Shown here piece after piece: positions 1-64,000 of a stretch of 64,000 nucleotides of DNA. This stretch comes from Blastococcus atacamensis (GTDB lineage Bacteria; Actinomycetota; Actinomycetes; Mycobacteriales; Geodermatophilaceae): positions 1 through 64,000 of the forward strand of contig NZ_POQU01000008.1 in assembly GCF_002938425.1 (NCBI RefSeq). The letters are read 5' to 3'. The translations under genes and the position numbers were made by a program. The notes beneath the pieces were generated by a model. It did no database searches, was not told the DNA's origin, and was given only the letters and a program-made list of their open reading frames with translations. Position 1 is the stretch's first letter. Every line of letters starts with the position of its first letter.

Positions 1-24
1 GCCGGGGGCCGGGAGGATGGGCGC

Positions 25-882
25 ATGCAGCCACCCCTCGGGCTCCTCCTGGACGTCGACGGGCCGGTGGTGAGCCCGGCCACGCGCACGGTGGCGCAGG
101 CGCTGCTGGCCGACCTGGCGGCCCTCCTCGACGCCGGCGTGCCGGTGGTCCTCAACACCGGTCGCTCGGTCGCCTTCACCCGTGAGCACGTGCTGGAGCC
201 CCTCGTCGCCACCGGGCTGACGGAGGCGGCCAGGTTGCATGCGGTGTGCGAGAAGGGTGGCGCGTGGACGACGGCCCGTCCCGACCGTGTCGACGACGCC
301 CGCACCGACCTCTCGCTGCGGGTGCCGGACGTGTGCCACTCCCTGCTCGCCGAGCTCGCACGGAGCTATGGCGACGCGCTGTTCGTCGACCACACGAAGC
401 AGGTCATGGCCACGGTCGAGGCGCGCAGCGACGTGCCGCTGGCCCGCTACCGGGGGCGGCAGCGGGCCTTCGACGCGGAGCTGCTCGCGGGGCTCACCGC
501 CGCCGGCCTCGGCGTGCGGCTGGGCGACGAGCGGTTCCCTGACCGCGACGGCCGCACGCCGTGGCGGATCGATCCGTCGGTCATCGCCACGGACGTCGAG
601 GCGAGCACCTCGGGCAAGGCCCTCGGTGCCCGGCGGGCGCTGGAGCTCCTGGCGGACGACGGGCCGCTGCCGCACACCTGGCACACGGTCGGGGACTCCC
701 GCTCCGACTACGCGATGGCCGATCACCTGCTCGAGCAGGGCTACGCCGTCACCCACGTCGACGTCGGGCCGCTGCCGCCCCTCGTCGATCGCCCCTACGC
801 CGTTCTCACTGTGCCGGGGCTGGCCGACGAGCAGGCGGGTGCCGCGCACCTGCGCGCGGTGTTGGACCGGATCTTGGGCTGA
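25..882 (+). CDS. HAD-superfamily hydrolase (Cof/sucrose-phosphatase-like)
   Basis: 285 aa. The first HAD motif, DVDG, is at residues 10-13, but its surroundings (LLLDVDGPVV) lack the usual T/V-L-x continuation. A late GDSRSDYAMA motif (about residue 230) matches HAD motif IV. A threonine in NTGR (about residue 45) fits motif II. The fold and motifs indicate a phosphatase of the Cof or sucrose-phosphatase branch. Substrate unknown. A GGGAGG Shine-Dalgarno lies before the ATG. It is convergent with arc/mpa, from which it is separated by a perfect hairpin. It sits where proteasome genes would be expected downstream of the ATPase, so local synteny appears broken here. Confidence 0.8.
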   Translation: MQPPLGLLLDVDGPVVSPATRTVAQALLADLAALLDAGVPVVLNTGRSVAFTREHVLEPLVATGLTEAARLHAVCEKGGAWTTARPDRVDDARTDLSLRVPDVCHSLLAELARSYGDALFVDHTKQVMATVEARSDVPLARYRGRQRAFDAELLAGLTAAGLGVRLGDERFPDRDGRTPWRIDPSVIATDVEASTSGKALGARRALELLADDGPLPHTWHTVGDSRSDYAMADHLLEQGYAVTHVDVGPLPPLVDRPYAVLTVPGLADEQAGAAHLRAVLDRILG

Positions 883-888
883 CGAGGC

Positions 889-915
889 GCCCGGCTCCTG
901 GGTGCGGAGCCGGGC
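889..915. terminator. Bidirectional hairpin between convergent genes
   Basis: Perfect 10-bp stem GCCCGGCTCC / GGAGCCGGGC with a 7-nt loop. It lies between the HAD gene and the arc/mpa stop codon. There is no U-tract, as is usual in high-GC actinobacteria. Confidence 0.6.
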
Positions 916-926
916 ACCCTCGCCCG

Positions 927-2705
927 CTAGAGGTACTGGCCGGTGTTCGTGGCCGTGTCGATGGCGCGGCCGGACTCGTTGCCCTTGCCGCTGATGAGCG
1001 TGCGGATGTAGACGATCCGCTCGCCCTTCTTGCCCGAGATCCGCGCCCAGTCGTCGGGGTTGGTCGTGTTGGGCAGGTCCTCGTTCTCCTTGAACTCGTC
1101 CACGCAGGCCTGCATCAGGTGGCCGACCCGCAGACCCGACGTCCCGGTCTCCAGGTGCTCCTTGATGGCCATCTTCTTGCCGCGGTCGACGATGTTCTGC
1201 AGCATCGCGCCGGAGTTGAAGTCCTTGAAGTACAGGACTTCTTTGTCACCGTTGGCGTAGGTGACCTCGAGGAAGCGGTTCTCCTCGCTCTCGGTGTACA
1301 TGCGCTCGACGGTGCGCTGGATCATCCCGGCGATCGTGGCCTCGCGGCTGCCGCCGTGCTCGGCCAGGTCGTCAGGGTTGATCGGCAGCGACGTCTTCAG
1401 GTACTTGCTGAAGATGTCGCGCGCCGCCTCGGCGTCCGGTCGCTCGATCTTGATCTTCACGTCGAGCCGGCCGGGCCGCAGGATCGCCGGGTCGATCATG
1501 TCCTCGCGGTTGGAGGCGCCGATGACGATGACGTTCTCCAGGCCCTCGACGCCGTCGATCTCGCTGAGCAGCTGCGGGACGATCGTCGACTCGACGTCGG
1601 AGGAGACACCCGACCCGCGGGTGCGGAAGATCGAGTCCATCTCGTCGAAGAACACGATGACCGGCGTGCCCTCGCTGGCCTTCTCGCGAGCCCGCTGGAA
1701 CACCAGCCGGATGTGCCGCTCGGTCTCCCCCACGTACTTGTTGAGCAGCTCCGGGCCCTTGATGTTGAGGAAGTAGGACTTCCCCTGGCTCGTGTCTCCA
1801 TCACCCTTGGCGGCGGCGACCTTCTTGGCCAGTGAGTTCGCGACCGCCTTGGCGATCAGCGTCTTGCCGCAGCCGGGCGGGCCGTACAGCAGGATGCCCT
1901 TGGGCGGCCGCAGCTCGTAGGTGCGGAACAGATCGGCGTGCAGGAACGGCAGCTCGACGGCGTCACGGATCTGCTCGATCTGCCGGGACAGGCCACCGAT
2001 GTCCTCGTAGTCGATGTCGGGGACCTCTTCGAGGACGAGCTCCTCGACCTCGCTCTTGGGGATCCGCTCGTACACGTAGCCCGAGCGGCTCTCCAGCAGC
2101 AGCGAGTCGCCGACGCGCAGCGGCTGGTCGGCCAGCGAGTCGGCGAGGTAGACCACGCGCTCCTCGTCGGTGTGCCCGATCACCAGCGCGCGCCGGGTGA
2201 CGCCGTCGATCGGCTCGAGCAGCTCCTTCAGCATGACGACGTCGCCCTGGCGCTCGAAGGACCGCGCCTCGACGACGTTCATCGCCTCGTTGAGCATGAC
2301 CTCCTGGCCGACGCGCAGCTCCGCCACCTCGACGTTCGGGGAGACCGAGACCCGCAGCTTGCGACCACCGGTGAACACGTCGACGGTGCCGTCGTCGTAC
2401 CGGGTCAGGAAGACGCCGTAGCCCGACGGCGGCTGGCCGAGCCGGTCGACCTCCTCCTTGAGGTTCACCAGCTGCTCGCGGGCCTCCCGCAGCGTGCTGG
2501 CGAGCTTGTCGTTGCGTTCGGAGAGGAAGGCTGCCCGCCCTTCGGCCTCGCCGATCCGCTCCTCCAGCGCGCGCACCTGGCGCGGGCTGTCGGCCACCTT
2601 GCGGCGGAGCAGACCGATCTCTTCCTCGAGGTAGGAGATCTGAGTGAGCAGCGCAGCGACGTCGCGCTCGCGCCGCGCGTTCGTCTCGTCAGGACCCAGG
2701 CCCAT
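927..2705 (-). CDS. arc: Proteasome-associated AAA ATPase Arc/Mpa
   Basis: 592 aa, full length for the family. It unfolds pupylated proteins and feeds them to the 20S proteasome. Visible: an N-terminal coiled coil (about residues 10-90), OB-type interdomain (95-215), AAA domain with Walker A GPPGCGKT (275-282) and Walker [10 protein letters not shown] (349-357), and the C-terminal Gln-Tyr-Leu (TGQYL) tail that docks in proteasome alpha-ring pockets. A GGAGG Shine-Dalgarno precedes the ATG. It lies in the trmI-RecB neighbourhood as in mycobacteria. Dop, Pup and the 20S subunits are not in the window, and downstream sequence is taken by a convergent HAD gene. Confidence 0.97.
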
Positions 2706-2878
2706 CGCGCACCTCCGCAGTGTCGGGGGAGCCAGGACGCAAATCTATACACGCGCGCCGACACTTCGCCGTCGCCTCGCCAAGGCCGGTACGGGGTGCT
2801 AGTGCGGTGTCGTGCGCGCGGCCGCGGCCACCCCCTGGGCCCCCGCCGAGCCCAGGAAGGGGAAACGGTGGACCTTCT

Positions 2879-3820
<942 letters not shown>

Positions 3821-3822
3821 TC

Positions 3823-3828
3823 AGCGTA
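3823..3828 (-). promoter_or_regulatory. -10 box TACGCT of trmI (leaderless type)
   Basis: TACGCT, then 8 bases, then the GTG start codon. Transcription should begin at or next to the start codon. Confidence 0.55.
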
Positions 3829-3896
3829 CGGACGGCGCGGGTGTGACCCGGAACGCCGATGCGGCGCGGACACTCGGAAGTGTCGGAGGGGCGACC

Positions 3897-3902
3897 TAGC
3901 CT
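3897..3902 (+). promoter_or_regulatory. -10 box TAGCCT of RecB-like gene (leaderless type)
   Basis: TAGCCT, then 7 bases, then ATG at 3910. No Shine-Dalgarno is present. This decides the start over an upstream in-frame ATG at 3859. Confidence 0.6.
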
Positions 3903-3909
3903 CGGGTGC

Positions 3910-4860
3910 ATGACGGCGATGGTGCACACCGACCCCCAGGCCGACGCGTCCGCTGCAGTGGTCGCGCCGCCGGTCGAGCAGGCGGCTGCGCCGCGTCGCC
4001 CGTCGCTGTCCCCCAGCCGGGCGGCAGACTTCAAGACCTGTCCGCTGCTGTACCGATTCCGTACCATCGACCGGCTGCCCGAGCGCAAGAGTCTCGCCGC
4101 CGTGCGCGGCACGCTGGTGCACTCGGTCCTGGAGCGGCTCTACGACCTGCCACCCGCCCGGCGCACGCCCGAGGGTGCGCTGGAGCTGCTGGAGCCGGCC
4201 TGGGCCGAGCTGCGCGAGGAGCCGGGGATCGCCGAGCTGTTCGAGACGGCCGACGAAGCCGGTGCCGAGACCGACGTGAACGCGCCCGAGTCGGTGGAGG
4301 CGTGGCTGGCCTCGGCGGGGAAGCTCGTCGAGCGCTACTTCACGCTGGAGGACCCCCGCCGCATCCAGCCCGAGGGGCGCGAGGAGCTGGTCGAGGTCAC
4401 GCTGCCCGACGGGCTGCTGCTGCGCGGCTACGTCGACCGGCTCGACGTCGCTCCGAACGGCGCGCTCCGGGTGGTTGATTACAAGACCGGCTCGATGCCG
4501 CGGGAGGCGTTCGAGTCCAAGGCGCTGTTCCAGATGAAGTTCTACGCGCTGGTGCTCTGGCGCACCCGCGGCGTGGTGGCCGCCCAGCTCAAGCTCATCT
4601 ACCTCGGCGACGGCGACGCGCTCACCTACGCCCCGGACGAGCAGGAGCTCCTCCGCTTCGAGCGGACGCTGCTGGCCATCTGGTCGGCGATCGAGCGGGC
4701 GGTCGCCACCGGGGAGTTCCGGCCCAACAAGAGCCGGCTGTGCGGCTGGTGCGACCACCAGGCGGTCTGCCCCGCGTTCGGGGGCACTCCCCCGCCCTTC
4801 CCCGCCGACGCCGCCGCCGCGGCCGGCTGGCGGACGACCCTGCCGGTCACGCCCGTCTGA
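3910..4860 (+). CDS. RecB-family PD-(D/E)XK nuclease with Fe-S cysteines
   Basis: 316 aa. Cas4/RecB/AddB-type nuclease domain: SPSRAADFKTCPLLYRFR at the N-terminus, RGTLVHSVLERL (nuclease His), DRLDV and VVDYKTG (catalytic D-x(n)-x-K), and QMKFYALVLWR. Cysteines in TCPLLY and CGWCDHQAVC form the four-Cys pattern that binds a 4Fe-4S cluster in this family. Likely a DNA processing nuclease; no fused helicase. It is divergent from trmI, the same arrangement as Rv2119/Rv2118c. Confidence 0.9.
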   Translation: MTAMVHTDPQADASAAVVAPPVEQAAAPRRPSLSPSRAADFKTCPLLYRFRTIDRLPERKSLAAVRGTLVHSVLERLYDLPPARRTPEGALELLEPAWAELREEPGIAELFETADEAGAETDVNAPESVEAWLASAGKLVERYFTLEDPRRIQPEGREELVEVTLPDGLLLRGYVDRLDVAPNGALRVVDYKTGSMPREAFESKALFQMKFYALVLWRTRGVVAAQLKLIYLGDGDALTYAPDEQELLRFERTLLAIWSAIERAVATGEFRPNKSRLCGWCDHQAVCPAFGGTPPPFPADAAAAAGWRTTLPVTPV

Positions 4861-4872
4861 CATCCGAGCGGG

Positions 4873-5085
4873 TCAGCGGGTCAGGCTCACGACCACGAAC
4901 CCGATCCCGACGATCACCAGGAAGGCGCCGCCGAGCCGCTGGAGCCGGCGGTGCTCCGCGGGCGGGACGTCGTGCATGCTGTGCCGCTGGTAGAGCGAGA
5001 ACCTCGTGCGATCCATCTTGCCCAATACGCCTGCGCCGCCGAGCAGCACGGCACCGATGCCGACGATCACGAGCACCACGTCCAT
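4873..5085 (-). CDS. Small two-helix membrane protein (Rv2120c-like position)
   Basis: 70 aa from ATG 5085. Two hydrophobic segments (residues about 2-20 and 48-68) flank a hydrophilic middle with RTRFSLYQRH. Reading further upstream would add a GC-rich, non-protein-like tail, so the ATG at 5085 is preferred. Its place next to the RecB-like gene matches the small membrane protein Rv2120c of mycobacteria. Function unknown. Confidence 0.75.
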   Translation of the reverse strand: MDVVLVIVGIGAVLLGGAGVLGKMDRTRFSLYQRHSMHDVPPAEHRRLQRLGGAFLVIVGIGFVVVSLTR

Positions 5086-5251
5086 GGCGCCGGACGCTAG
5101 TGACGTGGCGATCGCTCGGCGGCCGATCACGCCCTCGGTCACCCGACCGGGTTGCCGAGCTCCTCCCCGGCCCCCGCCGGAGGCCGCGCCCGCTCTCGCG
5201 GGCTCATCGGCCGGCCGGACCCGCGGCCGGCAGGGGCTACCGCCGGCGGGT

Positions 5252-5956
5252 TCAGCGGTCGGCGGGCTCCACCGCCGGGCCACCGGCCAGCACCTCGATC
5301 AGCGCCTCGGCGTCCGTACCGAGCAGTGTGTCGACCAGCGTGAGCCCGGGCGCGGGCGGCACCGGCTGCAGCGCGGGCACACCGAGGACCGCCATCCCCG
5401 CCGCCAGCCCGGAGGTCACCCCGACCAGCGAGTCCTCGACGACCACGCAGGACGCCGCGTCCACGCCGAGCGCGGCGGCCGCCTGCAGGTAGGGCGCGGG
5501 GTCGGGCTTGCGCGCGGGCACCTCGTCGCCGCAGACGGTCAGGTCGAACGGGTCGGCCCCCAGATCGGCGGTGATGCTGCCCAGCACGATGTCGGCGAGG
5601 CGGCGCGGCGTCGTCGTCACCAGGGCGGTGCTCAGCCCCGCGTCGCGCACCGACTCCAGCAGCTCGCGGGCGCCCGGCCGCCACGGGATGCCGGTGGACA
5701 TCAGCTCACCGGCCCGGTCCTCGACCCAGCGGGCGTCGGCCAGCAGCTGCTCCTCGGTGCGCTCGACGTCCAGATCGGCGTAGAGCACCTCCATGGAGCG
5801 GCGCATGGACGTCCCGACCGTCGCCGCGCGCGCCTCGGGCGACATGACGCCGCCGAGGGAGTCCGCGAGCTCGAACATCGCCTCGCCCCAGTACTCCTCG
5901 GTCTGGACGAGGGTGCCGTCCATGTCGAACAGGACGGCGGCAAGGGTGCGCGGCAT
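5252..5956 (-). CDS. HAD-IA phosphatase (beta-phosphoglucomutase / Gph-like)
   Basis: 234 aa. Motif I FDMDGTLVQTE (about residues 9-19) with a helical cap that follows, motif II TTTPRR, Lys in GDEVPARKPDP (motif III) and VVEDSLVG (motif IV). All catalytic positions are present, so it should be an active small-molecule phosphatase or sugar-phosphate mutase. The chosen ATG is followed at once by the core strand (MPRTLAAVLFD). GAGGAAGAC upstream can serve as ribosome site. Substrate not assignable. Confidence 0.88.
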   Translation of the reverse strand: MPRTLAAVLFDMDGTLVQTEEYWGEAMFELADSLGGVMSPEARAATVGTSMRRSMEVLYADLDVERTEEQLLADARWVEDRAGELMSTGIPWRPGARELLESVRDAGLSTALVTTTPRRLADIVLGSITADLGADPFDLTVCGDEVPARKPDPAPYLQAAAALGVDAASCVVVEDSLVGVTSGLAAGMAVLGVPALQPVPPAPGLTLVDTLLGTDAEALIEVLAGGPAVEPADR

Positions 5957-6219
5957 GGGAGAGCAGTCTTCCTCGGCTACTGGTTTCCCGGGCGCGGATC
6001 GCAAGAGGCCGGGTCGGTCTTCGGCGCATGGCCTGGGCCCGAGTCTCCCAGCCGGTGCCGGACGGGCGGGCGGAACCCCCGGCGGGCCGGTCGGGACAGG
6101 CGGCCGGCCGGCGTCGTCGGACTCCCTCTCGGAGGGAGGTACCTCGACAAGGCGCAGCTCAGGGGTCCAGCTGGCGCCGGCGGCTCAGCCCCACGCGGGA
6201 CGTCGCCTCCCCGCGGGCG

Positions 6220-7077
6220 ATGGCGCACACGCTGGCCCCGTACTTCGTCGCGGGTGGCTCCGCCGCCGTCCTGGCCGCAGCCCGTGGGACCGATGAGGTC
6301 GGTCGCCGCTGGTCCGTCGCCGGAGCCGGTGTGCTGGCCCTCACGGTGGGCACCGCCCTGTTCCGCTGGGGCGTCCGCCTGCCGCGCGTCGTCCTGGGCG
6401 GCCTGGTCACCGTGGGCTCGTCGCTGATCAGCCTCGTCGTGCTGCCAGCCCCGACGCGGCCACCGACGTCGGTCGCCCACATGGCCACCACGGTCGCGGG
6501 CACCTCGGCGGCGCTGCTCCTCCTCGGCGATGCGCCGGCGATCCACGCGGTCGCGCTGGCCGTCGTCGTCGTCACCCTCGCCTCGGTCACCCGCACCCTG
6601 GTCCTGCGCGCCTCCGACGCCGGATCGGACGCGCTCACGGGCCTGGCGAACCGGCGCGGGTTCGACGAGGCACTCGACGAGCGCACGAGGAACGGGACGA
6701 CGCTGTCGGCCGCCCTGCTGGACCTCGACCACTTCAAGCAGATCAACGACACCGACGGGCACGAGGCCGGCGACCGGCTGCTGCGACGGGTCGCCGACAG
6801 CTGGCGGCAGGCGCTGCCTGCGGGAGCCCTGCCGGCGCGGCACGGCGGGGACGAGTGAGCCGTGCTGATGCCCGGGGTCTCCGGTCCCGAGGCACTGGCC
6901 CTGGCGCGCCGCCTCTGCGGCCTCGTCCCCGACGTGAGCGTGTCGGTCGGTGTCACCGAGCGCCGGGCCGGCGACACCGCCGCGCGGCTCATGCGGCGCG
7001 CCGACCTGACGCTCCACCAGGGCAAGGTCGACGGCCGCGGCGCCGCCGCCCTGCACACCGAGACCGCCACCGCCTGA
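6220..7077 (+). pseudogene. Membrane GGDEF protein with stop codon in the GGDEF motif
   Basis: The reading frame encodes about five membrane helices and a diguanylate cyclase domain (ALTGLANRRGFDEAL, LLDLDHFKQINDTDGHEAGDRLL). At the active site it reads HGGDE and then TGA at 6856-6858. The frame continues without shift as AVLMPGVSGPEAL ... DVSVSVGVTERR ... ADLTLHQGKVDGRG, the normal rest of the domain. A Phe or Trp codon is expected at the stop; TGG to TGA is one transition. The ATG at 6220 starts just before the first helix. As it stands the product ends inside the catalytic loop and cannot make c-di-GMP. Confidence 0.85.
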
Positions 7078-7103
7078 GCCGGTCCCCGGTGACGCACTGG
7101 AAC

Positions 7104-7159
7104 GGCCCTCGTGCAGGGACCCACGGCGAGCGGAGCGAGCCGTGGGGGGCACGAGGGCC
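7104..7159. terminator. Long hairpin, copy D of the dispersed repeat, after metH
   Basis: Arms GGCCCTCGTGC (7104-7114) and GCACGAGGGCC (7149-7159) enclose a second perfect stem CCCACGGC / GCCGTGGG. It lies between the GGDEF remnant and the metH stop and probably terminates metH. Its middle (GCAGGGACCCACGGCGAGC ... GAGCCGTGGGGGGC) is related to the repeats at 3709, 12045 and 18188. Confidence 0.7.
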
Positions 7160-7162
7160 CTT

Positions 7163-10957
<3,795 letters not shown>

Positions 10958-11157
10958 GGCAGATCCCCAAGGGCAATCTCGATGGGCGTGCGGGCTGCGT
11001 CCCGGGTGTGGGCGCTCCGTCACCCCGGCGGGCTGGCCCAGGCCTGGGCGTCCCCGATGTCGCGACCATGGTCTCATCCCGGCGCCCGCGAGCCCAGCAG
11101 CCCCGGTGCCCGGGGGGTATGGCGCACCGGCCGGCCGGGGGCGGCGACGGATCGACG

Positions 11158-11163
11158 TAGGCT
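11158..11163 (+). promoter_or_regulatory. -10 box TAGGCT of PAC2 gene (leaderless type)
   Basis: TAGGCT, 7 bases, GTG at 11171. This favours GTG 11171 over the in-frame ATG four codons later. Confidence 0.55.
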
Positions 11164-11170
11164 GACAGGG

Positions 11171-12040
11171 GTGACCGACCCGATGTCCAGTGCTGATGAC
11201 CTGCCGCAGCTCACCGACCCGGTGGTCGTCGTCGCCTTCGAGGGCTGGAACGACGCCGGTGACGCCGCGACGGGCGCCATCGAGCACCTGGAGCTGATCT
11301 GGGACGCCAAGCCGCTCGCCGCCCTGGACCCCGAGGACTACTACGACTTCCAGGTCAACCGCCCCACCGTCTCGCTGGTGGGCGGGGTCAGCCGCCGCAT
11401 CGAGTGGCCGACCACCCGCATCTCGGTGGCCCGCCCGGAGGGGCTGGACCGCGACGTCGTCCTCATCCGCGGCATCGAGCCGAACATGCGCTGGCGCGGC
11501 TTCTGCGAGGAGCTCCTCGAGATCCTGCACGAGCTCGACGCCGGCATCGTCGTCGCGCTCGGGGCGCTGCTGGCCGACACGCCGCACACCCGGCCCACTC
11601 CGGTGACCGGCTCGGCCTACGACACCGAGTCGGCGCGGGCCTACGGGCTGGAGACGTCGCGGTACGAGGGGCCGACCGGCATCCTCGGCGTCTTCCAGGA
11701 CGCGTGCGTCCAGGCCGGGCTGCCCGCGATCAGCTTCTGGGCCGCGGTGCCGCACTACGTCTCGCAGCCGCCGTCGCCGCGGGCCACGGTCGCCCTGCTG
11801 CAGCGGCTCGAGGAGGTCCTGGAGACCACCGTGCCGCTGGGCGCCCTCCCGACCCAGGCCGACGAGTGGGTCAAGACCGTCGACGAGATGGCCAACGAGG
11901 ACGAGGAGGTCGTCGAGTACGTGCGCTCCCTGGAGGAGCGGGCCACCGAGGTCGACCTCTCCCAGGCCAACGGCGACACGATCGCCCGGGAGTTCGAGCG
12001 GTACTTGCGCCGCCGCGGCGGCTCCGCCGGCGGAGCGTGA
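11171..12040 (+). CDS. PAC2-family protein (proteasome assembly chaperone-like)
   Basis: 289 aa. Opens with [23 protein letters not shown], typical of actinobacterial PAC2/DUF75 proteins, followed by [35 protein letters not shown] and [18 protein letters not shown]. The family is structurally related to archaeal and eukaryotic proteasome assembly chaperones; a role in proteasome assembly here is not shown. It is divergent from metH, as Rv2125 is in M. tuberculosis. The C-terminal third is acidic and helical. Confidence 0.9.
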
Positions 12041-12044
12041 GCTC

Positions 12045-12100
12045 GGCCTCGTCGCAGGGGCCCGCGCGAGCGTTCGAGCGGTGGGGAGCGGCGAGGTCCT
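12045..12100 (+). repeat. Dispersed hairpin repeat, copy B
   Basis: GCAGGGGCCCGCGCGAGC followed by TTCGAGCGGTGGGGAGC and GAGGTCCTTC. Outer arms GGCCTCGTCGC and GCGGCGAGGTCC are nearly complementary. It begins 5 bp after the PAC2 stop codon and may act as its terminator. Confidence 0.7.
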
Positions 12101-12130
12101 TCGGCTGGCTTTCCTGAGCTCCCCGGCTTC

Positions 12131-12418
12131 ATGCTGGCCGCGCTCGGCGTGTTCGCGGTCTTCTTCCTCGGCGTGGTCGCCTTCATCGTGACGAGCGCCG
12201 TGCGCAGCCGGAGGGTCCTGCGGGCCGCCGGGCTCGATCCGGTGGCGGCGCACGCGCAGCTCACCGCCCGCATCGCCCAGGGTCCCCTGGCGTCGCCGAT
12301 CCAGGGCCTGGAGCAGCGGCTGGCGGAGCTGGACGAGCTGCGCCGTCGTGGTCTGATCACCGCCGAGGAGCACACGGCCGCCCGGGCGGCGGCGCTCAGC
12401 GGCCCTCGCCCGACCTGA
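12131..12418 (+). CDS. SHOCT-domain small membrane protein
   Basis: 95 aa. One N-terminal membrane helix (residues about 3-24) and a C-terminal SHOCT motif ([22 protein letters not shown]). SHOCT segments are short oligomerisation domains at the ends of many bacterial membrane proteins. Function unknown. It ends 5 bp before the convergent dGTPase gene. Confidence 0.8.
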
Positions 12419-12422
12419 GCGG

Positions 12423-13478
12423 TCAGCGCTCGCCGAGCAGGGGCCGCATCTGCGCCGACGCGTCGGCGTCGAACAGCCGGTCGTGCGTCGCCAGGGCGAA
12501 GCGGTCGGTCATCCCGGAGACGTAGTCGACGACCTGGGTGAGCACCGGTGCCTCCGTGTCGCGGTAGGTCGCCGGGATCAGCTCGGGGTGCGCCAGGTGG
12601 TGATCGACCAGACGGCGGATGACGTCGACGGCGACGTGCTTCTGGCCGGCGGCGACGTCGGAGGCGTAGACGCGGGCGAACATGAAGTCGCGCAGCTCGT
12701 GCATGGCGGCCAGGGCCTCCGGGGCCATGACGACCGCCCCGGCGGCGGTGTCGGCAGCGGCCAGCGACCCCTGGACGACGGCGTCGATCATGGACCCGAC
12801 CATCTCGCTGCCGGGCTGCCCGAAGACGGCCAGTGCGCGGGCGGGCAGGTCACCGGCGCGAATCACCCCGGCCCGGGCGGCGTCCAGGGCGTCGTGGGAC
12901 AGGTAGCCGATCCGGTCGGCGTACCGGACGCACTCGGCCTCGCGGGTCGACGGCGGCGGGTCGATCTTCCAGCTGTGCGCGCGGATGCCGTCGCGCACCT
13001 CCCAGGTGAGGTTGAGGTTCTCGAGCACCTCGACGATCCGGACGCCCTGCGCCGCGTGGTGCCACCCGCCCTCGACGTAGGGGTCGAACGCGTCCTCGCC
13101 GATGTGGCCGAACGGTGAGTGCCCGACGTCGTGGCCCAGCGCGATGGCCTCGGCGAGGGACTCGTTGAGCCCCAGCGCCCGGGCCAGCGACCGCGCCACC
13201 TGGGTGACCTGCAGCGTGTGCGTGAGGCGGGTGACGAAGTGGTCGCCGTCGGGGTGCAGGAAGACCTGCGTCTTGTGCTTGAGGCGGCGGAAGGCCTTGG
13301 CGTGCAGGATGCGGTCGCGGTCGCGCTCGAACGCCGTCCGCAGGGAGTCCTCCGCCTCGGGGCGGGCGCGCCCCCGCGAGTCGGCCGCCCGGGTGGCGGC
13401 GGGCGCCAGCTGCTCCTCGGCCCGCTCCCGCGCGGCCCGATCGGTCAGCCGGAACGGGCCGGCGGGCGCACCGGTCAT
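12423..13478 (-). CDS. dgt: Deoxyguanosinetriphosphate triphosphohydrolase-like protein
   Basis: 351 aa HD-domain protein that hydrolyses dNTPs to deoxynucleoside and tripolyphosphate. Visible: [31 protein letters not shown], the HD pair in [17 protein letters not shown], and the late ALDAARAG segment. Starts at ATG 13478, overlapping the mshC stop by four bases (ATGA), so it is translationally coupled to mshC. In actinobacteria dgt more often neighbours dnaG; here it is in a mycothiol operon. Confidence 0.93.
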
Positions 13479-14728
13479 CCGCAGTCGCCCAGGTCCACGC
13501 CGAGCAGTGCGTCGACGGCGTCGCAGATGACCCGGGGAGCCTCCTCCTCGAGGTCCGCTCCCCCGGCCAGGGTGCGTCGGGCCCAGTCGTCGATCAGCGC
13601 GATCGCGCCCGGGCTGTCCAGGTCGTCGGTCAGCCGCTCGCGGAGCCCGTGCAGCACCGGCCCGGCCGGCGCGCCGGCATCCAGGTCGACGGCTCGCCGC
13701 CAGGTGTCCAGCCGCTCCTCGGCCTCCTGCAGCAGGGCCGGTGTCCACGCGCGGTCGGTCCGGTAGTGCCCCGACAGCAGTGCCAGGCGGATGGCCATCG
13801 GGTCCACGCCCTCGCCCCGCAGCTTGGAGACGAACACCAGGTTGCCCCGGCTCTTGCTCATCTTCTCGCCGTCGAGGCCGATCATGGCGGCGTGCACGTA
13901 GGCCCGCGCGAAGGGCTTGGTCGCGGTCAGTGCCTCGGCGTGCACGGCGGAGAACTCGTGGTGCGGGAACACCAGGTCACTGCCACCGCCCTGGACGTCG
14001 AAACCCATCCCGATGGTGTCCAGCGCGATGGTGGCGCACTCGATGTGCCAGCCCGGCCGGCCCTCGGCGCCGCGCGGCCCGGCCCAGGTGGGCTCGCCCT
14101 CCCGGCGCCCGCGCCACAGGAGTGGGTCCAGGCGGTTGCGCTTGCCCGGCCGGTCGGGGTCTCCCCCGCGCTCGGCGAAGAAGCCCAGCATCGTCGGCTC
14201 GTCGTAGCCGGACTCGCTGCCGAAGCCCGGGGCCTGCGAGACGTCGTGGTAGACGTCACCGGTGCCGTCGTCCAGCACGTAGGCCAGGCCCTCGTCCAGG
14301 AGCTGCTCGACGTGCGCGACGACGCGTGGGATCGCCTCGACCGCGCCGACGTAGTCCTCCGGCGGGAGCACCCGCAGCGCCGTCATGTCCTCGCGGAACA
14401 GCGCGGTCTCGCGCATGCCGAGCACGACCCAGTCCTCGCCGTCGCGGTCGGCCCGGTCCAGCAGCGGGTCGTCGATGTCGGTGACGTTCTGCACGTAGTG
14501 CACCGCGTGGCCGGCGTCGCGCCACAGCCGGTTGACGAGGTCGAACGCCAGGTAGGTGGCCGCGTGCCCGAGGTGCGTCGCGTCGTACGGGGTGATGCCG
14601 CAGACGTACATGCGCGCCGTGCGATCGGGCGTCGTCGCGACGATCTCGCCACGGGCGGTGTCGTAGACCTTGAGGACGGGACCGGTGCCGGGCAGGGTCG
14701 GCAGCAGCGGGGCGGGCCAGGAGAGCAC
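13475..14728 (-). CDS. mshC: Mycothiol ligase MshC (Cys:GlcN-Ins ligase)
   Basis: 417 aa. ATP-dependent ligation of cysteine to GlcN-inositol, the third committed step of mycothiol synthesis. A class I CysRS-like fold: Zn Cys in [16 protein letters not shown] (the HIGH-like motif), [10 protein letters not shown], and the KMSKS loop ([10 protein letters not shown]). Family-specific length. Start GTG 14728 is supported by TAGGCT six bases upstream. Transcribed with dgt. Two probable mycothiol-dependent isomerase-family proteins lie nearby (14804 and 23128). Confidence 0.96.
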
Positions 14729-14734
14729 GACACG

Positions 14735-14740
14735 AGCCTA
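14735..14740 (-). promoter_or_regulatory. -10 box TAGGCT of mshC (leaderless type)
   Basis: TAGGCT, 6 bases, GTG start codon at 14728. Confidence 0.55.
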
Positions 14741-14803
14741 GAGGCGAGGTCCGACGCCGTCGGGCCGCACGTCCGTGCGGGTCATCCGGTCGGAGGGGGC
14801 ACG

Positions 14804-15520
14804 ATGGAGATCGGCGAGTACCTGCCGGCCCTGCGACGCGTGGACGCCCGGTTCGCCGACGCCGCCGCGGAGGCCGTCCTGGCCCGCGGCTGGGCGGCTC
14901 CGGTGCCCGCGTGCCCGGGGTGGTCGCTGGCCGACCTGGTGTGGCACCTCGCGGAGGTCCAGCACTTCTGGGCGTGGATCGTGCGCACCCGTGCGCAGGA
15001 CCCGTCGGCCTACGCGGCTCCTGCGCGGCGCGAGGACGGTGAGTTGCTCGCGTACGGAGCGGCGCGGAGCGCGGAGCTCGAGACCGCACTCGCCGGCGTC
15101 GACCCCACGGAGCACGTGTGGACCTGGGCGCCGCGCAAGGACATCGCCTTCGTGCTGCGGCGGCAGCTGCAGGAGGCGACGGTGCACACCGTCGACGTGC
15201 AGCAGCTGCTCGGCGATGTCCGCCCGATCCCGCCCGACGTCGCACTCGACGGCCTGGACGAGTGGCTCGAGGTGATGGTCCCGGGCGCGCTGCCGCAGGG
15301 TCCCCGGGAGGACGCGCAGCCGGTCGTTCTGCACGCCGTGGACGCCGACGCCGAGCGGACGCTATTCCCGGGCGCCGGGCCCCTGCCGGTCGCCACGCTG
15401 ACCGGCACCGCCGGGGACCTCCTGCTGGCTGTCTGGCGGCGGCTCCCGCTGGACGCGCTCACCGTCGACGGCGACGCGGCGCAGGCGGCGGCGATGATCG
15501 ACCTGGTGGACCTGGGGTAG
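14804..15520 (+). CDS. MDMPI / DinB-fold mycothiol-dependent enzyme family
   Basis: 238 aa, TIGR03083-type. N-terminal four-helix domain with VPACPGWSLADLVWHLAEVQHFW (His at the metal site), then QEATVHTVDVQ and a C-terminal domain ending TGTAGDLLLAVWRRLP, the standard MDMPI_C finish. Related enzymes use mycothiol as cofactor (maleylpyruvate isomerase) or metal chemistry; substrate unknown. GGAGGGGG lies 5 bp before the ATG. Divergent from mshC. The frame downstream of the stop stays open to 15646, but I do not recognise it. Confidence 0.88.
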   Translation: MEIGEYLPALRRVDARFADAAAEAVLARGWAAPVPACPGWSLADLVWHLAEVQHFWAWIVRTRAQDPSAYAAPARREDGELLAYGAARSAELETALAGVDPTEHVWTWAPRKDIAFVLRRQLQEATVHTVDVQQLLGDVRPIPPDVALDGLDEWLEVMVPGALPQGPREDAQPVVLHAVDADAERTLFPGAGPLPVATLTGTAGDLLLAVWRRLPLDALTVDGDAAQAAAMIDLVDLG

Positions 15521-15657
15521 GCCTTCGGCGCACGACGTCCTGTCGGCGGCCACAACTGGTTCGAGGCCTGCGGCCGCCCCGCCCATCGCGAGATCCGCTC
15601 CCGCAACCGCGTGATGCACCGGTGCGCGGAGCACGCTCCCGACTGACCGACGACACC

Positions 15658-15942
15658 TCACGGCCAGGTGACGGCGTGGCGGTCGCATTCCTCGCCGGTC
15701 TGGACGCCGACGACGCAGAGCACCAGCCCCGCCGGGTCGAGCATCTGCCAGAACGACCCCATGTCCCGGTGGCGGGTGGCACCCAGCGTCTCCAGCAGCG
15801 CCACCTCGGCCTCGACGTCGTCGCTCTCGATGTCCACGTGCCAGCGGAGCGGCGTCCACTCCCCGGTCCGCTGCACCTCGACGTGGAACCCGCCGGCGAA
15901 CGAGCCGAGAGAGGCCCACTTCCCGTCGTCGGGGTCCGGCAC
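15658..15942 (-). CDS. VOC (glyoxalase-fold) protein, probably frameshifted at 5' end
   Basis: 94 aa, short for the family (about 115-125). It contains the second half of a VOC domain: GGFHVEVQRTGEW, RWHVDIESDDVEAEVALLETLGATR, and FWQMLDPAGLVLCVV. The first strand and helix expected upstream appear in another frame (GRDFWAGVPRVAPP, about 15946-16000). One extra C in the C5 run at about 15943-15947 would join the two. Either a recent frameshift or a sequencing slip. GTG 15942 is only the first in-frame start, not a convincing one. Confidence 0.55.
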   Translation of the reverse strand: MPDPDDGKWASLGSFAGGFHVEVQRTGEWTPLRWHVDIESDDVEAEVALLETLGATRHRDMGSFWQMLDPAGLVLCVVGVQTGEECDRHAVTWP

Positions 15943-16083
15943 GGGGGAGCGACCCGTGGCACACCCGCCCAGAAGTCGCGACCGGGCCGGATCCCCGCGT
16001 TCTCACGCCAGCGGGCGGCTCTCCGCGGCGAGGTAGCAGCGCGCATGCGCACGCGGGCGAGTCCGAGCCGCCGGGTCAGCGGC

Positions 16084-16833
16084 TCAGAAGGGCGGCCAGG
16101 GCAGCGCGGGCCAGTCGCCGCTGGGCTCGGGGTGGCGGCCGGTGCGCAGCAGGTCGGCCACCCGCCGCTGCGTGCAGCGCACCTCGGTGCGCGTGAGGTG
16201 CTCGTGCAGCTGCTCCCCGAGGTCGCCGCGAAGCTCCTCGGCGATGCGCTCCAGCACCTCGACCGCCTCGGCCGGCAGCCGCTTGCCCGCCCAGCGCCAC
16301 AGCAGCGTGCGCAGCTTCGGGTCCACGGAGAAGCAGATGCCGTGGTCGACGCCGTACACGTGGCCGTCGGCCATCGGGATGATGTGGCCGCCCTTGCGGT
16401 CGGCGTTGTTGACCACCGCGTCGAAGACGGCCATCCGGCGCAGCGCGGGGTCGTCGCGCCGCACGAACTCGGCGAGGTCGACGTCCTCGTCGCCGTCCAT
16501 CCAGAGCTGCACCATGCCGGGGCCGAACTGCCCCTCGCGCAGCACCGTCGGGGGCACGACCCGCCAGCCGGTGGCCTCCGAGACCAGGTACGCCGAGATC
16601 TCCCGCCCGGCCAGGGTGCCGTCGGGGAAGTCCCAGAGCGGCCGCTCTCCCGCCACCGGCTTGTAGACGCACTCGGCGGCGAGTTCGTCGGTGCGGATGG
16701 TCCCGACGAGCGTCACGTTGGAGGCGTCGAGCATCCGGCCCTCGAGGTCGATCTCGCCGTCGCGCAGCAGCGTCAGGGCCTCGGCGTCGTCGGCCGGTGA
16801 GCGCAGGTCGGGCTCGGCCGGCTGCTCGTTCAT
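16084..16833 (-). CDS. SCO1664-family protein (PI3/4-kinase-like fold)
   Basis: 249 aa. Matches the actinobacterial SCO1664/Rv2133c type: LVGTIRTDELAAECVYKPVAGERPLWDFPDGTL, VLREGQFGPGMVQLWMD, AVFDAVVNNADRKGGHII and GVDHGICF. The Asn-Asp-Arg and Asp-His-Gly motifs are those of the phosphatidylinositol-kinase-like fold. Substrate unknown. The ATG at 16833 lies 15 bp after the DUF3090 stop, and both are conserved neighbours in mycobacteria (Rv2133c-Rv2134c), consistent with an operon. Confidence 0.9.
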   Translation of the reverse strand: MNEQPAEPDLRSPADDAEALTLLRDGEIDLEGRMLDASNVTLVGTIRTDELAAECVYKPVAGERPLWDFPDGTLAGREISAYLVSEATGWRVVPPTVLREGQFGPGMVQLWMDGDEDVDLAEFVRRDDPALRRMAVFDAVVNNADRKGGHIIPMADGHVYGVDHGICFSVDPKLRTLLWRWAGKRLPAEAVEVLERIAEELRGDLGEQLHEHLTRTEVRCTQRRVADLLRTGRHPEPSGDWPALPWPPF

Positions 16834-16847
16834 CGGGGCGCCGCCGG

Positions 16848-17399
16848 TCAGCGGCGGTAGCCGTTCTGCCGGGGGCACACGTGCCCGACCGGATCCAGCG
16901 GCAGCGAGCACAGCGGGCACGCGGGACGGCCGGCGGCGACGACGCGGCGGGCCCGTGCGATGAAGGCGCGGGCGGCCATCGGTGTGATGGTCACCCGGAG
17001 CGCGTCGGGGCCCTCGTCGCTGTCGGAGAGGATCGCGTCCTCCTCGATCGGCTCCTCGCCGGCGGCGACGGCCTCCACGACGACGGCCTCGGCCGACGCG
17101 TCCCAGGCCAGCCCCATGGCCGCGACCCGGAACTCCTCCTCGACCGGCGCGGTCAGCGGCTCCAGGTCGTCGACGTCGGCCTCGGGCGGGATGACCGTGT
17201 TCGCCCGGCCGCTCACTTCGTCGAGGAGCTCGTTCATCCGGTCGGCGAGCACCTGCACCTGCGTCTTCTCCAGGGCCACGCTCACGGTGCGGCCGGCGTC
17301 GTCGGAGGCCTGCAGGTAGAACGTCCGGTCCCCTGGCTGGCCCACCGTCCCCGCGACGAAGCGGGTGGGGCGTTCGAAGAGATGGACCTGGCGTGGCAC
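16848..17399 (-). CDS. DUF3090 protein with C-terminal cysteine motif
   Basis: 183 aa. Begins MPRQVHLFERPTRFVAGTVGQ, the conserved start of DUF3090, and ends with CPLCSLPLDPVGHVCP, a possible zinc knuckle. GTG 17399 is chosen because the family starts there and TAACGT lies 7 bases upstream; the GTG three codons earlier is less likely. Function unknown, but the association with the SCO1664-type gene and the histidine phosphatase is widely conserved. Confidence 0.92.
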   Translation of the reverse strand: MPRQVHLFERPTRFVAGTVGQPGDRTFYLQASDDAGRTVSVALEKTQVQVLADRMNELLDEVSGRANTVIPPEADVDDLEPLTAPVEEEFRVAAMGLAWDASAEAVVVEAVAAGEEPIEEDAILSDSDEGPDALRVTITPMAARAFIARARRVVAAGRPACPLCSLPLDPVGHVCPRQNGYRR

Positions 17400-17406
17400 G
17401 CGCCCC

Positions 17407-17412
17407 ACGTTA
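17407..17412 (-). promoter_or_regulatory. -10 box TAACGT of DUF3090 gene (leaderless type)
   Basis: TAACGT, 7 bases, GTG at 17399. Confidence 0.5.
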
Positions 17413-17462
17413 CGCGGGAGCGGTGTCGCCCCGCCGTCCGCGACGCGGTCCGAAAGCCGACG

Positions 17463-18161
17463 TCAGGCCGGTGCCCCGGCGCCGCCGCCCACCACGGCGT
17501 CGGAGGAGGCCTTGCGACGGCGTCCCTTGCGGGTAGTGCGGATCAGGGCCGAGACGTCGCCGCCGGCGTCGTTGATCCGCGCCACGAACGGCCGGGTGTC
17601 GGTGTAGGTCACCACCGAGATCGACGCGGGGTCGACGACGATGCGCTGGAACTGGTCGAGGTGCAGGCCCAGCGCGTCGGCGAGGATCGCCTTGATGACG
17701 TCGCCGTGGCTGCAGGCGAGCCACACCGCGTCGGGGCCCAGGCGCGCGTTCCACTCGCGGACGGCGGCCACCGCCCGTGCCTGGGTCTGCGCCAACCCCT
17801 CGCCGTCGGGACCGGGGAACACGGCAGCGGAGGGGTGCTGCTGCACGACCTTCCACAGTGGCTCCTTGGCCAGCTCCTTGATGGCGCGGCCGGTCCAGTC
17901 GCCGTAGCGGGCCTCGCCGAGCCGGTCGTCGGTCCGCAGCTCCAGCTCGCGGCCGGCCAGGACCGCGCCGGCGGTCTGCCGGCAGCGCTCCAGCGGGCTG
18001 CTGACGACGGCCGCGAGCGGGACCTTCGCCAGCCGCTCCCCCACCGCCTGCACCTGCGCCTGGCCGGTCTCGTCGAGCTGCACGCCCGGTGTCCACCCGG
18101 CGAGCACCCCGCCGGCGTTGGCGGTCGTGCGGCCGTGGCGCAGAAGGATGACCGTCGTCAT
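17463..18161 (-). CDS. Histidine phosphatase (phosphoglycerate-mutase-like, MSMEG_4193 family)
   Basis: 232 aa. Catalytic RHG motif in VILLRHGRTTANAGG (His 9), SSPLERCRQTAG (second Arg) and LACSHGDVIKAILAD (second His). The C-terminal basic tail (RTTRKGRRRKASSDAV) is typical of this actinobacterial subgroup. Homologue of Rv2135c, for which acid phosphatase activity has been reported to my knowledge. Located upstream of DUF3090 on the same strand. A repeat copy lies just upstream of its start and may affect its expression. Confidence 0.9.
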   Translation of the reverse strand: MTTVILLRHGRTTANAGGVLAGWTPGVQLDETGQAQVQAVGERLAKVPLAAVVSSPLERCRQTAGAVLAGRELELRTDDRLGEARYGDWTGRAIKELAKEPLWKVVQQHPSAAVFPGPDGEGLAQTQARAVAAVREWNARLGPDAVWLACSHGDVIKAILADALGLHLDQFQRIVVDPASISVVTYTDTRPFVARINDAGGDVSALIRTTRKGRRRKASSDAVVGGGAGAPA

Positions 18162-18187
18162 CGGGCTCGCCTCATCGACCGGCCGGC

Positions 18188-18240
18188 GAGCAGGGGCCCG
18201 ACGCGAGCGTGCGAGCGGTGGGGGGCTCGGGGGTCCTTGT
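18188..18240 (+). repeat. Dispersed hairpin repeat, copy C
   Basis: GCAGGGGCCCGACGCGAGC followed by TGCGAGCGGTGGGGGGC and GGGGGTCCTTG. It sits about 27 bp upstream of the histidine-phosphatase start, in its presumed 5' region. Confidence 0.7.
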
Positions 18241-18284
18241 GCACGCCGTGGAGCCTAGTGACCGCGCCTGGGAGTTCCGGCCGC

Positions 18285-19139
18285 TCAGGAGGCGTCGAAG
18301 ACCTCGCGCAGCCGCGCGGCGAACGCCTCCGGCTTCCCGGGCTGCCCGAACTCCGGTCCGAGGAAGCCGCCGTGGCCACCGGGGAAGACGACCGGCTCCT
18401 GCCCGAGCGCCCGGGCGACCGCGACCGACGTGCGGCCGGTCAGCAGCTCCGCCGACTCCTCGCCGACGGCGACCACGATCCGCGTCGGAGCGGCGGCGAG
18501 GGCGGCGACGTCGGGCCGGTAGGCGGTCACCGGGTTCGAGGCGCCCGAGAGCAGCGGGTCCTCGCGCGCGCCGTCGTCGTCCGCCGGCAGGCCGAAGGCG
18601 GCGGGGTCCGGCAGCCGGACCCCGAAGTCCTCGGGGAACTCGCCGGTCCAGGAGGTGAGCGCGAGAAAGGCGGCCATGCCGTGGCCCCAGCCCTTCTCGC
18701 GGTAGGCGGCCTGGACGGCGCGCTCGGCGGCGACGGCCCGGTCGGCGTCGGGGAGCAGCGTGATCAGCGGGGGTTCGTGGGCCACGACCGTGGTCACGTC
18801 CCCGGGGTGCGCGGCCACGAGCGCCAGCGCCGTCACCGCTCCACCGCTGCTGGCGAACATCTCCACCGGTCCGCCGATGACCTCGATGATGCGGTGCACG
18901 TCGTCGGCGTTCTGCTCCGGCGTGTGCTCGCTCCGGCCGTCCTTCCGCGTGCTGCGGTCCATGCCGCGCGGGTCGTAGGTGACGACGGTGCGGTCGGCCA
19001 GGTATCCCGCCAGCGTGCCGAAGCCGCCGGCGCCCATGGGCGCTCCGACGAGGAACAACGGGGGCCGGCCGTCGGCCGGCGGCAGCGAACCGTGGACGTC
19101 GTAGGCGAGCGTGGCCTCGGAGAGCTCGAGCATGGTCAT
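18285..19139 (-). CDS. Alpha/beta hydrolase
   Basis: 284 aa from ATG 19139. Oxyanion segment FLVGAPMGAGG, TYDPRGMDRST, nucleophile elbow FASSGGAVTAL (Ser in S-S-G-G, a variant of G-x-S-x-G lacking the first Gly), acid and His supplied by VVAVGEE and FPGGHGGFLG. Cofactor-free hydrolase, substrate unknown. An upstream ATG at 19172 is possible but neither start has a clear ribosome site; 19139 puts the first strand at the usual distance. Follows uppP on the same strand. Confidence 0.82.
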   Translation of the reverse strand: MTMLELSEATLAYDVHGSLPPADGRPPLFLVGAPMGAGGFGTLAGYLADRTVVTYDPRGMDRSTRKDGRSEHTPEQNADDVHRIIEVIGGPVEMFASSGGAVTALALVAAHPGDVTTVVAHEPPLITLLPDADRAVAAERAVQAAYREKGWGHGMAAFLALTSWTGEFPEDFGVRLPDPAAFGLPADDDGAREDPLLSGASNPVTAYRPDVAALAAAPTRIVVAVGEESAELLTGRTSVAVARALGQEPVVFPGGHGGFLGPEFGQPGKPEAFAARLREVFDAS

Positions 19140-19181
19140 GCGGGGCAGACCGTTTCGGCGCCCGGAACTCATCGGCGGGGC

Positions 19182-20024
19182 TCAGGCGCCGGCCGCGGGG
19201 TCCAGCACGCCGGAGAACACCAGGCCGAGGATGAGCAGGCCGAGCAGGATCCGGTAGACGACGAACGGCGTGAAGCTGCCGCGGTCGAGGTAGCGCAGCA
19301 GCCAGGCGATGACGGTGAGCCCCACGCCGAAGGCCAGCACGGTGGCGAGGATCGTCGGCCCCCAGGAGACCGGCGTGCCGCCGTCCTGGTCACCGCCGAG
19401 CTCCTCGTAGACCTGGTAGAAGCCCGAGGCCAGGACGGCGGGGACGGCGAGCAGGAACGAGTACCGCGCGGCCGCGGCCCGCGAGTAGCCGAGGAAGAGC
19501 CCGGCGGTGATCGTGCCGCCGGAACGCGAGACGCCCGGGATGAGGGCCATCGCCTGGGCGAAGCCGTAGCCGATGCCGTGCGGCACGGTGAGCTGGTCGA
19601 GCTCGCGCTGCTTGGCCCCGATCCGGTCGGCGGCGAAGAGGACCAGCGAGAAGACGATCAGCGCGGTGGCGACGATGCGCAGGTCGCGGAACGTCGTCTC
19701 GATGTCGTCCTGGAACAGCAGGCCGAGGATGCCGATCGGCAGGCTGCCGATGATGATCAGCCAGCCCATCCGGGCGTCCGGGTCGCCCTTCCGCCGGCCG
19801 CCGAGCGAGGCGATCCAGGCGGTGATGATCCGCCCGATGTCGCGCCGGAAGTACAGCAGGACGGCGGCCTCGGTGCCGATCTGGGTGATGGCGGTGAACG
19901 CCGCACCCGGGTCGCCCCAGCCGAACCCCTCGCCGACGACCCGCAGGTGGGCGCTGGAGGAGATCGGCAGGAACTCGGTGAGCCCCTGCACGATCCCGAG
20001 GACGACGGCTTCGATCCAGCCCAT
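19182..20024 (-). CDS. uppP: Undecaprenyl-diphosphatase UppP/BacA
   Basis: 280 aa integral membrane protein with about seven or eight helices. Dephosphorylates undecaprenyl pyrophosphate to recycle the cell-wall lipid carrier; associated with bacitracin resistance. Family motifs: [14 protein letters not shown] (residues 15-28) and [13 protein letters not shown]. Start [14 protein letters not shown] is canonical. Matches Rv2136c in conserved order. Confidence 0.97.
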
Positions 20025-20171
20025 GTCAGCGGTCCCCGGGGAGGACGGCGGCGGCCGGACGGCGGAGGGATCGTTCGGGCACGACCCGGAACCCTAGGCG
20101 GCGGCACGCGGACCCGCGGCGCGGCACCCCGGGCGGGCCGGTCCCTGCGGGTGGACGTCGTCCGGCGACGG

Positions 20172-20177
20172 TAGGTT
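20172..20177 (+). promoter_or_regulatory. -10 box TAGGTT of aldo/keto reductase gene (leaderless type)
   Basis: TAGGTT, 8 bases, GTG at 20186. Confidence 0.55.
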
Positions 20178-20185
20178 GGCCGGTC

Positions 20186-21166
20186 GTGGAGCAACGGGCG
20201 CTGGGTCGCAGCGGACTGGTCGTCTCCCGGCTCGCGCTGGGCACGATGACGTGGGGCGGCGACACCGACGAGGACGAGGCCGCCATGCAGCTGACGGCCT
20301 TCGTCGACGCCGGCGGCACGCTCGTCGACACCGCCGACGTCTACTGCGACGGGGAGAGCGAGCGGATCCTCGGGCACCTGCTCACCGACGTCGTCCCGCG
20401 GGCGGACGTGCTGGTCGCGACCAAGGCCGTGGGCCGCACCGGCAAGGGGCCGATGGGGCGGGGCGCGTCCCGTGGGCACCTGATCTCGGCGCTGGACGCC
20501 TCCCTGGAGCGCCTGGGCCTGGACCACGTCGATCTGTGGCAGCTGCACGCCTGGGACGAGACGACGCCGCTCGAGGAGACCCTGGCGGCCTGCGATCTCG
20601 CCGTCTCCTCCGGACGGGCCCGCTACATCGGGGTGAGCAACTACACCGGCTGGCAGACCGCGCAGGCCGCCACCTGGCAGAAGGCATGGCCGGGTCGCAC
20701 GCCGGTCGTGAGCACGCAGGTCGAGTACTCGCTGCTGCAGCGCGGGGTGGAGCGCGAGGTGGTCCCCGCCGCGGAGGCGCTGGGCGTCGGCGTGCTCGCC
20801 TGGTCACCACTGGGCCGCGGCATCCTCACCGGCAAGTACCGGCACAGCACGCCGTCGGAGTCCCGGGGCGCGTCGCAGCAGTGGCAGGGCTTCATCGACG
20901 GCCTGCGGTCGGCGAAGTCCGACCGCATCGTCGAGGCGGTGATCACCGCCGCCCAGGGGCTGGGCACCACGCCGCTGGCCGTCGCCCTGGCATGGGTGCG
21001 GGACCGGCCGGGCGTCGTCGCCCCGGTGGTCGGCGCGCGCACCGCCCAGCAGCTCCAGGCGTCGCTGGACGCCGACGGCGTGCGGCTGCCCGCCGCGATC
21101 CGCACCGCCCTGGAGGACGTGTCGGCTCCGCCGTTCAGCTATCCCGAGCGCCGGTCGGACCGGTGA
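20186..21166 (+). CDS. Aldo/keto reductase
   Basis: 326 aa NADPH-dependent oxidoreductase, TIM barrel. Catalytic tetrad visible: Asp in VDTADVY, Tyr in the same motif, Lys in VATKAVG and His in LWQLHAWDE. Cofactor-binding end ALAWVRDRPGVVAPVVGART. Start GTG fits the leaderless box. Its stop overlaps the RecD2-like start (GTGA), so the two are co-translated, an odd pairing without obvious common function. Confidence 0.93.
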   Translation: MEQRALGRSGLVVSRLALGTMTWGGDTDEDEAAMQLTAFVDAGGTLVDTADVYCDGESERILGHLLTDVVPRADVLVATKAVGRTGKGPMGRGASRGHLISALDASLERLGLDHVDLWQLHAWDETTPLEETLAACDLAVSSGRARYIGVSNYTGWQTAQAATWQKAWPGRTPVVSTQVEYSLLQRGVEREVVPAAEALGVGVLAWSPLGRGILTGKYRHSTPSESRGASQQWQGFIDGLRSAKSDRIVEAVITAAQGLGTTPLAVALAWVRDRPGVVAPVVGARTAQQLQASLDADGVRLPAAIRTALEDVSAPPFSYPERRSDR

Positions 21167-23115
21167 GCGCCGCACCCTCCTCCCCCGGCGGCGACCAGGT
21201 CTTCGCCGCCTTCTGCGCGGCCGGGCTCTGGCCGGGCCTGGGCAAGCGCGCGGCCGCGGAGCTCCCTGGCGCGGGGATCACCGGACCGGACGACGTCACC
21301 GCCGACCGGCTGACGAAGCTGCCCCGCGTCGGGCGGCAGCGCGCCGAGCGGCTGTTCTCCAGCTTCCTGGCCGCTGCGCCGACCTACGAGGTGGTGGGGC
21401 TGCTGGTCGCCGCCGGGCTGCCGGCCAAGCTGGCCGCGGGGGTCGCGGACGGCCTGGGGCCCGACGCCGCCCGCCGGCTGCGCGACGACCCCTGGGCGCT
21501 GCTCGGGCTCCCCGGTGTGACCCTGGGTGACGCCGACCGGCTGGCGATCGCCGTCCTCAAGGGCGCCGACCGGCAGGACAGCCGGCGCGGCCGGGCGATC
21601 GTCGTCCTCACCCTGCGGACGGCGACCCGCGACGGGCACACCGTGCTGCCCGCGGACCTGGTCGTCTCGGCGCTGCAGGCCGAGGGCATCAGCGACCCGG
21701 TGGCCGCGATCGTTGCTGCGGTCGACGGCGGCGAGGTGCTGGAGCACGAGCCGCCGGAGCCGGAGTTCGACGAGGACGCGGACGAGCAGCCCGAGCCGGA
21801 TCCGGCGCTGCGGATGCTGTCGCTGGCCCGCTTCGGCATGGCGGAGGAGGCCGTGGCGGAGAACGTGGCCCGCCTGGCCGCCGCCGCGGAGCGGATCGCC
21901 GACCCCGCCTCCGTGCGCTCGGTGGCCAAGGGGCTGGACGAGGCGCAGAAGCAGGCCGTCGCCCAGGTGCTCTCCGCCGGCGTCAGCCTGCTGACCGGTG
22001 GACCGGGCACCGGCAAGAGCCGCACGGTCGCCTCGATCGTGAAGCTGCTGCGGGCCAAGGGCACCGACATCGCGCTGGCCGCGCCCACCGGCCGGGCGGC
22101 CAAGCGCCTGGAGGAACTCACCGACCACCCGGCGACCACGGTGCACCGGCTGCTCGGCGCGCAGGGCGCCTCGGGCGGGTTCTCCCGCAACGAGGAGTGG
22201 CCGCTGGACGCCGACGTGATCGTCGTCGACGAGGCCTCGATGCTCGACGTCGAGCTGACCGCGGCGCTGCTGGAGGCGTGCCCGGACGGCACCCACCTGC
22301 TGCTCGTCGGGGACCCGGCGCAGCTGCCCTCGATCGGCCCCGGCCACGTGCTCGGGGACCTCATCGACTCGGGAACCGTGCCGGTCACCGAGCTGACCAC
22401 CCTCTACCGGCAGGCCGAGGGCGGCGCGATCGCCCGGCTGGCCTCCGCGGTCCGCGCGGGCGAGCTGCCGCCGGTGGACTCCCCCGACCGGGAGGTCGTC
22501 GTGGTGCCGGCCGCCGGCAGCGCGGAGGCGGCACGGCGGGTGGTGCAGCTGGTCACCGACTCCATCCCGCGCGCGCTGGGCATCGAGCCGGGCTCGGTGC
22601 AGGTCGTGACCCCCGTGCACCGCGGACCGGCCGGCACGATCGAGCTGAACAAGGCGCTCAAGGACAAGCTCAACCCCGGCGAGGGCGCGGTCTTCGGCTT
22701 CGACCCGGGCGACCGCGTCGTCGCCACCGCCAACCACCTGGACCTCGACCCGATCGGCTTCGCCAACGGCGAGGTCGGCGTGGTCACCGGCACCGGTGAC
22801 GGCTCGCTGACCGTCGACTTCAGCTCCGGCCCGGTCACGTGCACCGGCCAGGCGCTGTTCGACCTCCGCCACGGCTGGGCGATCACCGTGCACCGGGCGC
22901 AGGGCTCGGAGTGGCCGGGCGTCGTCGTCGTGCTCCCGCCGGAGGCCGGCGGCATGCTGTCGCGGCCACTGGTCTACACGGCCCTCACGCGGGCGCAGAA
23001 GCACCTCTCGATCGTGCCGGCGAGCGGGGCCGCCCTGGCCCGGGCGGTCCGCGACGTCGAGGCGCGACCGCGCCGGACCAGACTGGCCGAGCTGCTGCGG
23101 GAGATGGCCGGCTGA
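21163..23115 (+). CDS. RecD2-like / TraA-type superfamily 1 helicase
   Basis: 650 aa. N-terminal helix-hairpin-helix region (ITGPDDVTADRLTKLPRVGRQRAERLF), then RecA-like core: Walker A TGGPGTGKS (about residues 277-285), AAPTGRAAKRL, Walker B VIVVDEASMLD, LLLVGDPAQLPSIG, TTLYRQAEGGAI, and the C-terminal UvrD-like AITVHRAQGSEWPGVVVVLP with VYTALTRAQ. 5'-3' DNA helicase of the RecD2 group, not part of a RecBCD complex. No RecB/RecC genes nearby. GTG start overlaps the upstream stop. Confidence 0.93.
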   Translation: MSAAPSSPGGDQVFAAFCAAGLWPGLGKRAAAELPGAGITGPDDVTADRLTKLPRVGRQRAERLFSSFLAAAPTYEVVGLLVAAGLPAKLAAGVADGLGPDAARRLRDDPWALLGLPGVTLGDADRLAIAVLKGADRQDSRRGRAIVVLTLRTATRDGHTVLPADLVVSALQAEGISDPVAAIVAAVDGGEVLEHEPPEPEFDEDADEQPEPDPALRMLSLARFGMAEEAVAENVARLAAAAERIADPASVRSVAKGLDEAQKQAVAQVLSAGVSLLTGGPGTGKSRTVASIVKLLRAKGTDIALAAPTGRAAKRLEELTDHPATTVHRLLGAQGASGGFSRNEEWPLDADVIVVDEASMLDVELTAALLEACPDGTHLLLVGDPAQLPSIGPGHVLGDLIDSGTVPVTELTTLYRQAEGGAIARLASAVRAGELPPVDSPDREVVVVPAAGSAEAARRVVQLVTDSIPRALGIEPGSVQVVTPVHRGPAGTIELNKALKDKLNPGEGAVFGFDPGDRVVATANHLDLDPIGFANGEVGVVTGTGDGSLTVDFSSGPVTCTGQALFDLRHGWAITVHRAQGSEWPGVVVVLPPEAGGMLSRPLVYTALTRAQKHLSIVPASGAALARAVRDVEARPRRTRLAELLREMAG

Positions 23116-23127
23116 CGGCGCCCCGGG

Positions 23128-23754
23128 TCAGGCCAGTCGGCTGCGCAGCGTCGGCACGCCGTCGCCGCTGAGGGAGTCGAGCGCGGCGGTGCGGCCGGTG
23201 ATGCCCAGCAGCACCGCGTCCGCCCGGCCGCTCACGGTGGGACCGCTGCCGTGCGCCCAGTCCAGGTCCTCCGCGACGAACCGCAGCCCGTCGAGCGTGC
23301 CGTCGGCGACGAAGCTCCTGGCGCCGGCCGAGGTCAGGAAGGTCAGCGACGTGCGCAGGCGCGCCTCGGGGATCTCCCGTGGCAGCCCCAGTGGCCGGCG
23401 GATGTCCAGGCCGTGCACCAGCAGGTCGGTGAGGGGCGCCTCGGGCCCGGCCCCGGGAGGGGTGAACCGCGAGTCGGCCTTCCGCCGCAGCACCTCGACG
23501 AGTTCACCGTAGGGCCGGCGGGCCTGCTGGCGGGTCAGCCGGACGTTGGCCCGGTCGAAGTTCCCGCGGCAGATCAGCATGGCCACCGCGAACCGCGCGA
23601 GCCCCACCTCCAGCGGGACGACGAGGTGCGCCAGTACGTCGTGCACGGTCCACGCGCTGCACAGGCTCGGCGTGGCCCGCTGCTCCTCGGTGAGGCCGGA
23701 CAGCAGGTCGGCGAGGCAGCGGCGCTCCTCGGCGATCTCGGCAAATGCGTCCAC
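23128..23754 (-). CDS. MDMPI / DinB-fold family protein
   Basis: 208 aa from GTG 23754. N-terminal helical domain AEERRCLADLLSGLTEEQRATPSLCSAWTVHDVLAHL (metal His in the last segment), then TDLLVHGLDIRRPLGLPREIP, the second His motif of TIGR03083-type mycothiol-dependent proteins, and a final ADAVLLGITGRTAALDSLSGDG. Probable mycothiol or metal-dependent enzyme. The frame runs open far upstream, but that part is not homologous. Confidence 0.85.
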   Translation of the reverse strand: MDAFAEIAEERRCLADLLSGLTEEQRATPSLCSAWTVHDVLAHLVVPLEVGLARFAVAMLICRGNFDRANVRLTRQQARRPYGELVEVLRRKADSRFTPPGAGPEAPLTDLLVHGLDIRRPLGLPREIPEARLRTSLTFLTSAGARSFVADGTLDGLRFVAEDLDWAHGSGPTVSGRADAVLLGITGRTAALDSLSGDGVPTLRSRLA

Positions 23755-23759
23755 GGAGC

Positions 23760-24368
23760 CACCCTGGCACGAGGAGGAGCGCGCGTAGCCCTGCTCCCGC
23801 GCCGCCCGCTGGGCCCGACGGGCCGCGCAGAGCACCTGTCCGACGGCGGCGCCGAGCTGCCTCGCGCAGTGAGCGGCCCGGCGAAGGGCACGCGGACGTC
23901 GGTGTGCCCCAGCGGGCGCTCGACGCGCAGCCGGAACCCGAAGCGGTCCAGACCGAGCGGCCGGACGACGTCGGCGGCCCCGACCAGGCCCGCAGGCAGG
24001 CGCCCGGCCAGCAGCCCGAGGACGTCGGCGTGGTCGGAGGCCAGGTGCCGCAGGGTGTCGGACCCGATGCCGGCCAGCGGGTCGGGACGGGCGGCGAGGA
24101 AGTCGCCGGGGCTCACGTCGACGGTCGTTCCGCACTCCCCCAGCACGACCTCGGCCAGGCCGAGCCGCAGCAGCGCGGCGGTGCGGCCGACGACGAGCAG
24201 CACCTGTCCCGCCGCGGTGACGGTGTGGGCCGGCAGCCGGCTGCCGCCGATACCGCTGGCGCAGACGGTGGCGGCGGCGCGGGTGGCGACGGTCCGGGGG
24301 GGCTCGGCGGCCCGGGGGCGAAGGTCGTCGTCGGAACGGCGTCCGTGCGCGGGCGGGCTCGGGCGGAT
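23760..24368 (-). pseudogene. Decayed DUF2470 (heme-utilisation-like) gene
   Basis: The minus strand encodes recognisable DUF2470 parts: RTVATRAAATVC...PAHTVTAAGQVLLVV near the start, then VVLGECGTTVDVSPGDFLAARPDP and LRHLASDHADVLGLLAGRL...LGLDRFGFRLRVE...VRVPFAGPL. About 70 residues between the first two blocks are missing. A GAGGAGGGG ribosome site (24377-24385) is followed eight bases later by ATC, not ATG or GTG. The end runs out of frame into the next gene. Together these indicate a dead gene with an internal deletion. Confidence 0.5.
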
Positions 24369-24434
24369 CTGCGCGACCCCTCCTCGGCTGAGTTAGGGCA
24401 GCCTGACGACGGCAGTGCCCCAGGGGCCAGGAGG

Positions 24435-24737
24435 TCAGCGGGCGGAACCGCTCCGATGCTGCGCGATCCGCAGCAGGAGCACCAGCACGGCACAGACGAG
24501 GACCAGGCGGACACCGTTCCCCGCCTCCCCGGCCCAGCCGAGGGCGATCACCGGCAGCCCGACGGCCAGGCCCAGCAGGAAGCCGCGAAGAACACGCCTG
24601 CCGACGGAGGTGCGGGACTCGAAGCCCTGCGCGACGGAGACCGGGATCCCCGCGGCCGCTGCCCAACGGGCGACGGCAGCGTCGACGTCGGTCCCGGCAT
24701 CGTCCCGGATTGCCTGGGTCGTCGTCCCGCGCTCCAC
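24435..24737 (-). CDS. Small two-helix membrane protein
   Basis: 100 aa from GTG 24737. Hydrophilic N-terminal half (TQAIRDDAGTDVDAAVARWAAAAGIPV), then two hydrophobic helices (GFLLGLAVGLPVIALGW and LVLVCAVLVLLLRIAQ). Family not recognised. It stands alone between the DUF2470 remnant and the acidic EQ-repeat protein. Confidence 0.55.
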   Translation of the reverse strand: MERGTTTQAIRDDAGTDVDAAVARWAAAAGIPVSVAQGFESRTSVGRRVLRGFLLGLAVGLPVIALGWAGEAGNGVRLVLVCAVLVLLLRIAQHRSGSAR

Positions 24738-24804
24738 CCGCCCACCATGACGGAGAGTGACGGCGGGGGCAGCCCGGACCGGAGGATTCACCCGCCCGGC
24801 GGAC

Positions 24805-25077
24805 TCAGTCGCGGACGTCGTCCTCGTCCAGCGGCACGTCGGCCTCCTGCTCCAGGACGTCGGCGTCGTTCGCCTCGCGGTCGCCGAGCGGGCCCCGCGG
24901 GGTGCCGGCCTCCCCCGGCCGGGCCGAGAGCTGCTGCTCCAGGGCGTCGGCCTCGGTCGCCTCCCCGATCGGCGCGCCGGCCTCGGCCGCGCGGCTCACC
25001 GCCGGCGGGTCGAGCAGCGCCTGCTGCTCCGCGCGGTCGGCGTCGGGCACGTCGCTCGAGAACCCGGGCTCGGTCAC
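24805..25077 (-). CDS. Small acidic protein with three D-A-D-x-x-E-Q repeats (DUF5709-like)
   Basis: 90 aa, strongly acidic, no hydrophobic core. Three copies of a short motif: DADRAEQQALLD, EADALEQQLSA and NDADVLEQEADV, separated by Pro/Gly-rich linkers. This resembles the DUF5709 type of actinobacterial proteins, of unknown function, probably disordered. GTG 25077 has GGGGAG five bases upstream. Confidence 0.7.
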   Translation of the reverse strand: MTEPGFSSDVPDADRAEQQALLDPPAVSRAAEAGAPIGEATEADALEQQLSARPGEAGTPRGPLGDREANDADVLEQEADVPLDEDDVRD

Positions 25078-25207
25078 GTCGTCTCCCCTCGAAGCAGGTC
25101 AGGTCTCCCCCATCGTGCCGGTCCGGCCGCCTCCCGGCAGGCCGAGCTGGTGTGACGGAGACGACCAACCCGTGACGGGCCGCCGGATGCCAGGCACAAT
25201 CGGATCG

Positions 25208-25411
25208 ATGGACACGCCCGGGGACTACGAGTTCGCGCCGCTGCGGATCCCTCCGGGCACGTCCCGGTCGGCGGCGGCGACCATGCTGAGCCTGCAGTCC
25301 GAGGTCGGTGGCTGGGAACTCGCCCGCCTGCAGCTGCACGCCGACGGCACGCGCAAGGTGATCATGCGCCGCCGCGCCCGGCTGTCCTACCTGCCCAAGC
25401 CGGTCATCTAG
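25208..25411 (+). CDS. DUF5703 protein (Rv2137c-like)
   Basis: 67 aa. [51 protein letters not shown] is the whole conserved domain of DUF5703. Function unknown. Its proximity to uppP and the histidine phosphatase matches mycobacterial gene order. CACAAT seven bases before the ATG is a weak leaderless-type -10. Its 3' end overlaps the convergent pentapeptide gene by 8 bp. Confidence 0.85.
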
Positions 25412-26240
25412 GCAGCGGTCCCCTCCAGTGCGGCGGGTGCTCGAGCGCGGCCGGCAGCCTCGTGCTCGCATCCCCCCGGGCGGCGGTCACCTGCGGCCGG
25501 GTGAGGAACAGGCACCGGCTCAGGTCCGCGCCCCGGAGGTCGGCGGCGCGCAGATCGGCGCCGAGCAGGTCGGCGGAGCCGAGGTCCGCGCCGCGCAGAT
25601 CGGCACCGATGAGGTAGGCGCCCCGCAGGCTCGCGTCGCGCAGGTCGGTGCGGCGCAGGTCCCGGCCCATCAGCTCGGCACCCCGCCGGTTCCGGGCTCG
25701 GGGCCCGCGCACGAGCTCGCTCACCCGGCCCAGCAGCTCGCCCACGGGTGCGCGGTGTGCCCCGGCGTCCAGGGCGGCGAGCTCCTCGGCGCTCCGCCGG
25801 GTGAGCTGCTCGATCTCCCGTCGACGGGCAGCGGCCTCCGCGTGCAGCGGCGAGGCCGCCGGCAGGGCGAGCACCTCGGAGAGATACCACAGCGTCTCGT
25901 GCAGCTGGCGCATCACCGGCAGGACGGCGAACTGCTGCGACGCCAGCTCCGGCGAGTCGCGCCAGCTGCGGCCGCCGAAGGTGCCCTGGGTGATGTGCTG
26001 GCCGGCGCCGAAGCAGTCGAACACCGTGCACCCCGGGAAGCCGCGCTCGCGCAGCTCGCCGTGGATGCCGCAGCGGAAGTCCCCGCCCAGGTGGCGGCAC
26101 GGGGTGCCCGCCGGCTTGTCGATCGCGAAGTCCGCCGAGGCGGCGAAGGCCGGCGCGACGCAGCACAGCCCGGCGCACCGCGAGCAGTCCGCCCGGAGGG
26201 AGGACCGGTCGTCGACGAGGGGTAGCGGATCGGACGGCAT
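25404..26240 (-). CDS. Pentapeptide-repeat protein with N-terminal cysteine cluster
   Basis: 278 aa. N-terminal part has a dense Cys pattern (CSRCAGLCC, then [13 protein letters not shown] and [10 protein letters not shown]), resembling YkgJ-type metal-binding motifs. The middle is helical. Residues about 195-250 are pentapeptide repeats A(D/S)Lx[22 protein letters not shown] and continuing. Such quadrilateral helices can mimic DNA or act as scaffolds; the fusion to a metal-binding N-terminus suggests a specific but unknown role. ATG 26240 chosen; GTG 26249 is also possible. Confidence 0.82.
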
Positions 26241-26279
26241 GGCGGGCACCAGGCTAGGCGCCCGCCCCGCCCGGCCGGC

Positions 26280-27236
26280 TCAGGGAACGAGCACGACCTT
26301 GCCGACGGTGTCCCGGCTGGCCAGCTTCAGCAACGCCTGCGGAGCCTGGTCCAGGGGCAGCACCTCGCCGACGAGGGGGTCGACGGCGCCCTGCTCGACC
26401 AGCGCGACCAGCGCCTCGTGGGTCTCGGTGAAGACCGACGGCTCGTACTTGCGGTACAGGCCCCAGTGCAGGCCGACGACGCTGTAGTTCTTCACCAGCA
26501 GGTGGTTGGCCGGGGCATCGGGGATGCGGCCGCTGGTGAAGCCGACGACGACGATGCGACCCTCGAACGCGACGCACTTGCGCGACTTGTCGAAGACGTC
26601 GCCACCGACCGGGTCGTAGATGACGTCGGCGCCGCGGCCGCCGGTGACCTCCTTGACGATCGGGACGAAGTCCTCGGTCGTGTAGTCGATGACGTGGTCG
26701 GCGCCGAGGTCCGTGCAGACCTGGGTCTTGCGCGCGCCGCCCGCGGTGGCGATGACCGTGGCGCCGGCGGCCTTGCCCAGCTGGATCGCCGCGGTGCCGA
26801 CCCCACCGGCACCGGCGTGCACCAGCAGGGTCTCGCCCGCCTGCAGGTGCGCGCGGCGGTGCAGGCCGACGTAGCCGGTCTGGTAGGTCAGGTAGAGCGA
26901 CGCGGCCTTCTCGTCGGACATGGAGTCGGGCACCGGGAAGGCGGCCGCGGCGTCCATGAGCGCGTACTCGGCGAACGCGCCGGGACCACCGGCGGGCGAA
27001 CCGATGACCCGCTGCCCGGTTCCGACGATCTCGCCGCACAGCTCGACGCCGGGCGTGTAGGGCAGCGGAGGCTTCTCCTGGTACATGCCCATGGCCATCA
27101 GCACGTCGGGGAAGTTCAGCGCGGCCGCCCGCACCTTGACCAGCACCTGGCCCTCCCCGGGGGTGGGCTGGTCCACCTCGTCGAAGGACATGACCTGGGA
27201 GGGGTCGCCGAGCTCGTGGACTCGCCATGCACGCAT
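26280..27236 (-). CDS. NADPH:quinone oxidoreductase (QOR family)
   Basis: 318 aa MDR-superfamily oxidoreductase without the catalytic-zinc cysteines. GroES-like N-terminal domain (PGEGQVLVKVRAAALNFPDVLMAMG), Rossmann domain LLVHAGAGGVGTAAIQLGKAAGATVIATAG, DVIYDPVGGDVF. Reduces quinones or enals using NADPH. ATG 27236 is used; another lies three codons in. Confidence 0.92.
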   Translation of the reverse strand: MRAWRVHELGDPSQVMSFDEVDQPTPGEGQVLVKVRAAALNFPDVLMAMGMYQEKPPLPYTPGVELCGEIVGTGQRVIGSPAGGPGAFAEYALMDAAAAFPVPDSMSDEKAASLYLTYQTGYVGLHRRAHLQAGETLLVHAGAGGVGTAAIQLGKAAGATVIATAGGARKTQVCTDLGADHVIDYTTEDFVPIVKEVTGGRGADVIYDPVGGDVFDKSRKCVAFEGRIVVVGFTSGRIPDAPANHLLVKNYSVVGLHWGLYRKYEPSVFTETHEALVALVEQGAVDPLVGEVLPLDQAPQALLKLASRDTVGKVVLVP

Positions 27237-27369
27237 GCCCCCGACCTTGCCAGAGCGCTGGTGACCGTCGTCACGGGGGCCGGGGGTTCCTCTCGCCGGA
27301 GCGGCGCGGGCGTGTCAGGGTGCGGTTCGTTCGGCCGCCCGTCCCAGCGGCGGCCCGGGAGGGGACCTG

Positions 27370-27942
27370 ATGCTCCAGCAGCTGACCGACCGCCTGCGAT
27401 TCCTGGGGGCGTTCGCCGCCAACCCGCGGCAGGTCGGTGCCGTTCTTCCGACGTCACGGACGGCGGTGCGGGACATGCTGGACCTCGCCGACGTCCCCGG
27501 CGCCGACCTGGTCGTCGAACTGGGCGCCGGCACCGGCGCGCAGACCCAGGAGATCCTGGCCCGGATGAAGCCCGGCGCCCGCCTGGTGACCCTCGAGATC
27601 GATCCGCGGCTGGCCAAGCTGCTCGACCAGCGGTTCGACGACCCGCGGGTGCAGGTGGTGTGCGACTCCGCGGAGAACCTGGCCGAGCACCTGGGCGGGG
27701 ACAAGGCCGACGTCATGGTCTCCGCGCTGCCCTACACCTCGCTGGAGCAGCGGCTGCGGCAGCGGATCCTCGACGTGCTGCCCGGCGCGCTGGCCGAGGA
27801 CGGCACCGTCGTCGTCATCCAGTACTCGCCGCTGATGCTGGCCGACTTCCGCAGGCGGTTCCGCACCGTGACCTGGCGGATCACACCGTGGAACGTGCCG
27901 CCGGCATTCCTCTTCGCCTGCCGCGGACCCGTCGTCGACTGA
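27370..27942 (+). CDS. Class I SAM methyltransferase (PmtA / RsmA-like)
   Basis: 190 aa. LRFLGAFAANPRQVGAVLPTSR start, SAM motif VVELGAGTGAQTQEIL, acidic loop LEIDPRL, motif IV MVSALPYTSL. This arrangement is that of phospholipid N-methyltransferase-like proteins related to rRNA adenine dimethylases. Substrate uncertain. GGAGGGGACCTG precedes the ATG. Confidence 0.85.
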   Translation: MLQQLTDRLRFLGAFAANPRQVGAVLPTSRTAVRDMLDLADVPGADLVVELGAGTGAQTQEILARMKPGARLVTLEIDPRLAKLLDQRFDDPRVQVVCDSAENLAEHLGGDKADVMVSALPYTSLEQRLRQRILDVLPGALAEDGTVVVIQYSPLMLADFRRRFRTVTWRITPWNVPPAFLFACRGPVVD

Positions 27943-27946
27943 CGGG

Positions 27947-28210
27947 TCAGCGCGTCGACCGCGGTTCCTCGTCGTCGCCGGACACGAAGTTGCTGGGCAC
28001 GAAGGTCCCCAGCGAGCCGTTCTTCGAGAAGGCGGCCCACGTGTTCAGGCCCGTGGCGGCCACGACCATCAGGCACCAGAAGGCCAGGAACGCCTTCCCG
28101 CCACCCTCGGCGTCGCGGAGCATGCTGATGCCGAACACCAGCATGCCGATACCCATGACGATGCCGAGGACCGCGAAGGGCTTGCTCGGCTTGTAGCGCA
28201 TCGTGCGCAT
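27947..28210 (-). CDS. Small membrane protein, two helices
   Basis: 87 aa from ATG 28210, preceded by GGAAGGA. Helices at about residues 11-30 and 42-58 (FAVLGIVMGIGMLVFGISML and AFLAFWCLMVVAATGLNTWAAF), followed by a hydrophilic tail with GDDEEPRSTR. No family recognised. Ends 4 bp after the convergent methyltransferase. Confidence 0.7.
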   Translation of the reverse strand: MRTMRYKPSKPFAVLGIVMGIGMLVFGISMLRDAEGGGKAFLAFWCLMVVAATGLNTWAAFSKNGSLGTFVPSNFVSGDDEEPRSTR

Positions 28211-28309
28211 GGCGGGGGTCCTTCCGTTCCTGTCGACGTCGTCCAGGCGGGTCGATCCCCCTCCCACCGGCCGCCATCCTGACGGGGAACGGGCGGCCGC
28301 GCACGCGGA

Positions 28310-28339
28310 GGCGCCCCCCCTTACGGTGAAAGTGTGATG
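28310..28339 (+). repeat. Outer left inverted repeat
   Basis: GGCGCCCCCCC, TT, then ACGGTGAAAGTGTGATG. Matches the right end at all but one of the last 17 bases and at all of the first 11. Confidence 0.7.
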
Positions 28340-28591
28340 CCTGGTCAAGGGCGGGTTAGGCGGGGACCCTGTGGCCGCCCCCGACCCTTGATGCAGGTCG
28401 CGCAGGCGGCCGGCGTGTCGTCGGCGTGCCGCAGCGCCCTGCCGTGCCAGACCCCTGGCGGAGAGTGAGACGACCTTCAGGGCACATCCGCACCCCCAGT
28501 GGCTCGTTGGAGCAGCCGTGAATCATCTCTCCCGGCTTCTGCCCCCTCGCTCTCCCCGGCGACAGGGGGCACGGACCTGAGGTTTCGGCCG

Positions 28592-28912
28592 ATGCACCCG
28601 AGACGGGCGGATGCCCCTGGCGGCGCCCACCGCAACCGTCCCGGTGTTGCTTCCTGGCTCGCCGCAGCCACCCTGCTGGCCCTCGCGGTGCCGGTGATGT
28701 TTGTCAGCGCGTTCGGCGTGTACTACTTCGACGACCCCGGCCTCGCACGGCTGCGCAACATGGCGCCCGGTTTGACCTTGTCGGCGGTCATCGGCCTCGG
28801 CACCGCCACCGCTATCCGCTGGCTCCTGGGCGGCCCCTTGCCTGTCTGGCTGCTGCTCGGGGTGGCCCCCGCGCTGGTGGCCGGGCTCAACCACGCCGGG
28901 CTCATCCGCTGA
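28592..28912 (+). CDS. Small membrane protein, possible passenger of the IS-like element
   Basis: 106 aa from ATG 28592 (an in-frame GTG at 28499 would add 31 residues of low-quality sequence). Three hydrophobic helices: WLAAATLLALAVPVMFVSAF, LTLSAVIGLGTATAIRWLL and VWLLLGVAPALVAGL. No family recognised. It lies between the outer and inner left ends of the element, on the strand opposite the transposase. Confidence 0.5.
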   Translation: MHPRRADAPGGAHRNRPGVASWLAAATLLALAVPVMFVSAFGVYYFDDPGLARLRNMAPGLTLSAVIGLGTATAIRWLLGGPLPVWLLLGVAPALVAGLNHAGLIR

Positions 28913-28945
28913 GGTTGTGGTGCCCGTGGAAGTGCCGCAGGGAGC

Positions 28946-28974
28946 GGTCGCCTTCCTACGGTGAAAGAGCGATG
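28946..28974 (+). repeat. Internal left-type end
   Basis: GGTCGCCTTCCT then ACGGTGAAAGAGCGATG. Related to the outer left end over its whole length. Together with the right end it would bound a roughly 930-bp element holding only the transposase. Confidence 0.6.
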
Positions 28975-29805
28975 CTGGTCGGCTTCTTGGCCGGGAACCG
29001 GGTGCGTGGCGGGCCGGCTGCTGCGGCATCCAGGCGCGCAGGCTGGATGCCGAGAGGGGTTCGCACAGGTGAATGGGCACGCCCTTGCGGCCTCGCCCCC
29101 ACCGGGCCTGGACACCGCCGATGGCCCCGTAGTCCCGGTCGATGACCACCAGTTCGGGGCGCCCGGGCAGCTCGGCCAGGAACTCCTCCCAGGTCGCGCG
29201 GTCCTGAAGCGGGTAGGCGCGTAGCCGCCACAGCCGACCTCGTTGGGCTCCTGCCGGGTAGCCCCAGGCGGCCAGGACGCAGAACAGCTGGTTGGACGTC
29301 CCGGTGAAGCGGTCGGTGTACATGAAGCGGGTCGAGTCGAGCACCACGGACTCGGGCCACTCGGTTTCGGCGTGCGGCGCGGCGACGATCGGCCCGAGCT
29401 TCGACAGCCAGTCCGCGACCATCTGGTCGGACGCGACGGTCTTCTCGGCGCGCTGCACGGCCCCGTCGTCACCCCACGCCCGCCGACGCACCCGGGCGGC
29501 GGCGTCGGTGTAGGAGACCCCGCCGGCCAGGGACCACAGCGCGGTCGCGACTTCCTTCACGAGGTAGCGGCTGCTCCACAGCGCGGCCGGTCCGCCATCG
29601 ACCTCCAGTGGGCGATCGCACTCCTCGCAGGAATGGCCGTCACCAGGGTCCGACTCAAGCTGCCTTCGCCCATGAAGCGGTGGAAGGTGCCGTCGGGCTT
29701 GACGCAGCGATACCGCTGGCGGTGCCGCCCTTCGGTGCGCTGCGGGCCGTCGCGCACAACCTTCACCGAGGGGCAACCACGCGGGCACTTCGGCATTTCA
29801 GTCAT
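28975..29805 (-). pseudogene. Transposase (zinc-ribbon + DDE-like), frameshifted
   Basis: ORF start at 29805 encodes KCPRGCPSVKVVRDG and HRQRYRCVKPDGTFHRF, a zinc-ribbon head. The body continues in a second frame: HGRRQLESDPGDGHSCEECDRPLE, LVKEVATALWSLAGGVSYTDAAARVRRRAWG (HTH-like), VVLDSTRFMY and ELVVIDRDYGAIGGVQARWG (candidate catalytic Asp residues). The shift lies near the Phe-Met-Gly codons at about 29670. The second frame has no stop before the inner end. Family not assigned. A programmed shift as in two-ORF insertion sequences cannot be excluded. Confidence 0.65.
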
Positions 29806-29847
29806 CAGCCCGGCAATCGGCAGTGAAGGCCCCTTATTTCAGGAATC

Positions 29848-29875
29848 CATCACACTTCCACCGTGGGGGGGCGCC
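29848..29875 (-). repeat. Right inverted repeat
   Basis: Reverse complement reads GGCGCCCCCCC, ACGGTGGAAGTGTGATG. It ends three bases before the stop codon of the SDR gene. Confidence 0.7.
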
Positions 29876-29877
29876 GC

Positions 29878-30681
29878 TCAGCGCATGGACGGCGGGCGCA
29901 GCGCCTCCGGGACGACGGCCGTCTCGCCGGCCTCGGTGCGGGCCGCGGGCACGCCCTTGAACTTGTAGGGCACCGTCCCGACGCCGGGCTGGATGACGTA
30001 GGCCGCACCGGGCTCCCCCGCCTCCCACGCTCTGATCATCGCGTCGGCGACCTCCTCGGCGCTGAGCACCGGGAAGCCCGCGGCGGTGAACTGGTCGCGG
30101 ATCCGGTCGATGATCGCGGTGTCGGCGAATCCGGGGCAGATCGCGGTGATCGTCGTCCCCTCGGCGGTCAGCCGCGGCGCCATGGAGCGCACGAAGGCGA
30201 TCGCCCCGCCCTTGGCGACGCTGTACCCGGGGTCGGTCGCCATCGGCGAGAGCCCGGCCAGCGACGCCGTCACCACGATCGCCCCTCCCCCGGCCCGCTT
30301 GATCGCCGGGCGGGCGGCGGCGACGCCGTAGACGACGCCGAACAGGTCGATCTCGACCACGCGCATGAACTCCTCGAGGTCGAGGACGTCCTCGCTCTTG
30401 GCCGCCGAGATGCCGGCGTTGAGGTAGGCGGCGTCGAGCCGGCCGTGATCGCCCTCGATGCGGGAGACGAGCGCTTCGTTGGCCGCGCGGTCGGTGACGT
30501 CGAGGACCGCGAACTCGCAGCCCAGGTCGGCCGCGACCTGGCGGTTGCGCTCGCTGTCGAGGTCGGCGAGGACGACGGTGACCTCCCGCTCGCGCAGCTT
30601 CTTCGCCAGTGCTCGGCCGAAGCCACCGGTCCCACCGGTGATCAGCGCGACGGATCCGGGGCCAGGAGTGTTCTCGGTCAC
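29878..30681 (-). CDS. Short-chain dehydrogenase/reductase
   Basis: 267 aa. TGGTGGFGRALA nucleotide-binding loop (variant TGxxxGFG), NAGIS, catalytic Ser in VVTASLAGL and Tyr-x3-Lys in YSVAKG. Classical SDR, substrate unknown. GTG start. Its stop codon abuts the right end of the IS-like element, so the element inserted immediately downstream without breaking it. Confidence 0.92.
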   Translation of the reverse strand: MTENTPGPGSVALITGGTGGFGRALAKKLREREVTVVLADLDSERNRQVAADLGCEFAVLDVTDRAANEALVSRIEGDHGRLDAAYLNAGISAAKSEDVLDLEEFMRVVEIDLFGVVYGVAAARPAIKRAGGGAIVVTASLAGLSPMATDPGYSVAKGGAIAFVRSMAPRLTAEGTTITAICPGFADTAIIDRIRDQFTAAGFPVLSAEEVADAMIRAWEAGEPGAAYVIQPGVGTVPYKFKGVPAARTEAGETAVVPEALRPPSMR

Positions 30682-30693
30682 CCCCGCATCACA

Positions 30694-32019
30694 TCACGCG
30701 TTGCGGAGGAAGCGGTCGAGCACCCGGATGCCGAACTTCAGCGACTCCACCGGCACCCGCTCGTCGATGCCGTGGAACAACGAGGCGAAGTCCAGGTCCG
30801 GGGGCAGTCGCAGCGGGGAGAACCCGAAGCAGCGCATGCCCAGTCGCTCGAAGCTCTTGGCGTCCGTGCCGCCGCTCATGGTGAAGGGCACCGGCCGCGC
30901 GCCGTCGTCCTCGGCCTTGAGCGCGGCGACCATCTGGTCGACCAGCGGGCCGTCGAACGTCGTCTCCACCGCCTGGTTGTGCACCAGCCATTCGCGCCGC
31001 ACGCCCTGGCCCATGAGCGCGTCGAGCTGGCGCTCGAACTCCTCCTCCTGGCCGTAGAGGAAGCGGCCGTCGACGGTGGCGCTCGCCGTGCCGGGCACGA
31101 CGTTGGCCTTGTAGCCGGCCTGCAGCATCGTGGGGTTCGCCGTGTTGCGCAGCGCCGCGCCGATCATCCGGCTGAGGCTGCCGAGCCGGGCGAGGGCCAG
31201 CTCCGGCTCGGCCGGGTCGATCTCGATGCCGTACGCGTCCTCGACGGCGGCCAGGAACTCCCGCATCGGCGGGGTCAGGGTCAGCGGGAACCGGTGGTTG
31301 CCGATCCGCGCGACCGCCTCGGACAGCCGGGTGACGGCGTTGTCGTCGTGCACGAAGGAGCCGTGGCCGGGCTTGCCACCGACCGTCAGCCGCATCCAGC
31401 CCATGCCCTTCTCGGCGGTCTGGACGAGGTAGAGGCGCAGGTCGTCGCGGACGGTGATGCTGAAACCGCCGACCTCGCTGATGGCCTCGGTGCAGCCCGC
31501 GAACAGCTCCGGGTGCTCGTCGACCATGAAGGTCGCGCCGAGCCTGCCCCCGGCCTCCTCGTCGGCGAGGAACGCCAGGACGATGTCGCGCGGCGGCTGG
31601 ACGCCGGTGCGCGCCCAGTCGCGCACGAGTGCCAGCACCATGCAGTCCATGTCCTTCATGTCCACCGCGCCGCGACCCCAGATGTAGCCGTCGCGCTCCT
31701 CGCCGGAGAACGGGTGCACCGTCCACTCGGCGGGGTCGGCGGGAACGACGTCGAGGTGCCCGTGGACGAGCAGCGCGGGGCGGTTGCGGTCGGCGCCGGG
31801 AATCCGGGCGACCAGGCTGGCCCTCCCCCGCTCGGACTCGAAGATCTGCGAGGCGATGCCGACCTCGTCGAGCTTGACGGCGACCCACTCGGCGGCCTTG
31901 CGCTCCCCGGCGCCGGTCGCCGTGTCACCGGTGTTGGTGGTGTCGATCCGGATCAGGTCGCTGAGCAGCTCGGCCACCTCGGCCTGGGCGCCGGACAGCG
32001 GAGCGGGGGTCTCGGCCAT
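30694..32019 (-). CDS. M20-family metallopeptidase / carboxypeptidase
   Basis: 441 aa di-zinc hydrolase. Metal ligands visible: LLVHGHLDVVPAD (His, Asp), WGRGAVDMKD (Asp), LADEEAGG (catalytic Glu and ligand), SGGTDAKSF and the last ligand in FHGIDERVPVESL. Full length with dimerisation domain. Cleaves a peptide or N-acyl amino acid; substrate unknown. Its ATG overlaps, in opposite orientation, the ATG of the GGDEF gene within CCATGG. Lies 12 bp upstream of the SDR gene on the same strand. Confidence 0.93.
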   Translation of the reverse strand: MAETPAPLSGAQAEVAELLSDLIRIDTTNTGDTATGAGERKAAEWVAVKLDEVGIASQIFESERGRASLVARIPGADRNRPALLVHGHLDVVPADPAEWTVHPFSGEERDGYIWGRGAVDMKDMDCMVLALVRDWARTGVQPPRDIVLAFLADEEAGGRLGATFMVDEHPELFAGCTEAISEVGGFSITVRDDLRLYLVQTAEKGMGWMRLTVGGKPGHGSFVHDDNAVTRLSEAVARIGNHRFPLTLTPPMREFLAAVEDAYGIEIDPAEPELALARLGSLSRMIGAALRNTANPTMLQAGYKANVVPGTASATVDGRFLYGQEEEFERQLDALMGQGVRREWLVHNQAVETTFDGPLVDQMVAALKAEDDGARPVPFTMSGGTDAKSFERLGMRCFGFSPLRLPPDLDFASLFHGIDERVPVESLKFGIRVLDRFLRNA

Positions 32020-32902
32020 GGGCCGATCGTGCCCCACCTCGCTCGCCCCTGCCTCCTTCCTCTCCCCCGAGGTGCTCGACCGGTGGCACGCCGTCGCCCT
32101 TCTCGCGCTGGCCGGAGTGGCCCTCATCGGCACGCTGAACGTCCTGACCGGCGACACGTCCGCCGGGTGGCAGGCCTTCTACGCCTTTCCCGTCCTGTGG
32201 GCGGCTTTCCACCTCCGGCCCCGGGCGGTGGCGCTGGTGACGGGTGCCGCGCTCGCGTCGGACCTGGTCACGCTGGTCCACCTCCTGCCCCTTGCGGCGG
32301 CGCTGAACGACTTCACGTTCTTCGGCGCCGTGCTCGCCGTCAACGCCCTGCTGCTGGCGCGGCCCAACCGGGCCCAGGAGCGGCTGGTCGACGCCCTGCA
32401 GCGGCAGGTCACGGTGGACTCGCTCACCGGGCTCGCGACGCGGCGGGCCTTCGACGACGCCCTGCAGACGGCGCTGACCGTCCCCGTGCCGGACGGGACG
32501 GCCCTGGTGCTCATCGACGTCGACCCGTTCAAGTCGATCAACGACAACCACGGGCACCCCGTCGGTGACGACGTGCTCGTGCACCTGGCGGCGGTGCTCC
32601 GGGACAACGTCCGTGCCGACGACGCCGTCCTCTCCCGTCTGGGTGGCGACGAGCTGGCCGTCCTCCTGCCGGGCTGCGACCGCGACACCGCCTCACGGCG
32701 GGGCGCAGAGCTGCTGGACGCCGTCCTGGCGCAGCCCATGGCGCTGGCGGACGGGACGCTGCTCTCGCTGTCGATCAGCGTGGGCGTCGCGCATGTGCAG
32801 GAGTACGGCAGCGACCGGCGGGCGGTGTACATCGCCGCGGACGCCGCGCTGTACGAGGCCAAGCGTGCGGGTCGCGGCCGGGTGGCACTGGCCCCCGCCT
32901 GA
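32018..32902 (+). CDS. Membrane GGDEF protein with GGDEL active-site variant
   Basis: 294 aa. About four or five N-terminal membrane helices (from VALLALAGVALIGTLNVL to FTFFGAVLAVNALLLARP) and a GGDEF domain: DSLTGLATRRAFDDAL, LIDVDPFKSINDNHGHPVGDDVL, active loop RLGGDELAVLLPG (Phe replaced by Leu) and LSISVGVAHV. GGDEL is less common; activity may be kept since the acidic residues remain. Start ATG 32018 (GGAGCGGGGG upstream) overlaps the divergent peptidase start; GTG 32072 is the alternative. Confidence 0.85.
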   Translation: MGRSCPTSLAPASFLSPEVLDRWHAVALLALAGVALIGTLNVLTGDTSAGWQAFYAFPVLWAAFHLRPRAVALVTGAALASDLVTLVHLLPLAAALNDFTFFGAVLAVNALLLARPNRAQERLVDALQRQVTVDSLTGLATRRAFDDALQTALTVPVPDGTALVLIDVDPFKSINDNHGHPVGDDVLVHLAAVLRDNVRADDAVLSRLGGDELAVLLPGCDRDTASRRGAELLDAVLAQPMALADGTLLSLSISVGVAHVQEYGSDRRAVYIAADAALYEAKRAGRGRVALAPA

Positions 32903-32969
32903 CTTCCGACGAGCGCCGAGGGGGTGCGTGATCGGCCCCAGGGAGTCGGGTAGTCTTCAGCTCGCACTC

Positions 32970-33054
32970 GTCCGGGTGGCGGAATGGCAGACGCGCTAGC
33001 TTGAGGTGCTAGTGCCCTTTATCGGGCGTGGGGGTTCAAGTCCCCCCTCGGACA
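32970..33054 (+). tRNA. tRNA-Leu (anticodon GAG)
   Basis: 85 nt. Acceptor arms GTCCGGG / CTCGGAC, D-arm GGCGGAATGGCAGACGC, anticodon stem CTAGC / GCTAG around TTGAGGT, a long type II variable arm GTGCCCTTTATCGGGCGT, and T-arm GGGGGTTCAAGTCCCCC. Discriminator A at 33054; CCA is not fully encoded. Its 3' end is the apparent target of repeated integration (see repeats at 48157, 51518 and 52791). Confidence 0.96.
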
Positions 33055-33061
33055 CCGAGTT

Positions 33062-33094
33062 GAACCCCCACGGCCTCTGCGCCGGCGGGGGTTC
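33062..33094 (+). terminator. tRNA-Leu terminator hairpin
   Basis: GAACCCCC (33062-33069) pairs with GGGGGTTC (33087-33094), with inner CGGC / GCCG. The same hairpin, in variant form, follows two of the downstream tRNA 3'-end copies. Confidence 0.75.
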
Positions 33095-33305
33095 TGCTGT
33101 TTCTGGTGTCGGTCAGTTCCTCCGTTGCCTTGACGATCGTCGCCTTCCCCGACCACGAGGACGAGGCCGCGACCACGCCGAGGTCGCGGCAAACCTGCGC
33201 CGGGTGCTCGCCGCCCCACGCAGGGCCTGCGCGCCCACATAGCAGCCTGCGCCCGCCGGTCCCACCCCGCCGCCTTGTGTCGGTGCCCCAGGCCACGATG
33301 GCCTC

Positions 33306-34106
33306 GTGGAACCGATCGCCCCTGACGCTGTGCTCGCCGGTGTCTGGCTCAAGCTGGCCCATGCCCACGATGTGCTGACGCTGCTCGACAGCGAGATCAG
33401 CCGGGTGCTGAGCGCCGGTGGCCGTTCGGAGCCCCGGGACAACCACGACGGCAGCTTCTCAGCGTTGTATGCGCCGCCCGAGCAGCCCTACCCTGAGATG
33501 GGGCTGATGCTCGGGGATTTCGCGCACTGCGCACGGTCGGCTCTTGACAACCTCATCACGGTTCTGGTCCTACGGAATGGGCAGGAGCCGATCCGTGACA
33601 ACGCCTTCCCGATCTACGACGACCCCGACAAGTGGGCTGACAGCGTCGCGAAGCGCTACTCGAAGAATCGTGGCCCGCTCGCTCATGTAAGCCAGGCCGC
33701 CTACGACACCATTGAGTCGCTACAACCCTTCCACGACGCCCCCGCGGGAGACCCCGAGGACAACCTGCTGGCCGTCCTGGCCAGGGTCAACAACGCCGAC
33801 AAGCACGCGATGTTGCTCACCGCCGCCGTGACGTCGGCCCCGGTCGACCAGGAAGTGCTCCGGGTCGAGCCCGAGACGGCGGAGGTCGAGATCATCTGGA
33901 CCCGGCCGCCCCTAGAGCCGCTGGTGTTCGGCTCCGAGCAGACCCGCTACAGGTTCGTGAGCGCGATGCCAAGTCAGTGGGTCGTGCTCATCAACTGGCC
34001 CTTGGTCGTGCACTTCACTGACCACCTTGGCCGGACCGTGCCGTCGCCCAATCTGGGCGACATCTACAACGCGGTAGGCCGAACCATCGACGCCTGCCTC
34101 GACTGA
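33306..34106 (+). CDS. Island protein with HEPN-like helical pattern
   Basis: 266 aa, lower GC at third positions than its neighbours. LGDFAHCARSALDNLITVLVL followed later by LARVNNADKHAMLLTAAV: the ALDxL helix plus an N-x-D-K-H-x-L motif is shared by many uncharacterised phage- and island-borne proteins with a HEPN-like helical core. The C-terminal part is beta-rich. GTG start. First gene of the island; a defence or mobile-element role is possible, not shown. Confidence 0.75.
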   Translation: MEPIAPDAVLAGVWLKLAHAHDVLTLLDSEISRVLSAGGRSEPRDNHDGSFSALYAPPEQPYPEMGLMLGDFAHCARSALDNLITVLVLRNGQEPIRDNAFPIYDDPDKWADSVAKRYSKNRGPLAHVSQAAYDTIESLQPFHDAPAGDPEDNLLAVLARVNNADKHAMLLTAAVTSAPVDQEVLRVEPETAEVEIIWTRPPLEPLVFGSEQTRYRFVSAMPSQWVVLINWPLVVHFTDHLGRTVPSPNLGDIYNAVGRTIDACLD

Positions 34107-34264
34107 GGGCCGGTGCTAACCCTGTTGCTAACGGATGGGCGAGCACCAGGCGACACCAGCTGGCACCGACCAGGTCGAACGCGGTCTCTCAGCGACCTCA
34201 ACGAGCACCGTTCACCGCCGCGTTCAAGCGCTTCTCGGTGAACAGGGGTGCACCGCGCTGCTGA

Positions 34265-35086
34265 CTAGTTGGCGTTGAGACCGAACCGCCGGGTGAGCAG
34301 CTTGGATTTCCAGTACGACTCGATCTGCTCGATGGTGTCGTCGGGGGTGTTGCCGTCAACGACCTCCAGCACTGACACCTGGTACTGCCGTCGGCCGTGA
34401 CGGGCGACGGCCTTGAGGCGGACGTCCCCGCCGTCACCCCCGTTGGCGTACTCCAGCCAGCGGCCGAGCAGGCTGTCGGCTCCCTTCGCCGAGCCGACGT
34501 ACTGCTGTCCGGACTCCACGTCGACCAGTAGGTACACGCCCTTCACGGCGCGCAGCACCTGCTGCCAGCCGTGAGGGAGGGTGGGGATGTCGTCGACCGG
34601 TCGGACGAACTCGCGGAAGCCGGGGAAACGGGGTTCGTACTGCTCGGTGATCTCGACGACCGGCTTGGGCTGGTTGGCGGCTCGCTGGACCCAGGTCCGA
34701 GTGCCGGCGCCCCAGTCGATGACCACCTTGTCGGTGTAGTCGCCGAGTTGCTGGAGCAGCCGCAGGTCATAGCTGTGGTAGCCGGACACGTCAGCGCCGG
34801 TCAGGGCGTCGACGATGCCGGCCGGGCAGATGTCGATACCGGCGACCTCGTACAGACCGGCGAACACGGTCTTGCGGGCCTCGGTCACGATGAAGCTGGC
34901 GAGCCGGTCGCCCACGTCGAACACGTTGCGCTGCTGGACGCTCTGGTACCGCTCGAACGAGATTCTGTCGTTGCGCCAGGCCTCGTAGAGCCGGCCGGGC
35001 TTCAACCGGTTGTCCTGGTGCCGGACCAGGCGGACCTGCGCCGGGTCGACACCCTCGAGGGACAGCAGGTCGTTGAACGTCAGCAT
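34265..35086 (-). CDS. GIY-YIG domain protein
   Basis: 273 aa. C-terminal GIY-YIG module: GVYLLVDVESGQQYVGSAKG (GVY...YVG), a LLGRWLEYANGG segment (Arg), and the Glu in IEQIESYWKSKLLTRRFGLN. N-terminal 150 residues (MLTFNDLLSLEGVDPAQVRLVRHQ) are a separate uncharacterised domain that precedes GIY-YIG in similar predicted nucleases. ATG 35086 has GGGGGAT seven bases upstream; ATG 35092 is the alternative. Candidate restriction or defence nuclease. Confidence 0.85.
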   Translation of the reverse strand: MLTFNDLLSLEGVDPAQVRLVRHQDNRLKPGRLYEAWRNDRISFERYQSVQQRNVFDVGDRLASFIVTEARKTVFAGLYEVAGIDICPAGIVDALTGADVSGYHSYDLRLLQQLGDYTDKVVIDWGAGTRTWVQRAANQPKPVVEITEQYEPRFPGFREFVRPVDDIPTLPHGWQQVLRAVKGVYLLVDVESGQQYVGSAKGADSLLGRWLEYANGGDGGDVRLKAVARHGRRQYQVSVLEVVDGNTPDDTIEQIESYWKSKLLTRRFGLNAN

Positions 35087-35149
35087 CGGCATCCCCCGCG
35101 ACAGTGCCTCGGCGCCACGATCTCGAAACGCCCGGCTAGCTGCACGGTA

Positions 35150-35657
35150 GCTGCGCTTCCGGACCGCTCGACACGCCTGCGCTTCACCGCCGCGTCCGAC
35201 GAGGCCTTCCGTGACGACTTCGCGCAAGTCGCCGCAGGCGGCCTCGACGCCCCCACGCTCGACATGGCGGCTCGCGAGGGCGTCGACGCCCTCGCAGACG
35301 ACAACCTCGTCTTCATTCTGTCACTGCCAGGAGAGCGGGACGCCCGGCGGAGTAGCTGAGCTGCCAGACCGGACGACAGTCAGGTTCATCATCCCGACGC
35401 GGACCGCTTGCGACGCGAGCATCAGCTACTTCGGCGTTCTCCCGGGACTTCGGGGGCACGGCTACGTGCATGACCTTCTCGCAGAGATGGTCCACGTCCA
35501 CCACGACGGCGCGCAGGCACGAATCGTCGACACGACCGACGCTGCGAACACACCCATACGGCAAGCCTTCGACGGAGCCGGGTTCGCTGTCACCCGGGTG
35601 CGAATCCCCACCTCCGGCGGTCTGCGTGAGCCGGTAGCGTCCGCACGGTGGCCGTGA
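35150..35657 (+). pseudogene. Frameshifted GNAT acetyltransferase remnant
   Basis: First part, one frame: TRLRFTAASDEAFRDDFAQVAAGGLDA ... LADDNLVFILSLPGERDA. Second part, next frame (from about 35345): LPDRTTVRFIIPTRT...ISYFGVLPGLRGHGYVHDLLAEM and IRQAFDGAGFAVTRV, the acetyl-CoA-binding Arg/Gly-x-Gly-x-G/A region (RGHGY). The two halves meet near an Ala-Arg-Arg-Ser-Ser stop at about 35357. No start codon with a ribosome site. Clearly broken. Confidence 0.7.
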
Positions 35658-35844
35658 GCGGCTCGCGGACGGGAACCGCCTTTCGCTGCTACTGCGACTC
35701 ATGAGCTGCGGGGGCGCGCTGTGTCCATCTCGGCGCTGCCGTCGGCGATCGTGGCATGAGATGACCTGTCTATGGACCAGCCGTTGTCCTGGCCGTCGCC
35801 GCAGCGGACCGCAGCCGCCGACCCGTCGGCACGAGGAGGAACCC

Positions 35845-36627
35845 GTGACCACTCCCCCGGTCCCCCGAGCGGCTCGGAGCGTCAGGCGAGACTGGGAGTT
35901 GCTCGCCGACGCCGGCCCAGAAGCACCGGAACCGTTCGACCTCGCCATGGTCGCCGACCTGCCCGAGGCGGCTCGCCGGTGGCTCACCCATGCCATCGCT
36001 CCCGGGACCCCGCTGTGGCCGTCGGTGGTCTTGTCCATGGGCGGGGAGATCCGCCTCGGGGCCTGGCGAGCGTTCACCGCCACGCAGGTCCTCGCCCCGC
36101 CGCATGGGTTCATCTGGGCCGCAACCGCCCGGTTCCTCGGCGTGCCGGTCACCGGCTTCGACCGGTACAGCTCTGGATCCGGCCAGATGAACTGGCGGCT
36201 CGGCGGCCTGGTTCCGGTCATGACCGCGACCGGAACCGACGTCACGCGGAGTGCTGCGGGGCGCCTCGCCGGCGAGATGGCGCTCGCCCCCACCACGTTC
36301 CGCGGCGCGACCTGGACGCCCGGCGCCGACGACGACCACGCCGTGGCGACCTGGCGCATCGACGACCAGGTCGAGAGCGCCGAGTTGTCCGTCAGCGCCG
36401 ACGACCGGCTGCGCGAGGTGGTCATGCAGCGCTGGGGCAACCCGGGCGGGGAACCCTTCGGCCGGTACCCGTTCGGCGTGGCCATCGAGGAGGAGAAGAC
36501 CTTCGGCGGGGTGACCGTCGGCTCGCGGCTGCGCGCCGGGTGGTGGTGGGGCACCGACCGGCAGGCCGAGGGCGAGTTCTTCCGGGCCACCATCACCGGG
36601 GCCGAGTTCCCCACGCCAGGCAGCTGA
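35845..36627 (+). CDS. DUF6544-like (DUF6920) protein
   Basis: 260 aa. ADLPEAARRWLTHAIAPGTPLWPSVVLSMGGEIRLG, WAATARFLGVPVTGFDRYSSGSGQMNWRLGGLVPVM, FRGATWTPGADDDHAVATW and WGNPGGEPFGRYPFGVAIEEEKTFGGVTV match the conserved pattern of this soluble family. Function unknown. GTG 35845 has GGAGGAA seven bases upstream. Convergent and overlapping by 35 bp with the PAP2 remnant. Confidence 0.8.
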   Translation: MTTPPVPRAARSVRRDWELLADAGPEAPEPFDLAMVADLPEAARRWLTHAIAPGTPLWPSVVLSMGGEIRLGAWRAFTATQVLAPPHGFIWAATARFLGVPVTGFDRYSSGSGQMNWRLGGLVPVMTATGTDVTRSAAGRLAGEMALAPTTFRGATWTPGADDDHAVATWRIDDQVESAELSVSADDRLREVVMQRWGNPGGEPFGRYPFGVAIEEEKTFGGVTVGSRLRAGWWWGTDRQAEGEFFRATITGAEFPTPGS

Positions 36628-37242
36628 GGGGCCGGACTCTGCGGCAGCCCGCGGTCACCCAGCGGGTCGCGGGACGTCGCAGCAGCAGGACGAGCACCGA
36701 TCCGACCACGCCACCGAAGACTGAGCCGTCGACGACGTCGTGCGGGTAGTGCACGCCGAGACCGACGCGCGCCGCGGCGACCCCGAGGGCCAGTGGGGCG
36801 ACCAGCGGCCACCACCGGGGGGCCGACCAGATGATCACCGCGGCGAGTGCCGCAGCGAGAGTCGCGTGATTGCTTGGGAGCGACAGTCCCCCACCGGAGG
36901 GCACGGGGCGACGGCGTCCAGGCCGGCGACCGAGCGGCACGGCCGGTCCCGCGCAACGAGCACCTTGATCAGCTCGCTGGTGCCGAAAGCGAGCACGACC
37001 CCGACGCCTCCGACGAGCGCCGTCGCGACCTGCCGCGATTCCCGAGATCGCACACGCCAGGCCGAGACCGCGAGGAGCAGTTCGAGCACGACGAGGCTGC
37101 CCTCGCTGACGGCGGTGACGGCCTGGTGGGCCCAGGCGGGCCGGTCAGCCACCGCCCCGGCGACGGATCGGGCCGCATCAGGACTAGTGGTGTCATTGGT
37201 GAGGAAGAAGGCGACGGTGACGCCCAGCAGGAGCGCCGGCAC
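36593..37242 (-). pseudogene. PAP2-family phosphatase, broken by a 1-bp deletion
   Basis: First frame from ATG 37242: membrane helices and VLVARDRPC (KxxxxxxRP motif region, SELIKVLVARDRP). At CPPVGD the frame breaks; the next frame continues SLPSNHATLAAALAA (PSGH-type motif) and RVGLGVHYPHDVVDGSVFGG (SRxxxGxHxxxD). Adding one G after GACTG (about 36884) gives CPPVGDWSLPSNHA and a normal phosphatase. Loss of one base therefore explains the whole defect; recent decay or sequence error. Confidence 0.85.
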
Positions 37243-37484
37243 CGCTCATGCCCGCACCGTCGACAAAGTCGTCGTCATGGGTCCGATGCTTTGCACCCCG
37301 GGCGCCCGGCAACTCCTGCACCCGGACCCACCGGTACTCCTCCTGACGGATGAGGGCGACCGGCCCCTCGTCCTCGAGACCCACCCACAGGTCACTTCCT
37401 GCGGCCGATGGGCGGAGGCGGTCGCGGCCCCAGAGTTCGGTACGCCGCAGTCGGTGCGGCGTCACCGGACCTGGAGGAGAGATC

Positions 37485-38288
37485 GTGACAACGGTCCAGC
37501 AGGCGACGACCGCAGCCGATGCGCTCGCGGCCGCCCACACGTACGCCGCTCGTGGAGCGGCGCTGACCAAGGTGTACGGGCACGGCGACACGCGCGTCGT
37601 CGCCCTGGACGACGTCGACGTCGACTTCCGCCGCGGGGAGTTCACCGCGATCATGGGCCCGTCGGGCTCCGGCAAGTCGACGTTGATGCACTGCATGGCC
37701 GGTCTGGACGGGCTGACGTCGGGGCAGGCCTGGATCGGCGAGACCGCGATCGGCGGACTGGACGACAAGGGTCTGACCCGGCTGCGCCGGGACAAGGTCG
37801 GCTTCATCTTCCAGGCCTTCAACCTGCTCCCCACGCTGACCGCGCTGGAGAACATCACGCTGCCGATGGACATCGCCGGCCGCACCCCGGACCGCGCCTG
37901 GCTCGACGGCGTCATCGACGCCGTGGGACTGCGGGAGCGTCTGGGGCACCGGCCGACGGAGCTCTCCGGGGGGCAGCAGCAACGGGTGGCGTGCGCGCGG
38001 GCCCTGGCGAGCCGCCCGGACATCATCTTCGCCGACGAGCCCACCGGGAACCTTGACTCCCGCAGCGGGGCCTCGGTGCTGGCGTTCCTGCGGACCTCCG
38101 TGCGGGAGATGGGTCAGACCGTCGTGATGGTCACCCACGACCCGTCCGCCGCCTCCTACGCCGACCGCGTGCTCTTCCTGGCCGACGGCCGCATCGTCGA
38201 CGAGATGCTTGCGCCGACGGCCGACCGCGTCCTCGAGCGCATGAAGGCCTTCGACACCGCCGGCCGCGTCGCAACGAAGGAGATCTGA
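37485..38288 (+). CDS. ABC exporter ATPase (MacB/LolD type)
   Basis: 267 aa. Walker A GPSGSGKST, Q-loop FIFQAFNLLPTLTALEN, signature LSGGQQQRVACARAL, Walker B IIFADEPTGNLDS, H-loop VTHDPSAASYADRV. The LLPTLTA Q-loop places it with FtsX-permease partners. GTG 37485 has GGAGGAGAG upstream. One base separates its stop from the permease ATG, so the pair forms one operon. Substrate unknown; the divergent two-component genes may control it. Confidence 0.93.
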   Translation: MTTVQQATTAADALAAAHTYAARGAALTKVYGHGDTRVVALDDVDVDFRRGEFTAIMGPSGSGKSTLMHCMAGLDGLTSGQAWIGETAIGGLDDKGLTRLRRDKVGFIFQAFNLLPTLTALENITLPMDIAGRTPDRAWLDGVIDAVGLRERLGHRPTELSGGQQQRVACARALASRPDIIFADEPTGNLDSRSGASVLAFLRTSVREMGQTVVMVTHDPSAASYADRVLFLADGRIVDEMLAPTADRVLERMKAFDTAGRVATKEI

Positions 38289-38289
38289 C

Positions 38290-40821
38290 ATGTGGCGCAC
38301 CACCTGGCGCAACCTGCTGGCCCACAAGCTCCGGCTGGCGTTCTCCGGACTCGCCATCGTCCTGGGCGTCGCCTTCGTGAGCGGCACCATGATTTTCACC
38401 GACACCCTCAACCGCACCTTCACGGCGCTGTTCGAGAGCACCGCCGCCGACGTCAGCGTGCACCCGGCAGCGGCGTTCGCCACCGGCGTCACCGGTCCCG
38501 GCGGCGGAGTCGACCGGCTGCCCTCCGCCGTGGTCGGGCAGGTCCGCGCTGTCGACGGCGTCGCCGCGGCCGAGGGCTACGTGCGGACCGAGGGCGTCTA
38601 CGTCCTGGACCAGGACGGCGAGGTGCTCGACACGGGTGGAGCGCCCGGCGTGGGCATCAGCTGGTTCGAGGAGCGCGCGCTGTCACCGAGCGAGCTCGTC
38701 GACGGGCGGGCGCCGGAACGGGAGGGTGAGGTGGCCCTGGACCGCGCGACCGCCGAGAGAACCGGCTACGCCGTCGGCGACCGGGTCTCGCTGCTCACCC
38801 CCGGGCCCCGGGTCGAGGCCGTGGTCGTCGGCGTCTTCACCTTTGGGGAGGACGGCGGCCTGGCCGGGGCCTCGCTGACCGCCTTCGATCTCGGCACCGC
38901 TCAGGCGATGCTCGGACTCGGGGACGAGTTCACCGGCATCGACGTCCGTACCGCCCAGGGGAACCCGGACGAGCAGGTGCGCGACCGGATCGCGGCGGCC
39001 GTCGGGGACGACTACGACGTGACGACGGCCCAGGAGCAGGCCGACGAACGGGCCGCCGCGCTGGAGGAGGGGCTGTCGTTCATCACTGTCCTGCTCACCG
39101 CGTTCGCCGGCATCGCCCTGTTCGTCGGCTCGTTCATCATCCTCAACACCTTCTCGATGCTGGTGGCGCAGCGGACGCGGGAGCTGGCGCTGCTGCGGGC
39201 CCTGGGCGCCGGCCGGGGTCAGGTCACGCGGTCGGTGCTCGTCGAAGCCCTGGTGCTCGGGGTCACGGGGTCGACGCTGGGCGTGCTCGGCGGCTTCGGC
39301 ATCGCCTCCGCGCTGCGCGCGATGTTCTCGACCTTCGGTCTGACCCTGGACGGCGGACTCGTGCTGTCGGCGAGCACGGTCGCGTGGAGCTACGCCGTCG
39401 GCGTCCTGGTCACGCTGGTCGCGGCCTACCTTCCCGCCCGCCGCGCCGCGGCCACGCCGCCGGTCGCGGCGATGCGCGAGGACCACGTCACGGTGGAGCG
39501 GTCCCTTCGCAGGCGCACTCTCGTCGGCACCGTCGCGACGGTGGTCGGTGTGACCGGCCTCGTGGGAAGCTTCCTGGTCGATGGCGGCACCGCCGCCCAG
39601 CTCGTCGGCATCGGCGGGCTGGGGCTGGTCCTGGCGGTGATCGCGTTGAGCCCCGTCCTCGCCCGGCCCTTCGCCCGGTCCGTCGGCGCGGTGCTCCCCC
39701 GCCTGTGGGGCACGACCGGGCACCTCGCCCGGCAGAACGCCCAGCGCAACCCTCGCCGGATCGCGGCCACCGCCTCGGCGCTGATGGTCGGGCTGGCCCT
39801 GGTCACCGCCTTCAGCATCCTCGGCGCATCAGCCAACGCCTCGGTCGACAAGCTGATCGGCACGTCCCTGCGTGCGGACTTCGTCGTCTCGACCGCGGTC
39901 GGACAGCCCTTCACGCCGGAGGTCGCCGAGCGGTTGCGGTCGGTCGACAGCGTGGACGCGGTGACGCAAGTGCGCTTCGGCTCGGCGCTCCTGGCCGACG
40001 AGGAGACGCTGATCGCCGCCGTGGACGACACGACGCTGGACCGGACGTTGGGACTGGACTACAGCGACGGCGGAAGCGCGGAGCTGGCGGGTTCCGGGCT
40101 GCTGGTCGACCAGCCCACGGCCGACCGTCACGGCTGGGCCGTCGGGGACACCGTCGAGATGGTCACACCGACCGGCCAGGCCGCCGAGCTGACCGTCGGC
40201 GGCATCTTCGCCAGCAACCAGGCGGTCGCGCCGGCGCTCGTGTCGCTGGAGACCTTCACCGCCACCGGTGGCTCGGACCTGGACCGCTACCTCTACCTCG
40301 ATGTCGCTGACGGCGCCGAGCAGTCGGTCCGGTCGGCCGTCCAGGCGGCCATCGACCCCTACCCCGTGGTCACCCTGAAGGACCGCGACGAGTTCGCCGA
40401 CGAGCAGAAGGGTCAGGTCGACCAGATCCTGATGCTCATCAACGCCCTGCTGGTGCTCTCGGTGCTGATCGCCGTGCTCGGGATCGTCAACACCCTGGCG
40501 ATGTCGGTGCTGGAACGGACGCGGGAAATCGGACTGCTGCGGGCCATCGGCATGACCCGCGAACAGCTGCGCCGGACCGTGCGCCTGGAGTCGGTGCTCA
40601 TCTCGGTGTACGGCTCGGTGCTGGGCCTGCTGCTGGGCGGGCTGCTCGGGGTCAGCCTCACACGGGCGCTGTCCGACCAGGGCATCTCCGAGCTGGTGGT
40701 CCCCGGCGTGCGACTGGCCCTCTTCCTCGCCCTGGGCGCGCTGATCGGCGTCCTCGCCGCCGTCTGGCCTGCCCGCCGAGCCGCACGGATGGAGGTTCTC
40801 GACGCCATCGCCACCGCCTGA
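38290..40821 (+). CDS. FtsX-family ABC permease, two FtsX domains
   Basis: 843 aa. N-terminal helix (about 17-37), large extracytoplasmic MacB-PCD-like domain, three-helix FtsX domain (about 260-385: FITVLLTAFAGIALFVGSFIILNTFSML), a second soluble domain with central helices (about 410-520), and a final FtsX block (about 710-835) beginning DQILMLINALLVLSVLIAVLGIVNTLAM and ending RAARMEVLDAIATA. Typical of exporters for antimicrobial peptides or lipids in actinobacteria. Followed by a strong hairpin. Confidence 0.93.
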   Translation: MWRTTWRNLLAHKLRLAFSGLAIVLGVAFVSGTMIFTDTLNRTFTALFESTAADVSVHPAAAFATGVTGPGGGVDRLPSAVVGQVRAVDGVAAAEGYVRTEGVYVLDQDGEVLDTGGAPGVGISWFEERALSPSELVDGRAPEREGEVALDRATAERTGYAVGDRVSLLTPGPRVEAVVVGVFTFGEDGGLAGASLTAFDLGTAQAMLGLGDEFTGIDVRTAQGNPDEQVRDRIAAAVGDDYDVTTAQEQADERAAALEEGLSFITVLLTAFAGIALFVGSFIILNTFSMLVAQRTRELALLRALGAGRGQVTRSVLVEALVLGVTGSTLGVLGGFGIASALRAMFSTFGLTLDGGLVLSASTVAWSYAVGVLVTLVAAYLPARRAAATPPVAAMREDHVTVERSLRRRTLVGTVATVVGVTGLVGSFLVDGGTAAQLVGIGGLGLVLAVIALSPVLARPFARSVGAVLPRLWGTTGHLARQNAQRNPRRIAATASALMVGLALVTAFSILGASANASVDKLIGTSLRADFVVSTAVGQPFTPEVAERLRSVDSVDAVTQVRFGSALLADEETLIAAVDDTTLDRTLGLDYSDGGSAELAGSGLLVDQPTADRHGWAVGDTVEMVTPTGQAAELTVGGIFASNQAVAPALVSLETFTATGGSDLDRYLYLDVADGAEQSVRSAVQAAIDPYPVVTLKDRDEFADEQKGQVDQILMLINALLVLSVLIAVLGIVNTLAMSVLERTREIGLLRAIGMTREQLRRTVRLESVLISVYGSVLGLLLGGLLGVSLTRALSDQGISELVVPGVRLALFLALGALIGVLAAVWPARRAARMEVLDAIATA

Positions 40822-40831
40822 CGGAGATGGA

Positions 40832-40865
40832 CGGAGGGGCACCCCTGGTCGGGGGTGCCCCTCCG
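40832..40865. terminator. Bidirectional terminator hairpin
   Basis: CGGAGGGGCACCCC / GGGGTGCCCCTCCG, perfect 14-bp stem with a 6-nt loop. Shared by the permease (plus) and the histidine kinase (minus). Confidence 0.8.
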
Positions 40866-40873
40866 GTCGTCCG

Positions 40874-42517
40874 TCAGAGGGACACAGGGACGCGGACGAC
40901 GACTCGGGTGCCACGCCCCGGCGCGCTGTCCACGGCGAGGCTGCCGCCGCACAGCTGCGCCCGTTCCCGCATGGTCCGCTGGCCGTGACCGCCGCCGCCT
41001 GCGGTGGGGTCGAAGCCGCAGCCGTCGTCGGTGACCATGAGCACGAGCCCGTCCCCACCCGCGTCCAGCGACACGGTGGCAGCGGATGCGCCCGCGTGCT
41101 TCACGCAGTTGTGCAGCGCCTCGCCCGCGATGCGGACCAGGTGCTCGATCGTCCCGGCGGCGACCGGCGGCATCGCCCCTGCCACCCGCACGTCCACGGG
41201 CAAGCCGTCGCGCGTCGTGCAGGCGCGCGCCAGTGCCCCCAGCTCGACGGCGAGGTCATCGGTGGACGTCTCGGGGCGCATGCCGGTCACCATCGCCCGC
41301 AGCTGGGCGATCGCCTGCTGCGACAGCGCCTCCAGGTCCCGCGCCGCCTCCTCGACCACGCCCGGCGCCCCAGACCGCAGCCCGCGCTGCACCGCCTGCG
41401 CCCGGGCATGCACGGAGAAGAGGGCAGCGATCACTGAGTCGTGCAGATCCCGACCGAGTCGGTGCCGTTCGAGCTCGGCGGCGTGCGCCGCGGCCTGCTC
41501 GCGCAGCCGCTCCTCGGCCAGCGCCACCGACGCGTGCGCCCCGAGGGCGGACCACGCGATCAGCTCTCCCTTTGTCGCAGCCGTCACCGAGCGCGGCAAG
41601 AGCAGCACCAGGCAGCCGACGACCATCCCGCCCCGGTGTAGCGGGACCTTGACGGATCCTTCCCACCCGAGGTCGCCCGTCAGGTCCGCGATCATCGCCG
41701 TCGACGGGGACGCCGCCAGACGCGTGCGTCCGTCCGACAGCAGGAGGAGCCGCCCGGCCGTGAGCAGGTCGCCTCCGGGCAGGTCGGTCAACCGCAGGTC
41801 CGCATCCCACAGCGCATCGCTGACCTCGTCGAGCACCCCGGCTCCCGCGAGCAGGGCCAGTCGCCCGTCCGGGCACTCGACCAGGACCAGGCAGGCCACC
41901 GCGCGGGACCGCGCCACCGCCTCCTCCGCCAGGCTCCCGAGGACCTCGCCGACCGATCCGCCCGCGGCGAGCCGGGCCGGCGCGGCGCCGAGGACGACCG
42001 CGTCCTGATCAGTCCTCGCCAGGCCGAATGTCGGGTGGAAGAAGGCAGGAGCCAACTCCTTGCCGTCGGCGTGCAGCACCGACCCGGACCAGGTGATGCC
42101 CACCTCGCTGCCGTCGGGACGGACGATCGTGTTGGCGTAGAAGCCGGAGTCCCCGTCCCGCTGGTCCTGCTCGAGCGCAAGCAGGTAGGCCCGCTCGTGC
42201 TCCGCGAAGGAGAGCAGGTAGTCCGCACCCTCGAGTTCCGCGAAGGGCCGGCCGACCAACCGGCACCCGGTGGGGTTCAGGTACACCCACCGGTGGTCGT
42301 CCCCGGTCACGCACACGCCGTAGCCGGACGTCTCCAGCATCTCCACCAGGGCATCGAGGCCCAGTCTGCGGAGCACGGCAGCACTGTCGCCAGCCGGCAC
42401 CGGGGCCTCGGAGGTCCGCGGTCGCGGCACGTCCACCTCGTTCCCGGCCCCGGGCGGGAACCCAGGGCCCGGCTGCCGCTGCGCGGTCTGCTCGGCCGTC
42501 CCGTCGGAGTCCCCCAC
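40874..42517 (-). CDS. PAS-GAF histidine kinase (NarL type)
   Basis: 547 aa, no membrane helices, hence cytosolic. PAS (about 55-165: GYGVCVTGDDHRWVYLNPTGCRLVG), GAF (about 180-335), HisKA_3 with intact phospho-acceptor His 359 in GRDLHDSVIAALFSVH, and HATPase (EALHNCVKHAGA, VTDDGCGFD, GQRTMRERAQLCGG). Senses an internal signal. No response regulator follows it; the divergent regulator at 43847 is the nearest candidate partner. TAACCT eight bases before the GTG suggests a leaderless message. Confidence 0.92.
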   Translation of the reverse strand: MGDSDGTAEQTAQRQPGPGFPPGAGNEVDVPRPRTSEAPVPAGDSAAVLRRLGLDALVEMLETSGYGVCVTGDDHRWVYLNPTGCRLVGRPFAELEGADYLLSFAEHERAYLLALEQDQRDGDSGFYANTIVRPDGSEVGITWSGSVLHADGKELAPAFFHPTFGLARTDQDAVVLGAAPARLAAGGSVGEVLGSLAEEAVARSRAVACLVLVECPDGRLALLAGAGVLDEVSDALWDADLRLTDLPGGDLLTAGRLLLLSDGRTRLAASPSTAMIADLTGDLGWEGSVKVPLHRGGMVVGCLVLLLPRSVTAATKGELIAWSALGAHASVALAEERLREQAAAHAAELERHRLGRDLHDSVIAALFSVHARAQAVQRGLRSGAPGVVEEAARDLEALSQQAIAQLRAMVTGMRPETSTDDLAVELGALARACTTRDGLPVDVRVAGAMPPVAAGTIEHLVRIAGEALHNCVKHAGASAATVSLDAGGDGLVLMVTDDGCGFDPTAGGGGHGQRTMRERAQLCGGSLAVDSAPGRGTRVVVRVPVSL

Positions 42518-42525
42518 GGCTCGAC

Positions 42526-42531
42526 AGGTTA
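42526..42531 (-). promoter_or_regulatory. -10 box TAACCT of PAS-GAF kinase (leaderless type)
   Basis: TAACCT, 8 bases, GTG at 42517. Confidence 0.5.
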
Positions 42532-42644
42532 GCCAGTGCCGACGAGCGTGGGGGTGCCTGCGGCCCGCGCGTCCTCCTCCACAGGGAGGAGAACGTGCCC
42601 CGCGACCGGTCCCGACGGAGGACCAGCTCGCGTCCGCCCTGGCC

Positions 42645-42650
42645 TAGCGT
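42645..42650 (+). promoter_or_regulatory. -10 box TAGCGT of membrane kinase (leaderless type)
   Basis: TAGCGT, 6 bases, GTG at 42657. Confidence 0.5.
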
Positions 42651-42656
42651 GGTCGC

Positions 42657-43850
42657 GTGCAACGACTGACCACCTCGATCTCGGGCTTCGCCGGGCGGCA
42701 TGCCGCCCGGCTCGACGTGGCTCTGGGCTTGCTGGTGGCCGTCTTCGGCGTCCTGTCGTTCTGGCTGACCCCGGACTCGGTGGTCGTCGACCAGCGCTCG
42801 TTCGACGCGCTGGGCGCGGGCCTCACGCTGCTCGCCGGCAGCGCGGTGGCGATGCGCGGCCGGTGGCCCGTCGGGGCGCTCGTACTTGCGTCCGCCGCTG
42901 CGTTGGTCCCGCTGCAGCTCGGCTACCCCCAGAGCGTCGCCACCTACGCGCCGTTGCTCGTCCTCTACACCGTCGCGGCGTGGCGGCCGGTGCGGGTGAG
43001 CGCGCCGGCCGCCGTTGGTGTCTACCTGCTGGTCGGCTCGCTGCTGATCGCCGGCCCGGTGGCGACCACCGTCACCGACTGGGTCAACAACACCTTCATG
43101 ATCGTCGCCGTCTGGGCCGTCGGCTGGTCCGTGCGCAGCCGCCGTGCCCAGAACGCCCGCCGGGAGGAGCGCAACCGTGCGGTGTTCGAGGCACGCGAGG
43201 CCCGTGCCCGGGCCACCGAGGTGGACGAGCGGGCGGCGATCGCCCGGGAGATGCAGGATCTGGTGACCCACGGCATCACCGCCCTGACCGTCCACACGGC
43301 CGCGGCCCGGCGGATGCTGCGCAGCGATCCCGACACGGCCGAGCACCTGCTGGCACAGGCCGAGCGCGCCGGCCACGAGGCAGTGACCGAGATGCGCCGC
43401 ATCTTCGGGGTGCTGCGCCCGTCGGACGACGTCGCGCACCTGCGTCCGCAACCGAGTCTCGCCGACCTCGCGGCGCTCGTCGACGGTGCTCGCGCCGACG
43501 GGATGGACGTCGAGCTGGTCAACCGCGGCACGCCGGTCGAGGTCGACCCGGGAGTGGCGCTGACCGCCTACCGCGTCGTCCAGGAGGCGCTGGGCAACGT
43601 CCGCCAGCACGCCGGCCGTGCCGTCGCCCGCATCACCCTGGACTGGTGCGACGGCAGCCTGTCCCTGGGGGTGTCGGACGACGGCCGCGGATCCCTCATC
43701 TGGTCTGCCGACCAGCCTCCTGGCGGCCACGGCCTCACCTCGCTAAGCGAACGGGTCCGCGCCTACGGCGGAGCGCTCTCGGCGGGCCCGCGAGCCGGCG
43801 GCGGCTTCGTCGTGACCGCCCGCCTCCCCCTCGATCGGAGCCCGTCGTGA
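42657..43850 (+). CDS. Membrane histidine-kinase-like protein lacking the phospho-acceptor His
   Basis: 397 aa. Four or five membrane helices in residues 20-158, a short coiled coil, and a HisKA_3/HATPase module. The H-box reads DERAAIAREMQDLVTHGITAL where family members have E-L-H-D: Gln 200 (CAG at 43254) replaces the phosphorylated His (CAC/CAT). The ATP-binding part looks intact (EALGNVRQHAG, VSDDGRG, GGHGLTSLSERV). It cannot autophosphorylate in the usual way; it may act as a sensor subunit, phosphatase or decoy. Overlaps the regulator gene by GTGA. Confidence 0.9.
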   Translation: MQRLTTSISGFAGRHAARLDVALGLLVAVFGVLSFWLTPDSVVVDQRSFDALGAGLTLLAGSAVAMRGRWPVGALVLASAAALVPLQLGYPQSVATYAPLLVLYTVAAWRPVRVSAPAAVGVYLLVGSLLIAGPVATTVTDWVNNTFMIVAVWAVGWSVRSRRAQNARREERNRAVFEAREARARATEVDERAAIAREMQDLVTHGITALTVHTAAARRMLRSDPDTAEHLLAQAERAGHEAVTEMRRIFGVLRPSDDVAHLRPQPSLADLAALVDGARADGMDVELVNRGTPVEVDPGVALTAYRVVQEALGNVRQHAGRAVARITLDWCDGSLSLGVSDDGRGSLIWSADQPPGGHGLTSLSERVRAYGGALSAGPRAGGGFVVTARLPLDRSPS

Positions 43851-44515
43851 CGATCCGCGTCCTGCTCGTGGACGACCAGCCGCTCCTGCGGACCGGCTTC
43901 CGCCTCATCCTCCAGACCGAGCCCGACATGGAGGTCGTCGGCGAGGCCGCCGACGGCGAGGTCGCCCTCGCCCAAGTCCGGGCTTTGCAACCCGACGTCG
44001 TCCTCATGGACATCCGGATGCCCCGCATGGACGGCGTGGAGACCACCCGCCGGCTGGGCCAGCTGGACTCCCCGCCGCGCGTGCTGATCCTCACCACCTA
44101 CGACCTGGACGAGTACGTCGTCGAGTCGCTGCGCGCAGGGGCGTCGGGGTTCCTCCTCAAGGACGCCCCCGCCGACGACCTGGTCGACGCCGTCCGCGTG
44201 GTTCACCGCGGGGACGCCGTGATCGCCCCGCAGGTCACGCGTCGGCTGCTCGATCGCTTCGCCCAGCAGCTGCCTGCCACGACCGCCGCGACGTCGAAGG
44301 CGCCGTTGCCCCAGCTCACCGACCGCGAGCACCAGGTCCTGCTGCTCGTTGCCCGCGGCCTCTCCAACGCCGAGATCGCCGCCGAGCTGGTTCTCAGCGA
44401 GACCACCGTGAAGACCCACGTCAGCAACCTCCTCATGAAGCTCGGGCTCCGCGACCGGGTGCAGGCCGTCGTGCTCGCCTACGAGCGCGGCCTCGTCACG
44501 CCATCCGGGTCGTGA
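43847..44515 (+). CDS. NarL/LuxR-family response regulator
   Basis: 222 aa. Receiver with acidic pocket DD at 9-10, phospho-acceptor Asp 55 (VVLMDIRMP), Thr in ILTTYD and Lys 105 (GFLLKDAP). LuxR-type HTH at about 155-215 (LTDREHQVLLLVARGLSNAEIAAELVLSETTVKTHVSNLLMKLGLRDR). Translationally coupled to the upstream kinase-like gene. Since that protein lacks its His, phosphate may come from the PAS-GAF kinase at 40874. Likely targets are the flanking ABC exporters. Confidence 0.95.
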   Translation: MTIRVLLVDDQPLLRTGFRLILQTEPDMEVVGEAADGEVALAQVRALQPDVVLMDIRMPRMDGVETTRRLGQLDSPPRVLILTTYDLDEYVVESLRAGASGFLLKDAPADDLVDAVRVVHRGDAVIAPQVTRRLLDRFAQQLPATTAATSKAPLPQLTDREHQVLLLVARGLSNAEIAAELVLSETTVKTHVSNLLMKLGLRDRVQAVVLAYERGLVTPSGS

Positions 44516-44654
44516 GGACGAGCGCCCCCTCGTGCCTCCTCCTCGCGGAGGAGCGCAGGACGGGACCGGCGGAGGACGCCCCGCCCCGTTCGCCTCCCTA
44601 GCGTCGAGGACGAGCGGGACAGGTGGTCCCGACGCCGATCCGCTGGAGGCCCTG

Positions 44655-45035
44655 ATGACCTCGATCCTCGTGTCCGATGAGGCGCTAACCGTCCGCCTTC
44701 CCTTGGTGAGCCGGATCGCCGGAGTGCTGGGCGAGCAGGTCGTACCGCGCTCAGCCATCACCGGTGCCGACGTCGTGACCGACGGGCTCGCCGCGGCCCG
44801 CGGCCTGCGCGCGCCGGGCCTCGCCATCCCCGGCCGGCGCGAGATCGGCACCTGGCGTGGCCGCGGGGCGCGACGCTTCGTCGACGTCCGCCGGGGCCAG
44901 CCGGCCCTGCGCCTGCGCCTACGCGGACAGCGCTACGACGAGCTGCTCATCGGCCACGATGACGCCGCCGCGCTGGTCGCCCAGCTGGCCCCGTCCACCG
45001 GCTCCCCCCTCCCCCAGAAGAGATCGCGGGGATGA
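44655..45035 (+). CDS. PH-like small hypothetical protein
   Basis: 126 aa. Beta-rich sequence (LTVRLPLVSRIAGVLGEQVVPRSAI ... GTWRGRGARRFVDVRRGQPALRLRLRGQRYDELLIGHDD) with the alternating pattern of bacterial PH-like domains found in many actinobacterial proteins. Function unknown. GGAGG lies before ATG 44655. It follows the response regulator by 139 bp, in the same direction. Confidence 0.7.
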   Translation: MTSILVSDEALTVRLPLVSRIAGVLGEQVVPRSAITGADVVTDGLAAARGLRAPGLAIPGRREIGTWRGRGARRFVDVRRGQPALRLRLRGQRYDELLIGHDDAAALVAQLAPSTGSPLPQKRSRG

Positions 45036-45340
45036 GACCACTGACCGAGACGGAGAACCGCCGCACGTTGACTGGCGGGACCCCCGACGCCGCTGCGCGG
45101 CTACGCCGTGTTTCAGCGCGACGACCGGCCCTTGGGCATCGCGCTGCGAGCGGCGGACTGCCGGATGTCCAGCACGACCGCAGCAATGTGCCTGCTGTGC
45201 GAGAGCGCCCAGGCCGGAGCCGACGTCTCGCTCTTCACCGCGAAGCGCGCGAGTGCAGCCGGCGCCCATCACCACGCTGAGGGGCACGCAGTGCCTCCTG
45301 CTCGCGCAGTCCTGCCCGCCGCAGAACCCACGAGCTGCTG
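45032..45340 (+). pseudogene. FBP-domain (FusB-like zinc-finger) gene remnant
   Basis: Starts MRPLTETENRR, like actinobacterial FBP proteins, then breaks. The next frame carries FQRDDRPLGIALRAADCRM and SSTTAAMCLLCESAQAGADVSLFTAKRASAAG, the C-x2-C half of the treble-clef zinc finger that binds elongation factor G in this family. The second Cys pair (GNTVGTxICxDLxCS in relatives) is absent. At least one frameshift and loss of the end. The start overlaps the stop of the PH-like gene. Confidence 0.5.
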
Positions 45341-45481
45341 ACCGCTCCCGCGGACGGGAGATCCTGCGCATCGTCACCGGCCGGGGGACCTTCGCCGGCG
45401 GACCTCATACCGCCGTCTGTCTCGTGCCTGCCATCCCCATGGTTCCTTTCCCTGCCCGTTCTCGTCCCGGAAGGACCTGCC

Positions 45482-45676
45482 ATGCCTTCGAGCACCGTGC
45501 TGGCCCTGGCACCGCTGCTCCTGCTCGCCATCGGCGTCGTCGTCTACGCCTTGGTAGACCTCGCGCGCTCACCAGATCCGCGGTGGCTGCCGCGGTGGGG
45601 GTGGACCCTGATCTGCTTGCTCTCCATCCCCTTCGGCGCCGTCGCCTACCTCGTCCTCGGGCGTCAGCAGCGATGA
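45482..45676 (+). CDS. PLDc_N-type small membrane protein (YxlE-like)
   Basis: 64 aa, two helices (residues about 6-27 and 42-59) with the PLDc_N signature YALVDLARSPDPRWLPRWGWTLICLLSIPFGAVAYLVLGR. In Bacillus the same kind of protein (YxlE) precedes the ABC pair YxlFG; here too it overlaps the ATPase start (ATGA). Probably a regulator or accessory of the exporter. Confidence 0.85.
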   Translation: MPSSTVLALAPLLLLAIGVVVYALVDLARSPDPRWLPRWGWTLICLLSIPFGAVAYLVLGRQQR

Positions 45677-46635
45677 GCAACCGCACGTCGCTCTGGGCCA
45701 GCCTGGCTCGCTACCCGACCGTCGACCCCGGCCACCCGTGGGCCATCAGTACCTCCGGCCTCACCCGGAACTACCCGGGTGGGGCGGGCGTCCACGACAT
45801 CGACCTGCGCGTGCCCCGGGGCAGCGTCTACGGCCTCGTCGGCCCCAACGGCGCCGGCAAGACGACCCTCCTGTCCATCCTCACCGGCCTGCGGCGCGCC
45901 GACGCCGGGTCGGTCACGACCGCAGTACCGGTCGAGCGCATCGCCGTCTGCCCCGACGTTCCCGACCTCGAGCCGTGGCTGACCGCCGCCGAGGTCGTCG
46001 AGCTCGCCCGCTCCCTGAGCGCCCCGCGCATCCCCGCCACAGGCGTGCTCGAGGCACTGGCCCACGCCGGCCTGGGGGACGTGGCGCACCGCCGGGTCGG
46101 AGGGTTCAGCCGCGGCATGCGGCAGCGGGTCGGCCTGGCCGCGGCCCTGGTGACCGACCCGGAGATCTTGGTGCTCGACGAGCCCACCAGCGCCCTGGAC
46201 CCTGCCGGCCGGGCGGGGATGCTCGGCCTGATCGCCGCGATGGCCGGCGACCGCACGGTCATCATGTCCACGCACATCCTCGCCGACGTGGAACGGGTGG
46301 CCGACACCATCGGCGTGCTACGCGACGGTCGCCTGCTCTACCAGGGCGCCACCCAGGATCTGCTCGCCGACCACGCCCGGCCCGGGTGGACGGTGCGGCT
46401 GCGCGAGGGAGCAGACCGGGCTCGGGCGGCTCTCGAGGGCCAGCCCTGGGTCACGCGGGTCACCAGCCCCGCCCGCACCGTCCTGCACGTCGACGTCACC
46501 AGCGCCGACGCTGCCGAGACCGGTCTGGTGCCCGTGCTCGCCGCCTGCGGCGCACGGATCGTGGCGATCGAGCCGCACACCGCCGACCTGGAGACCGCGT
46601 TCCTGTCCCTGACCTCAACCCGGGAGAACCCGTGA
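45673..46635 (+). CDS. ABC exporter ATPase (YxlF-like)
   Basis: 320 aa. Walker A GPNGAGKTT, signature FSRGMRQRVGLAAAL, Walker B LVLDEPTSALDP, H-loop MSTHILADVERVADT, and a C-terminal extension of about 90 residues typical of DrrA/YxlF-type exporters. Start and stop overlap the neighbours (ATGA, GTGA), so translation is coupled through the three genes. Confidence 0.93.
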   Translation: MSNRTSLWASLARYPTVDPGHPWAISTSGLTRNYPGGAGVHDIDLRVPRGSVYGLVGPNGAGKTTLLSILTGLRRADAGSVTTAVPVERIAVCPDVPDLEPWLTAAEVVELARSLSAPRIPATGVLEALAHAGLGDVAHRRVGGFSRGMRQRVGLAAALVTDPEILVLDEPTSALDPAGRAGMLGLIAAMAGDRTVIMSTHILADVERVADTIGVLRDGRLLYQGATQDLLADHARPGWTVRLREGADRARAALEGQPWVTRVTSPARTVLHVDVTSADAAETGLVPVLAACGARIVAIEPHTADLETAFLSLTSTRENP

Positions 46636-47453
46636 TCCCCACCACCGACCGTCCGCCGGCGGCTCTCGACGTGCACCGCGGGGCCACCAGCGTCCGGCCG
46701 CTCGGGCCGTGGCGGCTGGAATGGCTGCGCCTGACCCGCACCCGACGGTGGATCGGGTTGGCCGTTCCGTTTCTCCTCTTCGCGTGCACCGGCCCGCTGA
46801 TGGCCCGCTACGCCGACGAGCTCCTGTCCGCGGTCGGCACGGCCGGGAACATCACCGTGCAGGCGACCGCGCCCACGCCCGCCGACGCCATGGACGGCTA
46901 CACCGGCAATGCGCTGCAGCTGGGACTCCTTGCGGCGCTGGTCGTCGCCGCCGCGGCACTGACCGTGAACGCCCGCCCCACGCTGGCCGTCTTCTACCGC
47001 ACCCGAGTCCCCTCCGCCGCCCGCCTGGTCCTCCCCCGCTGGACAGTGGTCACCGGCGCTGCCGTGGCCGCCCACGCGGCCGGCACCGCCCTGGCGGTGT
47101 ACGAGACCGGCGTCCTGATCGGCCTACCCGACATCCCGGCCGTGCTGACAGGGTGGGCACTGAGTTCCCTGTACCTCGTCTTCGCCCTCGCAGTCACCGC
47201 TGCGGTCGCCACCCGCGCCCGGAGCACGCTGTCAGCAGTCGCCGTCACCCTCGCCGTCGTCCTGGTCCTTCCGCTGCTCGCCGCGATCCCGGCACTGGAG
47301 CCTTGGATGCCCTCGACTCTGGCCGGCGCCCCCACTGCGCTCCTCCAGGGCGCCGGCCCCGGCGATTACGCACGTGCCGCTTCCGTCGCCGCCGTAGTCA
47401 GCGGTGCCGCGCTGCTGCTCGCCATCCGCGGCGTAGCCCGCCGGGAACTGTGA
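46632..47453 (+). CDS. ABC-2-type permease (YxlG-like)
   Basis: 273 aa, about six membrane helices: RWIGLAVPFLLFACTGPLMARY, LGLLAALVVAAAALTV, WTVVTGAAVAAHAAGTALAVY, LYLVFALAVTAAVAT, LSAVAVTLAVVLVLPLLAAIP, and VAAVVSGAALLLAIRGV. Partner of the preceding ATPase. Substrate unknown; systems of this kind export drugs or peptides or answer envelope stress. Confidence 0.88.
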   Translation: MIPTTDRPPAALDVHRGATSVRPLGPWRLEWLRLTRTRRWIGLAVPFLLFACTGPLMARYADELLSAVGTAGNITVQATAPTPADAMDGYTGNALQLGLLAALVVAAAALTVNARPTLAVFYRTRVPSAARLVLPRWTVVTGAAVAAHAAGTALAVYETGVLIGLPDIPAVLTGWALSSLYLVFALAVTAAVATRARSTLSAVAVTLAVVLVLPLLAAIPALEPWMPSTLAGAPTALLQGAGPGDYARAASVAAVVSGAALLLAIRGVARREL

Positions 47454-47485
47454 CTGGACGACCCGCCGTCCACTACGTGGGCGGC

Positions 47486-48034
47486 ATGACGTTGACCGAT
47501 TCGCTACCGGACTTGGTCGCAAGGTCCGCGGTCACATTGAGAGTTCAGCAGTCGAGGGTCGCCGTGCTCGTGGCTGCCGCGGCCTCCGGCGAACGCTGGC
47601 ACGCGACCCTCCAGCCCGAGGACCGGCAGCGGCTGGTCCATCTCGGTCACTTCCCCGACTACTCCTCGGAACTGGACTGGACCGTGGGTGACGTTGCCGG
47701 ACACCTGCGCGACAGTGCCCAGGTCTTCACCGAACGACTGAGGCGCATGTGCACGGAGCGCCAGCCGCAACTGGCCGACTTCGTCACCGACGCCCCGGAG
47801 CGGCTGGCCGGCTACCGATCCCCTCCGCCGGCGCAACTGCTCAGGCAGCTACGTAGGGCGCAGGACGAGTTGCTGCAGACCGTGGCCGGCGTGGGCGCCA
47901 CGGAACTGGACCGAACCGGTCTCCACGCCGTCGACGGGCGGATCAGCGTCGCTGAGGTGCTCGACTTCCTGCCGAGACACCAGCTCGATCACGCCCAGCA
48001 GTTGGCCGCCCAGCTTCGGTGCCCACAGTCTTGA
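47486..48034 (+). CDS. DinB-family protein
   Basis: 182 aa four-helix-bundle protein. Helix with WTVGDVAGHLRDSAQVFTERLRRM, and a C-terminal VAEVLDFLPRHQLDHAQQLAAQL where the D-H-x2-Q residues fit the metal site of DinB/DfsB proteins. Thiol-dependent or metal enzyme of unknown substrate. No clear ribosome site before ATG 47486. Confidence 0.75.
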   Translation: MTLTDSLPDLVARSAVTLRVQQSRVAVLVAAAASGERWHATLQPEDRQRLVHLGHFPDYSSELDWTVGDVAGHLRDSAQVFTERLRRMCTERQPQLADFVTDAPERLAGYRSPPPAQLLRQLRRAQDELLQTVAGVGATELDRTGLHAVDGRISVAEVLDFLPRHQLDHAQQLAAQLRCPQS

Positions 48035-48156
48035 CGGTCGGGTCGCGCTTATCACCGCCGTCAGCCGACGAATGGCGTTCGGCGCCACCCTCGCCCGACG
48101 GCTGATGGGCGACGGCGCCGCGTCGCGCCGCGATGCGGACAGACACTGGGACCAGC

Positions 48157-48230
48157 CGTGTGCGTATGTACCGTGTCCCCCCTCGGGCACCGAGTTGGAG
48201 CCCCACGGTCTTCAGGCCGGTGGGGGTTCT
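48157..48230 (+). repeat. tRNA-Leu 3'-end copy T1 with terminator (attR-like)
   Basis: 20-bp arm CGTGTGCGTATGTACCGTGT, then CCCCCCTCGGGCACCGAGTTG as at the tRNA end (one A to G change), then a variant of the tRNA terminator (GCCCCACGG ... CCGGTGGGGG). The first 35 bases differ from T2 at three positions. Confidence 0.8.
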
Positions 48231-48722
48231 CCTGCTTCTGACGTCGGCACGTCCGCTCGATACCTGAAAACCACATCGACCGCTGGGCCGGCACTAGGTC
48301 TCGGACGTCCTTCGGGTGCCCCTTCACAGGCAAGGGTCAACGCAACCGGATAACTCGTCTCATGCGCGCGGCCGGTGGGATCAGGCTGACCTCCCCGTGC
48401 CCCGCGCCGGAGGTCGGACCACTCGATGTTCCCGGCGACGCCTTGAGCCGAGGTTGCGGGAAACGTCCGTGGAACGGTTTTCTCTCACGGTGTCCCAGTC
48501 CCTCCGGCGTGGCCTTCGACGACGCGCGCCGGTGGCGGTCCACGACCGGCTGGACGCCGACGCGGTGCCCGGTCTGAACTAGGCGGGCAGCACGTCTGGC
48601 CCTCGTTCTCGCCGAGCGGTTCACCTACGGCCATCTACGTCCTCCTCGACGGGCTTGGAAAGCCAGCGGTCCGCAGGGGCCTGCCGGGCGAAAACGGGGC
48701 CCGGAACCCATCGGACCGACCG

Positions 48723-48728
48723 TAGGCT
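48723..48728 (+). promoter_or_regulatory. -10 box TAGGCT (leaderless type)
   Basis: TAGGCT, 7 bases, GTG at 48736. Confidence 0.55.
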
Positions 48729-48735
48729 GTTGGGC

Positions 48736-49539
48736 GTGGCAGGTATCGCGCGCTGGCGGCGCTGGGTGCCCACTCCCCGGGCGGACTCGGCTGCAGTCCC
48801 CTCCCCCGTCGCTCCGGCTCCAGCCACGGACGTGCTGTACGCCGTCCTCCTGCCCGGCCCTGGGCCGGACCCGAACCGCGTCGATCTGCTCGCCGGGCTG
48901 CTGCGCGAGCACCAGGGCATGCTGGCCGCCGAGCGGCTCGCGGCCGGGGTCGAGGCTCAGACGTTCTGGCTGCAGCACCTGGACGAGGCCGACGTCCTGT
49001 TGGTGCACCTCCGTGCCGGAGATCCGTGGGGCGCGGCAGGCCGGCTGGCCCAACCGGCCGACGAGGAGACGGCCCGGGTCCACGCCCTGGTCACCGCCGC
49101 CCTTGGGGCCGATCCGTGGCATGCCGGTGACACGCTTCCCGTCGAGGTGCGCCGGTTCTCCGCCACCGGCACCGCGGACGAGTTCCCGGAGGTCATGGCG
49201 TTCGCCACAGTGCTCCTGCCGGGGGTCTCCGCTGGCATCGCCGAGCGACGTCGCGCGATCGACCGGTTCGACGACGTCCGCCACGAGCTCACGGGCTCGC
49301 GGCGGGAGGCGCACTTCGTCCAGCCCACCCGGATCGGCGAGCTGTACCTGATCTACGCGCGCGGTGAGGTGTCCCGGCTCCTGGAGGTCATCCGGACCTC
49401 CGACCACCCGTTGCTCCAGGCCGAGCGCGACATGAGCGTCTTCCTCTACGGGATCGACCTCACCCAGCGGTTCATGCCGATCCCCTCACCACTGCACGCG
49501 TGGACCGCACCGGCACCCCAGGCCGCTCCCCGCTCCTGA
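48736..49539 (+). CDS. Hypothetical protein, apparently an internal duplication
   Basis: 267 aa, no signal or membrane segment. Two halves look alike. The first: DLLAGLLREHQGMLAAERLAA then VEAQTFWLQHLDEADVLLVHL. The second: IDRFDDVRHELTGSRREAHF then QPTRIGELYLIYARGEVSRLL. Each is a helix followed by strands ending in a hydrophobic 'L-V/I-H/Y' strand, a ferredoxin-like dimeric barrel pattern resembling DUF6176-type proteins. Function unknown. Followed by a strong hairpin. Confidence 0.65.
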   Translation: MAGIARWRRWVPTPRADSAAVPSPVAPAPATDVLYAVLLPGPGPDPNRVDLLAGLLREHQGMLAAERLAAGVEAQTFWLQHLDEADVLLVHLRAGDPWGAAGRLAQPADEETARVHALVTAALGADPWHAGDTLPVEVRRFSATGTADEFPEVMAFATVLLPGVSAGIAERRRAIDRFDDVRHELTGSRREAHFVQPTRIGELYLIYARGEVSRLLEVIRTSDHPLLQAERDMSVFLYGIDLTQRFMPIPSPLHAWTAPAPQAAPRS

Positions 49540-49549
49540 GCTGGGCGCA

Positions 49550-49585
49550 CCGAGGGGCACCGTCCGTCCGGACGGCACCCCTCGG
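49550..49585 (+). terminator. Terminator hairpin
   Basis: CCGAGGGGCACCGTCC / GGACGGCACCCCTCGG with a CA/CA mismatch inside the 16-bp stem and a 4-nt loop. Directly after the 48736 gene. Confidence 0.7.
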
Positions 49586-49653
49586 GCGGCACCGTCAGTC
49601 CCGGCTCGGCAGGAGCTCCTCCGCGGGCCTGCGGGGGGCAGGCACGGCAGCGG

Positions 49654-50313
49654 GTGCTGCCACCGGCTCCACGTCGTGCCGCAGGGTCGGCAGCCACTGC
49701 AGCCAGCGCGGCAGGTACCGAGGAAGCGCAGGTCGTGGAGCTCGTCGACGCTGTCCGGCGTCGCTTCGGCGACCTGCACATCGCGGTCAACGGGGCCGCC
49801 AACGCCGAAGGGGCCGCAGACAGCGGGCCAGCCTTCACGAACATGTCGCTGCTGGCCTTCGAGTCTGTCATCCGGACGACTCTGGTCAGCGTCTGGCTGT
49901 GCATGCGCCATCAGTTGCCCGCCATCGCCGCCAGCGGCGGCGGCTCCATCATCAACATCAGCTCGATCGACGCGCTCCTGGCCGCACCTGGTACCGGCTC
50001 GTACGCCGCCGGCAAGGCGGGCGTGAACGCGCTCAGTCGCGCGGCGGCAGCCGAGTACGCCTCGCAGGGCATCCGGATCAACGTCATCAGCCCGGGCGCG
50101 GGCAGGACGCCGATGCTCGAGGCCAACCTCGCAGCCGACAGCGAGGAGGGACGAGCGGCCCTCCTCGACGGCTACCTGTCCCGGATCGCGGCCCGTCGCC
50201 TCGGTGAGCCGCAGGGAATGGCGGCCGCGGCCGTGTGGCTGGCGTCCGAGCACGCCTCCTACGTGATCGGTCACAACTTCGTCATCGACGGCGCCGTCGA
50301 CGGTGCCTGGTGA
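49654..50313 (+). pseudogene. 5'-truncated short-chain dehydrogenase
   Basis: Homology begins only at QVVELVDAVRRRFGDLHIAVNGAANAEG (about 49720); the N-terminal TGxxxGxG nucleotide loop and first 60-70 residues are missing. The rest is good: SIINISSIDALL (Ser), YAAGKAG (Tyr-x3-Lys), INVISPGAGRTPM, and a normal end ASYVIGHNFVIDGAV. Sequence before the junction (PPAPRRAAGSAATAAS) is unrelated. No function expected. Confidence 0.8.
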
Positions 50314-50363
50314 GCCGCCGCGCCGCCCGCGCCATCCGATCGGCACCGAGCGTTTGGAGGACA

Positions 50364-51071
50364 GTGCTGATCCGCTGTACCACCGTCGTAGCCGCCGCGA
50401 CGCTGGCGGTCCTCAGCACCACCGGCTGCTCGCTCGTCACTGACACCGGCCCTGTCACCACCCAAGATCGTGCGGTCGCCGGCGTCACCGGCGTCCGGCT
50501 GGAGACCAGCGGAACACTGTCCATCACTCCTGGCGCCAGCCCCGCCCTCACCGTGACCGCCGGCAGCAAGGTCATCGCCAGGCTCACCAGCGAAGTGGAT
50601 GGAGAGGTTCTGGTACTCGCGTTCGACGGCCGGGCCCTCACGCTCGGCGACGTCCACTACTCGCTGACCCTCCCTCGCCTCAACAGTCTCGTCGTGACCG
50701 GTTCCGGACAGACCGTCGCCGAGTCCGTACCGGCCGACGCGTTGTCGGTCACGGTCGACGGGTCCGGCGACGTCGAGATGCGCGGCCTGGACGTCGCCGA
50801 ACTGCACGTGGCGTTGACGGGCTCAGGAACCGTCGAGGCCGAGGGCGACGCCACCACCCAACAGGTGCGAGTGGAAGGGTCCGGGGACTACGCGGCTGAC
50901 CTCCTCGACAGCGCCGTGGCCACGGTCATCGTGGCCGGCTCCGGCAGCGCCGACGTCCGGGCCACCGATACCCTCACCGCGACCGTCCGGGGAAGCGGGG
51001 ACATCAGTCACACCGGCGGCCCCCGGGTCACGAGCACAGTCGACGGCTCCGGCGAGGTCGTCGCGCGGTAG
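50364..51071 (+). CDS. DUF2807 (GIN-domain) probable lipoprotein
   Basis: 235 aa. N-terminal signal IRCTTVVAAATLAVLSTTGC with a possible lipobox Cys at residue 20. Then a right-handed beta-helix of DUF2807: repeated strands such as VTGVRLETSGTLSI, LNSLVVTGSGQTV, LSVTVDGSGDVEM, LHVALTGSGTVEA, ATVIVAGSGSADV and STVDGSGEVV. Surface-exposed, function unknown. GGAGGACA lies before GTG 50364. Confidence 0.88.
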   Translation: MLIRCTTVVAAATLAVLSTTGCSLVTDTGPVTTQDRAVAGVTGVRLETSGTLSITPGASPALTVTAGSKVIARLTSEVDGEVLVLAFDGRALTLGDVHYSLTLPRLNSLVVTGSGQTVAESVPADALSVTVDGSGDVEMRGLDVAELHVALTGSGTVEAEGDATTQQVRVEGSGDYAADLLDSAVATVIVAGSGSADVRATDTLTATVRGSGDISHTGGPRVTSTVDGSGEVVAR

Positions 51072-51081
51072 CCTCCGTCCC

Positions 51082-51318
51082 GACCTGCACGCGCGTCTGG
51101 TCGACGGCGCCTTCACCGTCGAGCCGGTCACGGCCGACGATCCGGACGCCACGCTGGCCGGCGGGCACGAGGCGCTGGCAAGCCTCGTCTACGACGGGCG
51201 GGACCTCGACGCCGCCGTGCGGGCCGGTGAGGTGTCGGTCAGCGGCGACGACGCGGCGGCCCGGCGGTTCCTCACCTTGTTCAGCCTCCCCGAGAAGGTC
51301 GGGACGGCGACGAGCTGA
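51082..51318 (+). pseudogene. C-terminal remnant of an HxlR-type regulator (SCP2-like tail)
   Basis: An open frame without start: LHARLVDGAFTVEPV, PDATLAGGHEALASLVYDGRDLDAAVRAGEVSVSGDDAAARRFLTLFSLPEK. The pattern 'ATL-L-LVYxGRxLxxAxxxGxxxVxGDxAAxxRFLxLFxLP' is the SCP2-like C-terminus of actinobacterial HxlR regulators. The winged-helix half is gone; the upstream part is replaced by the DUF2807 gene. Confidence 0.6.
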
Positions 51319-51835
51319 CGCTCCCGAGGTGTCCGGGCGGGGCAGTCGGCACAGCGCGAGTTCGGGGCACCCCCTCGACGCACCTGCCCGGGAAGCCGGC
51401 CACTCAGCTCTCGCACGACCTCCGCTCGTGCCTCGGCCCGCCGCCGAGCCGTGACCGCCGACGCCGTGCACCGCACTCCCCGCTTCGCTCCCGCACGCGC
51501 AACCTCAGGGGTTGAGCCGTGTGCGTATGTAGCGTGTCGCCCCTCGGACACCGAGTTGGACCCCCACGGCGACCGCCATGGGGGTTCTGCTGGTTCTGAG
51601 GTGAGCAGGTTCGTCCGTGCTCAACGGCTGCACCGAACTGACGACTCTCCCTTGAGCGGCGATTGCCTGCGGCCATCGCTTCGCGGCTCCACCGGCCCCT
51701 CGACATCCCCGCAGGACAGGAGCAGCTCGAGCGGGTGCCCGGGGCATCCTTCGGCCTCCCCACACAGGAGCGCCCGGCCAGGGACGATCGTGAGCGGCGT
51801 CGGATAGTCGGCCTCGCTCCGGGTAGAAGCCCGGG
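51319..51835. other. Non-coding stretch with tRNA-3'-end copy T2
   Basis: No supported gene. It holds repeat T2 (51518-51590) and otherwise unremarkable sequence up to the Rieske-hemerythrin gene. Confidence 0.5.
51518..51590 (+). repeat. tRNA-Leu 3'-end copy T2 with terminator (attR-like)
   Basis: Arm CGTGTGCGTATGTAGCGTGT, then CGCCCCTCGGACACCGAGTTG and a terminator (CCCCCACGGC ... CCATGGGGG). The first 35 bases are identical to T3 at 52791. Confidence 0.85.
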
Positions 51836-52702
51836 ATGACAGCGCCGGAAGCCTCCGCACCCGCACCACCCGAAGAGGGCGAGATGATCGCCGTCGAGCA
51901 CGAGGGTTCGGTGGTGGCGGTCGCCATGCTGGCGGGCGAACTCCACGCCTTCGACGACACCTGCCCGCACGCCGGCTGTTCCCTCGCGGAGGGCGAGCTC
52001 GACGGAACCACCGTCGAGTGCCCCTGCCACATGGCCACGTTCGACGTGACGACCGGCGAGGTCGTGGACGGCCCGGCGACCTCCGGGGTCGCCACCTGGT
52101 CGGCCGCGATCGCCAACGGGGCTCTGGTTCTCAGCGAGCCGCAGAGCCCCGAGCGGGACGCGGACGCCGAAGCAGGTCGCGAGCAGGGGTTCCACTCGGC
52201 GACTGCGGGTCCCGACATGGACATCACCATCCTCGTCGAGCTGGAACACGACGCCATGCGCAGCCAGTTCGACGCCATCGATGCCCTGACCGACGCGGAC
52301 GAGCTAACCGAGGCGTGGGCGGTCCTGGCCGAACTCCTGGAGGTCCACGCGAGCGGTGAGGAGTCGGTGCTGTACCCGAGACTGGCAAGAGCCGCCGACG
52401 AGGGAGCGGAGGAGGCCGACCACGCCGTCCGAGAGCACAACGAGCTGCGTGACAGCGTCGCCGCCGTGCAGCGGCACCCCGCCGGCAGTGAGGAATGGTG
52501 GCAGGCCCTGCGGAGCGCCCGCCAGGTCAACGAAGAACACCTGCAGGATGAGGAACGCGACGCCCTCCCGCTGTTCCGGGAGAGCACTGACCGGGCACAC
52601 CGAGAGCAACTCGGCCGGGAGTGGGTCGCCTTCCACGAGCAGCACCAGCACGCGCGGGGGCTCAGCGGGGAGCATGTCGACCCCGAGGACGTGGTTTCCT
52701 GA
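51836..52702 (+). CDS. Rieske ferredoxin fused to a hemerythrin (HHE) domain
   Basis: 288 aa, cytosolic. N-terminal Rieske domain (about 15-105) with both 2Fe-2S ligand pairs: CPHAGCSL and CPCHMATF. After a linker, a hemerythrin domain (about 125-270) with LEHDAMRSQFDAID, LEVHASGEESVLYP, HAVREHNELRD and VNEEHLQDEERDALP supplying His/Glu/Asp ligands of the di-iron site. Suggests internal electron transfer to an O2-, NO- or peroxide-binding centre. Each domain is common, the fusion is not. No partner gene is adjacent. Confidence 0.9.
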   Translation: MTAPEASAPAPPEEGEMIAVEHEGSVVAVAMLAGELHAFDDTCPHAGCSLAEGELDGTTVECPCHMATFDVTTGEVVDGPATSGVATWSAAIANGALVLSEPQSPERDADAEAGREQGFHSATAGPDMDITILVELEHDAMRSQFDAIDALTDADELTEAWAVLAELLEVHASGEESVLYPRLARAADEGAEEADHAVREHNELRDSVAAVQRHPAGSEEWWQALRSARQVNEEHLQDEERDALPLFRESTDRAHREQLGREWVAFHEQHQHARGLSGEHVDPEDVVS

Positions 52703-52732
52703 CGCGGACGGATCGAGCGATGGGCTTGCCGG

Positions 52733-53674
52733 GTGGCGGGCGTCCTGATCGCCAGGCCCGTCCACTGGTCACTCGTCACCGTGACCCAGGCGTGTGCGTA
52801 TGTAGCGTGTCGCCCCTCGGACACCACAGAGTGGGAGCTCTCCCACCTTCCAGGCCCACAGACGGGCCCTGCTCAGCAACCCGCCGGCACGGTCCCTGCC
52901 GGGACCGGTGCCGCCACTATCCCGCCCCCCGTCCCCCCATCGGGTGACTCCGACGCGGCAATCTTGCGCAGACTCCTCGCGGCGAATGCCGTTCCTGGAA
53001 CGACCGGCACGGGTCCGTCCATGCCGAACGCCGCTCCCCCACTGCCCCGGGCCGCCCGCCGCCGGGTGACCGACCCGGCGTCCCCGTCCGTCCACCGCTC
53101 GACTCCGCCCTTCGTCCCCACCAGCTCAGCTCAGCCGGCAGCGCCGTGGCGCTGGCGGCGGCGCATCGGCGCCGGCTCGGCCACCTACCAGGCCACGCCG
53201 CCAGGACCGCTCGGTGACGACGGCGGCCTCGTCGTCATCGCACGCCAGCAACCGGTCAACCTGCCTTGCCTGACCTGTGGCCGGGCGGCTCTCACGTGGC
53301 GAGCCGTTCTCGAACTCCCCGCCCCGTTCCCTCGCACCCTTCCCGGGCACGGCAGCGGCTGCTCACGCAACCACGCCGCCAGCACCGTTCCGACCCGCTG
53401 GGACGCCGTCGCCCAGGTGCTCCACCACGCCGCCGCACAGCTGCGCGAGGACCGTGAGCCGTCGCTGTGGCACGAGCAGCTCGCCGAACAACGAACACGA
53501 GAAGCTGACCGCGCTCAATGGCTCGCCGGGCAGCCATCCCCGGCCCGCCAACTGGCCCTACGCCTGTGGATCGACGATGGACTCACCGTCACAGACACCG
53601 AGATCATCGTCGAAGCAGTGCTGGCCGATCGCTCACATGCGGCCCGCGGGCGCAGCGTGGCGGGCACGCCATGA
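52733..53674 (+). CDS. Hypothetical protein, frame runs through copy T3
   Basis: Open frame of 313 codons from GTG 52733; codon use looks real after about 52840. DSDAAILRRLLAANAVPG, a Pro-rich linker, RWRRRIGAGSATYQ, a Cys pair LPCLTCGRAAL, and helices AQVLHHAAAQLREDREPSLW and ARQLALRLWIDDGLTVTD. No family recognised. No good start lies between the repeat T3 and 53021 (ATG), so the gene is either shorter (from 53021) or was truncated and fused to the attachment repeat. Confidence 0.4.
   Translation: MAGVLIARPVHWSLVTVTQACAYVACRPSDTTEWELSHLPGPQTGPAQQPAGTVPAGTGAATIPPPVPPSGDSDAAILRRLLAANAVPGTTGTGPSMPNAAPPLPRAARRRVTDPASPSVHRSTPPFVPTSSAQPAAPWRWRRRIGAGSATYQATPPGPLGDDGGLVVIARQQPVNLPCLTCGRAALTWRAVLELPAPFPRTLPGHGSGCSRNHAASTVPTRWDAVAQVLHHAAAQLREDREPSLWHEQLAEQRTREADRAQWLAGQPSPARQLALRLWIDDGLTVTDTEIIVEAVLADRSHAARGRSVAGTP
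52791..52825 (+). repeat. tRNA-Leu 3'-end copy T3
   Basis: 35 bp identical to the start of T2 (arm CGTGTGCGTATGTAGCGTGT plus CGCCCCTCGGACACC). Followed not by the tRNA terminator but by another hairpin, GTGGGAG CT CTCCCAC (52830-52845). Proposed distal boundary of the island. Confidence 0.8.
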
Positions 53675-54047
53675 CCCCAGCCGCAGCCGCTTCAGCGGAC
53701 GCTTGCTGAGCTTCCCGGCGGGACACGGGCCACCAGGCCCGTCGCGCTGCCGCGCGACGCACAAGGACGACACGGTCCGGCATCCGAGTCGAGCGTCGGC
53801 CCGCCCGCCAGTCACTGCACGTGTGGCTAGCCCCTCCGATTCGACCGCCCAGTCCGGCCGGCATTCCCCGCACACGCCGACACGCCGGTCGTGTCAACCA
53901 CGCCGCCAGAGACCTGCAGTCGGGCCTGGAGCGCACACCGAACCGTGACGGCGAGTTCGTGCCCGGCCACCCCGGCTATCTCCACGACGACCGGCTGGCG
54001 TGGACCGCCGGACCGCACCACCTGGCGATACGGCTCCGGCGCCCCCA
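53675..54047. other. Stretch without a supported gene
   Basis: Several short frames on both strands, none with recognisable protein content or a ribosome site. Possibly decayed coding sequence after the island end. Confidence 0.4.
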
Positions 54048-54563
54048 TCACTGCGCCGGCGCAGCCGCGCGGGAGGCGACCGCAAACGGTGACATGGGCC
54101 GCCCGACGCCGCGCCGCACGACCGTCACGGGGCAGGGAGCGTGGTGCACGCACTGGTCGCTGACGGAACCCAGCAGCAGACCGGCGAACCCGCCGTGACC
54201 CCGGGCGCCCACGACAAGAAGGTCTGCGTTCTCCGCCGCGGCAATCAGCGAAGCAGCCGGCTGTGCGTGGACGACGTGCGTGTGCACGAGCACCGACGGG
54301 TCGAGCGCCGCGTGCGCGACACAGGCGTTGAGCTCATCGCGGACCGCCTCCTCGAAGTCGTCCAGCGGGGGCACGTACCCGGGCTCCCACGTGCGGGGCC
54401 TGGGCGCCGTGGTGAGACCCCAGGAGCGGACCACTTGCAGCGCCAGGCCTGTGCGAGCGGCCAGCCCCGCCGCCCAGACCAGTGCCTCCTGAGCGTTGGC
54501 CGACCCGTCGTGCCCGACGAGCACTCCGCCGTCGACGATGACCTTCTTGCAGACCTCTGCCAC
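54048..54563 (-). CDS. Universal stress protein, single domain
   Basis: 171 aa from GTG 54563. GVLVGHDGSANAQEALVWAAGLAARTG at the start and the ATP-binding loop VVGARGHGGFAGLLLGSVSDQCVHHAPCPVTVVRRG (G-2x-G-9x-G-S). ATP-binding UspA type, as in DosR-regulated stress proteins of mycobacteria. A perfect palindrome of the GGGACC..GGTCCC type lies 84 bp upstream. Confidence 0.92.
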   Translation of the reverse strand: MAEVCKKVIVDGGVLVGHDGSANAQEALVWAAGLAARTGLALQVVRSWGLTTAPRPRTWEPGYVPPLDDFEEAVRDELNACVAHAALDPSVLVHTHVVHAQPAASLIAAAENADLLVVGARGHGGFAGLLLGSVSDQCVHHAPCPVTVVRRGVGRPMSPFAVASRAAAPAQ

Positions 54564-54646
54564 TGCACTTCCCGTCCCTCGGACCGATGACTTCCTCGAT
54601 CTTCGAGCCCGCCGAGCCGAGTTGAGCAGGGCCGAAGGTGGTGATG

Positions 54647-54666
54647 CTCGGGACCTCGGTCCCGAG
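54647..54666 (-). promoter_or_regulatory. DosR-like palindrome upstream of the stress-protein gene
   Basis: CTCGGGACC TC GGTCCCGAG: 9-bp perfect arms around 2 bp. A second half-like site GGGCCGAAGGT lies nearer the gene at 54629-54639. The core resembles the boxes at 59233, 61132 and 63897. Confidence 0.6.
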
Positions 54667-54860
54667 CTACCCACGTCGCCCGCGCCGTCGGCGAACCAGC
54701 GAGCGCAGCTCCCCGCAATCCCACCGGCAGCGACGCACGGAGGGTGGTCAGTGCCTTGAACGCTCATCGACGTCCGTCACGGGTGGCATCCGCCGCCACT
54801 GCCAGACCGGGCCCTGTCACGCTGCACCGCAGCCGAGCACCAGCCGAGTGACGGTCCGTG

Positions 54861-55000
54861 TCACACGAGGTGGTTTCGCGACCCCCGGCCCTCGCAGTAC
54901 TCCTTCAGCGCGGCGTTGGTCCTGACGAACGGGCCGACCAGGATGAACAGCCCCGGGAGGAACCACAGTCCCGTGAGCGCGCTGGCCGGCTTCGCCCGCC
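54861..55000 (-). pseudogene. C-terminal fragment of a small membrane protein
   Basis: Open frame without start: SALTGLWFLPGLFILVGPFV, then RTNAALKEYCEG and a stop at 54861. The 'LWFLPG-F-VGPFV-NAALKEY' pattern resembles the last helix and tail of DUF4234-like membrane proteins. The upstream half is missing. Between this and the stress-protein gene I see only the DosR-like sites. Confidence 0.4.
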
Positions 55001-55118
55001 TCTGCCGAAAGTCAGGAGGCCGGCCCGCTGAAGGTCCCCTTCGATCACCTCGCCATCGTCACCTCCGCCGGCATGCTGAGCGGCAGCGACCCGCTGGCCA
55101 GTGGCTTAGCACCGCCGC

Positions 55119-56126
55119 CTACTCCGCGAAGGTCAGGACATCGGCGAGGGGTCGCCGATTGGTGGATGGCGAACGGTCGCCGCCCGGGTAGCCCAGCCGG
55201 AGGAGCATCTGCGGGTGCCCGATGAGCGACAGCCGGGTCCCCAGCTGCGCGCGAGTGGCCGGCCAGTCCAGCGCCTGGGTGAGCGGCGAGGCGGCCAGTC
55301 CGGCCACGGTCACGCGCAGCAGCACCTGGCCGAGGCCCCGACCGGCGGTCAGCCAGGCCATCGCGTCGTCGTTGTCAGTGCCCAGCAGCACCACCGCCGG
55401 GCGCTCCACCGGCGGCGGCGGCGCATCCGGGTCCTCCGGGCTGTGGAACGGCGACCTGTCGCCCGGCCGCGAGCCGACGACGAAGTCCCGGATCAGCCAG
55501 TTGGACGGCCGGGTGGCCGGGTCCTCCTCGAGCACCGCGCCCACCGGGATGCCGTCGACGGCGGCCGGATCGGTTCGCATCCAGTGCTGCAGCTCGGCCA
55601 CGTACTCGGGCTCGCTCTGCTCGATCTCCTCCGCCCGAGAGAGGAGGAAGGCTGTGGCTACCTCCTCGTCCGTCTCGGTGATCGGCTTGAGCCACACCGA
55701 GAAGGCCGCGACGGCCCGCTGCAGCCCGTCGACCACCTCGGCGGGTACGGCCTGCGGCTGGAACGGCGCCCGTTCGGTGTGCCGGCTGGCGATTGCTGCA
55801 CCGAGGGCCCGGTCGGACTCGGCCACCTCACGCGAGCCGGTGAGGGTGAGGCTCGCCAGCAGCTCCGGGTCGGCCGGCTCGGGCAGCAGCTCCACCGCCA
55901 CTTCGGCGCCCGCGGCCCGCAGGGCGATCAGCGCGAACTCCACCGCCACGCCGCAGCTGATGATCCGCTGACGGCCGCTGCGGTCCAGTGCGGGCAACGC
56001 GCGCGCGGGATCGGCGCGGACGTCGAGGCGATTTCCGGCCACGGTAAACGACCAGGGCTGGGTGTTGTGAATCGACGGCGCCCGTGTCGCGGCCTCCACC
56101 ACCTGCCTCCACTGCTCCCGGTCCAC
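55119..56126 (-). CDS. Acg-family nitroreductase-like protein
   Basis: 335 aa from GTG 56126 (GGGAGG eight bases upstream). VVEAATRAPSIHNTQPWSFTVAGNRLDVRADPARALPALD, RHTERAPFQPQAVP, RDFVVGSRPGD, LLGTDNDDAMAWLTAGRGLGQVLLRVTVAGLAASPLTQALDWP and GHPQMLLRLGYPGGDRSPSTNRRPLADVL are the conserved blocks of Acg (Rv2032)-like proteins. These are degenerate nitroreductases thought to sequester flavin; Rv2032 belongs to the mycobacterial dormancy regulon. A GGGGGCCTTCTGGC motif lies upstream. Confidence 0.92.
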   Translation of the reverse strand: MDREQWRQVVEAATRAPSIHNTQPWSFTVAGNRLDVRADPARALPALDRSGRQRIISCGVAVEFALIALRAAGAEVAVELLPEPADPELLASLTLTGSREVAESDRALGAAIASRHTERAPFQPQAVPAEVVDGLQRAVAAFSVWLKPITETDEEVATAFLLSRAEEIEQSEPEYVAELQHWMRTDPAAVDGIPVGAVLEEDPATRPSNWLIRDFVVGSRPGDRSPFHSPEDPDAPPPPVERPAVVLLGTDNDDAMAWLTAGRGLGQVLLRVTVAGLAASPLTQALDWPATRAQLGTRLSLIGHPQMLLRLGYPGGDRSPSTNRRPLADVLTFAE

Positions 56127-56189
56127 CGGCCCACCTCCCATTCGGCTCCCCATGGAGCCACGTCGCTACGGAGCTTCTGCCTACCCCAT

Positions 56190-56206
56190 GCGGGGGCCTT
56201 CTGGCA
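56190..56206 (-). promoter_or_regulatory. DosR-like motif, weak, upstream of Acg-like gene
   Basis: On the minus strand TGCCAGAAGGCCCCCG, related to GGGCCGAAGGTCCC (box consensus in reverse). Ends about 64 bp upstream of the start codon. Weaker than the others. Confidence 0.35.
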
Positions 56207-56433
56207 GAACGCGCCCGGGACGGTTCTGCCGAGACCTGCGCTACGGCGGTGCCGTAGACCTTGCCGTGGAAGCGGGCGCCCCCTCGGGCCGCCGGCTACG
56301 CGAAACGCTGAGGGCACACGGTTCACGGCACCGTCGGCCACCCGGATCGCGGCGACCAGCCGACGTCGACCAGCCGAGGCCCGGCGGGTCACGCCGGTGC
56401 GGCGGTGGGCCGTCGAGGCGGTACGAAGCTCGG

Positions 56434-58950
56434 TCAAGGCCTTTCCTGGGTCGCGGTATCAGGGTCGACGCTACGAGCGCGGCCGGGTCCCGGCCGGGGC
56501 CGGAGGTCCATGGTTCTCAGGACCGAAGCCCTGTGCTGCTCGCCCGCCGGGCGCCTGGCGCCGATCCGGGCGACCATCTCCACGAGGAGAGCGCCGGCGG
56601 CGCCGAGGCCCGCGGCCAGCAGCAGCCCCGGCGCGGTCGGCCGGAGCAGGAGGACGTCCTCCCGGAATGTCGGTAGCGAGAGCGCCAGCATTGCTAGACC
56701 GGCCATGGCGCCCAGCAGAACCGCCTTGCCAGCGGTCAGCGGCCGCGCCAGGACGGCGAGGGTCCACAGGGCGACGGCCACGACGACCACGGTCGCCGTC
56801 GTTCGGGCCCCTCCGACACCGGCGCCCGGGTCGAGCCAGCGGGTGATCGCGTACCCGGCGTACGCCGCCGCGGCGGTGACGACGCCCACGGGCACCGAGA
56901 ACCGGAGCACCCGCCCGACGAACCCCGGCACGTAGCGCCTGCGGTTCGGTGCCAGCGCCAGGAAGAAGCCGGGCACCCCGATGGTCAGCGTCGAGATGAG
57001 CGTCAGCTGCACCGGCTCCAGCGGATAGGCCGCCAGTGTGACCACTGTGGCCAGGGCCAACACCAAGCTGTAGACGTTCTTGACCAGGAAGAGGTTGGCC
57101 GCCCGCTCGACGTTCGCGATCACCCGCCGCCCCTCGGCGACCGCGTGCGGCAGATGCGCGAAGCGGCCGTCTAGCAGGACCAGTTGCGCCACCGCCCGCG
57201 TCGCCGGCGCTCCGTTGCCCATCGCGACGCCGACGTCGGCGTCCTTCAGCGCGAGCGCGTCGTTGACGCCGTCTCCGGTCATCGCGACCACGTGGCCGCG
57301 GGCCCGCAGCGCCCGCACCATGGCCCGCTTCTGGTGCGGGGTCACGCGGCCGAAGACGCTCGCGGACTCCAGGGCGGCGCCGAGCTCGTCGGGGTCCTCC
57401 GGCAGGGTCCGGGCGTCGACGGCGTCCCCGGCGCCGGTCACTCCGGGCACACCCACGGCGGCGGCGACCGCGCCGACAGTGCGCGGGTTGTCGCCCGAGA
57501 TGACCTTGAGTGCGACGCCCTGGTCGGTGAAGTAGCGCAGGACCTCGGCAGCGTCCTCGCGGATGCGCTCGGCCAGCACCACGAGGGTCACCGGTGTCAG
57601 CCCGGCCGGCAGCCGGGGCTCGGCGGCGTCACCGGTCCACGGCCGGGCCGACCGGGCCAGCAGGAGCACACGCCGGCCCTGCGCGGCCAGCCTGTCGGCG
57701 CTGGCCCGCGCGTCTCGTTCGGCGGCGCCGTCCGGAGCGGGCAGCACCATCTCCGGCGCGCCGAGGACCCAGGTGACCCCGTCAGCGGTACGCACCGCCG
57801 ACCACTTGCGGGCGGAGGAGAACGGCACGGCGCAGGCCGCCTGCTCGACGCCCACTGCGGGGAACGCGGCGGCCAGGGCCCGCGCTGTGGCGTTGCCGCC
57901 GTCGGCTACGGCGAGCAGCGTCAGCGCCGCGGCGGGGGCCGGGTCGCCGGCGAGGGGCACCAGGTGATCGAAGGCGACGTCGCCATGAGTGAGGGTGCCG
58001 GTCTTGTCCAGGCAGACCACGTCGACGCGGGCGAGTCCCTCCACGGCGGGCAGCTCCTGCACCAGGACCTGACGCCGGGCGAGTCCGACCGTCGCCACGA
58101 GGAACGCCAGGGTGGTGAGCAGGACCAGGCCCTCGGGGACCATGCCGACCATCGCGCCGACGGTGCCGGTGACCGTGTCCCGCCAGTCCTCGTTGTCCTC
58201 AGCCCGGAACTGGCTCCAGAGCACGGCCGGGCCCACCACGAGCAGACCGATCGCGATCCACCGCAGGATCCGGTTCGTCCCCTCCTGCAGCTCCGACCGG
58301 GTGCGGGTGAAGGCCCGGGCCTCGGCGGCCAGCCGCACGGCGTAAGCCTGCTCTCCCACTCCCGTGGCCTGCATGCGACCGCTGCCGGCGAGGACGACCG
58401 AGCCGGACAGCAGTTCGTCGCCGGGCGACTTGGCGACGGCCTCGGCCTCGCCGGTGAGCAAGGACTCGTCGACGGACAGGCCCGCGCCTGCGCGCAGCGG
58501 GCCGTCGACCGGGATCTGGTCGCCGGCCTGCACGACCAGCAGGTCGTCGAGGACGACGTCCTCGACCGCCACCTCTCCCTCGCGCCCATCGCGGATCGGC
58601 CGGGCCCGTGGGGCACTGAGGACGGCGAGGCGGTCGAGCGTCCGCTTGGCCCGCAGCTCCTGGACGATGCCGATCGCCGCGTTGGCCACGATGACGCCAC
58701 CGAAGAGGGCGTTCTGCCAGCGGCCCGTCAGCACAGCCACCACCCAGAGGGCAGCGAGCAGGGCGTTGAAGAAGGTGAACACGTTTGCCCGCAGGATCTC
58801 CCCCAGCGTGCGACTGGTCCGTGCCGCCGTGGCGTTGACCGCGCCGACGGCCACGCGCTCGGCGACCTCGGCGGCGGTCAGACCGGTCGGCACGGTGACG
58901 TGGCCGGGCGCGGCCACGACCGTCGCCGGCGCCGCCGGGTCCATCGTCAT
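56434..58950 (-). CDS. P-type cation-transport ATPase (CtpE-like)
   Basis: 838 aa. N-terminal actuator with DESLLTGEAEAV, transmembrane MVPEGLVLLTTLAFLVATVGLARRQ (PEGL in place of PEGLP), phosphorylation loop DVVCLDKTGTLTHG, hinge MTGDGVNDALALKDADVGVAMGNG. About ten helices; the C-terminal block contains YPLEPVQLTLISTLTIGVPGFFLAL. PEGL and the C-terminal layout match CtpE (Rv0908), reported as a calcium transporter. ATG 58950 overlaps the stop of a small upstream ORF (ATGA). Confidence 0.92.
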   Translation of the reverse strand: MTMDPAAPATVVAAPGHVTVPTGLTAAEVAERVAVGAVNATAARTSRTLGEILRANVFTFFNALLAALWVVAVLTGRWQNALFGGVIVANAAIGIVQELRAKRTLDRLAVLSAPRARPIRDGREGEVAVEDVVLDDLLVVQAGDQIPVDGPLRAGAGLSVDESLLTGEAEAVAKSPGDELLSGSVVLAGSGRMQATGVGEQAYAVRLAAEARAFTRTRSELQEGTNRILRWIAIGLLVVGPAVLWSQFRAEDNEDWRDTVTGTVGAMVGMVPEGLVLLTTLAFLVATVGLARRQVLVQELPAVEGLARVDVVCLDKTGTLTHGDVAFDHLVPLAGDPAPAAALTLLAVADGGNATARALAAAFPAVGVEQAACAVPFSSARKWSAVRTADGVTWVLGAPEMVLPAPDGAAERDARASADRLAAQGRRVLLLARSARPWTGDAAEPRLPAGLTPVTLVVLAERIREDAAEVLRYFTDQGVALKVISGDNPRTVGAVAAAVGVPGVTGAGDAVDARTLPEDPDELGAALESASVFGRVTPHQKRAMVRALRARGHVVAMTGDGVNDALALKDADVGVAMGNGAPATRAVAQLVLLDGRFAHLPHAVAEGRRVIANVERAANLFLVKNVYSLVLALATVVTLAAYPLEPVQLTLISTLTIGVPGFFLALAPNRRRYVPGFVGRVLRFSVPVGVVTAAAAYAGYAITRWLDPGAGVGGARTTATVVVVAVALWTLAVLARPLTAGKAVLLGAMAGLAMLALSLPTFREDVLLLRPTAPGLLLAAGLGAAGALLVEMVARIGARRPAGEQHRASVLRTMDLRPRPGPGRARSVDPDTATQERP

Positions 58951-59174
58951 AGCAGGCCTCCGGTCTGCAGGTTCAGCGTCGCCACCCAGGCGGCCAGCAG
59001 CTCTCCCCCGACCGTGCCGACGGCGCGCAGGACCGCGGCCACCCACCCCCAGACGGCGGCGGGGGCGGGCGGGTGCAGCCGGTTCCGGCCGCCGGGACGC
59101 CGCCTGTCCCCGCCGTCCGGCCACGAGGGCCGCCAGACGCCGCGCCGCGGAAGCGTGCACATGAGGTTGGCCAC
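58947..59174 (-). CDS. Small ORF translationally coupled to the P-type ATPase
   Basis: 75 aa from GTG 59174 (ATG 59162 also possible). Basic N-terminal half (TLPRRGVWRPSWPDGGDRRRPGG) and a hydrophobic helix AVWGWVAAVLRAVGTVGGELLAAWVATL. Its stop overlaps the ATPase ATG. Could be a leader or small membrane subunit. It lies behind a DosR-like palindrome. Unrecognised and uncertain. Confidence 0.4.
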   Translation of the reverse strand: MANLMCTLPRRGVWRPSWPDGGDRRRPGGRNRLHPPAPAAVWGWVAAVLRAVGTVGGELLAAWVATLNLQTGGLL

Positions 59175-59232
59175 CCCGTCATCGTCTGCTGGGCGGGCCT
59201 GCCTCGGCCCGGGCCGGCTGGCCCCTGCCACC

Positions 59233-59246
59233 GGGCCCGAGGTCCC
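59233..59246 (-). promoter_or_regulatory. DosR-like palindrome upstream of the ATPase unit
   Basis: GGGCCCGAGGTCCC (minus strand GGGACCTCGGGCCC), 59 bp upstream of the small ORF start and about 283 bp upstream of the ATPase. Confidence 0.5.
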
Positions 59247-59340
59247 TGCCGTCACGCTGTCCGGTTGAGCGGACGCGCCGCGGCGCCAGTCGCGGCATCG
59301 CCGGCTGCCGGACGTCCTGCCCTCGGGCCGGACCACGACA

Positions 59341-59370
59341 GGTGGCCCCTGCCCGTGAGCAGGGGCCACC
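59341..59370. terminator. Perfect terminator hairpin
   Basis: GGTGGCCCCTGC / GCAGGGGCCACC, 12-bp stem, 6-nt loop, directly after the stop of the DUF4389 gene. Confidence 0.8.
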
Positions 59371-59392
59371 CCATGCGGCTGTACCGACCAGG

Positions 59393-60988
59393 TCAGGGCC
59401 CTCCGGTCCGGTTCCCGCTCAGCACCGCCGGCTCAGCACCGGGCGTGCCGCCGACCGGCTCCCCCGCTGCGGGGCCCGGCGGGTATGGCGGGAGGCGATC
59501 AGTCGCCTGCCCGCCGGACGGCGGGACGGGTCGGCCACCGCGCACCGCCAGTGCGACCAGCAGCCCACCGGCCAGGGCGATGACCGCGCCGACACCGAGC
59601 AGCGTCCACGAGAACCAGGTCAGCCCGGGAAGGGTCGCGCCCGCCCGCACCTCCGCGGAGATGCCAGCGGTGCTGTCGGCGCGCATCACGACAACGGTCC
59701 AGTCGCCCTCGGTGGGCCGCCAGTCCAGCACCTGGGTGCCGTTGCCGGTGGCTGAGGCGACCCACACGTCCGCCCCTGTCGGGGGAACGGCCGGCGCGTC
59801 GCCCGCGATGTCGGTCAGGCCGCGCAGGACGTCCGGGTCGCCGTCCTCGCGGATCACGACGCCGTCCAGTTCGCTGCGCCCGACGCCGTCGAGGTAGCGG
59901 GCCACCTCGTCGGTGCGCCCCAGGCCGACGAAGAGCTGGTGCTCGGAATCGGCCGGGGTGACCTCGATGCGGGCGGTGCCGAGCAGGTCGTCGACCACCC
60001 AGTCCAGGCCGTCGCCCTCGAGCACGATCCCGGCGGTCGCCACCGCGTACTGGTCGCTGGCCAGCTCGGCGTCCGGCGAGACCAGCCAGCCGTCGTCGCG
60101 CTGGGTCTGGTCGGCCCAGAGCAGCGTGCCGCCGGCACCGAAGAAGCCGGTGGCCGCGGCCGCCAACACCGCACCGATGACGAGGGTGACGATCCGGCCC
60201 GCAGACCACTGGTTCGGCGCCGAGGGGACCGGTCCGGGCACGCTGGGCTGCGGAGTCGCCGGGCTGTACGCGCTCCCGCCCGAAGGAGCGGATGGGTTCG
60301 GGCCGGCCTGCACCGACCCTGGGTCGGGTCCGCCCATGTCCATCCGGAAGGGCGGATAGGCGTCGGTCATGAGGCCGGCATAGGCGGCGACGCGCAGCGC
60401 CCAGCGGTCCATGCCCAGGACGAAGTCGTAGATCGGGAGCGGGTACCGGCCGGAGAAGAGCAGCACCGCCCCCGCGACGAACACGAGCAGGGCCACCAGG
60501 CCGCCGAAGCCCCAGCCGTCGTCCCAGATGCCGTCCGTGCCGGTGCCGAGCCAGATGCCACCGCCGACGAACACGGCGAGCACCAGGTAGTGCGGCAGGG
60601 CGAGCAGCCACCACTTCACCAGCACCAGGCCCCGGGAGAGCCGCTCCGGATACGGGACGTCCAGATGCGCCGGGTAGTCCGGTACGTCGGCGAGGGTAAA
60701 GGGCGGATACCGGTCGGTGCCCAGCGCCCCGTAGCCGTAGTAGTGGACGCGCCACGTCCAGCGCAGCACCCCGACGTTGTAGTCGAACAGCATCCAGGGA
60801 AAGCGGCCGGTCAGCAGGATCGCGAAGAACGCGATGACCCCGACGACGGCGAAGCCCAGCCACAGGAAGCCCAGCACGACATAGTGCGGAATCAACAGCA
60901 ACCACTTGACCAGCCACAGCCCGCGCGAGAGCGAGCCGTCCAACGACGCGTCGACCCGCACGGGATACGGCGTCCGGTTCTCGGTCAC
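59393..60988 (-). CDS. Membrane protein with two DUF4389 domains and a C-terminal sensor-like region
   Basis: 531 aa from GTG 60988 (GAGGAGGACGGC upstream). Two similar DUF4389 units: LSRGLWLVKWLLLIPHYVVLGFLWLGF ... FNVG-type block, and LSRGLVLVKWWLLALPHYLVLAVFVGG ... YDFVLGMDRWALRVAAYAGLMTDAYPPF. Then a Pro/Ser linker, a helix (about 305-330), an extracytoplasmic beta-rich domain with SATGNGTQVLDW, and a final helix with a Pro-rich tail. Function unknown; shares its upstream region with the Acg-like gene. Confidence 0.88.
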   Translation of the reverse strand: MTENRTPYPVRVDASLDGSLSRGLWLVKWLLLIPHYVVLGFLWLGFAVVGVIAFFAILLTGRFPWMLFDYNVGVLRWTWRVHYYGYGALGTDRYPPFTLADVPDYPAHLDVPYPERLSRGLVLVKWWLLALPHYLVLAVFVGGGIWLGTGTDGIWDDGWGFGGLVALLVFVAGAVLLFSGRYPLPIYDFVLGMDRWALRVAAYAGLMTDAYPPFRMDMGGPDPGSVQAGPNPSAPSGGSAYSPATPQPSVPGPVPSAPNQWSAGRIVTLVIGAVLAAAATGFFGAGGTLLWADQTQRDDGWLVSPDAELASDQYAVATAGIVLEGDGLDWVVDDLLGTARIEVTPADSEHQLFVGLGRTDEVARYLDGVGRSELDGVVIREDGDPDVLRGLTDIAGDAPAVPPTGADVWVASATGNGTQVLDWRPTEGDWTVVVMRADSTAGISAEVRAGATLPGLTWFSWTLLGVGAVIALAGGLLVALAVRGGRPVPPSGGQATDRLPPYPPGPAAGEPVGGTPGAEPAVLSGNRTGGP

Positions 60989-61131
60989 GCCGTCCTCCTC
61001 TCCTGGCCGATCGAGATCGCGGGGCGCTCGTCGTCCCGGGGACCGGCAGTGCCCTCGAGCTTCGTGGCCCTCCCGGCCTCCCGGTACGGCCGAGCGGCGC
61101 ATCGCGACGGGACCCGCGGCCTCGGTGGGCC

Positions 61132-61147
61132 GGGACCTCTGGCGCCC
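61132..61147. promoter_or_regulatory. DosR-like motif between divergent genes
   Basis: GGGACCTCTGGCGCCC, 144 bp from the DUF4389 start and 110 bp from the Acg-like start. A further GGGACCACCCGGGACG lies at 61152-61167. Confidence 0.45.
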
Positions 61148-61256
61148 GGCTGGGACCACCCGGGACGTTCGTCACCGGGCGGAGTGACGCGGCCCCCCGT
61201 GCCTGGGGCGGCGGGCGGCCGAACCTGGGGAGAGCACCCCGAACGAGGAGCAGCCA

Positions 61257-62403
61257 TGCAACCCACCCCCTGCGACGCCCCGGCCACGACCTCCGGGTGC
61301 ACCTCGCGCCGGTCCCTTCCCGAGGCTCTCGAGGACGCCGCCGACGCCGCGCGACTCGCCCCCTCCGTGCACGACACACAGCCCTGGCGGCTGGTGCTGC
61401 ACGCCGACCGGCTCGAGCTGCACGCCGACCGCACGCGGCAGCTGCTGACCCTGGACCCGGTCGGGCGCGCCCTCGCCGAGAGCGTCGGCGCCGCACTGTT
61501 CAACGCCCGCGTGGCACTGGCGGCAGCGGGCTGGGCCGCTGCGGCAGAGCCTGTTCCCGACCCCGAGGACCCCGACCTCCTGGCGATCCTCCGCCCCGTC
61601 GAGGGGCGACCGGACCCGGAGCTCGCCGCCCTCGCGCCGGCGGTGGCCGAGCGGCACACCAACCGACGGGCGTTCGTCGAGGACGAGATGCCCGACGACC
61701 TGATGCGCCACCTCGCCCGAGGTGTGGCCTGCGAGGGCGCCGAACTGATCCCGGTGGTGCACGAGCGGCATCGGCAGCTCGTCGCCCGGCTGACGCAGCA
61801 GGCCGATGGGAGCCAGAACGCCGACCCCGCTTACCGGGCCGAGCTGCGCTCGTGGACCACCAAGCCACCGTCGACAGGAGACGGCGTCCCGCCCGCCGTG
61901 GTCCCGCACGTCGACGGCCGCCAGCACGATGACGTCCCCCTGCGCGACTTCGACAGCACGGGGGCCGGCGCGCTACCCGCCGAGGCACACTCGACCAGCG
62001 CCCAGACACTGGTCCTACTCGCCACCCCACGCGATGACCAGGCGGCCTGGGTCGGGGCCGGCAGGCCCTGGAGCGCCTGCTGCTCGAGCTGACCCGGCAC
62101 GGATGGATGGCCAGCCCGCTGACCCAGGCCATCGAGGTGCCCCTGACACGCACCCAACTGAGGTCGGCGCTGACCTGGAATGCCCACCCCCAGACGCTGC
62201 TCCGTATCGGCCGCACGGCGTCGACGCCGCCCGTCCCGCGCCGCCCTCGCGGCGAAGTCGTCGAGAACAGCACGCGCCCGTCCGGGACCGCTGCACCGTT
62301 GGTCCCGGGACGGCTCGGGTGGCCGGCAGTTTCGGGTTCGCGGGGACGAGGACGGCCAGAGCGGCCCGTCTCCGATGGCCGCGGAGGCACGTCCTGGGTG
62401 TGA
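61257..62403 (+). pseudogene. Second Acg-family gene, broken by a 1-bp deletion
   Basis: Starts with GAGGAG before the ATG. LEDAADAARLAPSVHDTQPWRLVLHADRLELHADRTRQL, RHTNRRAFVEDEMP, and LLATPRDDQAAWVGAG match Acg-like proteins. Then the frame ends as RPWSACCSS. The next frame continues QALERLLLELTRHGWMASPLTQAIEVPLTR and LTWNAHPQTLLRIGR, the normal end. One missing G near 62062 (GCCGGCAGGCC for GCCGGGCAGGCC) restores WVGAGQALERLLLEL. Dead or sequencing slip. Confidence 0.85.
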
Positions 62404-62589
62404 CCGTCGGAGCCCGGGCAGGTGGCAGAGGGCGCGACGGTCCCCCGTCGTCGGGACCGTCGGCCGCTCGCCAGACGGAGGGCACCCTGTCACCGCGGGT
62501 ATGCCGGCGGAGCAGTCGGCCGCTCTCATGGCTGCCCGGCCCAAGAAGGGGCCCCGAACCGGCCACAGCCTCCGGAGGCTGCTCCCCCA

Positions 62590-62787
62590 GCCGGATCCGG
62601 GCCGCCCCGAGGCCGTAGCGGCGACCCGGCCACCACCTCGTGATCGGCGAGTCACGTGCGACCGGCGCCGGGCGAGGTCGCCCGCGGCGAGGTGCAGGTC
62701 GGTCCGGCAGACCCCGCGCCAAATCACCTCGACGCGGACCTGCCCGGGCCGGGTTCGCGCAGGCGTGCCGACCACCCACGCGCGCAT
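62590..62787 (-). pseudogene. N-terminal remnant of a zinc alcohol dehydrogenase
   Basis: MRAWVVGTPARTRPGQVRVEVIWRGVCRTDLHLAAGDLARRRSHVT is the GroES-like start of a zinc MDR alcohol dehydrogenase (catalytic Cys in GVCRTDLH). About 15 residues are missing after MRAWVV. GHEVVGRV has become RSRGGGRVAAT, and the frame then degenerates. Nothing of the Rossmann domain is left. Bases 62404-62589 hold nothing else recognisable. Confidence 0.65.
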
Positions 62788-62794
62788 GCGTCCG

Positions 62795-63793
62795 TCAGTG
62801 AACGACCGCAGCGGTCGACTGCTCCGTAGGCTGCTCCGCCGGACGGGCGGCTTCCGGGTGCACCACCATGACCGGGCACGGCGCGTGCACCACGCAGTGC
62901 AGCGCGACTGAGCCGAGAAGCATGCCGGCGATGCGGCTGTGGCTGTGGCTGCCGATCACGAGGAGTGCGGCGCCAGCCGCCACCCGCGGGAGTGCCTCGG
63001 CCGGTGCACCGTCCTCCACGCGCACCAGGACCGGCGTACCTACGCCCAGCACTTCGGCGACGAGTGCCTCAGCTGTCTCGCGCGCCCGGGCCCGGGTCTC
63101 TTCGGTCGGCGGCGTGATCACGTGATAGACGTCGCTCCACGCCACCTCCAGCGGGACGGCGGACACGACCTCGAGGTCCGCGCTCAGCCGCTCCGCCTCG
63201 TCGGCCGCCCGCCGGAGCGCCGCTCGCGACATGGCCGAGTCATCGACGCCCACGACGACGCGGGGCGGGAGCTGAACCGCGCCCGGGTGCACGACGACGA
63301 CGGGGCACGGTGCGTGCGCGACGCAGTGGAGGGCGACCGAGCCGAGCAGGGTGCTGCGCACGCCGCTCCGCCCCCGACTGCCCACCACGAGCCGCTGCGC
63401 ACCCTTCGCCGCGGCGACGAGGTGTTCCGCCGCGGCTCCGCCTCTCACGACGACCTCGGTGGCCACCTCGGGGATCCCCGGAACGGCGGCGACCGCCGGG
63501 TCCTCGCGTGCCTCAGCCAGCGCATCTGCGACCAGGCGCGCCGTGTCCGCACGGACCTCGTCCAGCCGGCGTGTGTCGAGGAGATAGGGGTCGGCCCAGT
63601 AGGAGTCCACCGGGTAGGAGCTCACCAGTTCCAGCGTCACCCCTGCCTCCGCCGCCGCGGCCAGCGCCCAGACCAAGGCCGCCCGGGCGCCAGGGGACCC
63701 GTCCACCCCCACGACCCAGCGCGCCGGCTCCTCCTCCGTCGCCCTGCGTCCAGTACCCGCGTGTGCGGCCGGCTCGGGGGTCCTCTGCTGCAT
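62795..63793 (-). CDS. Universal stress protein, tandem domains
   Basis: 332 aa from ATG 63793. Two UspA domains. First: VVGVDGSPGARAALVWAL ... VVGSRGRSGVRSTLLGSVALHCVAHAPCPVVVVHPG. Second: VVVGVDDSAMSRAALRRAADEA ... VIGSHSHSRIAGMLLGSVALHCVVHAPCPVMVVHPE. The first ATP loop is the consensus; the second has Ser-His-Ser-His-Ser in place of the Gly-rich part but keeps the late G-S. Similar tandem proteins are members of the mycobacterial dormancy regulon. The best DosR-like box of the window lies about 105 bp upstream. Confidence 0.93.
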   Translation of the reverse strand: MQQRTPEPAAHAGTGRRATEEEPARWVVGVDGSPGARAALVWALAAAAEAGVTLELVSSYPVDSYWADPYLLDTRRLDEVRADTARLVADALAEAREDPAVAAVPGIPEVATEVVVRGGAAAEHLVAAAKGAQRLVVGSRGRSGVRSTLLGSVALHCVAHAPCPVVVVHPGAVQLPPRVVVGVDDSAMSRAALRRAADEAERLSADLEVVSAVPLEVAWSDVYHVITPPTEETRARARETAEALVAEVLGVGTPVLVRVEDGAPAEALPRVAAGAALLVIGSHSHSRIAGMLLGSVALHCVVHAPCPVMVVHPEAARPAEQPTEQSTAAVVH

Positions 63794-63896
63794 CGTCACC
63801 GTCGTCCCTCGGCTTCCTGCCCGGGCGGTCGCCGGACCTCGTTCCCACCCTGCGGTTCGACGGAGCCGGAGGACGCGGGCCGACGTCCCTGCCAAG

Positions 63897-63913
63897 GGGG
63901 ACCTTCGGCCCCC
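63897..63913 (-). promoter_or_regulatory. DosR-like palindrome upstream of tandem stress-protein gene
   Basis: GGGGACCTTCGGCCCCC. GGGG and CCCC arms with ACC-TTC-GGC core. Upstream of 62795-63793 on the minus strand. The remaining bases to 64000 show nothing further. Confidence 0.55.
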
Positions 63914-64000
63914 GCGGCCGGATCCTCCAGCCGCCGCCGCGGAGCGGACCCGGCTCCCAGCGTTCTCGGGACGCCGGCCGTGAGCGCCGGGACCGGGGAG

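Follow-up and report, generated by a model that had tools for sequence, protein, structure and literature searches.

Within the window, the whole 64 kb stretch of DNA that was analysed, two histidine kinase genes lie divergently side by side: Gln-HK, encoding a membrane sensor, and PAS-HK, encoding a PAS-containing kinase (Table 1). A response regulator gene follows Gln-HK, and genes of an FtsX-type exporter lie beyond PAS-HK; this group is called the module below. The regulator had receiver and LuxR-type domains above the Pfam cut-offs and shared 84-89% identity with its counterparts in the three syntenic loci (genomes G020, G049 and G055). As a tblastn query (E-value 1e-3) it matched one place only, and tblastn placed a single such regulator in the 64 kb window, together with two kinases that are related to Gln-HK and PAS-HK. 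The start of the exporter ABC ATPase was inferred at the GTG at 37485, the listed open reading frame being 37350-38288. The small gene downstream of the regulator had no match in the G055 stretch, and a second copy of it, 48% identical, was observed in G020 (L041:13699-13995). In G049 another kinase-regulator pair (L042:2524-3804) lies about 6 kb from the module. Six bases 5' of the Gln-HK GTG start we observed TAGCGT (42645-42657), which resembles the -10 box of a leaderless transcript and is identical in G049 and G055 and changed in G020.

Table 1. Features of the module and its surroundings, in window coordinates (strand as + or -; a point marks features without strand).
Feature	Position	Strand	Remarks
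Weaker palindrome match, 3 mismatches	37338..37354	+	before the FtsX-type exporter operon
ABC ATPase of MacB/FtsX-type exporter	37485..38288	+	tblastn match to the other ABC ATPase
MacB/FtsX-type permease	38290..40821	+	syntenic in all four loci
PAS-HK, divergent PAS-HisKA_3-HATPase histidine kinase	40874..42517	-	Pfam, hydropathy
PAS-HK Ala364, phosphatase position (D+4)	41426..41428	-	
PAS-HK acceptor His359, intact	41441..41443	-	
Palindrome TCCTCC-N5-GGAGGAG	42575..42591	.	shared divergent promoter; candidate regulator-binding site
Gln-HK, membrane HisKA_3 sensor	42657..43850	+	397 aa, GTG start; Gln at phospho-acceptor position
Gln200 codon CAG	43254..43256	+	acceptor-His position; aligned to DesK position 188
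D201-L-V-T-H205, retained DxxxH phosphatase motif	43257..43271	+	alignment of 23 kinases
NarL/LuxR-type response regulator	43847..44515	+	222 aa, GTG start; overlaps Gln-HK stop codon
Same palindrome TCCTCC-N5-GGAGGAG	44537..44553	.	before gene downstream of regulator; source of search pattern
Small conserved gene without Pfam match	44655..45035	+	found in G020 and G049
ABC transporter ATPase	45667..46635	+	

Pfam recognised in Gln-HK a HisKA_3 domain (PF07730; 53 bits, cut-off 24), a HATPase_c domain (32.6 bits, cut-off 26.4) and a DUF7134 sensor domain (33.3 bits, cut-off 27), and in a simple hydropathy scan N-terminal residues 15-44, 70-90 and 112-140 were hydrophobic enough for membrane segments. 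In an alignment of 23 histidine kinases, Gln-HK and its relatives, residues E310, N314, G357 and G359 of the ATP-binding site (N- and G2-box) were invariant, and DDGRG was present in all four Gln-HK orthologues, so that the N, G1 and G2 elements of an ATP-binding domain were all found. The first-pass annotation, which had called the membrane sensor and the ATP-binding boxes intact and the gene still coupled to its response regulator, is borne out on each point, the regulator GTG at 43847 overlapping the Gln-HK stop codon.

The H-box, read from the sequence as AREMQDLVTHG, spans 43242-43274. It had been placed at 43242-43268; the start was correct, but 43268 belongs to the threonine before the histidine. 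Residue 200 is Gln because its codon is CAG, and as had been claimed this is the acceptor position: Gln200 falls at His188 of DesK both in the sequence alignment and in a structure model (mean pLDDT 85). The best structural match of the model was DesK (3ehj, Z 17.3, rmsd 11.9 over 191 residues), and against the phosphatase state of DesK (7ssj) it gave Z 16.6 and rmsd 8.2 over 178 residues. Gln-HK therefore has no phospho-acceptor histidine in its H-box, as an autokinase of the HisKA_3 family would, and was classed as a pseudokinase.

The DxxxQ/H phosphatase motif was found in Gln-HK as D201 and H205. Both residues were invariant among the 23 kinases, an alignment in which residue 200 is His in all rows except the three Gln proteins, the rows outside the orthologue group having been picked by an H-box motif containing His. 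H205, the fourth residue after Asp201 (D+4), takes the position of DesK Gln193 in the sequence alignment and in the structure model, and Gln193 is reported as the D+4 residue needed for phosphatase action (PMC5231405). Phosphatase action of HisKA_3 proteins is described as needing the Gln or His of this motif (PMC11502775), and the acceptor histidine of NarX, also HisKA_3, as nonessential for it (as cited in PMC5231405). We considered it very improbable that the two residues of Gln-HK had exchanged roles, with H205 the new phospho-acceptor and Gln200 its helper. A nearby downstream histidine has been suggested as substitute acceptor in Caulobacter CCNA_03265 (PMC11481889), but H205 is not new: every kinase in the alignment has it, all but the three Gln proteins together with His200, and its counterpart is DesK Gln193, not His188. 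The possibility raised earlier that the THG histidine is the true acceptor of the family likewise found no support and was rejected from the alignment to DesK.

Orthologues of Gln-HK at an E-value of 1e-70 or better were present in 4 of 112 genomes of the family, namely the window, G020 (70%), G049 (61%) and G055 (62%). The same four, and none further, were found at this threshold in 397 genomes of the order, a set drawn from a larger group, with scoring limited to each genome's best candidates. In 394 genomes of the class a search at 1e-62 gave only relatives at a greater distance, and no further close orthologue; a plasmid collection gave one 41% match, within an 11.9-Mb Nonomuraea record, and a search of genome contigs one distant relative only. 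The D and the H of the DxxxH motif were kept in all four orthologues. Gln (CAG) was observed in the window, G049 and G055, the last two belonging to another genus than the window, so that Gln spans two genera. The fourth, G020, has His (CAC); Gln is thus not fixed (three of four, n = 4), which for these four loci answers a question the first-pass annotation had posed, and as it had pointed out a single base separates CAG from CAC.

Selection was estimated by the method of Nei and Gojobori, mainly between G049 and G055, the two most similar carriers of Gln. The sensor dN/dS for this pair was 0.25 overall, with 0.14 in the DHp and 0.23 in the CA domain, compared to 0.28 for PAS-HK and 0.15 for the regulator; more distant sensor pairs gave 0.33-0.48. 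The values within this pair suggest purifying selection on the Gln form, catalytic domain included.

An H-box pattern containing His matched 650 sites in 110 of the 112 family genomes (14 for the reversed-pattern control), and 2 of 104 such sites that were read were not kinases. With Gln in its place the pattern matched 18 sites in 17 of the 112 genomes (8 for the reversed control). All 18 were read: three are histidine-kinase H-boxes, each within the Gln-HK orthologue group, while the other 15 were by eye not kinase-like, about as the reversed control predicts. No kinase H-box with Gln was therefore found outside this group among the pattern matches in the 112 genomes. At the class level, in a draw of 394 genomes that left out G049 and G055, the only genome matched by a stricter Gln pattern was that of the window; with His the stricter pattern yielded 61 sites, spread over 24 of the 60 class genomes searched.

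These counts bear on a relaxed or recent loss, in which phosphate from PAS-HK would have made the acceptor histidine dispensable and the residue drifted, Gln being nothing special, or in which Gln is a base-call error. Such a loss fits the histidine kept in one orthologue and the single change from CAC in G020 to CAG. We nevertheless judged it improbable, given one and the same substitution in three genomes that span two genera, a dN/dS of 0.25 where both carriers have Gln, and no other Gln-bearing kinase H-box among the pattern matches in the family. Sequencing error and simple decay were each judged unlikely from the three genomes with Gln and the dN/dS values, and the earlier statement that the gene is not simply decaying agrees with Gln in three of four orthologues and with purifying selection between its two most similar carriers.

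The neighbouring PAS-HK has both an acceptor histidine and an ATP-binding domain (HisKA_3, 54.1 bits; HATPase_c, 53.7 bits), and a PAS match of 22.1 bits, slightly below the cut-off of 22.6. Hydropathy gave a single marginal hydrophobic stretch (296-315), on which ground the protein is predicted to be soluble. Among the 112 family genomes its orthologues (E-value 1e-60 or better) occurred in four, the very ones that carry Gln-HK orthologues, and in all four loci it adjoins Gln-HK divergently, by the same FtsX permease. The acceptor histidine was present in all four PAS-HK orthologues. At D+4, where a bifunctional HisKA_3 sensor has Gln or His, all four have Ala (HDSVIA, HDSVSA, HDSLSA and HDSLSA), a complementary defect that the first-pass annotation had not mentioned. 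G020 combines His in the sensor with the same Ala-bearing partner, so the module does not require Gln.

Alanine at D+4 was not observed among the relatives that we surveyed. In 29 relatives of PAS-HK from the class (29 of the 32 highest-ranking hits from outside the module, in a search giving 64 sites in 246 genomes with the window's own counted) this residue was Gln in 28, Lys in one and Ala in none, family relatives with E-values between 1e-60 and 1e-25 lying outside the count, so that an Ala there could be missed. A thirtieth relative, in the window's own genome (L002), has Gln. Among 102 sampled kinases of the family, mostly from the window's genus and found with a pattern that selects one H-box style, 62 had His, 39 Gln, one Ser and none Ala. 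This sample comprised 104 distinct sites, after 13 repeats were dropped, minus two judged by eye not to be kinases (L102 and L147); it omits the module PAS-HKs and the module loci L039-L065, and includes the G020 orthologue (L009). The relative with Lys (L171, G536) is possibly another phosphatase-deficient sensor. Two other sites were unusual: a HisKA_3-like kinase with the H-box HDVVTSH, in which the phosphatase-type His comes one residue late (L106; G003, C9, near 80885), and a kinase frame that ends shortly past its H-box and may belong to a decaying gene (L123; G008, C1, near 1467934).

The effect of such residues has been studied by mutation. Histidine kinases of S. agalactiae were deprived of phosphatase activity by placing Ala at the DxxxQ/H residue (PMC11502775), and chrS-Q191A of C. 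glutamicum is termed a phosphatase mutant (PMC9491836); Q191 is probably the D+4 residue of ChrS. With its acceptor histidine kept and Ala replacing the phosphatase Gln, PAS-HK should accordingly be a kinase only.

The promoters of the module share a palindrome. Its copy at 44537 supplied the search pattern, and the match there is therefore by construction. With up to three mismatches to this copy the window gave five matches, both strands counted, at three places, 37338, 42575 and 44537, against 0.9 expected, and none of 100 shuffles gave five. In a looser pattern the spacer could vary, and this pattern also picked up 55626, a site outside the module whose spacer is longer; the reversed control of this pattern matched once in the window and not in the three other loci. 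In the aligned promoters of the four loci the palindrome was present in both module promoters at every locus, followed by a second conserved block ending GGAGGA. The copies in G055 were the most degenerate and were missed by the strict pattern, while in G020 a copy was also observed before the FtsX operon (L041:11610). The palindrome was not found around the three outgroup systems described below. Its presence in the promoters of both kinases suggests one regulon, and we infer that it is the binding site of the regulator.

A related system was found in three genomes of another family, with a single kinase, a sensor 39-43% identical that has the usual His, and with regulators 67-69% identical to that of the window. 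An FtsX permease was near this system in two of the three genomes, and tblastn of the 13 kb read revealed no second kinase. In the sensor tree, where 7 of 18 inner branches are open, we used the clade of the four orthologues (support 100/100) and its two pairs, the window with G020 (93/76) and G049 with G055 (100/99); this clade was joined to the three outgroup sensors with moderate support (81/82). One kinase with His and no second kinase in the outgroup suggests that an ordinary one-kinase system gained a kinase-only PAS sensor, after which the acceptor would have disappeared from the original sensor both in the window's species and in a second genus. Because the outgroup has His, two losses are as parsimonious as one loss followed by regain in G020.

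We favour, as rather probable, a bifunctional sensor split in two, with PAS-HK phosphorylating the regulator and the pseudokinase Gln-HK dephosphorylating the same regulator. Since one protein has lost the acceptor histidine and kept the phosphatase site and the other shows the reverse, they probably divide a task that a single protein normally performs. Gln-HK would be incapable of autophosphorylation and would serve the regulator encoded 3' of it as a signal-gated phosphatase, and the phosphate on that regulator would come from the divergently encoded PAS-HK, acting as a kinase only. The membrane sensor would thus be the off-switch and the cytosolic PAS-HK the on-switch, each with its own signal, and the palindrome would probably be the site through which the regulator acts on the promoters of the kinases and the downstream gene and, more weakly, on that of the FtsX exporter. 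We hold the balance to be about even for the wider proposal that these are adjacent HisKA_3 proteins with complementary losses, serving one regulator with two inputs, which arose when a kinase-only sensor joined a one-kinase system. The observed residues, conservation, synteny, co-occurrence, selection and shared palindrome are what this reading builds on, and from them both enzymatic activities, phosphatase in Gln-HK and kinase in PAS-HK, are inferred. That PAS-HK serves this regulator is suggested by its position, its co-occurrence and the shared promoter; the other kinase-regulator pair near the module in G049 speaks against this pairing. Against the split as a whole are the small number of loci (n = 4) and the His in place of Gln in one of them, G020.

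Gln-HK may instead act in trans, its ATP domain phosphorylating PAS-HK or another kinase, or its dimer helices modulating such a kinase, through a mixed dimer, and the intact ATP site, with its N- and G2-box residues and DDGRG conserved, may also suit trans-phosphorylation. Over the transmitter, the Gln-HK and PAS-HK types are only about 27-35% identical, which is probably too low for mixed dimers. Native HrrS and ChrS of C. glutamicum were reported to heterodimerise in two-hybrid assays (PMC9491836). We regard action in trans as unlikely, as it leaves unexplained the invariance of D201 and H205 and the loss of the phosphatase residue in PAS-HK. An intact ATP site is also compatible with a phosphatase role, because the phosphatase-competent complex of DesK contains an ATP analogue (PMC5231405). 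It is also conceivable that Gln-HK is a non-catalytic reader in the manner of DivL and that, being neither kinase nor phosphatase, it would bind the regulator in its phosphorylated form and so titrate or relay it. DivL has Tyr at the acceptor site, is without both activities and is described as sensing DivK~P, but its target is another kinase, CckA (PMC4211667). This reading also seems improbable to us, as the phosphatase motif of Gln-HK is conserved next to a partner without one of its own.

The preferred reading, of a kinase and a phosphatase acting on one regulator, has partial counterparts. DivL belongs to a DHp family different from that of Gln-HK, PleC is a histidine-kinase homologue, ChrS and HrrS are of the HisKA_3 type, and to our knowledge DivJ and PleC do not represent adjacent complementary active-site losses. 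The DesK-DesR and NarX-NarL systems resemble the Gln-HK system in DHp type, DxxxQ/H motif and NarL-type regulator; they differ in keeping the acceptor histidine and both jobs in one protein, where Gln-HK naturally has Gln. The natural replacement of the acceptor while other boxes remain is shared by DivL of Caulobacter, which unlike the proposed Gln-HK has no phosphatase activity and controls a kinase (PMC4211667). DrBphP of Deinococcus, like the proposed Gln-HK, is a histidine-kinase-like sensor whose reported output is phosphatase activity (PMC8292422), and DivJ and PleC are described as kinase and phosphatase acting on one regulator, DivK (PMC4211667), as proposed for our pair. ChrS and HrrS are cross-talking actinobacterial sensors, and a pseudokinase form of ChrS has been studied along with the phosphatase mutant Q191A; this form arose by a frameshift in the ATP-binding domain during laboratory evolution and not by replacement of the acceptor histidine (PMC9491836).

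Pseudo-histidine kinases (DivL), phosphatase sensors (DrBphP) and kinase/phosphatase pairs (DivJ/PleC) are thus already known. In the open-licence papers searched we recognised no natural pair of kinase-only and phosphatase-only neighbours with complementary active-site losses. If the reading is correct, the module would be a natural counterpart of the laboratory mutants that separate kinase from phosphatase activity, and would allow one to ask directly whether a HisKA_3 sensor can function, and be selected, through its phosphatase side alone. It would also illustrate a route by which two-component systems gain a second input, in which a kinase-only sensor is added and the old sensor keeps the phosphatase role.
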